The notes under the pieces: generated by a model
Databases searched by the model: none
The model's input: the letters and a program-made list of their open reading frames with translations, nothing else
What the model was told of the DNA's origin: nothing
Program-made: the position numbers and the translations under genes
Shown here: in pieces, positions 1 to 39,561 of the stretch
Position numbering within the stretch: position 1 is the first letter of the stretch
Layout of the letters: each line of letters opens with the position of its first letter
Assembly (NCBI GenBank): GCA_903885555.1
Contig: CAISIV010000157.1
Location: forward strand, 1-39,561
DNA length: 39,561 bases
Direction of reading: 5' to 3'
Origin: an uncultured Hyphomicrobiales bacterium
GTDB taxonomy: Bacteria; Pseudomonadota; Alphaproteobacteria; Rhizobiales; Xanthobacteraceae

Positions 1-802
1 GCAGGTGTCGGTCGATCACCGCCTGCACAATGGCTGGAGCATGGACTACCAGGGCCTGCCGCCGGTCGACGTGTTCGTCGACTGCACGCCGGACGCCGCG
101 GTGCCGGCACTGCTCGAAGCCCTCGGCACAGGCGCGCCGCGCCCGGTTGCCGCTGACAAAAAGGAATTCCCGGTGCCGCCGCCCGGCGGCAAGCTGCTGG
201 TCGATCATCTGTCGGCGTCGCTGCGTGAAGCCGTCGGCGACCGGCCGACCTCCCTCACCCACGTTTCGCTGTCGTGGAATGGCGCCAGCTGGCACTTCAA
301 GCATCCGCTCGATTATCTCGGCTCCGACGGCGGCGGCGGTGTCGGCGGTGGACCGGGCATTTCGGTCGGCGCGGCGCTGGCGCTGAAGGGTTCGGGGCGG
401 CTTGCGGTCGCGGTCTGCGGCGATGGCGACTTCATGATGGGTGTCACGGCAATCTGGACCGCGGCGCACTACAAAATCCCGTTGCTTTTTGTCGTCGCCA
501 ACAATCGCTCGTTCTTTAACGACGAACTGCATCAGGAGCGCGTCGCGCGCATGCGCAACCGCCCGGTGGAAAACCGCTGGATCGGCCAGCGTATTTCCGA
601 GCCGGATATCGACATCGCCGGCATCGCCCGCGCGCAAGGCGCGATCGGCTTCGGCCCGGTGACCACAGCCGCGGAATTGCCCGATGTCTTCGCCAAGGCG
701 ATTGCAGCGGTCGACGCCGGCAACGTGGTCGTCGTCGATGTCCGCGTCGAACCCGGCTACACCGCCGCGACCACAGCGGCCATGACGCGCAAGGGCGACT
801 GA
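1..802 (+). CDS. Thiamine-diphosphate-dependent 2-oxoacid decarboxylase/acetolactate-synthase-like protein, C-terminal part
   Basis: The gene is cut by the left edge of the window, so its start is not seen; the open frame runs through base 2. The visible 266 or so residues hold the end of the central domain (VDVFVDCTPDAAVPAL) and a full C-terminal ThDP-binding domain. That domain shows the GDGDF...NN diphosphate/Mg motif (GDGDFMMG about residue 139, then VVANN) and a glycine-rich GGGVGGGPG stretch before it. Family members (acetolactate synthase, benzoylformate decarboxylase, related lyases) act in the cytoplasm on 2-oxoacids. The stop codon is 1 bp before the ATG of the ABC ATPase, so it is probably the proximal part of one operon with the transporter and an aldehyde dehydrogenase. 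That context favours a decarboxylase whose aldehyde product is oxidised downstream (inference). The exact substrate cannot be told. Confidence 0.8.
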   Translation, partial: QVSVDHRLHNGWSMDYQGLPPVDVFVDCTPDAAVPALLEALGTGAPRPVAADKKEFPVPPPGGKLLVDHLSASLREAVGDRPTSLTHVSLSWNGASWHFKHPLDYLGSDGGGGVGGGPGISVGAALALKGSGRLAVAVCGDGDFMMGVTAIWTAAHYKIPLLFVVANNRSFFNDELHQERVARMRNRPVENRWIGQRISEPDIDIAGIARAQGAIGFGPVTTAAELPDVFAKAIAAVDAGNVVVVDVRVEPGYTAATTAAMTRKGD

Positions 803-803
803 T

Positions 804-1634
804 ATGTCCGACACGCCCAACAATGCGATCCTGAAAGCGGACCACATCAATGTCCGCTTCGAGACCGCCGAAGGCCCGGTGATCGCGGTCGACGACGTGT
901 CGTTCGACGTGCGGCCCGGCGAATTCCTGTCGGTGATCGGCCCATCCGGCTGCGGCAAGTCAACTTTGTTCAACGTGATCGGCGGCCTGCTCGGCAGCTA
1001 TCAAGGCACGGTCAACGTCGCCGGCGAGACCATCAACGGCCCGCATCAGTCGATCGGCATGGTGTTCCAGGAGGAGTCGACTTTCCCCTGGCGCACGGTG
1101 ACCGACAATGTCGCCTTCCCGCTCGAACTGACGGGCATGGGCAAGGCGCAGCGCATCGAGAAGGCCAAGCACTTCATCGGCATGGTCGGCCTCAAGGGTT
1201 TCGAGAACCGCTATCCCGGCGAACTGTCCGGCGGCATGCGGCAGCGCGTGTCGCTCGCCCGCACACTCGCTTCCGAGCCGAAGATTTTGCTGATGGACGA
1301 GCCCTTCGCGGCGCTCGACGAGCAGACCCGCCTTCTGCTCGGCGACAAGGTGCTGCAGATCCAGCAGGAACTGAAGCAGACCACGCTGCTGATCACGCAC
1401 AACATCACCGAAGCAGTGCAGATGTCGGACCGCATCCTGGTGATGACCTACCGGCCCGGCAAGGTGAAGCGCATCGTCGATATCGACCTGCCGCGTCCGC
1501 GCACGTCCGAGATCGTCGGCAGCGAGGCCTTCGGCCGCTACGTCGCCCAGATCTGGGCCGATCTGCGCGAAGAAGCCAGCCGCGGCATGCGCGAGCAGGA
1601 AAAGCACGTCATGGATGAGGCGCCGCAGGGATGA
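804..1634 (+). CDS. ABC transporter ATP-binding protein, NitT/TauT (SsuB/TauB) type
   Basis: This 276-residue protein is the cytoplasmic ATPase of an importer. Walker A is GPSGCGKST (residues 46-54), the Q-loop is VFQEESTFPW (88-97), the ABC signature is LSGGMRQR (141-148), and Walker B is ILLMDEPFAALD (161-172), followed by the switch histidine in LLITHNI. The Q-loop and signature style match the nitrate/sulfonate/taurine family (TauB, SsuB). The ATG lies 1 bp after the preceding stop, and its own stop overlaps the next gene as ATGA, which indicates translational coupling. The C-terminal tail after the H-loop (about 60 residues) is normal for this family. Substrate specificity is not set by this subunit. 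Confidence 0.92.
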   Translation: MSDTPNNAILKADHINVRFETAEGPVIAVDDVSFDVRPGEFLSVIGPSGCGKSTLFNVIGGLLGSYQGTVNVAGETINGPHQSIGMVFQEESTFPWRTVTDNVAFPLELTGMGKAQRIEKAKHFIGMVGLKGFENRYPGELSGGMRQRVSLARTLASEPKILLMDEPFAALDEQTRLLLGDKVLQIQQELKQTTLLITHNITEAVQMSDRILVMTYRPGKVKRIVDIDLPRPRTSEIVGSEAFGRYVAQIWADLREEASRGMREQEKHVMDEAPQG

Positions 1635-2410
1635 GCGCACAGGCGCAAAAACGCGCAAGCTTTGCCGACTATGCACCGGCGGCAACCGGCGTCGGTACAG
1701 TGCTGGCTTTTTTCCTGATCATGGAACTGCTGGTGCAGACCGGCATGGTCAACCGCTTCATCGTGCCGCCGCCGTCGGAAATTATCGGCAGCTTCGGCCG
1801 CGTCATCGTCGAGGAGCACGTTTTCAGCCGTTTCCTGCAAACGCTGATCGAATGCCTTACCGCCGGCGTCATGCTGACGGTGTTCGGCGTCGCCGGCGGC
1901 GTAGTGATGAACCGTTACAAGCTGCTGCAGCAGGCTTGCGAGACCTGGGTCGCGGCGATGGCCTCGGCGCCGATCGTGCTGATGTATCCGCTGTTCCTGG
2001 TGATCTTCGGCCGCAGCGCCTGGACCATCATCATGATGGGCTTTCTCGCCGCCCTGCCGCCGGTGATCCTCAAGACCATCGAGGGCATTTCCGGCACCCG
2101 CAAGGTGCTGGTCAATGTCGGCCGCAGCTTCAACCTAACGCCGTCGCAGCAATTCTGGAAAATCCTGTTTCCCGCCGCGCTGCCGAACATTTTCGTCGGC
2201 ATCCGGCTGGGCCTCATCTTCGCGCTCATCAACATCGTCGGCGTCGAATTCCTCATCAATTACGGCGGCCTCGGCCAACTCATCAACGATCTGGCCGAAC
2301 GCTACGACCTTGCCGGCACTTATGCCGCGATCTGCTTTGTGATTCTCGTGAGCGTGCTGTTCTTCATGGTTCTGGAAAAGATTGAGCGATGGCTGAGACC
2401 GGTCGACTGA
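1631..2410 (+). CDS. ABC transporter permease 1, NitT/TauT (SsuC/TauC) type
   Basis: This 259-residue inner-membrane protein has about six hydrophobic segments. The EAA-like cytoplasmic loop, which docks on the ATPase, is around residues 150-185 (KVLVNVGRSFNLTPSQQFWKILFPAALP). Its ATG overlaps the stop of the ATPase gene by 4 bp, and its 3' end overlaps the next permease gene by 22 bp. It belongs to the BPD_transp_1 superfamily. It is clearly different in sequence from the second permease, so the membrane part of the importer is most likely a heterodimer. Nothing in the sequence shows the substrate. Confidence 0.9.
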   Translation: MSAQAQKRASFADYAPAATGVGTVLAFFLIMELLVQTGMVNRFIVPPPSEIIGSFGRVIVEEHVFSRFLQTLIECLTAGVMLTVFGVAGGVVMNRYKLLQQACETWVAAMASAPIVLMYPLFLVIFGRSAWTIIMMGFLAALPPVILKTIEGISGTRKVLVNVGRSFNLTPSQQFWKILFPAALPNIFVGIRLGLIFALINIVGVEFLINYGGLGQLINDLAERYDLAGTYAAICFVILVSVLFFMVLEKIERWLRPVD

Positions 2411-3183
2411 CAAAGGTGGCAACACCCGCGCCGGCCATCGCGCCGGTGACGCTGCTGCGCGTCGCCATCATTCTGGCGCTGCTGGCGATATGGGAATTCC
2501 TGTCGCATTCCGGCTGGCTGTACCGGGACGTCGTGCCGTCGCTGCTGGCGATCGGCCGCGCCGTTGTCGAACTGCTGACGCACGGCGAATATTACTTCAA
2601 CCTCGGCGTGACTGCAGCCGAAGTGGGCTTTGCCCTGTTGATCGGCGGTGGTGGCGGGGTCATCGTCGGCATCGTGCTCGGCGCCAACCGATTCCTGGCC
2701 AAGGCCTATGAGCCCTATCTGTATTATCTCGGCCCCACGCCGAAGATCATCTTCTTCCCGATCATGATCATGTATTTCGGCGTCGGGCCGGAATCCAAAG
2801 TGGCGCTCGGCACCCTCTCCTGCTTCTTCCCGGTCGCGCTGTCGGTTACCGCCGGCATGCGCAGCATCGACAGCATCCTGATCCGCGTCGGCAAAAGCTT
2901 CCGCGCCAATAGCTGGCAGATGGTCACCAAGATCTATTTGCCTGCCATGCGCCATCCCATCATCAACGGCGTGCGGCTCGGCCTCGGCGTCGCGCTGATT
3001 GGCGTGCTGCTGGCCGAGACCAAGCTGTCCAACAAGGGCATCGGCTTCCTGATCATCCAGGCCTACAGTATTTTCGACATGCCGCGCATGTACGCCATGC
3101 TGATCGTGCTGTTCGTGCTGTCGATCGGCGCTAACGCGCTGGTCGGCCGGCTCGGCGGGCTGCACACCATTCGACGAATCTGA
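2389..3183 (+). CDS. ABC transporter permease 2, NitT/TauT (SsuC/TauC) type
   Basis: This 264-residue inner-membrane permease has a first hydrophobic helix at about residues 20-40, a glycine-rich helix (LLIGGGGGVIVGIVLGA), and the EAA-like loop (RVGKSFRANSWQMVTKIYLPAMRHP) about residues 168-192. The start ATG is inside the end of permease 1 (22-bp overlap). This implies tight coupling and one-to-one synthesis of the two permeases. It is paralogous to the preceding gene but diverged. The pair, the ATPase upstream and the binding protein downstream make a complete importer. Confidence 0.9.
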   Translation: MAETGRLTKVATPAPAIAPVTLLRVAIILALLAIWEFLSHSGWLYRDVVPSLLAIGRAVVELLTHGEYYFNLGVTAAEVGFALLIGGGGGVIVGIVLGANRFLAKAYEPYLYYLGPTPKIIFFPIMIMYFGVGPESKVALGTLSCFFPVALSVTAGMRSIDSILIRVGKSFRANSWQMVTKIYLPAMRHPIINGVRLGLGVALIGVLLAETKLSNKGIGFLIIQAYSIFDMPRMYAMLIVLFVLSIGANALVGRLGGLHTIRRI

Positions 3184-3208
3184 AAACTAAAAACACCGGG
3201 AGGATTCC

Positions 3209-4162
3209 ATGAAACATCTTCGTCTGATCGCAGGCGCTACGGTGCTCGCCGCGGCCTTGGCCGGCCCGGCCAGCGCCGACGACCTCATCAAGATGACCAT
3301 CGGCCAGCGCGGCAACTGGGATACCGCCATCACGCATCTCGGCGACAAGGCCGGCATTTTCAAAAAACACGGCCTGACGCTTGAGATGATTTACACGTCC
3401 GGCAGCGGCGAGACGCTGCAGCCGGTCATCTCCGGCAGCGTGGACTTCGGCCTCGCGGTCGGCACGCTCGGCGCCATGGCCGCCTATTCCAAGGGCGCCC
3501 CGGTACGCATTATCGGCGCGCAGGCGACGGGCGCGGCCGACTACTGGTACACCAAGAACCCGGCCATCAAGACGCTCAAGGACACCGACGGCAAGACCAT
3601 CGCGTTCTCGTCTCAAGGTTCCTCGACACAGAGCGTCGTGCGCGCCTTCATCAGCGAGTTCAAGCTGACGGCCAAGCCGCAGGCGACCGGCAATCCAGCG
3701 ACGACGCTGACGACCGTCATGACCGATCAGGTCGATGTCGGCTGGGCCGCGCCGCCGTTCGGCCTGAAGGAAATAGAGGAAGGCAAGATCCACATCGTCG
3801 CCAAGGCGACCGACGCAACGCTGGTGCGCGGCCAGACCATCCGCACCGTTGTGGTCAACACTGCGTTCCTGGAAAAGCGCAAGGACGTCGTCGATCGCTT
3901 CATGAAAGCGTATCGCGAGTCCATCGACTACATGTACTCGGACAACCCGCAGGTCATCAAAGACTACGCCGAGTTCGTCAAAGTGCCGGAAGCGATGGCC
4001 AAGCGCGTGCGCGACGAATTCTTCCCGAAAGCCATCGTCGACCCCGACAAGATCGTCGGCCTCGACTCGCTGATGGAAGAAGCCGTCAACCTCAAGTTCA
4101 TTCCGACGCCGTTGACCAAGGCGCAGACCGACGAACTGATCCAGATTCCGCCGCGTAAATAA
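3209..4162 (+). CDS. ABC transporter substrate-binding protein, NMT1/SsuA-like
   Basis: This 317-residue periplasmic binding protein carries a classical signal peptide (MKHLRLIAGATVLAAALAGPASA, cleavage before DD). The mature part has the two-lobe pattern of the NMT1/SsuA/TauA family: an early GNWDTAITHLGDKAGIFKKHGL helix, then GSVDFGLAVGTLGAMAAYSKG. It lies 25 bp after permease 2 with a strong ribosome site (GGGAGG about 8 nt before the ATG). It captures the ligand and hands it to the heterodimeric permease. The ligand is unknown. The neighbouring ThDP enzyme and aldehyde dehydrogenase point to a small organic acid rather than nitrate or a sulfonate (inference). Confidence 0.9.
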   Translation: MKHLRLIAGATVLAAALAGPASADDLIKMTIGQRGNWDTAITHLGDKAGIFKKHGLTLEMIYTSGSGETLQPVISGSVDFGLAVGTLGAMAAYSKGAPVRIIGAQATGAADYWYTKNPAIKTLKDTDGKTIAFSSQGSSTQSVVRAFISEFKLTAKPQATGNPATTLTTVMTDQVDVGWAAPPFGLKEIEEGKIHIVAKATDATLVRGQTIRTVVVNTAFLEKRKDVVDRFMKAYRESIDYMYSDNPQVIKDYAEFVKVPEAMAKRVRDEFFPKAIVDPDKIVGLDSLMEEAVNLKFIPTPLTKAQTDELIQIPPRK

Positions 4163-4185
4163 TCGAACACTTAAGAGGCATACCC

Positions 4186-5682
4186 ATGAATACGCCCGTC
4201 TCCCCGACCGCCGCGGCCGCCCAGGCCGTCGTGCTGCCGAAAAATCGCGGCGCCTACTATGGCGGCGCCTGGCATGAGCCGAAAGCTGGCCGCTTCATCG
4301 ATACGATGAGTCCCGGCACCGGCCTGTCGCTCGGCAAGGTCGCGGATGCCGGCGCGGAAGACATCGACGCTGCCGTGGCGGCTGCCAAAGCCGGCTTCAA
4401 GGAATGGAAGCGCGTGCTGCCACTCGAGCGCGCCAAGATCCTGCGGCGGATCGCGGAAATCCTGCGCGCCAATGCGAATGAGCTGGCGATGATCGATGCC
4501 GCCGACTGTGGCAATCCGGTGCGCGAGATGATCAGCGACGCCATGATTGCAGCGGCGCAGATGGATTTCTTCGCCGGCTTTGTCACGGAAATGAAGGGCT
4601 CATCGATCCCGATGGGGCCTGATGTCGTCAATTTCTCGGTGCGCGAACCAATCGGCGTGGTCGGCCGCATCATCCCGTTCAACCACCCCTTCATGTTCTG
4701 CGCCGGCAAGTCCGCGGCCCCGCTCGCCGCCGGCAATTCGGTCGTCATCAAGCCGCCGGAACAGTCGCCTCTGTCCTCGCTGCGGCTCGCCGAACTGATC
4801 GGCGGCCTGCTGCCGGCGGGCGTGTTCAACGTGGTGCCGGGCGGCCGCGAGGCCGGCCAGCGCCTCGCCAGCCATCCGGATGTCGGCATGATCGCGCTGA
4901 TCGGCAGCGTGCCGACCGGGCGTGCGGTAATGAAGGCAGCGGCCGATACCGTCAAACGCACATTGCTCGAACTCGGCGGCAAGAACGCGTTGATCGCCTA
5001 CGCCGACGCCGATCCGGACGAAGTGGCCAACGCCGTCATCGGCGGCATGAACTTCACCTGGTGCGGACAGTCCTGCGGCTCGACCAGCCGCGCCTTCCTG
5101 CACGAAAAGATCTACGACGCCGTCGTGTCGCGCGTGAAGGAGAAGATCAAACACTTCAAGCCCGGCATCCCGACCGACATGGCTACCACGATGGGCGCGA
5201 TCGTCTCCAAGGTGCAGTACGACCGGGTGATGAGCTACATCGAAGCCTCCAAGAGCGAAGGCGCCGAACTGATCTCGGGGGGCGTTCGCCCGTCCGATCC
5301 GGCTCTGGCGAACGGCTACTATATCGAGCCGACGGTGTTCGCCGTCACCGGCAAGAACCGCATCGCGCGCGAAGAAATCTTCGGGCCCGTGCTCGGCGTC
5401 TTCAAATGGAGCGACGAGGCGCAGATGCTGGAAGACGTCAATGCGGTCGAATACGGCCTGACCGCGTCGATCTGGACCAACGACCTCTCCACCGCGCATC
5501 GTACCGCCATGGCGGTCGAAGCCGGTTACGTCTGGATCAACGAATTCGGCAAGCACTTCCTCGGCGCGCCGTTCGGCGGCTTCAAGCAGTCCGGCCTCGG
5601 CCGCGAGGAATGCTTCGAGGAGATGCTCGCCTTCACGCAGGAAAAGAACATCCACGTGAAGCTGCGGCCGGCCAAGGCTTAG
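4186..5682 (+). CDS. NAD(P)-dependent aldehyde dehydrogenase
   Basis: This 498-residue cytoplasmic enzyme is full length for the ALDH superfamily. It shows the cofactor and oxyanion segment PFNHPFMF, KPPEQSP, the general base in LLELGGKN (Glu262), and the catalytic cysteine in GQSCGSTSR (Cys297). Near the C-terminus are the EEIFGPVLG motif and the PFGGFKQSGLGRE motif. It oxidises an aldehyde to the acid. It follows the binding-protein gene by 23 bp in the same direction and would use the aldehyde made by the ThDP enzyme at the start of the operon (inference). Similarity is to betaine-aldehyde-dehydrogenase-like members, but substrate cannot be assigned. The stop shares bases with the stop of the convergent gene (TTAG at 5679-5682). 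Confidence 0.92.
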   Translation: MNTPVSPTAAAAQAVVLPKNRGAYYGGAWHEPKAGRFIDTMSPGTGLSLGKVADAGAEDIDAAVAAAKAGFKEWKRVLPLERAKILRRIAEILRANANELAMIDAADCGNPVREMISDAMIAAAQMDFFAGFVTEMKGSSIPMGPDVVNFSVREPIGVVGRIIPFNHPFMFCAGKSAAPLAAGNSVVIKPPEQSPLSSLRLAELIGGLLPAGVFNVVPGGREAGQRLASHPDVGMIALIGSVPTGRAVMKAAADTVKRTLLELGGKNALIAYADADPDEVANAVIGGMNFTWCGQSCGSTSRAFLHEKIYDAVVSRVKEKIKHFKPGIPTDMATTMGAIVSKVQYDRVMSYIEASKSEGAELISGGVRPSDPALANGYYIEPTVFAVTGKNRIAREEIFGPVLGVFKWSDEAQMLEDVNAVEYGLTASIWTNDLSTAHRTAMAVEAGYVWINEFGKHFLGAPFGGFKQSGLGREECFEEMLAFTQEKNIHVKLRPAKA

Positions 5683-6665
5683 AGCTTGAACTGCTCCAGC
5701 GTGTCCGGATGAAACAACTCCTCAGGCGTCACCAGCCGGGACGATAGTCCCTGGCTGTGGTGATGCTTGAGGAAGTTCTCCAGCGTCTTGCGGCTCGGCT
5801 CAACGCCATAAGCCCAGAAGTCCTCGCCCATCAACTCGCGGGCTTCGGCGAGGCGCTCCTCGATGAAAGGCAGCGTCACCTTGGTGGCCGAGGTGTCGCT
5901 CAACTGCTCCATCGCCGCGGCCTTTGACTGCTCGAAGGCTTTCAAAACGGCGCCCGGCAGCCACGGATGCTGCTCGGCCAGCGTGCGGCGCACGCCAACG
6001 ATATGCATGATCGGGAAAATGCCGGTGCGCTTGAAGTAATCCTTCGCCGCCGCGACCGGATCGGGAAACAGCCAGCCGACATTCGGCGTGTTCTTGGGCA
6101 ACGATGGCGGCCGCGGTGCGATGAAGCCATCGATGGTGCCTTCCGCCAGCATCGCCGAGATCGTCTTGCCCTCGGGCGCATTCTCGAGCTTCACATCGGG
6201 CGGCAATTTGATCGTGATCTTCTCCGGGCGGGTCGCATCCTCGATGCCGCCGCGCACCCACTGGATATCCGACGGCTTGACGCCAAAGTCCTCTTCCAGA
6301 ATGGCGCGCGCCCAGACGTTGGCCGTCAATTGATATTCCGGCACGCCGACGCGCTTGCCCTTGAGGTCCTCGGGCTTCTTGATGCGGTCGGTGCGCACAT
6401 AGATCGAGGTATGGCGGAAGGCGCGCGACACGAAAGCCGGCACGCCGACGTAAGGGCCCCCGCCCTGCGCGGTCTTGACCGTGAAGCTCGACAGCGACAA
6501 TTCACAAATGTCGAATTCGGCATGGCGGAAGGCGCGGAAGAAGATTTCCTCCGGCGACAGCGTCATGCAGGCGGCGTTCACGCCGTCGATCTGCACCGCG
6601 CCGTCGACAAGCGCGCGGGTACGGTCATAGGGGCCGACGGCGACGGAGAGATTCAGCTTGGTCAT
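5679..6665 (-). CDS. 4,5-dihydroxyphthalate decarboxylase-like protein (periplasmic-binding-protein fold, no signal peptide)
   Basis: This 328-residue protein begins with MTKLNLSVAVGPYDRTRALVDG and continues through a PEEIFFRAFRHAEFDICELSLSS block. That is the typical opening of the family of 4,5-dihydroxyphthalate decarboxylases and their SBP-fold relatives. There is no signal peptide, so it should be cytoplasmic, unlike true transport binding proteins. Later blocks (LKGKRVGVPEYQLTANVWARAIL, DIQWVRGG) fit the same fold. It converges on the aldehyde dehydrogenase gene, sharing 4 bp at the stops. A long hairpin lies directly before its start codon and no clear Shine-Dalgarno is seen. It may be an aromatic-acid decarboxylase working with the neighbouring operon, or a sensor-like binding protein; the activity is uncertain. 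Confidence 0.75.
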   Translation of the reverse strand: MTKLNLSVAVGPYDRTRALVDGAVQIDGVNAACMTLSPEEIFFRAFRHAEFDICELSLSSFTVKTAQGGGPYVGVPAFVSRAFRHTSIYVRTDRIKKPEDLKGKRVGVPEYQLTANVWARAILEEDFGVKPSDIQWVRGGIEDATRPEKITIKLPPDVKLENAPEGKTISAMLAEGTIDGFIAPRPPSLPKNTPNVGWLFPDPVAAAKDYFKRTGIFPIMHIVGVRRTLAEQHPWLPGAVLKAFEQSKAAAMEQLSDTSATKVTLPFIEERLAEARELMGEDFWAYGVEPSRKTLENFLKHHHSQGLSSRLVTPEELFHPDTLEQFKL

Positions 6666-6670
6666 GAGGT

Positions 6671-6718
6671 GCCCGGGCTTTGTTGCTTCTGACCGAAGTC
6701 ATAAGCGAAAGCCCGGGC
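6671..6718 (-). promoter_or_regulatory. Long hairpin with a cUUCGg tetraloop just before a start codon
   Basis: Two perfect 11-bp inverted arms (6671-6681 and 6708-6718, GCCCGGGCTTT/AAAGCCCGGGC) enclose a second stem of 9 pairs with one mismatch (6685-6693 with 6698-6706). Read on the minus strand the loop is C(UUCG)G, an exceptionally stable tetraloop. The hairpin ends 5 nt before the ATG of the 5679-6665 gene, where a ribosome site would be expected, and follows the stop of the 6738-7412 gene. No U-tract follows on the minus strand, so a standard terminator is unlikely. It may control translation or protect RNA; a repeat element is the alternative. Confidence 0.6.
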
Positions 6719-6737
6719 TGACGCAAAACGCCAAAGT

Positions 6738-7412
6738 CTAATTTGCCCGCAGGCCACTGGGCGCCACCGGCGCCTTCAGCGGCGTCCCGCCATGCGCCGG
6801 TCCTCGCGCCGGCACGTTGATCGGATCGAGACCCGGGACGCTGACATGCGCGGTGATCGCATGCGGCGCGTATTCCGACGCCAGGCCGAAGAAGTAGCTG
6901 GTATGGCCGGTGCCCGGCGTCGGCCCGGCGCAGACCGGCTGGTTGAACGTGAAGGTGATGACGTTGCCGGTCTGCTCAACGGCGTAGAGGCCGATGGTGC
7001 CGAGACCGCCTTTGTTGACGACATAGACATCATCGAGCGGCCCGCTCTTGTTGTATTGCAGCTTGGTCACCGCGCCGAAGTCGACCGCAATATCGGTGAC
7101 GCAGGGCACCTCGCCATCGCTCACCGCCTGGGTGAGATCGACGCGATACTCATAGGCCGTCTTGCCGGCCCCGGGCGCACCGGCCGCGCCAGGAAACGTG
7201 CGCGATTGCAGACGCGCCGTGCCGGTCCAGACCAAAGGCGAAACGGTGATGGTGCCGACGCTGTCGGTGACGGTCACGGTGCAGGTCGTATTGAATACGC
7301 AGTTGATATCGGGCGCTGCTACATCGACGAAACTGAGTGGCCCGGCCTGAGCCGGCGCCGCCACGCCAAGCGCGGCGACGATAGATAGTTGGACGAGTTG
7401 TACGATACGCAT
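6738..7412 (-). CDS. Unknown exported protein
   Basis: This 224-residue protein has an N-terminal signal peptide (MRIVQLVQLSIVAALGVAAPAQA, cleavage before GP). I do not recognise the mature part. It is rich in Thr, Val and Gly, looks mainly beta-stranded, and has four cysteines (in DINC, NTTC, EVPC and QPVC) that could make two disulfides in the periplasm. The C-terminal 30 residues are proline-rich and probably disordered. A GGGGG ribosome site lies 6 nt before the ATG, which supports the start. It sits between the dihydroxyphthalate-decarboxylase-like gene and soxD, all on the minus strand. A function in sulfur oxidation is possible by position only. Confidence 0.6.
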   Translation of the reverse strand: MRIVQLVQLSIVAALGVAAPAQAGPLSFVDVAAPDINCVFNTTCTVTVTDSVGTITVSPLVWTGTARLQSRTFPGAAGAPGAGKTAYEYRVDLTQAVSDGEVPCVTDIAVDFGAVTKLQYNKSGPLDDVYVVNKGGLGTIGLYAVEQTGNVITFTFNQPVCAGPTPGTGHTSYFFGLASEYAPHAITAHVSVPGLDPINVPARGPAHGGTPLKAPVAPSGLRAN

Positions 7413-7470
7413 CGCATGCCCCCTGTACGGTTGCAGACAGACGTTTGCGATTGTACCATATCATATTTCC

Positions 7471-7487
7471 CGCTTTAGTTGAAAGCG
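7471..7487 (-). terminator. Weak hairpin after soxD
   Basis: CGCTTT and AAAGCG (6-bp stem, 5-nt loop) follow the soxD stop on the minus strand. No clear U-run follows, so it is at best a weak terminator or a 3'-end stabiliser of the sox transcript. Confidence 0.25.
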
Positions 7488-7497
7488 AGAGATCGGC

Positions 7498-8157
7498 CTA
7501 TTCGACCCCGCCGCGCTTGGCGGCCTTGTCGTCCGGGGTGACATCGACCACGGCGGCACGCCCGGTGATTTTCACCGGGGGGCCGCAATTCTTCATGCAG
7601 GGCTTGGCCCAGAACGACTTCTCAGCCTTTTCCCGGTCGTCGTCGAAGAAACCGGCCTGGTTCGGCATCTTGACCTGCTTCCAGGTCTGCCTCGACAGCA
7701 CGAAGGCGTCATCGACGATGTCGTTGAGATTAAGCACATAAGCCGTGACAGCGTAGAGTTCGTCATTCGTCAGCGACTGCGCATCGCCGAACGGCATGGC
7801 GCGGCGGATGTAATCGAACACACTGGAGAGATACGGATAATACGAACCGACGGTCTTGACCGGATCGCTCGACGCCAGCGTGCCCTTGCCTTGCGCGAGC
7901 TGCGGCCAGCGTCCGGCGCTCTCGCCGAACTCGCCGTGACAGGCGGCGCATTTCTCCAGATAGATCTTTTCGCCCGTCTTCACCGAGCCTTGTCCGGGAG
8001 GCGCACCCTGCCCATCGGGACGCACATCGATGTCCCAGCCGGCAATCTGCTCAGACGTCGCCGGCTGACCGATGCCGTAGTGCCGCGGCTTGCCTTGCGC
8101 GAACGCGGGCACAGCAATCAGAGAAAGTAGCAGTGCGAAGCTAACCGACCTCGACAT
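7498..8157 (-). CDS. soxD: SoxD, monoheme cytochrome c subunit of sulfane dehydrogenase
   Basis: This 219-residue periplasmic cytochrome c has a signal peptide (MSRSVSFALLLSLIAVPAFA) and one heme site, CAACH at residues 70-74, followed by a conserved PFGDAQSLTNDELYAVTAYVLNL segment that supplies the methionine side. The C-terminal part has two more cysteines in PCMKNC. It accepts electrons from SoxC while sulfane sulfur bound to SoxY is oxidised. The start is set by a GGGAGG site 6 nt before the ATG; the gene overlaps the end of soxC by 17 bp, indicating coupling. It is shorter than the diheme SoxD of Paracoccus: the second heme domain is absent. Another name could be the cytochrome of a sulfite-dehydrogenase pair, but the sox context decides. 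Confidence 0.85.
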   Translation of the reverse strand: MSRSVSFALLLSLIAVPAFAQGKPRHYGIGQPATSEQIAGWDIDVRPDGQGAPPGQGSVKTGEKIYLEKCAACHGEFGESAGRWPQLAQGKGTLASSDPVKTVGSYYPYLSSVFDYIRRAMPFGDAQSLTNDELYAVTAYVLNLNDIVDDAFVLSRQTWKQVKMPNQAGFFDDDREKAEKSFWAKPCMKNCGPPVKITGRAAVVDVTPDDKAAKRGGVE

Positions 8158-9409
8158 TTTCGACCTCCCCGCTCGCCCGCAGCGCCCAGGTCTGAATGCC
8201 GTTGTTGTGATAGATCGAATTGACGCCGCGGATCTTGCGCAGTTCTGCCTTCGACGGCTGCACATAGCCGGTCTCGTCGATGGCGCGCGACTGCAGCAGC
8301 AGCTCCGCTCCGTTCCAGTCGAATTCGGCGTAGAAACGCACGCAGGCGCGATCGAACACCGGGCCGTCAATGCGCGCGGTGCGCCAGTTGCGACCGCCGT
8401 CGAGCGACACGTCGACACGCTTGATCTTGCCGCGGCCCGACCAGGCGAGGCCTGAGATGACAGTGAACCCTTTGCGCTTGAGTGGCGCCTGCGGCGACGG
8501 CGAGGTGATGACGGACTTGGCGTCCATCTCGAAGGTGAACTTGCGCGCCTTGCCGTTTTCCAGAAGGTCTGTGTACTTGGCCGTCTCCTCGCGCGTGTAC
8601 CAGGGCTGATCGCCGAGCTTGATGCGGCGCAGCCATTTCACCCAGACATTGCCTTCCCAGCCCGGCACGACAAGGCGAACCGGGTAGCCCTGCTCCGGCC
8701 GCAGCATCTCGCCATTCATACGATAGGCGACGAGACAATCATCGAGCGCCTTGGCCATCGGGATGGAGCGATTCATCGCCGCGGCGTCGCCGCCTTCGGC
8801 CATCAGCCAGGTCGCATTGGGTTTCAGACCCGCCTGCTCGAGTAACAACTTCAGCGGCACGCCGGTGTATTGCACGCAATGCACCATGCCGTGGGTGTAC
8901 TGGCAGCCGTTGAGCTGCGCGCCGCGCCACTCCATGCCCGAGTTCGCCGCGCATTCGAGGAAGTAGATGCGGTTGACGCGCGGCAGGCGCTTCAGGTCTT
9001 CCAGCGTAAAAGTCAGCGGCTTGTCGACAAGACCGTGGATCATCAGCCGGTAGTCGTTTGGATCGATCTCGGCGATGCCGGAATGATGGCGCTCGAAGCA
9101 CAGACCGTTCGGAGTGATGATACCGTCGAGTTCATGAAGCGGCGTGAAGCTGACGGAAGACTCGCGGCTCGCCGTGAGCCATTGCACGTCGCGGCGCACG
9201 ACATCCTTCTCGAACTTCGACGGAGCGCCGTACGGATGGCTGGCGACGCCCTCGCCGAGTTGCTTGCTCCAGCCGGCGACATTGGGCGGGAGATTCTTTT
9301 CGTCGGCACGAGCGGCGCCAGTTGCGCCTGCGACCGCCAAACCCGCTGCACCGGCAAGAAAGCGGCGGCGCGAGCTGCGTTTCTTTTCAGGATCGGTCGG
9401 CTCGATCAT
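8141..9409 (-). CDS. soxC: SoxC, molybdopterin subunit of sulfane dehydrogenase
   Basis: This 422-residue periplasmic molybdoenzyme of the sulfite oxidase family starts with a twin-arginine signal (RSSRRRFLAGAAGLAVAGAT, residues 11-30). The molybdenum cysteine is Cys153 in FLECAANSG, followed by the VVPGWEGN-type cofactor segment and a C-terminal dimerisation domain (WSGRGKIKRVDVSLDGGRNW). SoxCD takes six electrons from SoxY-bound sulfane sulfur, so a cell with it oxidises thiosulfate fully to sulfate instead of making sulfur globules. GGGAG lies 6 nt before the ATG. It follows soxB by 75 bp and overlaps soxD. Confidence 0.93.
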   Translation of the reverse strand: MIEPTDPEKKRSSRRRFLAGAAGLAVAGATGAARADEKNLPPNVAGWSKQLGEGVASHPYGAPSKFEKDVVRRDVQWLTASRESSVSFTPLHELDGIITPNGLCFERHHSGIAEIDPNDYRLMIHGLVDKPLTFTLEDLKRLPRVNRIYFLECAANSGMEWRGAQLNGCQYTHGMVHCVQYTGVPLKLLLEQAGLKPNATWLMAEGGDAAAMNRSIPMAKALDDCLVAYRMNGEMLRPEQGYPVRLVVPGWEGNVWVKWLRRIKLGDQPWYTREETAKYTDLLENGKARKFTFEMDAKSVITSPSPQAPLKRKGFTVISGLAWSGRGKIKRVDVSLDGGRNWRTARIDGPVFDRACVRFYAEFDWNGAELLLQSRAIDETGYVQPSKAELRKIRGVNSIYHNNGIQTWALRASGEVENVEVG

Positions 9410-9484
9410 CGGCGGCTCCCGGCGGATCGCTCTGGCCGAAGCGTCATATCACATTCTATTTCATGAATGTCATAGCCGGCGTAT

Positions 9485-11173
9485 TTAGACACCGGAAATT
9501 TTCACGCTCGTATTAGGCGCTATGCGAACCGTCTTCTCGGCGGCAATGTATTTTTCGACCAGGTCCCAGACCGGCGGGCCCTCGGTGCCCTCGTTGACCG
9601 AAGCCCAGCCGGCGACGGTGTATTCCTTGGCCGGTTCGATCGGCTTTCCGGTCTTGAGGTGAGTCATGCCAGAAATGCGCTGGCCGATCGGCTTACTCAC
9701 GTCGATCGAATAACCAAGCCCGCCGCAGCGCACCATGTCGCCGCCTTGCTGGTAGTACGGGTCGGGATTGAACAGGTTGTCGGCGACATCTTCGAGAATG
9801 TCCTTGAGCCGCTCGCCCGTCATCGGCATCCGATAGACCTGCGGATAGGTGATGGCCGTGGCGTTGTGGATGTCTTCCATGGTGATCGGTGCACCCGGCA
9901 ACACGCTGGTGCCCCAGCGGAAGCCCGGCGACAGCACGATCTCGGCGTCACGCTCCTTCAGCAGCGCTGCGCAGATCAGATCATCGAAGGTGCCGTTGAA
10001 ATTGCCGCGCCGGTACAGAAGTCCGTCCGCCTGCCCCACGACCCGCGCCAGTTCCTTCGCGTAAGGCGCGCGCGCCTTGGTGATGGCGGCCGTCATCTCG
10101 GCATCGGGCGCGATGACGTCTGCAAACAGCGGGATCAATTTGTAGCGGAAGCCTTTCACCGCGCCGTCCTGCACGTCGAGATCGAGACGCGAGACGAACT
10201 TGCCGTGGCTGCCGGACGCGATCAGCAGCGTCTTGCCGACCGTGACCGCCTCGGGCAACGCATCATGCGTATGGCTCGTGAGGATCACATCGATGCCAGC
10301 GACGCGCGAAGCCAATTTGCGGTCGACGTCGAAGCCGTTATGCGACAGCAGCACGACCAGTTGCGCGCCGGCCTTGCGCGCCTTGTCGACCTGGGAGCGC
10401 ACGTCTTCCTCGCGGATACCGAACGACCATTTCGGCATCATCCAGCGCGGATTAGCGACCGGCGTATAGGGGAAGGCCTGCCCCAGCACTGCGACCTTGA
10501 CGCCGCCGCGCGTAAACATCTTCATCGCCTCGAAGGCCGGCTCGTTCCATTCCGTGTCGCGGATGTTCAGCGCCAGAAACGGAAAGCCGAGCCCCTCGAT
10601 CAACTGCTTGACCCGCGCTTCGCCATACGTGAACTCCCAATGGCCGGTCATGGCATCGGGCTTCAGCAGCGCCATGCAGTCGACCATGTCCTGGCCTTTG
10701 CTGGCATTGGCGCTGAGCGAGCCCTGCCAGGTGTCACCACCGTCGAGCATCAACACTTTGTCGTCACGCTCGGCGCGCACTTTTTTGACGACGGTCGCCA
10801 GACGATCGAGCCCGCCGATCTTGCCGTAGCTCTTCGCCAGCGCGGAGAAGTCCTCCGACGTCATGGCGTAAGCGGCGGCGGATTTTTCCGAAATGCCGAA
10901 ACGCTTGAGGAAATCGCTGCCCGTCAGATGTGGCGGCTGCCCCCTCGCCTCGCCGACGCCCAGATTGACCGACGGCTCGCGGAAATAGACCGGCATCAAC
11001 TGGCCGTGGATGTCGGCAACATGCAGCAGCGTGACGTTGCCGAGCGGATCGAACTTGAGAAGCTCTTCCTGGGTCAGCCGTTGCTGGGCAAAGGCACGCG
11101 TGAGGCTACCTCCGCCCGCCACCAGCGCGGCGGTCGCCGCGCCGACCTGGAGCATTTCGCGGCGAGTGATCAT
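9485..11173 (-). CDS. soxB: SoxB, SoxY-thiocysteine S-sulfate thiol esterase
   Basis: At 562 residues this is full length for SoxB. It has a Tat signal (TRREMLQVGAATAALVAGG), then the calcineurin-like metallophosphatase domain with the metal ligands in ADIHGQL, GGDTWQGS, GHWEFTYG and TSHTHDA. The 5'-nucleotidase C-terminal domain follows from about residue 370. With a dimanganese centre it hydrolyses the sulfate group from thiosulfate attached to SoxY. The gene lies 30 bp after the fused soxXA on the same strand. The residues expected for the active site are all present. Confidence 0.95.
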   Translation of the reverse strand: MITRREMLQVGAATAALVAGGGSLTRAFAQQRLTQEELLKFDPLGNVTLLHVADIHGQLMPVYFREPSVNLGVGEARGQPPHLTGSDFLKRFGISEKSAAAYAMTSEDFSALAKSYGKIGGLDRLATVVKKVRAERDDKVLMLDGGDTWQGSLSANASKGQDMVDCMALLKPDAMTGHWEFTYGEARVKQLIEGLGFPFLALNIRDTEWNEPAFEAMKMFTRGGVKVAVLGQAFPYTPVANPRWMMPKWSFGIREEDVRSQVDKARKAGAQLVVLLSHNGFDVDRKLASRVAGIDVILTSHTHDALPEAVTVGKTLLIASGSHGKFVSRLDLDVQDGAVKGFRYKLIPLFADVIAPDAEMTAAITKARAPYAKELARVVGQADGLLYRRGNFNGTFDDLICAALLKERDAEIVLSPGFRWGTSVLPGAPITMEDIHNATAITYPQVYRMPMTGERLKDILEDVADNLFNPDPYYQQGGDMVRCGGLGYSIDVSKPIGQRISGMTHLKTGKPIEPAKEYTVAGWASVNEGTEGPPVWDLVEKYIAAEKTVRIAPNTSVKISGV

Positions 11174-11203
11174 CGCGCCAGCCTGTTATGCGCGCACAAA
11201 GCG

Positions 11204-12475
11204 CTAGTGCCGGATGCCGGGCACACTCAGCTTTTGGCCTTCGTTCTGCGACACAAGGTACAGTTCAAGATCGCCGTATTCCTTGGCATCCGGAGCCAGC
11301 TCGTCGGCGCGGATGTTGACCTGGCACCACTGGAAACGCTGACGGATATCCCAGATCGCCTGCAGGCTGGTCCGCCACGTCGGGAAGTGATCGGCCTGGC
11401 CTTTCGGCTCGCCCAGCCACTGGCCGCGGATCCACTTGTTGGCGGATTTGCCGTGGCAGTCGGTGCAGGCAAAGTTGAGCTCGCCGACCTTGCGAGCGCT
11501 CAGCGCCTTGCCGCGCTCGATCGCGGCCTTCGACTCCGCACTGGTGGTGTCGATCTTGATCGGCGTTCCGTTGGCGAGATAGTGCAGATAGACCGACATC
11601 ACGCGGTTCTCGTCGGTTTCCATCAGCCAGGTATCGCCGGTGGTGGCTTTGGTGTGGCGCGTGACGAATTCCTCGACACCCAGAACCTTGTTGAGCCGCG
11701 GCTCCCACTTCGGCATCGACGCCGCCCAGGTCTTGAAGCTTTCCTTCGGATCGCTATGGCAGGTGTTGCAGGAGAAGCCGATGGCGCTCTTCTGCTTCCA
11801 CAGTTCCTGCGCCTTATCGACCGCCCACATGCCGGGATTTTCGATCGGATCGAGATTGTCGCGCTTCTCGACCGGCGCCGGGCGCTTGTCCGGATTATCG
11901 AGCTCGGTCTTGTAGGGCGCCGGAGACTTCAGGGTCTTGAGGAAGGCGACGATGTCGTTGATTTCGGCTTCGTTGAAAATGCCGTGACCACCCCAAGGCG
12001 GCATCACGGTTTCCGGATTGTAGACGCGCGCATCGAAAACATAATTGAACAACCACTTGTCCTCGCGTCCAGCATTGCCGATTTCCGACAGATCGGGACC
12101 GACATTGCCCGGCAAGGCAGTGCCGCCAGCCGGGCCCATGGTGTGACAGGCCAGGCACGAGCCGCCACGATTGCGGTCCGCGACCAGAACGGCGCCCTTG
12201 GTGCTGTCGCCGGTAATTGGGCCGGTCAGTTTGCGCGCCGCTGTCGGGGGCGGCGGTGACGCCAGATTGGCGAGCGTGTTAAATTTGGAGGCGTCGCGCA
12301 CCGGCCAGCCGGCATAGCGCTTCCAGGGCTGAGCCGAAGCGTCGCCGGTGTCGAGTTGCGGCAGACGTTTACCGGCCTGCGCATTGGCGTCCGAGCCGGG
12401 GGGCACAATGAACGCGCCAGCGGCGATCAGCATCGCAGCCGCTACACTGCCAACCAGAATCCGTTTCCGCATCAT
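11204..12475 (-). CDS. soxXA: SoxX-SoxA fusion, triheme cytochrome c that loads thiosulfate onto SoxYZ
   Basis: This 423-residue exported protein joins two subunits that are separate in the well-studied Sox systems. After a signal peptide, residues about 85-190 are SoxX-like: heme site CLACH (107-111), GNVGPDLS, the methionine-ligand segment VMPPWGGHG (Met158) and EINDIVAFLKTL. A proline-rich linker (about 186-215) leads to a diheme SoxA with CNTCH (236-240), CTDCH (337-341), and the catalytic heme-ligand cysteine in RFQWCQV (Cys384). The family reaction is oxidative attachment of thiosulfate to the SoxY cysteine. Start: GGAGG 5 nt before ATG at 12475 (a second ATG is adjacent). The open frame runs unbroken through both domains, so this is not a gap artefact unless a base was lost in assembly. 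It lies between soxZ and soxB. Confidence 0.9.
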   Translation of the reverse strand: MMRKRILVGSVAAAMLIAAGAFIVPPGSDANAQAGKRLPQLDTGDASAQPWKRYAGWPVRDASKFNTLANLASPPPPTAARKLTGPITGDSTKGAVLVADRNRGGSCLACHTMGPAGGTALPGNVGPDLSEIGNAGREDKWLFNYVFDARVYNPETVMPPWGGHGIFNEAEINDIVAFLKTLKSPAPYKTELDNPDKRPAPVEKRDNLDPIENPGMWAVDKAQELWKQKSAIGFSCNTCHSDPKESFKTWAASMPKWEPRLNKVLGVEEFVTRHTKATTGDTWLMETDENRVMSVYLHYLANGTPIKIDTTSAESKAAIERGKALSARKVGELNFACTDCHGKSANKWIRGQWLGEPKGQADHFPTWRTSLQAIWDIRQRFQWCQVNIRADELAPDAKEYGDLELYLVSQNEGQKLSVPGIRH

Positions 12476-12534
12476 CCGATCCTCCACGAGCTTTTATTGT
12501 CGCCTCCGCGCCGCGTTATCCGCAGTGCGTCGCA

Positions 12535-12858
12535 TCAGGCCACGGTAATTTTTTCTTCCGCGGTAATGATGCTGCCGTCGTCGTCGGTCCAGGAGAACTT
12601 GAACGTGCCGCTCTCCTCCACCTTCGCGGTGAACTGCAGGTACGGATTGGCGGCGACCGCCGGCTCGATGGTGGCGGAGAATACCGGCTTGCCGTTGAAC
12701 TCGGCGGTAAACTTGTTGATGATCCGGCGCGGAATGGTCTTGCCGTCTTTGTCCTTGCGCTGACCCGACTCCATGACGTGCGGCATCAGCGTCTTGATCT
12801 CGATGATCTCGCCCTTCTTGGCTTCTTTGGGCAATTTGAGCCGCGGCTTTTCCGCCAT
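12535..12858 (-). CDS. soxZ: SoxZ, partner of the sulfur carrier SoxY
   Basis: This 107-residue protein matches SoxZ over its whole length: the KGEIIEIKTLMPHVMESGQR opening, IPRRIINKFTAEFNG, and a C-terminal Ig-like beta sandwich (GTFKFSWTDDDGSIITAEEKI). It has no signal peptide, as usual; it is carried to the periplasm as a complex with Tat-exported SoxY. GGAG lies 7 nt before the ATG. It lies 51 bp after soxY and 59 bp before soxXA. Confidence 0.93.
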   Translation of the reverse strand: MAEKPRLKLPKEAKKGEIIEIKTLMPHVMESGQRKDKDGKTIPRRIINKFTAEFNGKPVFSATIEPAVAANPYLQFTAKVEESGTFKFSWTDDDGSIITAEEKITVA

Positions 12859-12909
12859 TGTGGTCTCCTGATTTTCTAAAATTCAAATCCTGGAAAGTTC
12901 GAAATGCGA

Positions 12910-13365
12910 TCAGCCGCCGCAGCCGCCGATCGTGACCTTGACCTGCTTCTGGGCGGCGTAGAACTCGCCCTTGCTGGTCTTGGCGACGACGACGATGTTC
13001 TGCGTGGCGGCGAGCCGGATGCGGGTCTGGGCTTCCGCCTTGCCCGACAGCGGCGTGAAGTGGAACGTCACCACGCCCGGGTTCGGATTGCCTTCGGAGA
13101 CGACCAGCACGTCGCTGACATAGTTCTCGGCCGTCATCGGCGCATCGACCGACACGGTCAGCGGCACGGTGTTGCCGTTCTCGGCGATTTCGGGAAGCTC
13201 GATGGTGATCTTGCCCTGCGTCGCCGCCTTGCCGCCGGTGAACTTGGCGACGTCATCGGCTGCCTCTTTGGCGGCGGCATGCGCGCCCTGGTTCCAGCCG
13301 ACCACGGTAAGCGTCACGGCACCGGCGCCGACGGCCAGGGCTGCGCGACGAGTCATATTCCGCAT
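12910..13365 (-). CDS. soxY: SoxY, covalent sulfur-substrate carrier
   Basis: This 151-residue periplasmic carrier has a Tat-type signal (NMTRRAALAVGAGAV, cleavage near AHA30) and ends with the hallmark GGCGG. The cysteine (Cys149) carries thiosulfate and its sulfur intermediates from enzyme to enzyme. I placed the start at 13365 because GGGAGGAAG sits at the right distance before this ATG. An upstream in-frame ATG at 13389 would add eight residues without such a site. It is the first gene of the YZ-XA-B-C-D series. A palindrome that resembles a persulfide-repressor operator lies about 85-100 bp upstream. Confidence 0.95.
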   Translation of the reverse strand: MRNMTRRAALAVGAGAVTLTVVGWNQGAHAAAKEAADDVAKFTGGKAATQGKITIELPEIAENGNTVPLTVSVDAPMTAENYVSDVLVVSEGNPNPGVVTFHFTPLSGKAEAQTRIRLAATQNIVVVAKTSKGEFYAAQKQVKVTIGGCGG

Positions 13366-13449
13366 CGAGACTTCCTCCCGAATCAACATGTTGGGGCAAA
13401 ACTCCGCCCGCTCCGAACATAGCCATGGGTGATGGTGGGTTCAAATCGT

Positions 13450-13465
13450 ATTCAGTAAAAAGAAT
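13450..13465. promoter_or_regulatory. Candidate SoxR operator in front of soxY
   Basis: ATTC-N8-GAAT (extended by one T/A pair on each side) lies in an AT-rich patch in the 137-bp gap between soxW and soxY. As I recall, SqrR/BigR-type persulfide repressors bind a palindrome of this spacing. The window encodes such a repressor (soxR, 23375-23719). It is placed where it could block the soxY promoter. Confidence 0.5.
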
Positions 13466-13502
13466 ATACGCACTGCTGCACTGCACTCGGGCAGCATAGA
13501 AT

Positions 13503-14090
13503 TCAGCTCGGCAGGGCTTTGACGAAATCCCTGAAGCTCTTGGTCTCATAAGCCTTTTCGCGAACGAATCGAAACATCGCCAGGAAGTCGTCCGGCCGCA
13601 GATAGCCGGGCGCGCGGGCGACCTCTCGCTTGGCCGGGGCCAGCGGCTTCAAGGCCGCGGCGCGCTCGCCGAAGAACTGGAATGTCGGGGTGAATCGCAC
13701 GCCATATTTCGCCGCCAGGTCCTTCTCCGACATCTCGGTGCCGTCGAAATCAATGACTTTGCGCGAACCGATGATGTTGAGCTGCAGAACTTCGTAATTA
13801 GCCTTGATGTAATCGGCGATTTTCGGCTGCGCAAAATTGACGAAATGGGTTTCCTTGCAATACGGGCAGCCTTTGAGCTCCCACATGATCGCGAAGCGCT
13901 TGCCTTCCTTGGCCGCGCCTTCGAGATCGTCGCTAAGGTCCAGAAAACTCTCCAGAAACCACGACTGCTTGTAGAGCCCGTCGTCGGTCAGAACAGGCTC
14001 CTCGGCGCGCGCAGCGCCAACCGCGGCCACGCTCGCGACCCCTACCAGTAGTGTGCGCCGGGTGAATTTCATGGTCTTAGAAGTATCCAT
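13503..14090 (-). CDS. soxW: SoxW-like periplasmic thioredoxin
   Basis: This 195-residue exported thioredoxin-fold protein has a signal sequence with a twin arginine (KFTRRTLLVGVASVAAVGAARA) and the active site CPYC (Cys75, Cys78). The LKGCPYCKETH and RFTPTFQFFGERA (cis-Pro loop) segments match the SoxW-type thioredoxins. It should keep SoxY or other Sox thiols reduced, using electrons from the membrane protein SoxV. It is upstream of soxY on the same strand and probably shares its regulation in part. Start is uncertain: ATG at 14090 or at 14072 (MKFTRR...); neither has a strong ribosome site. It is divergent from the unknown gene at 14139. Confidence 0.8.
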   Translation of the reverse strand: MDTSKTMKFTRRTLLVGVASVAAVGAARAEEPVLTDDGLYKQSWFLESFLDLSDDLEGAAKEGKRFAIMWELKGCPYCKETHFVNFAQPKIADYIKANYEVLQLNIIGSRKVIDFDGTEMSEKDLAAKYGVRFTPTFQFFGERAAALKPLAPAKREVARAPGYLRPDDFLAMFRFVREKAYETKSFRDFVKALPS

Positions 14091-14120
14091 GCTCGGCCCC
14101 GAGGTCTATATGCTCGGCCC
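14089..14120. repeat. Short direct repeat at the soxW start
   Basis: ATGCTCGGCCC occurs at 14089-14099 and again at 14109-14119, a 20-bp spacing of about two helical turns, between the divergent soxW and 14139 genes. It could be a protein-binding pair or chance; only two copies are seen. Confidence 0.35.
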
Positions 14121-14138
14121 GGAATTAAGGTGGTCCCG

Positions 14139-14867
14139 ATGTGGCGATGCTGGCTACGAAGCGCAATCCTCGGTCTCGCCTTGTGGACCGGCAGCCATGC
14201 CCTGGCCGGCGACCTCGCCGACTTCAACGCGCTCATGGAGGGGGTAACAAGCCATATTCGCGTTGCGCTCGGTTATCTGAGGACCGGGAATACCGATCTT
14301 GCGTCTCTGGAAATCGATCGTACCCGCGAAGCCTGGGGCAAACTGCAACAGCATTTCGGCAGCCGCCGCCCGGACATGTTCGAGACCAGCCCGCGCTACA
14401 AGAACATCGTGACCGGTGTCGCCGCCCGGCTGGTGGGCGCGGAGTTGCTACTCAATGCCGGACGGCCCGATGCCGCGATGGAGTCCCTCAATGCCTTGCG
14501 CGGCGAGTTCTACGATCTACGCAAGGCGAGCGGCATTGTCGTGCTGGCCGACTGTGTGCGCGACGCCAACACGGCGATGGACGCGTTGATGGTCTACAAT
14601 GACCGCGCACTCGACTTCGCCAAGTCCGAAACGCGCCTGGATCTTGTCGCCAAAACGGCGATCTACGGCGAGACGCTCAAGCGCTGCGACGGCATCGCGG
14701 GTGAAGCGGTGCGCAAGGAGCCGGAGTTTCGCCGGCTGGTTGATGGCGCACAGGCAAGCCTCACGCTCATTCCCAAAGCCATCGAGACGCGCGATCCCGA
14801 CCTCTTGCACCGCGTGCTGATCGAACTGCGCTCGTTCGACAATCTGCTGGCGTTCCGCTTTGGCTAG
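14139..14867 (+). CDS. Unknown exported helical protein next to soxW
   Basis: This 242-residue protein has a signal peptide (MWRCWLRSAILGLALWTGSHALAG). I do not recognise a family. The mature part is almost wholly helical and Arg/Ala-rich, about the size of two four-helix bundles (ALGYLRTGNTDLASLEIDRTREAWGKL). That recalls cytochrome c' architecture, but there is no CxxCH heme site. It has two cysteines (LADC, LKRC). AAGGTGG before the ATG at 14139 supports this start over a GTG at 14130. It is divergent from soxW and 8 bp upstream of fumarylacetoacetase, so it probably shares a transcript with the latter. A role in Sox chemistry is only suggested by position. Confidence 0.65.
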   Translation: MWRCWLRSAILGLALWTGSHALAGDLADFNALMEGVTSHIRVALGYLRTGNTDLASLEIDRTREAWGKLQQHFGSRRPDMFETSPRYKNIVTGVAARLVGAELLLNAGRPDAAMESLNALRGEFYDLRKASGIVVLADCVRDANTAMDALMVYNDRALDFAKSETRLDLVAKTAIYGETLKRCDGIAGEAVRKEPEFRRLVDGAQASLTLIPKAIETRDPDLLHRVLIELRSFDNLLAFRFG

Positions 14868-14875
14868 GAATTGAA

Positions 14876-16207
14876 ATGACAACGTTGAACGAGACCCACG
14901 ATCCGGCCCGCAAGAGCTGGATCGAAACGGCAAACGCGGCGAACACAGACTTCCCCATCCAGAATTTGCCGTTCGGCGTATTCACTGCACCGGGCCGCGA
15001 TGCGCGCGGCGGCGTCGCCATCGGCGACATGATTTTCGACATCAAGGCGGCACTTGAAGCAGGGCTGTTCTCGTCGGCAGCAACTGAAGTGGCGAAAGCG
15101 GCATCCCTTCCCGCACTCAATACCTTTATGGCCATGCCGCCGGCGCACGTCTCCGGTTTGCGCCGCGAATTGTCCGATCTGCTGCGCACAGGCGGACGTG
15201 CCGAGAAACATAAAAGCAATCTGCTGGTGCCGATGAACAGCGCCACGATGAAAGTACCGGCCGATATCGGCGGTTTCACCGACTTCTTCACCTCGATCGA
15301 TCACGTCACCCGCGCCACCCGTGTGCTGCGGCCCGATGCGCCGATCCCGCCGTCGTTCAAGCATCTGCCGATGGCCTATAACGGCCGCGCCAGCTCGATC
15401 GTGGCCAGCGGCGTGCCGGTGATACGGCCGCAAGGCCAGCAGGGCCGCAGCAACGGCGCATCCGCCTTCGCACCATCGCGCATGCTCGACTACGAACTCG
15501 AAGTCGGCATCTATGTCGGCGCCGGCAACGAACTCGGCCATCCCATCCCGCTGCACGAAGCGCGCGACCGGATCTTTGGCCTCTGCCTGCTCAACGACTG
15601 GTCGGCACGCGATATCCAGCGTTTCGAAAGTTTCCCGCTCGGGCCGTTCCTCGGCAAATGCTTCGCCACCAGTGTGTCACCTTGGATCGTTACCACGGAG
15701 GCACTAGCGCCGTTCCGCGTATCGAGCCGCAAGCGCACCGCCGACGATCCGCCGCTGCACGATCATCTCAGCGACGCCCGCGACCAGACCGAAGGCGGCT
15801 TCGACATCGCGCTGACGGCGGCGCTGGAAACGCCTGCGATGCGCGCCAAAGGGGACGCGCCCGCCCCCATCACGCGCACCAACCTCAACGCGCTCTACTG
15901 GAGCTGCGCGCAAATGATCACGCATCACGCGTCGAACGGTTGCAACCTCGAGCCCGGCGATCTGCTCGGCACCGGTACGCTGTCCGGCCCGACCGACGAG
16001 AGCCGCGCCTGCATGCTGGAACTCACCACCGGCGGCAAGCAACCGCTCACTCTTCCAAATGGTGAAAATCGCAACTGGCTTGAAGACGGCGACGCGGTTG
16101 TTTTCAACGGACGCTGCAATCGCGACGGCGCTGTTTCGATCGGCTTTGGCGAATGCCGCGCCGAAATCGCGCCCGCGCTTGCTACGGCTTTGCCCTCTCG
16201 ACTATAG
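14876..16207 (+). CDS. fahA: Fumarylacetoacetase
   Basis: This 443-residue cytoplasmic enzyme would cleave fumarylacetoacetate to fumarate and acetoacetate, the last step of tyrosine/homogentisate breakdown. The N-terminal SH3-like domain (1-125) is present. The catalytic domain has the metal and catalytic residues in FTDFFTSIDH (Asp136, His143), YELEVG (Glu207, Glu209) and NDWSARD (Asp241), equivalent to Asp126, His133, Glu199, Glu201 and Asp233 of the mammalian enzyme. LEPGDLLGTGTLSGP is near the C-terminus. It lies 8 bp after the unknown exported protein gene. No homogentisate dioxygenase or maleylacetoacetate isomerase is in the window, so the partner genes must be elsewhere or the substrate may be a related diketo acid. 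Confidence 0.93.
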   Translation: MTTLNETHDPARKSWIETANAANTDFPIQNLPFGVFTAPGRDARGGVAIGDMIFDIKAALEAGLFSSAATEVAKAASLPALNTFMAMPPAHVSGLRRELSDLLRTGGRAEKHKSNLLVPMNSATMKVPADIGGFTDFFTSIDHVTRATRVLRPDAPIPPSFKHLPMAYNGRASSIVASGVPVIRPQGQQGRSNGASAFAPSRMLDYELEVGIYVGAGNELGHPIPLHEARDRIFGLCLLNDWSARDIQRFESFPLGPFLGKCFATSVSPWIVTTEALAPFRVSSRKRTADDPPLHDHLSDARDQTEGGFDIALTAALETPAMRAKGDAPAPITRTNLNALYWSCAQMITHHASNGCNLEPGDLLGTGTLSGPTDESRACMLELTTGGKQPLTLPNGENRNWLEDGDAVVFNGRCNRDGAVSIGFGECRAEIAPALATALPSRL

Positions 16208-16260
16208 CTTCTCCCAACAGGCCGACACTCAAATAACGGCCAAACAGGGGGATTACGTCC

Positions 16261-17232
16261 ATGTCGGTCGTCACGAAAATTCTGGCGGTCTGCGGCATCG
16301 TACTGGCCGCTCTGCTCGCGCCCGCTTCCGCACAAGACGTCTATCCGTCGCGCACCATCCGCCTGATCGTCGGCTTCCCGCCCGGCGGCGGTGTCGATGC
16401 CGTCGCGCGTCTGTTCGCCGACAAGATGACCGGCATCATGGGCCAGCCTGTCGTCGTCGTGAATCAGGGCGGCGCAGCCGGCGGCATCGCCGCGAAGAAA
16501 GTCTCGACGGAAGAACCGGACGGTTATTCCGTTCTGGTCAATTCCAATTCGATGGTGATCTACAGCCTGATGACGCCGAAGGCCGGGCTCGTCGTCGAGC
16601 GCGATCTCTACGCCGTTGCTGCCGCCGCGCCGCAGGCGATCGTTCTCGCCGGCGCGCCAAACCTACCGGCTAACAACCTCAAGGAACTGGTCGCACTCGC
16701 CAAGACGCGGCCGCTCAACTACGGCTCGCCCGGCACCGGCTCGATCCCGCATCTCGTCATCGAACAATTGTTGACGACGCTGCCCGGCGTGCAGTTGCAG
16801 AACGTGCCGTTCCAGGGCGCCGCACCGGCGCTCACCGCGGCGATGTCGAACCAGATCGATCTGGCGTCGGTAACGCTGCCGCCCGCTGCTCCGCTGGTAC
16901 AGTCCGGCAAGCTCAAGGGCATTGCCGTGACGAGCGCGACGCGCGCGGCCGCCTTGCCCGATGTCCCGACCGCGACCGAATCCGGTTTCCCGGCGATCAC
17001 GGCGACGGCGTGGAGCGGCTTCTTCGTGCCGCCGAAAACACCGAAGGCCGTGGTCGACAAACTCGAGCAGGCCATCCTTCAGGCCGCCGCCCTGCCCGAC
17101 ATCAAGGAAAAGCTCACCGCGCTCGGCTTCGAGCCGACCAGCACGCCCGGTGCGCAATTCCGCGTCGAGCTCTCGGCCGAGATCAAGACGTGGTCTGCCG
17201 TGCTGGAAAAAGCCAACCTCATCCAGCAGTAA
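16261..17232 (+). CDS. Bug/TctC-family periplasmic binding protein
   Basis: This 323-residue protein has a signal peptide (MSVVTKILAVCGIVLAALLAPASAQ) and the family pattern: YPSRTIRLIVGFPPGGGVDAVARLFADKM, VVVNQGGAAGGIAAKKV, GSPGTGSIPH, VPFQGAAPALTA. Bug proteins normally bind carboxylates for a tripartite tricarboxylate transporter, but no tctA or tctB gene is nearby. GGGGGA lies about 8 nt before the ATG. It sits between fahA and a crotonase, so the ligand may be a precursor of their substrates (inference). Confidence 0.9.
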   Translation: MSVVTKILAVCGIVLAALLAPASAQDVYPSRTIRLIVGFPPGGGVDAVARLFADKMTGIMGQPVVVVNQGGAAGGIAAKKVSTEEPDGYSVLVNSNSMVIYSLMTPKAGLVVERDLYAVAAAAPQAIVLAGAPNLPANNLKELVALAKTRPLNYGSPGTGSIPHLVIEQLLTTLPGVQLQNVPFQGAAPALTAAMSNQIDLASVTLPPAAPLVQSGKLKGIAVTSATRAAALPDVPTATESGFPAITATAWSGFFVPPKTPKAVVDKLEQAILQAAALPDIKEKLTALGFEPTSTPGAQFRVELSAEIKTWSAVLEKANLIQQ

Positions 17233-17290
17233 TCTTGCAACAATAACCGCGAACGCCTACCGCGCCGCCTCTCTCGACAGGAAATTTGTG

Positions 17291-18106
17291 ATGTCCCGCT
17301 TCGACGAATACGCAAACAAATTCACCTCCATCAAGCTGGAGCGGAAAAAAGGCATCCTGCAGATGACCCTGCACACCGACGGCAAGCCGGTGCGCTGGGG
17401 GCCCGTCATCCAGTCCGAGCTGGTCGAATGCTTCACGCAGATCGGCGCCGACCGCGAAAATCGCATCATCATCATGACCGGCATCGGCGACGAATTCAGC
17501 GGCCCGCGCGCCGAACCCGGCTATTCGTTCTATCGCGAGGTCTCGACCAACATTACCGCGAACCTGCTCGACACCATCCACTGGAACGCGCACCGCCTGA
17601 TGACGCGCATGCTCGACATCGAAGTGCCGATGATCGCGGTGGTCAACGGCCCTGCCATGCGGCATTCCGAACTGCCGCTGATGTGCGACATCGTCATCGG
17701 CGCGGACGATTGCAGCTTCGAGGACACCGCGCATTTCAAGATCGCGAGCCAGACACCGGGCGACGGCATCGGTATCGTCTACACGATGCTGCTCGGTATC
17801 AACCGTGCGCGCTATTTCATGCTGACCGGCCAGATTATCGGCGCCAAGGAAGCCAAGGAGCTCGGCCTCATCGCCGAAATCCATCCGCGCGAAAAACTGC
17901 TGGCGCGCGCCTGGGAACTGGCCGAGGACCTGGCGAAAAAGAACGACCTGCTGCTGCGCTACACCCGCGTTACGCTCATTCAGCCGCTGAAGAAGTGGAT
18001 GGGCAATGAAGTGATGTACCACCTCGCCCTTGAATCGCTGGCCAAGCTCGACAAGGAAGACGTGACGCCGGACCACAAGGAAATCGAGCAAGGCGCGAAG
18101 AAGTAA
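17291..18106 (+). CDS. Crotonase-superfamily enzyme, resembles 6-oxocamphor hydrolase (beta-diketone hydrolase)
   Basis: This 271-residue cytoplasmic protein has the crotonase spiral fold. The AVVNGPAMRHSELPLMCDIVIGADDCSFEDTAHF stretch (about 117-149) and TPGDGIG...LLGINRARYFMLTGQIIGAKEA (155-190) resemble, as I remember it, 6-oxocamphor hydrolase more than ordinary enoyl-CoA hydratases. His148 and Asp158 are candidates for catalytic residues. AGGAAA lies 8 nt before the ATG, which sets the start; a longer upstream frame has no support. It follows the Bug-type gene by 58 bp. It could open a cyclic 1,3-diketone or act on a CoA ester; the call within the superfamily is moderate. Confidence 0.75.
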   Translation: MSRFDEYANKFTSIKLERKKGILQMTLHTDGKPVRWGPVIQSELVECFTQIGADRENRIIIMTGIGDEFSGPRAEPGYSFYREVSTNITANLLDTIHWNAHRLMTRMLDIEVPMIAVVNGPAMRHSELPLMCDIVIGADDCSFEDTAHFKIASQTPGDGIGIVYTMLLGINRARYFMLTGQIIGAKEAKELGLIAEIHPREKLLARAWELAEDLAKKNDLLLRYTRVTLIQPLKKWMGNEVMYHLALESLAKLDKEDVTPDHKEIEQGAKK

Positions 18107-18292
18107 TTCGCCGCCCCGATCTCCAATATCGCACTGCACACGCCGCGATTTCGTCGAGCGCGCCCTTTCCATTGGAAACGGCCGGCGTAAGATCGAACGC
18201 GTCGGTCGCCGGCAACGAAGGGGCGAACTGAAATATACGTAAAGTGGAATCTCCTCCGGTCGGCGGACCGACTAACAACCAGGGGAAATGCC

Positions 18293-19381
18293 ATGAAACG
18301 TCGTCAATTTCTGCAAGTCGCCGGCGGTGGGCTCGCCGCGTCGGCCGTTGCGGCGCCTGCGATTGCGCAAACGTCACCTTCTGTGAAGTGGCGGCTGACG
18401 GCCAGTTGGCCGAAGTCGCTCGATACTCTGTATGGCGGCTGCGAATATTTCGCCAAACGCGTCGCCGAAATCACCGACAACAAATTCCAGATTCAGACTT
18501 TCGCCGCCGGCGAAATCGTGCCGGGCTTGCAGGTGCTCGACGCGGTGCAGAACGGCACCGTCGAAATGGGCAATACGGCGCTCTATTATTATTTCGGCAA
18601 GAACCCGGCCTTTACCTTCGGCACCGCGCTGCCCTTCGGGCTCAATTCGCGCCAGATGATTTCCTGGTTCCGCCACGGCGGCGGCGAAGAGATGATGAAC
18701 GATCTGCTCAAGGAATATAACGCCATCGGCTTTGCGTCGGCCAATACCGGCGCGCAGATGGGCGGCTGGTTCCGCAAGGAGATCAACACCATCGACGACA
18801 TCAAGGGATTGAAATTCCGCGTCGGCGGTTTCGCGGGCACGATCCTGGCCAGGGTCGGCGCCATCCCGCAGCAGCTGGCCGCCGGCGACATCTATCCTGC
18901 GCTCGAGAAAGGCACGATCGACGCCGCCGAATGGGTCGGACCTTACGACGACGAGAAGCTTGGCTTCGTCAAAGTCGCCAAGCATTACTATTATCCGGGC
19001 TGGTGGGAAGGCAGCGGCCAGTCCCACAACATCATGAACATAGCCAAGTGGAACGAACTGCCGAAATCGTATCAATCGGCGATCATCACCGCGTCCAACG
19101 ACACCTGGGTGTGGACCACATCGAAATACGACGCCGTCAATCCGCCGGCGATGAAGCGTCTGGTGGCGGCGGGCGCCCTGTTGCACGCCTTCCCGCAACC
19201 GGTGCTGGAGGCCTGCTACAAGGCGGCGACCGACATCTACACCGAACTGTCGGCGACCAATCCGCACTTCAAGAAAATGTATGAGAGCCTCGTGCCGTTC
19301 CGCAACGACGGCTATGCTTGGCTGCAGGTGGCCGAGCTCGGCTTCGACAGCTTCCAGATCAGGATGCGCACGCGCGCCTGA
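18293..19381 (+). CDS. Orphan TRAP transporter binding protein (DctP family, TakP-like)
   Basis: This 362-residue periplasmic protein has a Tat-type signal (MKRRQFLQVAGGGLAASAVAAPAIAQ). The mature sequence (WRLTASWPKSLDTLYGGCEYFAKRVAEIT, then GLKFRVGGFAGTIL with the conserved Arg, and DAAEWVGPYDDEKLGF) is close to binding proteins of the TakP type, which bind 2-oxoacids. No dctQ or dctM membrane gene is nearby, so it must share a distant transporter. GGGGAA lies before the ATG. A 186-bp gap with no gene separates it from the crotonase gene. A strong hairpin terminator follows it. Confidence 0.9.
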   Translation: MKRRQFLQVAGGGLAASAVAAPAIAQTSPSVKWRLTASWPKSLDTLYGGCEYFAKRVAEITDNKFQIQTFAAGEIVPGLQVLDAVQNGTVEMGNTALYYYFGKNPAFTFGTALPFGLNSRQMISWFRHGGGEEMMNDLLKEYNAIGFASANTGAQMGGWFRKEINTIDDIKGLKFRVGGFAGTILARVGAIPQQLAAGDIYPALEKGTIDAAEWVGPYDDEKLGFVKVAKHYYYPGWWEGSGQSHNIMNIAKWNELPKSYQSAIITASNDTWVWTTSKYDAVNPPAMKRLVAAGALLHAFPQPVLEACYKAATDIYTELSATNPHFKKMYESLVPFRNDGYAWLQVAELGFDSFQIRMRTRA

Positions 19382-19395
19382 CGGGATGCAACAGG

Positions 19396-19423
19396 CCCCG
19401 GCGCGTCACAGCGCCGGGGTTTT
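19396..19423 (+). terminator. Rho-independent terminator after the TRAP binding protein
   Basis: A perfect 9-bp stem CCCCGGCGC/GCGCCGGGG with a 6-nt loop (GTCACA) is followed by TTTT on the plus strand. It lies 14 bp after the stop of the binding-protein gene and just before the stop of the convergent TPR gene, so it may work in both directions. Confidence 0.85.
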
Positions 19424-19426
19424 CCT

Positions 19427-21955
19427 CTAGCTGATCGCCGGAACGGCAAAGGCCTTGGGCGCCTCGCCGCGCTGCCAGGTTTCCCACATCGTCGTGTAGG
19501 CCGCCTCGATATGGCGAGCAAAGCGTTCCGGATTGAACAGCGGCACGGTCATACGGGTCGCCAGCAGCCGCTCGCGCAAGGCTCTGGCCTGCGCCGGATC
19601 GCGCGCCAGTTTCAGCGCCACGGCCTCGTAGTCGGCGAGATTGGTGGTCACCAGCTCGGGCATATTGGCAGCACGTAGAAGACTCGCCGCCACGCGGCCG
19701 GCGAAGGTGCCGCCTTCGCAGGTCAGCAACGGCAGACCGACCCAAAGCGCATCGCTCGCCGTGGTGTGGGCGTTACAGGGCAGCGTATCGAGGAACAGAT
19801 CGGCCAGCGCGTGGCGCGCCAGATGCTCCTCCGGCACCATGCGGTCGGCAAAGATCAGCCGCGCCGGATCGACGCCGCGCTTTCCCGCTTCCTTGCGCAA
19901 ATTCGCCATGGAGCCGGCGTTGTCGCCGAGCAGCCACAGCACGCTGCCCTCGACCTGCTTGAGCAGCCGCATCCAGACATCGAACACCGGCGGCGTCATC
20001 TTCCAGTTGTTGTTGAAACTGCAGAACACGAAGCCCTGCTCCGGCAGGCCGGCCTGCGCCCGCGTTGGCACGGTCGGCGACACTTTGCGGTGCGTGTCGT
20101 TGACCTGATAGCTGTCCGGCAGTTGCACGATCTTTTCCGAAAAGAACGGCGCGTGCTCGAACGGCGCCACCGTCTTGTCGGCGATGATGTAGTCGATCAC
20201 CCGGCTGCCCAACGAACCCGGATAGCCGAGATAGTTCACCTGGATCGGCGACGGCCGGTATTCGAAAATCTCCGGCCGCGCATCCTGGGTATAGCCCTTG
20301 AGATCGATGGCGATGTCGATCTGGAGATCGTGCATCAGTTTGGCGACGTCCTTGTCGCTGTTGCCGGTGACGTCATGGAAATGATCGAAGGCCGCGATCA
20401 GCCGGCGGCGCATCTCGCTGTTGTCGTTGGTGCTGAACGAGATCGCGTGGGTTTCGAAGCGCGATTTGTCGTGGCGTTCGAACAATTCCGCCATCAAAAA
20501 CGACGTGGCGTGAGTGCGGAAATCCGCCGAGACATAGGCGATGCGGATTTTCTCGTTGCGCCATTTCTGCCCGGTCCACAGCGGCTGCGGCGGATAGGGC
20601 ACGCGGTTTTCGATGTAATTCCGGGCGCATTGCATCTGCAGGGCCGGATCGTCGCTGTAGCCGATCAAGGTAAAAGGCGAGAAGCCGGACTTCCGGTTCG
20701 CAATATGCGCGGCGACGTGCGGCGCAAATCGCTCGCGGCGGTCCCAGTCGGCCAGATTGATGGCGCAGGCGGCCGCACCGCTGAAGCCGTGCGCGTGCTC
20801 CGGATTGACGGTCAGGATGCGGTCGAAGTCGGTCTGCGCTTCTTCGAAGCGCTTGAGCTCCTGATAGGTCTGGGCGCGGTTGTTGAGTGCGTCGATATAG
20901 TCGGGCCGCAGTGCCAGCGCCTGATTGTAGCTCGGCAGCGCCTCCTCGAGCCGCTTGAGCTCGTGCAAAATCATGCCGCGGTTGGACAGCGCCTCGATCA
21001 TGTCCGGCTGCAAGGCGATGGCGCGGTCGTAGCTTTCGAGCGATTCCGGGAAGCGCTTCAGTTCGCGCAGCGTATTGCCGCGGTTGGCGTGCGCCGCCGC
21101 CAGATCGGGGCGCAGCGCGATGGCGCGGTCATAGGCCGCCAGCGCTTCCTCGTGACGCTTGAGACGTTCCAGCACGTGGCCGCGATTGTAGATCGACTCG
21201 ATGTTGTCCGGCGCCACCGCGAGCGCCTTGTCGTAGCTGGCCAGCGCATCGTCATAACGGTTCATTTCAAGCAGCAGCACGCCGCGATTGATATGCGCGG
21301 CGCCAAGATCGGGCCGCAACGCGATGGCGCGGTCGTAGGCGGCCAACGATTCATCGTAACGGCGCAACTGCTTGAGCGCGTCGCCGCGATTGTAATGCGC
21401 GTCGGCATAATCCGGCTTCGTCGTAATCGCGCGGTCGAAGGATTTGAGCGCCTCGTCAAAGCGGCCCAGGCGGGACAGCACATTGCCGCGGTTCGACAGG
21501 GCCTCGACGTAGTTCGGCACAACGGCGAGCGCCTTGTCGTAAGCCGCCAGCGCTTCCTCCTGGCGGCCAAGGTTGGCCAGAATGACGCCCTTGTTGTTAT
21601 GCGCCTCAGGGAATTTCGATTTGAGCTTGATGGCTTGATCGAAGCTGTCGACGGCTTCCTGCGGGCGGTTGAGCGCGTTAAGCACGATGCCGTGGTTGAG
21701 CCAGATCTGCGGCGTCGGCGGCCGCGCCTTCATGGCCGCAGCCACCAGGTGCAGCGCCTCGGCGGCCTTGCCTTGCGACAACTTGATGAGGCCGCTCATG
21801 TGCAGCGCGTCGAAATTATCGGGCCGCACCGTCAGGATCGTGGCATAGAGCCGTTCGGCATCGGCCAGCCGTCCTGCCTTATGCAGCTCCAGCGCCTGGG
21901 CGAGCGTTTGCGGGACGTTCAGAGGCTTGGCGTTCGGCTGCGGCTGTGGCGGCAT
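19427..21955 (-). CDS. TPR-repeat protein with an O-GlcNAc-transferase (SPINDLY-like) domain
   Basis: This protein of about 842 residues has roughly eleven tetratricopeptide repeats of 34 residues in its first half (from LAQALELHKAGRLADAERL to about residue 390). A glycosyltransferase family 41 catalytic half follows, with IRIAYVSADFRTHATSF, PIQVNYLGYPGSLG, and the nucleotide-sugar region FCSFNNNWKMTP...TLPCNAHTTASDALW. It should transfer a sugar to Ser/Thr of proteins recognised by the TPRs; no signal peptide, so cytoplasmic. I chose ATG 21955 because GAGGAG lies about 6 nt before it; an upstream in-frame start at 22012 lacks this. It lies downstream of soxV on the same strand. The repeats are alike enough in DNA to make a 102-bp periodicity. 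Targets are unknown. Confidence 0.88.
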   Translation of the reverse strand: MPPQPQPNAKPLNVPQTLAQALELHKAGRLADAERLYATILTVRPDNFDALHMSGLIKLSQGKAAEALHLVAAAMKARPPTPQIWLNHGIVLNALNRPQEAVDSFDQAIKLKSKFPEAHNNKGVILANLGRQEEALAAYDKALAVVPNYVEALSNRGNVLSRLGRFDEALKSFDRAITTKPDYADAHYNRGDALKQLRRYDESLAAYDRAIALRPDLGAAHINRGVLLLEMNRYDDALASYDKALAVAPDNIESIYNRGHVLERLKRHEEALAAYDRAIALRPDLAAAHANRGNTLRELKRFPESLESYDRAIALQPDMIEALSNRGMILHELKRLEEALPSYNQALALRPDYIDALNNRAQTYQELKRFEEAQTDFDRILTVNPEHAHGFSGAAACAINLADWDRRERFAPHVAAHIANRKSGFSPFTLIGYSDDPALQMQCARNYIENRVPYPPQPLWTGQKWRNEKIRIAYVSADFRTHATSFLMAELFERHDKSRFETHAISFSTNDNSEMRRRLIAAFDHFHDVTGNSDKDVAKLMHDLQIDIAIDLKGYTQDARPEIFEYRPSPIQVNYLGYPGSLGSRVIDYIIADKTVAPFEHAPFFSEKIVQLPDSYQVNDTHRKVSPTVPTRAQAGLPEQGFVFCSFNNNWKMTPPVFDVWMRLLKQVEGSVLWLLGDNAGSMANLRKEAGKRGVDPARLIFADRMVPEEHLARHALADLFLDTLPCNAHTTASDALWVGLPLLTCEGGTFAGRVAASLLRAANMPELVTTNLADYEAVALKLARDPAQARALRERLLATRMTVPLFNPERFARHIEAAYTTMWETWQRGEAPKAFAVPAIS

Positions 21956-22033
21956 GAAAACTCCTCGCCCAAGGGCGTAAAAGATGCCCTCTGAGTCGTC
22001 CAGACCGGCCAAAATCGCTTAGTCGAGGCGAAT

Positions 22034-22768
22034 TCAGCCAATCCGGCCCAGCGCCGGAAACAGCTCGATCAGCCAATTGGCGATCGTCGGCATCTGGCCG
22101 GTAAAGATCAGGATGCCCGCCACGATCAGGAACAGGCCCATCGCCTTTTCGATCAGGTCGAGGCGCGTGCGGAACCGCGCACTCCACCGCATGAAGGCGC
22201 CGGCGAAAAACGCCGCCACCAGGAACGGCAGGCCGATCCCGAGCGAATAGACCAGAAGCAGCCGGGCGCCCTCGCCGGCGCTGTCGGCGGCGCCCGCCAT
22301 CAGCAGAATGGCCGCCAGCACCGGCCCGACGCAGGGGCTCCAGCCGAAACCGAAGGCGAGCCCGATGACATAGGCCCCGAGCATCCCGGCAGGCTTGGCG
22401 GCGACGCCGACGCGGGCCGTGCGGTCCATGAAGGGGATACGGATCACATGGAGGAAGTGGAGCCCCATCAGGGCGATGAGCGTGCCGGCGACATAGCCCA
22501 GGATGCCGAGATGGGCGCTGACCGCCTGCCCGATCCAGGAGGCGGTAGCGCCCAGCGCGACGAACACCGTGCTGAAACCGGCAACAAAACACAGCGCTAC
22601 CAGCAGCACCCGGACGCGCTGCGGCGTACCGCCCGGCTCGCGCAACTGCTCGACCGAGACCCCGCCCATATAGGCGAGATAAGGCGGCACCAGCGGCAGC
22701 ACGCAGGGCGAGGCAAAGGACAATAGACCGGCCACAAAAGCTCCCCCGGCGGAGACGTCGAGACTCAT
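22034..22768 (-). CDS. soxV: SoxV/CcdA-type thiol:disulfide transmembrane electron carrier
   Basis: This 244-residue inner-membrane protein has six hydrophobic segments and the two signature cysteines, in ASPCVLPLVPPY (helix 1) and WSPCVGPVLAA (helix 4). CcdA/SoxV proteins carry reducing power from cytoplasmic thioredoxin to periplasmic thioredoxins. It is divergent from soxS (87 bp between the starts) and upstream of the TPR glycosyltransferase gene. The link with soxS and soxR argues for SoxV, but a role in cytochrome c maturation (CcdA) is also possible and the two are hard to tell apart by sequence. Confidence 0.82.
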   Translation of the reverse strand: MSLDVSAGGAFVAGLLSFASPCVLPLVPPYLAYMGGVSVEQLREPGGTPQRVRVLLVALCFVAGFSTVFVALGATASWIGQAVSAHLGILGYVAGTLIALMGLHFLHVIRIPFMDRTARVGVAAKPAGMLGAYVIGLAFGFGWSPCVGPVLAAILLMAGAADSAGEGARLLLVYSLGIGLPFLVAAFFAGAFMRWSARFRTRLDLIEKAMGLFLIVAGILIFTGQMPTIANWLIELFPALGRIG

Positions 22769-22817
22769 TCAGTTAGATCCCTGCAGTCAGGTTCTTGCGC
22801 GACGGCGGTTCGTTGTC

Positions 22818-22837
22818 ATATTCGATGCTAGTGATAT
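22818..22837. promoter_or_regulatory. Imperfect palindrome between soxV and soxS
   Basis: ATAT-N12-ATAT (with ATTC at 22820-22823 as in the soxY site, but TGAT in place of GAAT) lies in the 87-bp divergent gap. It is a weak candidate for a second SoxR site; half of it matches the ATTC-N8-GAAT pattern. Confidence 0.3.
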
Positions 22838-22855
22838 ATCCGGCCGTGGTACACC

Positions 22856-23329
22856 ATGGCGGCGTATCCAGAATTGCCAAAGAGAATGAAGCTGCCGTCC
22901 CAACCATTTTCCTTGAAACTTCTTTCTCTTTGCGCCCTGCTCGGCGCGATGTTTATAGCGTTAGGCTTTGCCAACGCGCGCGCCGCTGAGCTGGTGATGT
23001 TCGAACAAGCTGGCTGCGTTTGGTGCGAGGCTTTCAATCGCGAGATAGCTCCTGTCTATGACAAGACCGACGAAGGCCGCCGCGCGCCGCTACGGCGCGT
23101 CGATATCGCGGGTCCGGTGCCGCAGGAGCTGGCTTTTATCGACGCCGAAAAGCTGACGCCGCTGTTTGTTCTGATCGACAAGGGCCGCGAAATCGGCCGC
23201 ATCCGCGGCTATCCCGGCGAAGACAATTTCTGGGGGCTGTTCGGCGCGTTGATCAAGAAGCTGGATGCGCCGGGCGGCGATCATGCGCAGTTGTTGAACA
23301 TCACAAAAGCATTGCACACCGCCAACTGA
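22856..23329 (+). CDS. soxS: SoxS-like periplasmic thioredoxin
   Basis: This protein has up to 157 residues, a signal peptide (hydrophobic LKLLSLCALLGAMFIALGF, cleavage after ARA) and the dithiol motif GCVWC (Cys54, Cys57 from the first ATG). ELVMFEQAGCVWCEAFNREIAP and the cis-Pro loop EKLTPLFVLID fit the short SoxS-type proteins that keep the SoxY cysteine reactive. It is divergent from soxV, its likely reductant, and 45 bp upstream of soxR. The start may instead be the ATG at 22886, giving a more usual signal peptide; neither has a strong ribosome site. Confidence 0.8.
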   Translation: MAAYPELPKRMKLPSQPFSLKLLSLCALLGAMFIALGFANARAAELVMFEQAGCVWCEAFNREIAPVYDKTDEGRRAPLRRVDIAGPVPQELAFIDAEKLTPLFVLIDKGREIGRIRGYPGEDNFWGLFGALIKKLDAPGGDHAQLLNITKALHTAN

Positions 23330-23374
23330 TGGTCTGTATTCTGTCACCATCCATCGGCGACTGTTGGTGTACAT

Positions 23375-23719
23375 ATGGATTTGCAACTTCTCGACAGCCG
23401 TGATCGCTCGCAAGAGCTCGATCGCATGGTGGGCAGCGCCAAGCGCGCCGCCGATTTTCTCAAAGCGCTCGCGCACGAAAGCCGGCTGATGATCCTTTGC
23501 ATTCTCGCCGAAGGAGAAAAGTCGGTGAGCGAACTCGAAGACATTCTCCAGCTTCGCCAGCCGACTGTGTCGCAGCAACTGGCGCGTCTGCGCGCCGACG
23601 GTCTGGTATCTACCCGGCGCGACGGCAAGGCGATCTATTACAATCTCGCCAGCGCCGAAGCACGTATCGTGATCGGCGCGATCTACGATGTGTTCTGCAA
23701 GAAAGCCCGCAAGCGCTGA
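23375..23719 (+). CDS. soxR: SoxR, ArsR/SmtB-family persulfide-sensing repressor
   Basis: This 114-residue winged-helix regulator has the DNA-recognition helix around QPTVSQQLARLRADGLV (62-78) and the wing TRRDGKAIYYNL. It has exactly two cysteines, Cys42 (MILCILAEG) and Cys108 (DVFCKKARKR). Their numbers and spacing are those of BigR/SqrR-type repressors, which leave DNA when the two cysteines become bridged by sulfur. Metal-site residues of SmtB/ArsR are not apparent. With soxS and soxV next to it, it should control the sox genes. ATG at 23375 is preceded by only a weak ribosome site and follows soxS by 45 bp. Confidence 0.92.
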   Translation: MDLQLLDSRDRSQELDRMVGSAKRAADFLKALAHESRLMILCILAEGEKSVSELEDILQLRQPTVSQQLARLRADGLVSTRRDGKAIYYNLASAEARIVIGAIYDVFCKKARKR

Positions 23720-23767
23720 CGCCCCCGTGGTCACGGCTTCCGTGACACGATAAAGTGTGCCGGGGCG
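23720..23767. repeat. Nested inverted repeat after soxR
   Basis: An inner perfect stem (GTCACGG/CCGTGAC, 23730-23746, loop CTT) lies inside an outer CGCCCC/GGGGCG pair (23720-23725 with 23762-23767). It fills the gap between soxR and the autotransporter start. No U-run follows, so it is a doubtful terminator; it may also be an operator. Confidence 0.35.
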
Positions 23768-23783
23768 CGTGGTTGGGGTTGTT

Positions 23784-25634
23784 ATGAGAGCACGGGTTGG
23801 CCTGTTTGCCGTGTGTATGGCGGCTTATGCCGGCGCTGCGTCTGCGCAAACCTTCAACCAGTTCGTCGGTTTTGGCGACAGCACCGTCGACAGCGGCTGG
23901 TACCGCAACCTCGCCTTCCCCACCGGCAACGCCACGGTCGACGCAGCCCTGCCCGCGGCAATCGCCAATGGCGGTGGCGTATCGACGACGGGACCGGGTC
24001 CGGTCAGTTCGCAATTGCTGGCGAGCTATTTTGGGCTCAACGGAAATCCTGCCAACCAGGGTGGAGCGAATTACGCCATCGGCGGCGCGCGCAACAATCA
24101 GGCCGGCTCGTATCCGAACGCGGTTTCGACCGTCACACAGATCAGCAATTATCTATTGGCGAGCGGCGGCATCGCCAACCGCGACGCGCTCTATCTGATC
24201 GGCTCCGGCGGCAACGACGTCTCGCTGTATGTCGGTCGCGTCAACGCCAGCACCATCACGCTGGCGCAAGGCGAACAAAGCGTCGGGCAATCCGCGGCCG
24301 ATTTCGTGACGTCCGTCCGAAGCCTGAGCGCGGCCGGCGCGCGCTATGTCATCGTGCCGAACCAGCCGCAGTCATTCGGCACGGCGACCGAGCGCACATT
24401 GCGGACCACCTACAATCAGACGCTCTGGTCGGGTCTGGCCGCAAACAACGTCAATTTCATTCCGGTTGACTTCAACGGCATGTTGCAGGCCGTCACCGGC
24501 AACCTCGCATCGTTCGGCTTCATTGCCGGCGGCGGTCCGGCCTGTATCGCACCGGGCGGCGTGACTTCCGGCTACGCTTTGCTCTGCACGCCGCTAACGC
24601 TGGTCGCGCCCGACGCGATGCAAACGCATCTGTTCGCCGACGACATTCATCTCTCGACGGCCGGACAGAAAATTCTGGCGGACTACGAATACAGCCTCGT
24701 CGTCGCGCCGAGCATGATCTCGATGCTGGCTGAAGCGCCGGTCAAGACGCGCACATCGCTCATCGGCGTCATTCAGAATCAAATTCCGATCTCGCAGCGC
24801 CAACAGGGCCGCTCCGGTTTCAACACCTGGCTGAGCGGCGACATTTCGCGGCTGAAGATCCAGAACAATAGCGGCTTCCCCGACGATCCCGGAACACCGG
24901 TCTCGCTGACCGCCGGCTTCGACTACAAGATGCCAAGCAACTGGCTCGCCGGCGTCGCCATCACCGTCGGGCGGCAGAACGCCAGCTTCAGCCAGAACTT
25001 CGGCGGCTTCACGCAGAACGAATTTGCCGTGAGCGCCTATGCCGCGCACAACGCCGGGCCGATGTGGTTCGACGTCATCGCGACCTACGGCACGCTCGGC
25101 TTCGATATCAAGCGCGACGTCCCTATCGGCATCACCATTCAGCACAACACAGCGTCGGTATCGGGCAGCAATCTCTCCCTTGCCGGTGAAGCCGGTCATA
25201 ATTTCCAGAACGGCGCCGTGACGCACGGTCCGGTCGCGGGTCTGGCGCTTCAGCAGCTCCGCATCAACGGCTTTACCGAAAGCGGCAGCTTCACCAGCCT
25301 CGGCTTTACCGCCCAGACCCGCAATTCGGCGATCGGCAGTGCCGGCTATCAGGTCGCCTATGACGCCGGACCATGGCGCCCCTTCGCCAAGGCAAGCTGG
25401 AACCACGAATTTGCTTCGGCAAGCCGATCGGTCACGGCCACGCTGACGACAATCAGCGCGCCGAGCTATTCCATGCCGGCGGTCAGCCTTGGGCCGGATT
25501 GGGCCGCCGTGACGGGCGGCACGACCCTCAAGCTGGCCGCAAACATGACCGGCCTGCTGGCGCTCAGCAGCACCCTGGCGCAGCGCAGCGTCACGGCTTA
25601 CGGCGGCCAGGTCGGCATCAACGTCGCTTTCTGA
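23784..25634 (+). CDS. Autotransporter with a GDSL esterase/lipase passenger (EstA-like)
   Basis: This protein of about 616 residues has a signal peptide (MRARVGLFAVCMAAYAGAASAQ). The passenger, about 310 residues, is a GDSL hydrolase: block I FGDSTVDSG with the nucleophile serine, block III GSGGNDVS, and the block V Asp/His pair in DDIHLSTAGQ. The C-terminal 280 or so residues form an outer-membrane beta barrel (alternating aromatic strands, final residue Phe in QVGINVAF). The esterase should be displayed on the cell surface and act on lipids or esters. I chose ATG 23784 since an upstream alternative only lengthens the signal region. Confidence 0.9.
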   Translation: MRARVGLFAVCMAAYAGAASAQTFNQFVGFGDSTVDSGWYRNLAFPTGNATVDAALPAAIANGGGVSTTGPGPVSSQLLASYFGLNGNPANQGGANYAIGGARNNQAGSYPNAVSTVTQISNYLLASGGIANRDALYLIGSGGNDVSLYVGRVNASTITLAQGEQSVGQSAADFVTSVRSLSAAGARYVIVPNQPQSFGTATERTLRTTYNQTLWSGLAANNVNFIPVDFNGMLQAVTGNLASFGFIAGGGPACIAPGGVTSGYALLCTPLTLVAPDAMQTHLFADDIHLSTAGQKILADYEYSLVVAPSMISMLAEAPVKTRTSLIGVIQNQIPISQRQQGRSGFNTWLSGDISRLKIQNNSGFPDDPGTPVSLTAGFDYKMPSNWLAGVAITVGRQNASFSQNFGGFTQNEFAVSAYAAHNAGPMWFDVIATYGTLGFDIKRDVPIGITIQHNTASVSGSNLSLAGEAGHNFQNGAVTHGPVAGLALQQLRINGFTESGSFTSLGFTAQTRNSAIGSAGYQVAYDAGPWRPFAKASWNHEFASASRSVTATLTTISAPSYSMPAVSLGPDWAAVTGGTTLKLAANMTGLLALSSTLAQRSVTAYGGQVGINVAF

Positions 25635-25728
25635 GCGGCATTACCACGCTGCACTGGTCGAACACCCCCATACCCGCTATTATTGAATATTATTATTTTG
25701 CAACCTTTGATTTTTGGGGGGACTTGCC

Positions 25729-26694
25729 ATGCGCCCGCTTCGCCCGCGTCACAACTCTCTATTTCCACTCTGCACCATCGCCATCCTCGCCGTCGCAGCG
25801 CCCGCCTTTGCCACCGTCAGCGACGCCGACAAGAAATCCGGCGTCGTCGAGTGCAGCGATGCCGTGCTCAAGGATCACAACCCCGGTCTCGCCGGCGACG
25901 ATGACCGGATCATTTGTTTCCAGGGCTACATCAGCAACTTCAACACACAGGCGCGCGACACCAAGCCGAAATATCTCGGCGTGCCGCACTGGGTGGCACA
26001 TCACGTCAAAAAGGCGGCCGATTCACCCGAGAGCGGCGAACGTCCCAACACGTGGTTCACCATTTTCGATCTCGCCGACAAAGGCATCGCGCCGATCAGC
26101 GACAGCTACGCGTTCTCCTCGGCATTCCGCAAGCAGCACAAGAACTGGTACGACCGCGGCCACCTTGCGCAGAAATATCTCGCCGAGCGGCTCGGCCACG
26201 ACGCGGCATGGTTCACACACAACGTCGTCAATGCCGTGCCGCAACTCCATGTCTTCAACGCCGGACCGTGGCTGACGCTGGAATGCATGACCGGCGCATG
26301 GGCAAACAAATATGGCGAGGTCTGGGTCGTCGCGGGCCCCGTGTTCGACAAGAACAAGCCGATCTCCTGGATGCGCTCCGACAACCACAAAAAGGCGGTA
26401 CCGGTTGCCATTCCGCCAAACGAATTCAAAATCGTCGTGCGCAAGAACGGCGCGCAATGGGAGGTGCTCAGCTTCCTCTACCCGCAGAGCCACAAAACCT
26501 ATGCCAAGGGACCATTCGACCCGGAGATCTGGTTCAAGTCGGTCGCGGAAATCGAGCGCATGACCGGCCTGAAATTACTGGCCGGACTGCCAAACGCAGA
26601 CGCGCTCAAAGCCAACGAAGCGGAAAAACTCTGGCCGGTGGCGAAATCCGATTTCGATACCGGCTGCAACAAGCAGGCCGCCGACGTCCCGTAG
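25729..26694 (+). CDS. Exported DNA/RNA non-specific endonuclease (DRGH family)
   Basis: This 321-residue protein has a signal peptide (hydrophobic LFPLCTIAILAVAAPAFA). The active-site motif YDRGHLAQKY is intact (Asp142, Arg143, Gly144, His145). The metal-ligand region HNVVNAVPQLHVFNAGPWLTLE (about 164-185) is also complete, as in NUC1/Serratia-type nucleases. It would cut DNA and RNA outside the cytoplasm, for nutrient use or biofilm DNA turnover. GGGGGG 7 nt before the ATG fixes the start; a TTG at 25714 is less likely. Upstream is an AT-rich patch (25678-25715) that may hold its promoter. It ends 0 bp from the stop of the convergent creatininase-like gene. Confidence 0.9.
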   Translation: MRPLRPRHNSLFPLCTIAILAVAAPAFATVSDADKKSGVVECSDAVLKDHNPGLAGDDDRIICFQGYISNFNTQARDTKPKYLGVPHWVAHHVKKAADSPESGERPNTWFTIFDLADKGIAPISDSYAFSSAFRKQHKNWYDRGHLAQKYLAERLGHDAAWFTHNVVNAVPQLHVFNAGPWLTLECMTGAWANKYGEVWVVAGPVFDKNKPISWMRSDNHKKAVPVAIPPNEFKIVVRKNGAQWEVLSFLYPQSHKTYAKGPFDPEIWFKSVAEIERMTGLKLLAGLPNADALKANEAEKLWPVAKSDFDTGCNKQAADVP

Positions 26695-27486
26695 TCAGTT
26701 TGCAGCCTTGATCTGTTTGATCGCGGCATTGATGCGAATGTCGAGCAAAGCCTTGCCGAGTTCGGGGCTCGCGCGCGCCGGATCGCCCGAATGTCCCGGC
26801 GCTTCCTTGCGCGCGTAGCTCTTGAACTTCGCAAGATCGACGCCTTGCGGATGCACCGACATCAGTTCGGCGGTGTCGATCAAGCCGGCATGACTGCCGA
26901 TGGTGGCGTCGGTTTCGCCTCCGCCGCGCAGGAACTTCATCTGCGCCTCGTCGATGTAATAGTCGGTGACGTTGAGCACCTTGGCCTGCCCGGCCCATTC
27001 GCGATTGAGCTTGGCGGCGACTAAAGCCTGCGCCGCCTGATTGCCGCCGTGATCGCCGATCAGCGAAATGGTCTTGAAACCGGTATTCTTCAGGCTGCGC
27101 GCGATGCCTTCGAGCACGCCGGCGAAGACGGGTTCGGGCAAACCGAGCGTGCCGGGGTAAAGCATGTTGCCGGTCGGCGGCGTGTAGTCGCCCTCCGGCA
27201 CATAGGAGATGACAGGCGCGACCAGCGCATTGCCGAGGGCCTGCGCGATGCGGTTCGCATTTGCCCGCACAATGTAGTCGTGCTTGCCGAGCACCATATG
27301 CGGGCCGTTCTGCTCGATGCCGCCGGACGGCACGATCGCCGTCGTCATGCCGCGCTCGATCGCGCCACGCACCTCGACCCAGGTCATGTCCGCCATCTCG
27401 ACGGTATCGGCGGCCAGAGGCAGCGAAGGCGAAACCAGCAGGACGCCGAGCGCGATAGACGCGGCCGTTCGTGAGAATAATGACAT
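26695..27486 (-). CDS. Exported creatininase-family protein with altered metal ligands
   Basis: This 263-residue protein has a signal peptide (MSLFSRTAASIALGVLLVSPSLPLAA), unusual because creatininase itself is cytoplasmic. The family core is present: MTWVEVRGAIERGMTTAIVPSGGIEQNGPHM, GNMLYPGTLGL, and LIGDHGGNQ. Compared with Pseudomonas creatininase, the metal ligand in E-Q-H is Asn (Asn60), the following Asp is shifted (KHD, 68-70), and H-x-E is HGG. So it belongs to a variant subfamily and probably hydrolyses another amide or lactam. ATG 27486 has GGAAAG before it; an upstream start at 27522 does not. It directly abuts the nuclease gene. Confidence 0.8.
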   Translation of the reverse strand: MSLFSRTAASIALGVLLVSPSLPLAADTVEMADMTWVEVRGAIERGMTTAIVPSGGIEQNGPHMVLGKHDYIVRANANRIAQALGNALVAPVISYVPEGDYTPPTGNMLYPGTLGLPEPVFAGVLEGIARSLKNTGFKTISLIGDHGGNQAAQALVAAKLNREWAGQAKVLNVTDYYIDEAQMKFLRGGGETDATIGSHAGLIDTAELMSVHPQGVDLAKFKSYARKEAPGHSGDPARASPELGKALLDIRINAAIKQIKAAN

Positions 27487-27567
27487 ATGTGCTTTCCAGT
27501 CCAGAGGGACGGAAAGCATCATGACCGCGGGTCCGTTTCCGCGGCGTTAAGGGCGATCAGTGCTTGA

Positions 27568-28497
27568 TCAATCCTTGGAAAGCCGGACCGGGCCGTGAAA
27601 CTGCTTGGCCAGCAGCCGGAAATAACCGCCGGAATAGTTGCCGCCGGCGCTGCGGAACGCATTCGGCAGCCTGTTCCACGGCACGTCAGGCTGGTCGTGA
27701 TGCACGCCGTGCAGGTTGCTGTTGAGCATGAACAGCGCGGCCCAGTGCACGGTGCGCGTGTTGTGCGCGGGCGCGCCGACATAGGCCGGTGTATCGTAAT
27801 GCGCGACGTTATCCTGCAGCGATACGATCAGGCCGCGCAGCGCGATGCCGAGCAACAGCACCGGCCACCACTCGCCATACAGATAGAACGCGACGCCATA
27901 AATGAGAATAACCAGGATCGAATCCATCCGGATGCGCGACAGCCGGCGATCGAGACCGCGGCGCAGCGCGCCGTGCAGCAACATGCCGTCGGCATCGTCT
28001 TCCGGCATCACATTCGACGCTACCCAGTTGATCACCCGGCGCGGCATCAGCATCAGCATCGACGACAGAATTTCGCGGACATAAAGCCAGCCGGCCAGAC
28101 CGAGATAAAACCGGATGGTCGCGGTGACGCGGTTCATGCCCGGCTCGATGACGTCGGCGCGGTCCAGCGCGTGTCTTGGGAAGCGATGGTGCGTCATGTG
28201 GCCAAGGCGAATGGCGTCGAACGAAATGCCGGAGCAGATCGCGAGCGCGCGGCCAAACCGCGTGTTCCAGTCGCGGCGGCGCACCAGCCGGCCGTGGATT
28301 GCTTCATGCAGCAGCGCGCGGTTGAACGGCGTGGTCAGCGACAGCAGCACGGCGATGAGAACCGCCAGCAGGTCGGCTTCCAATCCGGATTCCGGCCTCA
28401 GCAGGAGCGGAACGATCACCAGTTGAGTGACGGCGATAACGAATGCAGTCGCGGTCAGCAGAACATTGATGCGGTACGGGGGAACAACACGGTCCAT
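27568..28497 (-). CDS. Membrane fatty acid desaturase
   Basis: This integral membrane di-iron enzyme of 309 residues has the three histidine boxes: HEAIH (64-68), HMTHH (100-104) and HGVHH near residue 265. Hydrophobic segments lie at about 12-33, 43-56, 130-150 and 195-225. It uses O2 and electrons to put a double bond (or hydroxyl) into an acyl chain or related lipid. ATG 28497 (GTG 28500 directly before) has no Shine-Dalgarno. The likely -10 box lies so near that the mRNA may be leaderless. An FNR/FixK box lies 33-46 bp upstream. The next gene downstream is convergent from another operon. Substrate cannot be told; carotenoid or hydrocarbon hydroxylases share these boxes. Confidence 0.85.
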   Translation of the reverse strand: MDRVVPPYRINVLLTATAFVIAVTQLVIVPLLLRPESGLEADLLAVLIAVLLSLTTPFNRALLHEAIHGRLVRRRDWNTRFGRALAICSGISFDAIRLGHMTHHRFPRHALDRADVIEPGMNRVTATIRFYLGLAGWLYVREILSSMLMLMPRRVINWVASNVMPEDDADGMLLHGALRRGLDRRLSRIRMDSILVILIYGVAFYLYGEWWPVLLLGIALRGLIVSLQDNVAHYDTPAYVGAPAHNTRTVHWAALFMLNSNLHGVHHDQPDVPWNRLPNAFRSAGGNYSGGYFRLLAKQFHGPVRLSKD

Positions 28498-28503
28498 CAC
28501 GGT

Positions 28504-28509
28504 ATTTTA
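28504..28509 (-). promoter_or_regulatory. Predicted -10 box of the desaturase promoter
   Basis: TAAAAT on the minus strand (28509-28504) is a good -10 hexamer. Start of transcription would fall at about 28495-28498, on the start codon itself. Confidence 0.4.
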
Positions 28510-28529
28510 CGTACTCACTCGAGAGTTTT

Positions 28530-28543
28530 TTGATTGGGATCAA
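28530..28543. promoter_or_regulatory. FNR/FixK-type binding site upstream of the desaturase
   Basis: TTGAT-TGGG-ATCAA is a perfect match to the FNR/FixK palindrome TTGAT-N4-ATCAA. Its centre is about 40 bp before the predicted transcription start, the usual place for class II activation. The nearest start codon is that of the desaturase; the other flanking gene ends here. Confidence 0.75.
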
Positions 28544-28643
28544 TATTCCATAAACTTTGCGAAACTGCCAGCAACATGCGCGTGCGTAAAATTTGTGCCT
28601 GCCGCAAAAGCAGTCATAAATTCGTCTCGCACTGCGGTGTGAT

Positions 28644-29606
28644 CTAGTTGATCGTGATGTCGAGCGCCTTGACCATAGTGCCCCATTTCGTCACTTCGGC
28701 CTTAAACATGTCTTCTGCTTGGCTTTGCGAGCCGCTCATCGGATCGAAACCGATCGACGTCAGCTTTTGCTGCAGTGCGGGATCTTTCATGACCTCGTCG
28801 ATTGCAGCATTAAGCATATTGGTAATCTGCGGTGGGGTCGCCGAAGGCGCGAAAATACCGACCCAGGACGAGGCTTCGAACGGGTAACCGGCCTCGGCAA
28901 AGGTCGGAACATTCGGCACCGCCGCGACGCGCTTGGCACTGGCGACGCCAAGGCCCTTGAGCTTGCCGCCGGCGATCTGGCCGGCCGGGCCCCCGCCCAG
29001 CGTGGTGGCCAAAAGTTCGATCTGGTTGCCCATGACCGCGTTCATCGCCGGCGCGCCGCCCTTGAACGGCACGTGCACCGCGTTGACCTTGGCATGCACT
29101 TTCAAGAAGTACTCGGCGGCGATATGCGAGCCGCTGCCGACGCCGGCCGTGCCGAAGTTGATGCTCTTGCCCTGCACTGATTTGAGGAACTCGGCGAGAT
29201 TGTTGGCGGCCGTGCCCTCGCCGGTCGCCAGGCATTCCGGGCTCGAGGCAACGATGGCGATCGACTTGAGGTCGGCCGCGGCGAAACCCTTGTTCGGCGT
29301 CAGCGTCTCGTTGATGGCGAGCGCGGTGGTGGTGACGAGGATGGTGTAGCCATCCGGCGCAGAACGCGCGACCGCGGCCGCCGCGATATTGCCGCCGGCG
29401 CCGCCGCGATTATCGACGATGACGTTGCGGCCGAGCTTGGCGGAGACGCCCTGCGCGACGAAACGCGCCACGGTGTCGGCAACGCCGCCCGCCGCAAAGG
29501 CGACGACGAAGGTGATGTCCCGTGCCGGGTAAGTCTGCGCCTGGGCCTGCCCGCACAAAGTGGCGGCGGCGACCGCAAAACCCGTCGCGATTTTCAGGAA
29601 GCGCAT
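28644..29606 (-). CDS. Bug/TctC-family periplasmic binding protein
   Basis: This 320-residue exported binding protein has a signal peptide (MRFLKIATGFAVAAATLCGQAQAQ) and family motifs YPARDITFVVAFAAGGVADTVARFVAQGV, VIVDNRGGAGGNIAAAAVA, GTAGVGSGSH and VPFKGGAPAMNAVMG. GGAGG lies 6 nt before the ATG. No transporter membrane genes are nearby. It is only a distant paralogue of the one at 16261-17232. Transcription probably starts in the 100-bp gap before recJ ends. Confidence 0.9.
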   Translation of the reverse strand: MRFLKIATGFAVAAATLCGQAQAQTYPARDITFVVAFAAGGVADTVARFVAQGVSAKLGRNVIVDNRGGAGGNIAAAAVARSAPDGYTILVTTTALAINETLTPNKGFAAADLKSIAIVASSPECLATGEGTAANNLAEFLKSVQGKSINFGTAGVGSGSHIAAEYFLKVHAKVNAVHVPFKGGAPAMNAVMGNQIELLATTLGGGPAGQIAGGKLKGLGVASAKRVAAVPNVPTFAEAGYPFEASSWVGIFAPSATPPQITNMLNAAIDEVMKDPALQQKLTSIGFDPMSGSQSQAEDMFKAEVTKWGTMVKALDITIN

Positions 29607-29706
29607 GTGAATCCTCCAATGGCGCCTCGTTTTTTGAGAAGTACGGCGCTCGGCGGATCAATGCCACTCCGGTGGCCATCTGACAAGATCGTCAAAAACG
29701 CCGCGT

Positions 29707-31527
29707 TCAGTTACCGCTCAGCGCCACGTCGGTGAGCCGCATCTGCACCCGCTCCTCGCCCTGCCAGCGGTCGACCGCGATCTGGCCGGCGGCGTGCATG
29801 GCCCGGCCGCGATTGTCGATCAGTGCCTTGCCCAGCGGCGTGCCGGCGACGCGGAAAGCAATGGCGTTGACCATCTTGCCGTCGCCGGAGCGGAAGCGCG
29901 CCCGGATGTGGTTCTCGCCGACCGGATCGACATAAGCGAGCGTATGCGCCGGCAGCGCCAGCATCGGCTCCGGATTGCCGGCGCCGAACGGACCGGCCCG
30001 AGACAGCATTTCAAACAGCGACAGATTGAAGCCGCCGGCGCTGACCGCGCCGTCGATCAGCAGCGCGGTTTCCTTGCGCGCGATCTCCACCGACGGCGCC
30101 AGCGCCGCCTCAAGGAAGGCGCGGAACGCCGCCAGCCCCCCTTTCGGCAACGTGACGCCCGCCGCCATGGCGTGACCGCCGCCCTTGAGCAGCAACTTTT
30201 CGGCGACCGCCTGACGCACCGCGCGGCCGAGATCGACACCGGCAATCGAGCGGCCCGAACCGGTGCCGATGCCGCCGGGCTCCAGCGCGATGGCAAAGGC
30301 CGGACGCCCGTACCGTTCCTTCAGCCGCGAAGCCACGAGACCGACCACACCGGGATGCCAACCTTGCGCGGCGGTGACGACCACCGCGCCCTTCTCCTCT
30401 ATCCCAAGCGCGGCCATTGCTTCGGCCTCGGCCTGCTCGACCGCCGATGCTTCGATCACCCGTCGCTCGCTGTTGAGCCGGTCGAGTTCGCCGGCGATGC
30501 GGCCGGCCTCGATCGGGTCTTCTTCCAGCAACAATTTGACGCCAAGGCCCGCGTTGCCGATGCGGCCGCCGGCATTGATGCGCGGCCCCAACATAAATCC
30601 GAGATGCCAGGCTTCCGGCGGACCGTTGAGTCGCGCCGCGTCCATCAGTGCAGACAGTCCTACATTGTCGCGACGGCGAAGCGCGATCAGCCCCTTTGCG
30701 ACGAAGGCGCGGTTCAAACCTTTCAGCGGCACCACGTCGGCGACGGTTCCGAGCGCCACCAGATGCAGCAGCGACAATAGATCGGGTTCGGCGCGCGTTG
30801 CGTCCCAGAAATTGCGCTGACGCAATTCACGGCTCAACGCCACCAGCGTGACAAAGACGAGACCGACGGCCGCGAGATGGCCGAGACCCGACAGATCGTC
30901 GGCGCGGTTCGGATTGACGATGGCAACCGCCGGCGGCAATTGCTCGTCGGCCTGGTGATGATCGATCACCACCGTATCGAGGCCAAGCTTCTTGGCTTCC
31001 GTGAGCGGCTCCATGCTGGTGGTGCCGCAGTCGACGGTGATCAGCAGCTTTACGCCGCGCTCGGCGAACGAGCGGATGGCGTCGACGTTCGGACCGTAGC
31101 CTTCGAAGATGCGGTCCGGAATGTGAATGATCGGGTCGAGCCCGCAGCGGCGCAAGTAATAAGCCAGCAGCGCGGAAGACGTGGCGCCGTCGACATCGTA
31201 ATCGCCGAAGATCGCGACGCTTTCGCTTTTCTCGATGGCATGCGCGATGCGTGCCGACGCCGCCTGCATCGCCGTGAGCGTGTACGGGTCGGGCAGCATC
31301 CGCTTGATGGTCGGATCGAGAAAGGCCTCGGCGTCCTCGGGCTCGACACCGCGGCCAGCCAGTACGCGGGCGAGAAGCTCCGGCAGGCCCAGCCGTTGCG
31401 CAATCGTCAGCGCGCGCGCGGTGCCGCGCACGTCGAGCCGGTCGCGCCAGGCGCGCCCGGTCGCCGATTTATCGACGCCGAGGAAGTAGCGCTCTTTGTC
31501 GTCGAAGGTGGTTGCCGGTGCGGCCAT
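29707..31527 (-). CDS. recJ: Single-stranded-DNA-specific 5'-3' exonuclease RecJ
   Basis: This 606-residue cytoplasmic nuclease is of the DHH superfamily: motif I FGDYDVDG (108-114), motif II VDCGTTS, motif III VIDHHQADE (Asp189, His190, His191), and the DHHA1 motif GGHAMAAG in the second domain, then the OB-fold tail. It degrades 5' ends in recombination and mismatch repair. I prefer the ATG at 31527 to the GTG at 31530. It is downstream of glpX, with a palindromic repeat in the gap. The position after hom and glpX is typical in this bacterial order. Confidence 0.95.
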   Translation of the reverse strand: MAAPATTFDDKERYFLGVDKSATGRAWRDRLDVRGTARALTIAQRLGLPELLARVLAGRGVEPEDAEAFLDPTIKRMLPDPYTLTAMQAASARIAHAIEKSESVAIFGDYDVDGATSSALLAYYLRRCGLDPIIHIPDRIFEGYGPNVDAIRSFAERGVKLLITVDCGTTSMEPLTEAKKLGLDTVVIDHHQADEQLPPAVAIVNPNRADDLSGLGHLAAVGLVFVTLVALSRELRQRNFWDATRAEPDLLSLLHLVALGTVADVVPLKGLNRAFVAKGLIALRRRDNVGLSALMDAARLNGPPEAWHLGFMLGPRINAGGRIGNAGLGVKLLLEEDPIEAGRIAGELDRLNSERRVIEASAVEQAEAEAMAALGIEEKGAVVVTAAQGWHPGVVGLVASRLKERYGRPAFAIALEPGGIGTGSGRSIAGVDLGRAVRQAVAEKLLLKGGGHAMAAGVTLPKGGLAAFRAFLEAALAPSVEIARKETALLIDGAVSAGGFNLSLFEMLSRAGPFGAGNPEPMLALPAHTLAYVDPVGENHIRARFRSGDGKMVNAIAFRVAGTPLGKALIDNRGRAMHAAGQIAVDRWQGEERVQMRLTDVALSGN

Positions 31528-31587
31528 CACGCCAATATAGGCGCTCTGACCCAGTGGTGCTCAGTGGGCTGTGGATAGCCTCCCTGC

Positions 31588-31693
31588 CCGTCACCCTGAG
31601 GTGCGAGCAAAGCGAGCCTCGAAGGGCGACGGCCAGGCAACATCACGGCGTCCATCCTTCGAGGGCCGCTACGCGGCCACCTCAGGATGACGG
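31588..31693. repeat. Palindromic intergenic repeat element (REP/MITE-like)
   Basis: Outer arms of 16 bp (31588-31603 and 31678-31693) match at 15 positions. An inner stem pairs CCTCGAAGG (31618-31625 region) with CCTTCGAGG (31656-31664), and a small hairpin GGCCGC-TAC-GCGGCC lies at 31664-31678. Elements with these sequences (CACCCTGAGGTG... CACCTCAGGATGA) are, from memory, very common in Rhizobiales genomes. It fills the recJ-glpX gap and may act as an RNA stabiliser or terminator. Confidence 0.8.
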
Positions 31694-31714
31694 TCTAAAA
31701 TTCGCCAGAGACGA

Positions 31715-32707
31715 TCAATCCAGGTGAAACTTGCCCAGCTGCCGGTGCTCGCCGATGACGCGGCGAACGGTGCCGGTGGCCGAGCGCATGACCACGGTTT
31801 CGGTTTCGATCATGTCCTTGCCGAACACGACGCCCTTGAGCATCGCGCCGGTGGTCACGCCGGTGGCGGCGAACAGGCAATCGCCCTTCACCATGTCCTC
31901 GATCTCGTACTTCTTCTTGGCGTCCTTGATGCCCATCTTCTTGATGCGCTCCTGCAACGCCTCGGTGTCGATGACGAGGCGCGTCTGCATCTGGCCACCG
32001 ATGCAGCGCAGCGCCGCCGCCGACAGCACGCCTTCCGGCGCGCCGCCCAGGCCGAGATAAATATCGATGCCCGTCTTAGCTTCGGCGCAATGAATGACGC
32101 CGGCGACGTCACCATCGCTGATCAGGCTGACCGCGGCGCCCAGCTTGCGGATCGCGGCAATCATCTCGGCATGGCGCGGCCGGTCAAGCAGGATCGCGGT
32201 GATCTCCGACGGCTTGACGCCCTTCGCCTTGGCGAGACTGATGATGTTATCGGTGACGGATGCATCGAGGTCGACCGTGCCCTTCGGATAGCCGGGGCCG
32301 ATAGCGATCTTGTCCATGTAGCAGTCCGGCGCATGCAGCAGCGTGCCGCCGTCGGCCATCGCGATAGTGGCGATCGAGCCCGGCATGTTCTTGGCGCAGA
32401 GTACCGTGCCTTCGAGCGGATCGACCGCGATGTCGACCTTGGGGCCGTTCTTGTTACCGACCTTCTCGCCGATGAACAGCATCGGCGCTTCGTCGATTTC
32501 GCCCTCGCCGATCACCACGGTGCCGTCGATCGGCAGCTTGTTGAGTTCGCGCCGCATGGCGTCGACCGCCGCCTGGTCGGACGCCTTGTCCAGACCGCGA
32601 CCGCGCAGGCGCGCCGCAGATACGGCCGCGCGCTCGGTGACGCGCACGATTTCGAGGGTGAGAATGCGTTCCAGCAGCAGTTCGGGCTGGACAGTAATGG
32701 AAGCCAT
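31715..32707 (-). CDS. glpX: Fructose-1,6-bisphosphatase class II
   Basis: This 330-residue cytoplasmic enzyme hydrolyses fructose-1,6-bisphosphate in gluconeogenesis and, in autotrophs, in the Calvin cycle (where a bifunctional FBPase/SBPase is possible). Metal-binding motifs IGEGEIDEAPMLFIGE (67-82) and DPLEGT (96-101) are intact. GGGGGAA lies 7 nt before the ATG. It follows hom by 35 bp on the same strand, suggesting co-transcription with the amino-acid genes. Confidence 0.95.
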   Translation of the reverse strand: MASITVQPELLLERILTLEIVRVTERAAVSAARLRGRGLDKASDQAAVDAMRRELNKLPIDGTVVIGEGEIDEAPMLFIGEKVGNKNGPKVDIAVDPLEGTVLCAKNMPGSIATIAMADGGTLLHAPDCYMDKIAIGPGYPKGTVDLDASVTDNIISLAKAKGVKPSEITAILLDRPRHAEMIAAIRKLGAAVSLISDGDVAGVIHCAEAKTGIDIYLGLGGAPEGVLSAAALRCIGGQMQTRLVIDTEALQERIKKMGIKDAKKKYEIEDMVKGDCLFAATGVTTGAMLKGVVFGKDMIETETVVMRSATGTVRRVIGEHRQLGKFHLD

Positions 32708-32742
32708 GGCACGTTCCCCCTCGTAGTACGCTTGTCGTTGAA

Positions 32743-34053
32743 CTAGTTCTTCTCGATCCGGATCACTTGCGGGCGGCCCGAGATCACCTTGTCGCGGCTC
32801 ACGGCAGCGAGCGCCTTTCTAACAGCATCTTCGCTGGTCGCGTAAGTGATCAGGATCACCGGCACGGAGCCGTTCTTGGTTTCTTCGCTGGGCGCGCCTT
32901 TTGCGTGGCGCTGCACAATGGATTCCAGCGAGATTTCCTGTTCGGCCAGCCGCGTCGCAATCGTCGCCGCGGTACCGGGCTTGTCGCGCGCCTGAAAACG
33001 GATGTAGTAGCCGCCCTCGTGGCGCTGCATCGGCGCCTTGCGGACGTCCTTGAGTTTGGCGGTCGGGCGGCCGAACGGCGCGCAGCGCACGCCGCGTGCG
33101 ATGTCGGCAATGTCCGACAGCACCGCGGACGCGGTCGCAGCGCCGCCGGCGCCGGGACCGACCAGCGTGATCGGGTTGATACCCTTGGCATCGATGGTCA
33201 CCGCATTGGTCACGCCCATCACCTGCGCGATAGACGAATCCTTGCGCACCATTGTCGGATGAACGCGTTGTTCGATGCCTTGCGGCGTCCTCATTGCAAC
33301 GCCAAGAAGTTTCACGCGATAACCGAGTTCATCGGCCGCGGTGAGATCGGCGGCGGCAATCGATGAAATGCCCTCGACGTAGATCGCGCGCTGATCGGCC
33401 TTGGTGCCGAAAGCGAGCGAGGCAAGGATCGCCAGCTTCTGCGCGGTGTCGTGGCCTTCGATATCGAAGGCCGGATCGGCTTCGGCGTAACCGAGCTGCT
33501 GCGCCTGTTTGAGACACTCGGCGAAGGAGAGACCTTCCTGCTCCATCCGCGTGAGGATGTAATTACAGGTGCCATTGAGGATGCCGTAGATGCGCTCGAT
33601 CTGATTGCCGGCCAGACCTTCGCGCAATGTCTTGACGATCGGAATGGCAGCGCCGACCGCGGCTTCGAAATTCAGCGCGACGGCGTGTTTCTCCGCGGCG
33701 GCGGCGAGCTTGACGCCGTGCTTGGCCAGCAGCGCCTTGTTGGCGGTGACCACCGACTTGCCCGAGCTAAGTGCCGCTTCGACGGCAGCCTTGGCCGGAC
33801 CGTCGGCCCCGCCCATCAATTCGACAAACACATCGATGCCCGGCTCGCGCGCCAGCGCCACCGGGTCGCTGAACCACTTCATCTTCTTGAGATCGACGCC
33901 GCGGTCCTTGCTTTTCGACCGTGCACAAACCGCGACGACTTCGATGGGCCGGCCGCAGCGCGCGGCCAGCGCCTCACGCTGCGCAGCGATCTGCGCGATC
34001 AAGGCCGCGCCGACCGTGCCCACTCCGGCTATGCCGACTTTTAAAGGAGCCAT
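32743..34053 (-). CDS. hom: Homoserine dehydrogenase
   Basis: This 436-residue cytoplasmic enzyme reduces aspartate semialdehyde to homoserine for threonine and methionine synthesis. It has the Rossmann motif GIAGVGTVG (7-15), the catalytic region GTCNYILTRMEQEGLSF...LGYAEADPAFDIEGHDTAQKLAIL (about 165-215), and a C-terminal ACT domain (about 350-430) that would bind threonine for feedback control. Its ATG lies only a few bases from the stop of the aminotransferase gene (34057), so it is probably translated by coupling. Confidence 0.95.
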   Translation of the reverse strand: MAPLKVGIAGVGTVGAALIAQIAAQREALAARCGRPIEVVAVCARSKSKDRGVDLKKMKWFSDPVALAREPGIDVFVELMGGADGPAKAAVEAALSSGKSVVTANKALLAKHGVKLAAAAEKHAVALNFEAAVGAAIPIVKTLREGLAGNQIERIYGILNGTCNYILTRMEQEGLSFAECLKQAQQLGYAEADPAFDIEGHDTAQKLAILASLAFGTKADQRAIYVEGISSIAAADLTAADELGYRVKLLGVAMRTPQGIEQRVHPTMVRKDSSIAQVMGVTNAVTIDAKGINPITLVGPGAGGAATASAVLSDIADIARGVRCAPFGRPTAKLKDVRKAPMQRHEGGYYIRFQARDKPGTAATIATRLAEQEISLESIVQRHAKGAPSEETKNGSVPVILITYATSEDAVRKALAAVSRDKVISGRPQVIRIEKN

Positions 34054-34056
34054 GAT

Positions 34057-35274
34057 CTAGCGCCGGGTGGCGAGCGGAACGACGTTGTGCAACTGGTTCG
34101 GCGCTGTCTCGAGGAAGCGACGAATATTGCGGGCGGCCTGGCGGATACGCTGCTCGTTCTCCACGAGCGCAATACGCACGAAGCCCTCGCCGCGTTCGCC
34201 GAAGCCTGTGCCGGGCGAAACCGCGACCGAAGCTTTCTCCACCAGCAGCTTGGAGAACTCGACGCTGCCCATTTCCCGAAACGGCTCGGGGATCGGCGAC
34301 CAGGCAAACATCGACGCGCTTGGCGATGGTACGTCCCAGCCGGCACGGCTGAAGCTTTCCACCATCACGTCTCGGCGCTTGGTATAGGTGTCGCGCATTT
34401 CGCGCACGCAGTCTTCCGGACCGTTGAGCGCCGCGGTGGCGGCGACCTGCACCGGCGTGAAAGCACCGTAATCGAGATACGACTTCACGCGCGCCAACGC
34501 GGCGATGATGCGTTCGTTGCCGACAGCAAAGCCCATACGCCAGCCGGCCATCGAGAACGTCTTGGACATCGATGTGAATTCGACCGTGACGTCGTTTGCA
34601 CCCGGCACCTGCAGCACCGACGGCGGCGGATTATTGTCGAAATAAACCTCGGCGTAAGCGAGATCGGACAGAATGTAGATGTCATGCTTCTTGGCGAAGG
34701 CGACGAGGTCTCGATAAAAATCGAGGCTTGCGGTGAGCGCGGTCGGATTCGACGGATAGCAGACGACGATCGCAATCGGCTTCGGAATCGAGTGGCGGAT
34801 CGCGCGCTCGACCTGCACGAAGAAATCCGGCGTCGGATCCGACGACACAGAGCGGATCACACCGCCCGCCATCAGGAAGCCGAAAGCGTGAATGGGGTAG
34901 CTCGGATCGGGCACGATGACGACGTCGCCCGGCGCGGTAATGGCCTGCGCGACGTTGGCAAAGCCCTCCTTCGAACCGAGCGTTGCGACGATCTGGGTGT
35001 CGGGATTGAGCTTCACGCCAAAGCGGCGCTCATAATAAGCGGCTTGCGCACGGCGCAGTCCCGGAATGCCGCGCGACGACGAATAGCGGTCGGTGCGGGT
35101 CTTGCCCAGCGTCTCTTTCATCTTCTCGATGACATGCGCAGGCGCCGGCAAATCCGGGTTGCCCATGCCGAGGTCGATAATGTCTGCGCCGGCGTTGCGG
35201 GCTTTTGCCTTGGCCTTGTTCACTTCTTCGAACACGTAAGGCGGCAAACGTCGGATGCGGTAAAATTCGTCCAT
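34057..35274 (-). CDS. alaC: Class I/II aminotransferase, AlaC-like
   Basis: This 405-residue PLP enzyme is of fold type I. It has the PLP lysine in SMSKTFSMAGWRMG (Lys238), the DPSYPIH and YPSNPTA segments, and a SDLAYAEVYF Asp/Tyr pair that holds the cofactor. The opening FYRIRRLPPYVF and GNPDLPAP are typical of AlaC-type alanine aminotransferases, which databases often name LL-diaminopimelate aminotransferase. It probably makes alanine from pyruvate and glutamate. It precedes hom in an operon. The symbol is a best guess within the family. Confidence 0.85.
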   Translation of the reverse strand: MDEFYRIRRLPPYVFEEVNKAKAKARNAGADIIDLGMGNPDLPAPAHVIEKMKETLGKTRTDRYSSSRGIPGLRRAQAAYYERRFGVKLNPDTQIVATLGSKEGFANVAQAITAPGDVVIVPDPSYPIHAFGFLMAGGVIRSVSSDPTPDFFVQVERAIRHSIPKPIAIVVCYPSNPTALTASLDFYRDLVAFAKKHDIYILSDLAYAEVYFDNNPPPSVLQVPGANDVTVEFTSMSKTFSMAGWRMGFAVGNERIIAALARVKSYLDYGAFTPVQVAATAALNGPEDCVREMRDTYTKRRDVMVESFSRAGWDVPSPSASMFAWSPIPEPFREMGSVEFSKLLVEKASVAVSPGTGFGERGEGFVRIALVENEQRIRQAARNIRRFLETAPNQLHNVVPLATRR

Positions 35275-35346
35275 CGGCTTAGACTTTCGGAAATAGACGC
35301 CGGACTGCCTTCTCCAGCCGGCGGGCGTGACCCCGACTGGCTTTTA

Positions 35347-35727
35347 TCATGGGTTCGTCTTTGTACCAGACGTTTTGGCGCCAGACGCCTTGGTATCGGC
35401 CGGCTTCTTGGCGGCGGGCTTTGCCGCAGGCGCCGGGGCCGGCGGCGCATCCTCCTTGGCGGCGGCGGCCTGGCGGTCGCGGATGGCCTGGAGGTCCTTT
35501 TCCATCCTGACCTGCTCTTCTTCGCTCATCGGCTGGGTCGAGCGGGCGGCCGGCATATCATGGACGGCCGGAAACTGGCCCTGGGTCCGCGGCCGCGCCG
35601 GGGCGCCTTCCGGCAACCCACCCATCGAATTCGGCAAAGTGTCGCCGATCGGGCCGGCCGAGCAGCCAGCCAGCAGCGCCGCCATCATGGCGGTAGTCAC
35701 TATCGTGCGTTGAAGAAGCCGCATCAT
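35347..35727 (-). CDS. Small lipoprotein of unknown function
   Basis: This protein of about 126 residues has a lipoprotein signal peptide ending in LLAGC. After the acylated cysteine comes a low-complexity region rich in Pro, Ala and Lys, with a short charged helix (SEEEQVRMEKDLQAIRDRQAAAAKE). It may stretch through the periplasm. I do not recognise a function; such short proline/alanine/lysine tails are common in the order. GTG 35736 is an alternative start. It is divergent from phaC. Confidence 0.7.
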   Translation of the reverse strand: MMRLLQRTIVTTAMMAALLAGCSAGPIGDTLPNSMGGLPEGAPARPRTQGQFPAVHDMPAARSTQPMSEEEQVRMEKDLQAIRDRQAAAAKEDAPPAPAPAAKPAAKKPADTKASGAKTSGTKTNP

Positions 35728-35924
35728 GCTCCGCACACCTGTCCGCGGACCGGAAATCGGTGCAGACTCAATGAATTATAGCATAAACCGGGTATCGCGC
35801 TAATATGGCATCAGCAAGGTCATCGCCCGGTAACAGGGCTTCCGCAGGGTCAGCCTGCCTACAATAGCGCCTTGCCACAGGGAGACGTCCCCGCCATTTG
35901 TCTGCCGGGGAGCGAGAAACGCGG

Positions 35925-37805
35925 ATGGATAAAAAAACCACCGAGGCGGCGAAGGTAACGGCGATTCCGCCGGTCGCGGTCGTCGCAGCTTCAGCTCCCG
36001 CCATCGAACCGCAAAAGCCCACCGTGACGTCGGTCAACGTCGAAGCCTTCGCGCATAATCTCGCACGCATGATCGAGGAAGGCGGCAAGGCGCTCGCCGC
36101 CTATATGAAGCCGCGCGAGGAAGGCAAACTCAAAGACGATCAGGCCGAGAGTGTCACCGACGTGGTCAAGACCGTCGGGCACGTCGCCGAATACTGGCTG
36201 TCCGATCCCAAGCGCGCGTTCGAGCTGCAGACCAGCCTGGGGCGCGCCTATCTCGACTTATGGGCGAACACGGCAAAGAGAATGGCCGGCGAAAAAGCGC
36301 CTCCCGCGGCCGCACCCGATCCGAAGGACAAGCGCTTCGCCGATCCGGAGTGGTCGCAGAACCAGTTCTTCGATTTTTTACGACAGGCTTATCTGCTGAC
36401 CGCGCAATGGGGCGAGAAGCTGGTCACCGACGCGCAAGGCGTCGACGAGCACACCAAGGCCAAGGCCGCGTTCTATGTGAAACAGATCACCAACGCGATC
36501 TCGCCGTCGAATTTCGTGCTGACCAATCCCGAACTGTTGCGCGAGACGCTGTCATCGAATGCCGACAACCTGGTGCGCGGCATGCATCAGCTCACCGAAG
36601 ATATTAAAGCCGGCAAAGGCAATCTCAAGATCTCGCAATCCGACGCCTCGCGTTTCGAGGTCGGCCGCGATCTCGCGCTGACACCGGGCAAGGTTATCTT
36701 CCAGAACGATTTGATGCAGCTCATTCAATATGAGCCGGCAACGCCCGATGTGCTGAAGGTGCCGCTGCTGATCGTGCCGCCCTGGATCAACAAGTTCTAC
36801 ATTCTCGATCTGACGCCGGAAAAATCCTACATCAAGTGGTGCGTCGATCAGGGCATCACGGTGTTCGTGATCTCATGGGTCAACCCGGATGCCAGGCTCG
36901 CCGCCAAGGGCTTCGAGCAGTACATGAACGAAGGCCCCCTCGCCGCGCTCGACGCCATCGAGCGGGCGACCGGCGAAAAGAAGGTTCACGCCGTCGGCTA
37001 TTGCGTCGGCGGCACGCTGCTCGCCATCACGCTCGCCTATCTCGCCGCCAAGAAGCAGAACCGCGTGCTGTCCGCCACCATGTTCGCGGCACAGGTCGAT
37101 TTCACTTTTGCCGGCGACCTTAAAGTTTTCGTCGACGAGGAGCGCATCGCGCAGCTCGAAGCGCACATGAAGGAACAGGGCTATCTCGAAGCCTCCAGCA
37201 TGGCGACCACGTTCAACATGCTGCGCTCGAACGACCTGATCTGGCCCTACGTCATCAACAATTACCTCAAGGGCAAGAAGCCGTTCCCGTTCGACATCCT
37301 GTTCTGGAACGCCGACGCCACGCGCATGCCCGCGGCCAATCATTCGTTCTATCTGCGCAATTGCTATCTCAACAACAAGCTCAGCAAAGGCGAGATGGAA
37401 ATCGCCGGCGTCAAGCTCGACCTCAGCAAAGTGAAAATCCCGATCTACAATCTTGCCACGCGCGAGGACCACATCGCGCCGGCGAAATCGGTGATGGAAG
37501 GCTCGAAATATTTCGGCGGCCCCGTCAAATACGTGCTGGCCGGCTCCGGTCATATCGCCGGCGTCGTCAACTCGCCGGCCAAGCCGAAATACCAGTACTG
37601 GCTCGGCGGCAAGCCGGCAGGCTGCGACGTCGACGCCTGGATGAAGAAGGCGACGGAATACGCCGGCTCATGGTGGCCGGACTGGCTCGGCTGGCTCAAA
37701 GAGCAGAACGACAAGACGGTGAAGGCGCGCACGCCCGGCGGCGGCAAGCTCAAACCGATCGAAGACGCGCCCGGCTCTTACGTGAAAGTGCGCAACTGGG
37801 ATTGA
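35925..37805 (+). CDS. phaC: Class I poly(3-hydroxyalkanoate) synthase
   Basis: This 626-residue enzyme polymerises (R)-3-hydroxybutyryl-CoA into PHB granules. The alpha/beta-hydrolase core has the lipase-like box GYCVGG with Cys360, Asp515 (TREDHIAP) and His543 (GSGHIAG), the expected catalytic triad. The N-terminal domain (about 1-250) is of normal class I length, starting with a variable Ala/Pro/Val-rich region. I use ATG 35925; a TTG 27 bp upstream is less likely. No phaA, phaB or phasin gene is adjacent. It lies divergent from the lipoprotein gene across a 188-197-bp gap with no further gene. Confidence 0.95.
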
Positions 37806-37824
37806 AGGCGTTCAGCCCTCCCGG

Positions 37825-38367
37825 TTACTCGTGCTCGAGTTCCCAGAAATCGATCGACGGATCGACCGGCGCGCCGTGCTTGACGTGCAGCGTGGCGTAG
37901 CGGCCGCCGCAATAGACCAGCGGCTGACGTTCGTCGTCGCGCAAACCGACAACCCGGCCGATGAACAAAGTGTGGTCGCCGCATTCGTGACGGGCATCGA
38001 CGACGGCCGCCACCGCGGCGCTGGCGCGGGCCAGCACCGGGACCTTCGCCAGATGCTCGAACAAAATATCGGGGTCGGCCGAGCCCTGCCCGGCGAAATG
38101 CTTGCTGATCGCCTCCTGGTCCTGCGCCAGCATGCTGACGCCGAAATGCCCCGACGCGATCAAGGCGTCATGGAGCTTGGCTTTCTTCGCCACCGACACC
38201 ATGCACAGCATCGGCGTCAGCGAGCCCGACATGAAGGCATTCGCCGTCATACCGCGCACGCCGCCATCGCCCTCGGTCGTAATGATCGTAACGCCGGTGG
38301 CAAAGCGGCCCATCACCCGGCGGAACAATTGGGTGTCCAGCGGTGCTTGCTTGTCTTTGTCGTCCAT
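37825..38367 (-). CDS. Flavin reductase (DIM6/NTAB family)
   Basis: This 180-residue FMN-binding split-barrel protein opens with LFRRVMGRFATGVTIITT, then GMTANAFMSGSLTPMLCMVSV and HFGVSMLAQDQEAISKHFA, the typical flavin-reductase-like pattern. It reduces FMN/FAD with NAD(P)H, usually for a two-component monooxygenase, but no oxygenase gene is nearby. GGGGAG lies 8 nt before the ATG at 38367. It converges on phaC with 19 bp between stops. Confidence 0.88.
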   Translation of the reverse strand: MDDKDKQAPLDTQLFRRVMGRFATGVTIITTEGDGGVRGMTANAFMSGSLTPMLCMVSVAKKAKLHDALIASGHFGVSMLAQDQEAISKHFAGQGSADPDILFEHLAKVPVLARASAAVAAVVDARHECGDHTLFIGRVVGLRDDERQPLVYCGGRYATLHVKHGAPVDPSIDFWELEHE

Positions 38368-38547
38368 TCGATCCGCTCCCCGGCCGCAGCCGGCCGCTTT
38401 GGGGGGCTGAATAGCCCAATTGATTGCTGACGTTAAGCCCACATTTCCGCAAGAATAATCGGGCCGCGACGGCACTGGGACGCGACAGCGCGGCCTACAT
38501 CACATAAGCTCGCGGTCCTTTGAGACCTTAAGAGCAGGAGCCGGACG

Positions 38548-38946
38548 ATGACCAGGGAACTGATGTGGCTGACGCTGACGATCATCCTCACGGGTGTGCT
38601 GTGGATTCCATACGTCGTCGACCGCATCATGATCAAAGGCGTGATGGGCGCGATGGCCAATCCCTCGCGCAACGATCCGCCGCAATCGCCATGGGCGCAG
38701 CGGCTGTATTTCGCGCACACCAACGCGGTCGAAAACCTGATCGTGTTTGCGCCGCTGGTGCTGATCCTCGACACCCAGGGCATTTCCACCGAAGGCACGG
38801 CGATAACCTGCGCGGTCTATTTCTGGGCGCGGCTGGCGCATGCCGTCGTCTACGTGATGGGCATTCCGGTGCTGCGCACACTGGCCTTCACCGTCGGCTT
38901 CCTGGCGCAGGCCGCACTCGTGCTCGCGGTGTTCGGCAAGCTCTAG
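38548..38946 (+). CDS. MAPEG-family membrane protein
   Basis: This 132-residue inner-membrane protein has four hydrophobic segments (about 3-25, 62-80, 84-105 and 110-130). The family motif is in RLYFAHTNAVENLIVFAPLVLI, with Glu and Asn as in glutathione-transferase-like membrane proteins. The enzymatic role of bacterial members is not clear. AGGAG lies 8 nt before the ATG. Its stop overlaps the stop of the convergent acyl-CoA dehydrogenase gene (CTAG, 38943-38946). Confidence 0.88.
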   Translation: MTRELMWLTLTIILTGVLWIPYVVDRIMIKGVMGAMANPSRNDPPQSPWAQRLYFAHTNAVENLIVFAPLVLILDTQGISTEGTAITCAVYFWARLAHAVVYVMGIPVLRTLAFTVGFLAQAALVLAVFGKL

Positions 38947-39561
38947 TTCGGCAAGGCACGCTCCGCGATGCCCCGCAGATCGAGGCCGCGTGGCAGCGTG
39001 CCGAAGGCGCCGCCGGCCTCCCCGGCAATTCGCGACGCGCAGAACGCGTCGGCCACCGCGGCCGGCGCGTGCTTGACCAGCAGCGCCGCCTGCAAGGCCA
39101 GCACCAGATCGCGCACCAGCATGCGCGCCTGCGCTTCGTCGTTGGCCGCGCCAAGCCGCTGCGCAAGTTTGCCGGCGAAAGCGCTGACCCGCTTGTCACT
39201 GGCGCTCGCAATTTCCTCGCTAAGCACCTCACCGGCGTTCGGCATGCGCGAAATGGCACGCAGCACATCGAGGCACATGACGTTGCCGGAGCCTTCCCAG
39301 ATCGAATTGACCGGCATCTCGCGATAGATACGCGGCAGAATGCTTTCCTCGACATAACCGTTGCCGCCGAGCACCTCCATCGCTTCGAGCGCCAAGGACG
39401 GCGCGCGTTTGCAGATCCAGAATTTGGCCGCCGGCGTCATGACGCTGCGGATGACCTGCGCGGCCTCGCCCTCTTCGTCATAAGCGCGCGCCAGCCTCAT
39501 GGTCAGCACGGTGGCGGCCTCGAATTCCAGCGCCATGTCCGCCAGCACGTTGGTCATCAAC
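38943..39561 (-). CDS. AidB-like acyl-CoA dehydrogenase, C-terminal part
   Basis: The gene continues past the right edge, so its start is outside. About 206 residues are visible. They include the C-terminal helical domain with the LEAMEVLGGNGYVEES block and REMPVNSIWEGSGNVMCLDVLRA, which are typical of AidB and related acyl-CoA dehydrogenases (alkylation-response or isovaleryl-CoA-dehydrogenase-like). FAD binding residues in the Gly-Gly-Asn-Gly loop are present. Role in DNA damage response is plausible but not proven by this part. Confidence 0.85.
   Translation of the reverse strand, partial: LMTNVLADMALEFEAATVLTMRLARAYDEEGEAAQVIRSVMTPAAKFWICKRAPSLALEAMEVLGGNGYVEESILPRIYREMPVNSIWEGSGNVMCLDVLRAISRMPNAGEVLSEEIASASDKRVSAFAGKLAQRLGAANDEAQARMLVRDLVLALQAALLVKHAPAAVADAFCASRIAGEAGGAFGTLPRGLDLRGIAERALPN

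Follow-up and report, generated by a model that had tools for sequence, protein, structure and literature searches.

The window, by which we mean the whole stretch of 39,561 nucleotides analysed here, carries on its minus strand a sox operon in which soxX and soxA form one gene. This gene, soxXA (12475..11204, minus strand), encodes a product of 423 aa, with an ATG at 12475, a stop at 11204-11206 and an alternative in-frame GTG start at 12487. Domains were called with NCBIfam profiles, and both matches lie above the curated cut-offs: SoxX covers residues 104-182 (11930..12166; TIGR04485, 77.5 bits, cut-off 61) and SoxA residues 214-422 (11208..11836; TIGR04484, 158.8 bits, cut-off 110). Between them is a conserved joint, residues 183-213 (11837..11929), in the same frame as both domains. 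Read by eye, the protein begins with one hydrophobic export segment, a likely signal peptide of about residues 1-33 (12377..12475), in keeping with the single signal peptide described in an initial annotation of this DNA. On the plus strand, a gene at 11204..12475 was rejected, as it has a stop in frame, and an 866-aa open reading frame at 9659-12259, which overlaps soxB and soxXA, was taken to be a shadow frame.

The product has three CxxCH motifs (residues 107-111, 236-240 and 337-341). The first, CLACH (12143..12157), is the SoxX heme site, with C110 and H111 invariant and C107 nearly so in alignment A1; Met158 (12002..12004), invariant in the same alignment, is by homology the likely distal ligand of this heme. 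The other two, CNTCH (11756..11770) for heme 1 and CTDCH (11453..11467) for heme 2 at the active site, give the SoxA part the two heme motifs of diheme (type 1) SoxA, and the presence of the heme-1 motif sets it apart from the monoheme types 2 and 3. Cys384 (11324..11326), the sole Cys besides those of the CxxCH motifs, is Cys in 152/152 rows compared, aligns with a Cys of both SoxXA of Paracoccus pantotrophus (2c1d) and SoxAX of Rhodovulum sulfidophilum (1h31), and is by homology the putative ligand of heme 2. Onto Arg368 and Arg380, invariant in A1 and present in 147/152 and 149/152 rows respectively, we mapped the two active-site arginines described in the accessible text of PMC4423706. Both reference proteins likewise combine a diheme SoxA with SoxX and share the heme-2 Cys and the active-site arginines with the window protein; they differ in consisting of two chains and in having Cys at the putative heme-1 ligand place, where the window protein has His274 (11654..11656). 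The initial annotation had read the gene as SoxX and SoxA fused into one triheme protein, and had listed CLACH, Met158, two SoxA CxxCH motifs and Cys384; all of these were found in the minus-strand frame.

Solved chains matched at E <=0.001 were SoxA of 2c1d, 1h31, 3oa8 and 3ocd and SoxX of 1h31, 3oa8 and 2c1d. A fold search with an AlphaFold2 model placed the same four SoxA chains at the top (E <=3.5e-5), followed at lower ranks by the TsdBA structure 5lo9 (E 0.006) and, weakly, by SoxX chains (E >=0.07); the fold-alignment identity of the SoxA part was 20% to 1h31 and 27% to 2c1d. As a whole the model is of low confidence (pLDDT 67.4, pTM 0.60), and the block around SoxA heme 1, including His274, has a pLDDT of 89.

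The operon and a second sox-like cluster

The operon runs in the order thioredoxin-like gene, soxY, soxZ, soxXA, soxB, soxC and probable soxD, all on the minus strand; the position of soxXA between soxZ and soxB is unlike the classic order soxX-Y-Z-A, a departure already pointed out in the initial annotation. The soxY gene (12910..13389; TIGR04488, 147.7 bits, cut-off 125) is of the thiosulfate type, with a GGCGG end, and is followed by soxZ (12535..12858; TIGR04490, 111.7 bits). Beyond the fusion lie soxB (9485..11173; TIGR04486, 862 bits), the sole soxB match in the genome, and soxC (8141..9409; TIGR04555, 657 bits), so that soxXA is accompanied by genes for both SoxYZ and SoxB, as expected of a member of the SoxXA family. 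The probable soxD (7498..8157, with an inferred start) follows soxC and encodes a short monoheme cytochrome; Cytochrom_C matches in 7498-8127, and no SoxD family model matched. The thioredoxin-like partner gene (13503..14090; Thioredoxin_2, 64.7 bits), a neighbour in the genus loci as well, is presumably SoxW/SoxS-like, judging by its position. Two flanking genes gave no Pfam or NCBIfam match: an exported-looking protein of 224 aa encoded after soxD (6738-7412, minus strand), and a 245-aa protein (14130-14867, plus strand) that diverges from the sox operon, occupies the same place in most of the genus loci read and is perhaps part of the Sox system.

The genome has one SoxB match and two SoxY. 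A second sox-like cluster, with split soxX, soxY, soxZ and soxA, lies on another contig (L059, contig C21, 5633-9911); its SoxY belongs to the paralogues with the 'AACIE arm' (TIGR04487, 210.4 bits, cut-off 172), and no soxB, soxC or soxD match was found within 16 kb around it. The fused SoxXA is therefore likely to work with the true SoxYZ and with SoxB, encoded in its own operon; the split soxX and soxA on C21 could also serve SoxYZ. The C21 cluster also encodes a flavoprotein that matches sulfide:quinone reductase and another product that matches lactonases, in both cases below the cut-off; genes upstream of the cluster resemble by eye a molybdenum hydroxylase pair.

Distribution and exchange of fused and split pairs

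Within the window's genus, 21 of the 36 genomes, the window's own included, have a full fused match without a stop, and one further genome has a fused match cut by a contig end (22/36). The genus includes the cultured Pseudolabrys sp. Root1462, which has a fused gene (locus L026). Seven extra genus genomes (G800-G806) are fused at the soxB locus in four cases (L175, L177, L178, L179), cut at that locus in two (L180, L181) and without a fused gene there in one (L176). We also collected 27 loci of relatives, which come partly from the same genomes as the genus set. One of these (L025) is cut, with the greater part of SoxX missing, and entered the counts solely as a His row; L027 and L028, in which the fusion is in pieces, and L050, which meets a contig end, were excluded from the counts of whole fusions. 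The frame breaks in L027 and L028 occur in MAGs labelled Asaia bogorensis, whose labels and assemblies look doubtful.

Matches were found in 72/385 genomes of a class sample, where two are fused and one of these is the window's own, and in 75/398 genomes of a phylum sample, where the one fused match is the window's own. The class of G569 yielded matches in 169/369 genomes, at least six of them fused, and the class of G448 matches in 7/48. In these samples the frames were inspected individually for the collected loci. More distant fusions, with identities of 53-61%, are present in Reyranella, in Enhydrobacter and on a plasmid of Indioceanicola profundi, the record of which has two annotated features in total. 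One locus (L023, 3990-7197), from a MAG labelled Candidatus Odyssella, has two soxXA fusions in tandem between soxZ and soxB. The fusion of SoxX to SoxA is thus rare in general, as the initial annotation had supposed and as the fused fractions of the two classes bear out (2/385 and at least 6/369), yet it is usual in the window's genus.

Split pairs also occur close to home. Two genus genomes, G028 and G029 (loci L170 and L171), have a split soxX-soxA pair between soxZ and soxB, with a SoxA that lacks heme 1 and SoxB identities of 85% and 89%; in G001, G005, G015 and G020, soxA-soxX lies on the opposite strand, between the thioredoxin-like gene and soxY. Of the three SoxA types distinguished in the accessible part of PMC4003848, the monoheme types 2 and 3, as in Starkeya novella and Congregibacter, have the same operon role as the fusion, and some members of the genus have a SoxA without heme 1 either in the fusion slot or next to it; types 2 and 3 differ from the window protein in the absence of heme 1 and in the separate SoxX. 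In a quick SoxB tree of 105 rows, with some genomes represented repeatedly, a starred group unites the rows of G028 and G029 with three fused ones, which indicates that a split pair probably replaced the fused gene in these two genomes. The fused label needs 10 changes on this tree, seven of them forced by starred branches; soxXA therefore does not follow soxB strictly. A similar exchange of modules has been proposed for soxA of Starkeya novella (PMC4003848, as far as its text was available).

Because a split pair occupies the same place in the operon of two genus members, the fusion is not indispensable. The initial annotation had suggested that fusion would fix a 1:1 stoichiometry and keep electron transfer within one chain. 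As decisive advantages, both are weakened by two results: the separate SoxAX of R. sulfidophilum already has its hemes 10.7 Å apart edge to edge (PMC4423706, in the part accessible), and a split pair fills the slot of the fused gene in two genomes of the same genus.

The heme-1 ligand and the history of the fusion

We compared 152 rows, comprising 46 fused or part-fused proteins, 104 split SoxA and the two PDB chains. At the place of His274, His is present in 43/43 fused rows of one clade (all rows aligned); the other three fused rows (L192, L193, L194) all have Cys. Among 72 diheme split SoxA the place is taken by Cys in 66, Ser in three, Glu in two and His in one (L123), and 32/104 split rows are without the heme-1 motif, yet have Cys at the equivalent place. 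Such variation outside the fusions is seen in the split diheme proteins of L085, L099, L073, L077, L125 and L123, which have Glu, Ser or His. The Cys of 'VNACVT' in 2c1d is aligned, with no gap, to His274 in 'VTRHTK', while the alignment of 1h31_A has a gap beside or at this place; both PDB chains have Cys at the equivalent position, and we take this Cys to be the distal ligand of heme 1 in both structures. Further His residues besides His274 are also invariant in A1. The clade is marked by a second feature at the active site: Trp precedes the heme-2 Cys in 43/43 clade rows vs 2/106 split and PDB rows, and the stretch after heme 2 also differs between the clade and other SoxA.

In a careful SoxA tree of 88 rows after thinning (19 fused and 69 split, with type-2-like SoxA confined to the quick trees), the His fusions form a single clade, 16 rows apart from 72 with support of 100/100, whereas split SoxA surround L193 and L194. 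These SoxA trees are rooted at midpoints. The His clade does not group with the diheme SoxA of 2c1d and 1h31; in a quick tree these chains fall with split diheme rows, apart from the His clade, whose next starred set comprises 20 split rows together with another fused one. Forcing the His clade together with L193 and L194 costs 32 log-likelihood units and is rejected (p-AU 0.009), whereas forcing it together with L192 gives a tree, missed by the free search, that is 4.8 log-likelihood units better than the free one (p-AU 0.61), both for groups chosen after the tree was seen. L192 may therefore share the origin of the His-clade fusion. In the SoxX tree, built from few columns, L192 and the split pairs L195, L205 and L206, in which soxX adjoins soxA and SoxA lacks heme 1, join the fusions (99/92). 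Two features of this tree speak against a simple history: the divergent L191, on a long branch, lies apart from the remaining 15 His rows, and L193 does not group with L194, as if each had been fused separately. Of the other fusions, one or more seem to have arisen independently of the His clade, and at least two fusion events are the best reading of these trees.

With His274 in place of the distal Cys that characterizes type 1 SoxA, the His clade fits none of the three SoxA types fully. To judge from sequence, heme 1 of the clade probably has two His ligands and, with them, a higher potential; the active-site His/Cys hemes of SoxAX are reported at or below -400 mV in the available portion of PMC6879331, and we infer that a His ligand would raise the potential of heme 1. 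A plainer account is that SoxXA is ordinary, that neither its fusion nor His274 matters, and that heme 1 is a drifting vestige. The Ser, Glu or His at the ligand place in 6/72 diheme split rows, the split rows that have no heme-1 motif and the split pairs that take over from the fusion in kin are all consistent with this account; however, drift should vary the His, which is retained together with the heme-1 CxxCH in 43/43 rows from two classes, and we regard a vestigial heme 1 as unlikely, though not negligibly so.

Function of the fused protein

Most likely, the fused protein serves as the functional SoxXA in a complete Sox system. We hold with good confidence that it is an exported SoxXA of a complete periplasmic Sox system and belongs to a distinct fusion clade in which the heme-1 Cys has been exchanged for His274. 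This explanation builds on the frame, the conserved sites, the operon, the clade in the SoxA tree and the His/Cys pattern; from these the activity, the ligation and the potentials are predicted. The gene would give rise to one exported c-type cytochrome with the role of SoxXA, at whose SoxA heme-2 site, with Cys384 as ligand, thiosulfate would be joined oxidatively to the carrier cysteine of SoxY. Electrons would pass to the SoxX heme (His/Met) within the same chain, SoxB would then free sulfate, and SoxCD would oxidise the sulfur that remains; heme 1 of SoxA, with His274 as distal ligand instead of Cys, would probably be bis-histidine and of higher potential. If the fusion and the split pair have the same role, a split pair in this slot, as in G028 and G029, is what one would expect.

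The Trp before the heme-2 Cys and the differing stretch after heme 2 could instead point to a sulfur or thiol substrate other than thiosulfate. We consider this very unlikely, as the same operon encodes a true SoxY (GGCGG), SoxZ, SoxB and SoxC, with equivalog matches above cut-off.

Between the window and its nearest relative (L002), residues 183-213 differ by nine synonymous and no nonsynonymous changes, and over 190 pairs from 20 chosen sequences pN/pS was 0.34 in the joint, compared with 0.27 in SoxX and 0.36 in SoxA. The joint is under purifying selection, and these two results indicate that it is translated within one protein. A precursor might still be cleaved in the joint after export, to give ordinary SoxX and SoxA subunits; the joint is conserved and charged and has several prolines, but a structural linker would be expected to be equally conserved, and we think such cleavage highly improbable. 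That an assembly or sequencing error joined two genes can be dismissed, even for an assembly of 320 contigs: the fusion is unbroken in the 21 genus genomes, one of which (G004) is a single contig, and the joint differs from that of its nearest kin by silent changes alone. The fusion is thus confirmed as a genuine single frame. The initial annotation was right about the unbroken frame, which relatives share without a stop, and about the fusion, gene order and rarity; it left the strand, here minus, unstated, and overlooked the change from Cys to His at heme 1 and the second, split soxX and soxA.

TsdBA of Marichromatium purpuratum (5lo9), which produces tetrathionate, differs from SoxXA in that its acceptor is not SoxX and it has no SoxYZ partner. 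Like SoxXA, it joins a thiosulfate enzyme of the SoxA family to an electron acceptor, which in TsdBA is diheme according to the accessible text of PMC6879331. The fused architecture itself is not new: a diheme SoxA with SoxX fused to its N-terminal end, as a 'single triheme protein', has been published for Halorhodospira, which are gammaproteobacterial phototrophs, unlike the window's organism, and are likened to it here by the published description (PMC8877833, available portion). Fusions in the class sample of G569 (L193, L194) have Cys and lie among split SoxA, unlike the His clade. Within the literature searched, of which coverage was partial, PMC8877833 alone describes a fused SoxXA. For Hyphomicrobium denitrificans, considered as a possible fused relative, the accessible parts of PMC10451225 and PMC12423496 mention no soxXA fusion, and 'fused' or 'fusion' in that of PMC11582611 refers to other proteins. 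The His clade and its change of ligand are undescribed in the literature searched on fused SoxXA/SoxAX, the SoxA heme ligand and Pseudolabrys, again with partial coverage.

We tentatively propose, as a possibility that is more doubtful than probable, that the clade represents a fourth SoxA type, always fused to SoxX in our sample, whose heme 1 would be bis-His and of raised potential, and would join in the flow or storage of electrons rather than being a His/Cys heme of very low potential, and which would spread and be replaced as one cassette in otherwise stable sox operons. To our knowledge, the role of SoxA heme 1 is not settled. For this reason, and because many SoxA are without it (32/104 split rows; types described in PMC4003848), the clade is useful as test material, being a natural family that retains heme 1 with a swapped ligand in one chain with the electron acceptor; its kin in which a split pair lacking heme 1 fills this slot, with closely similar SoxB and SoxYZ alongside, amount to a natural swap experiment.
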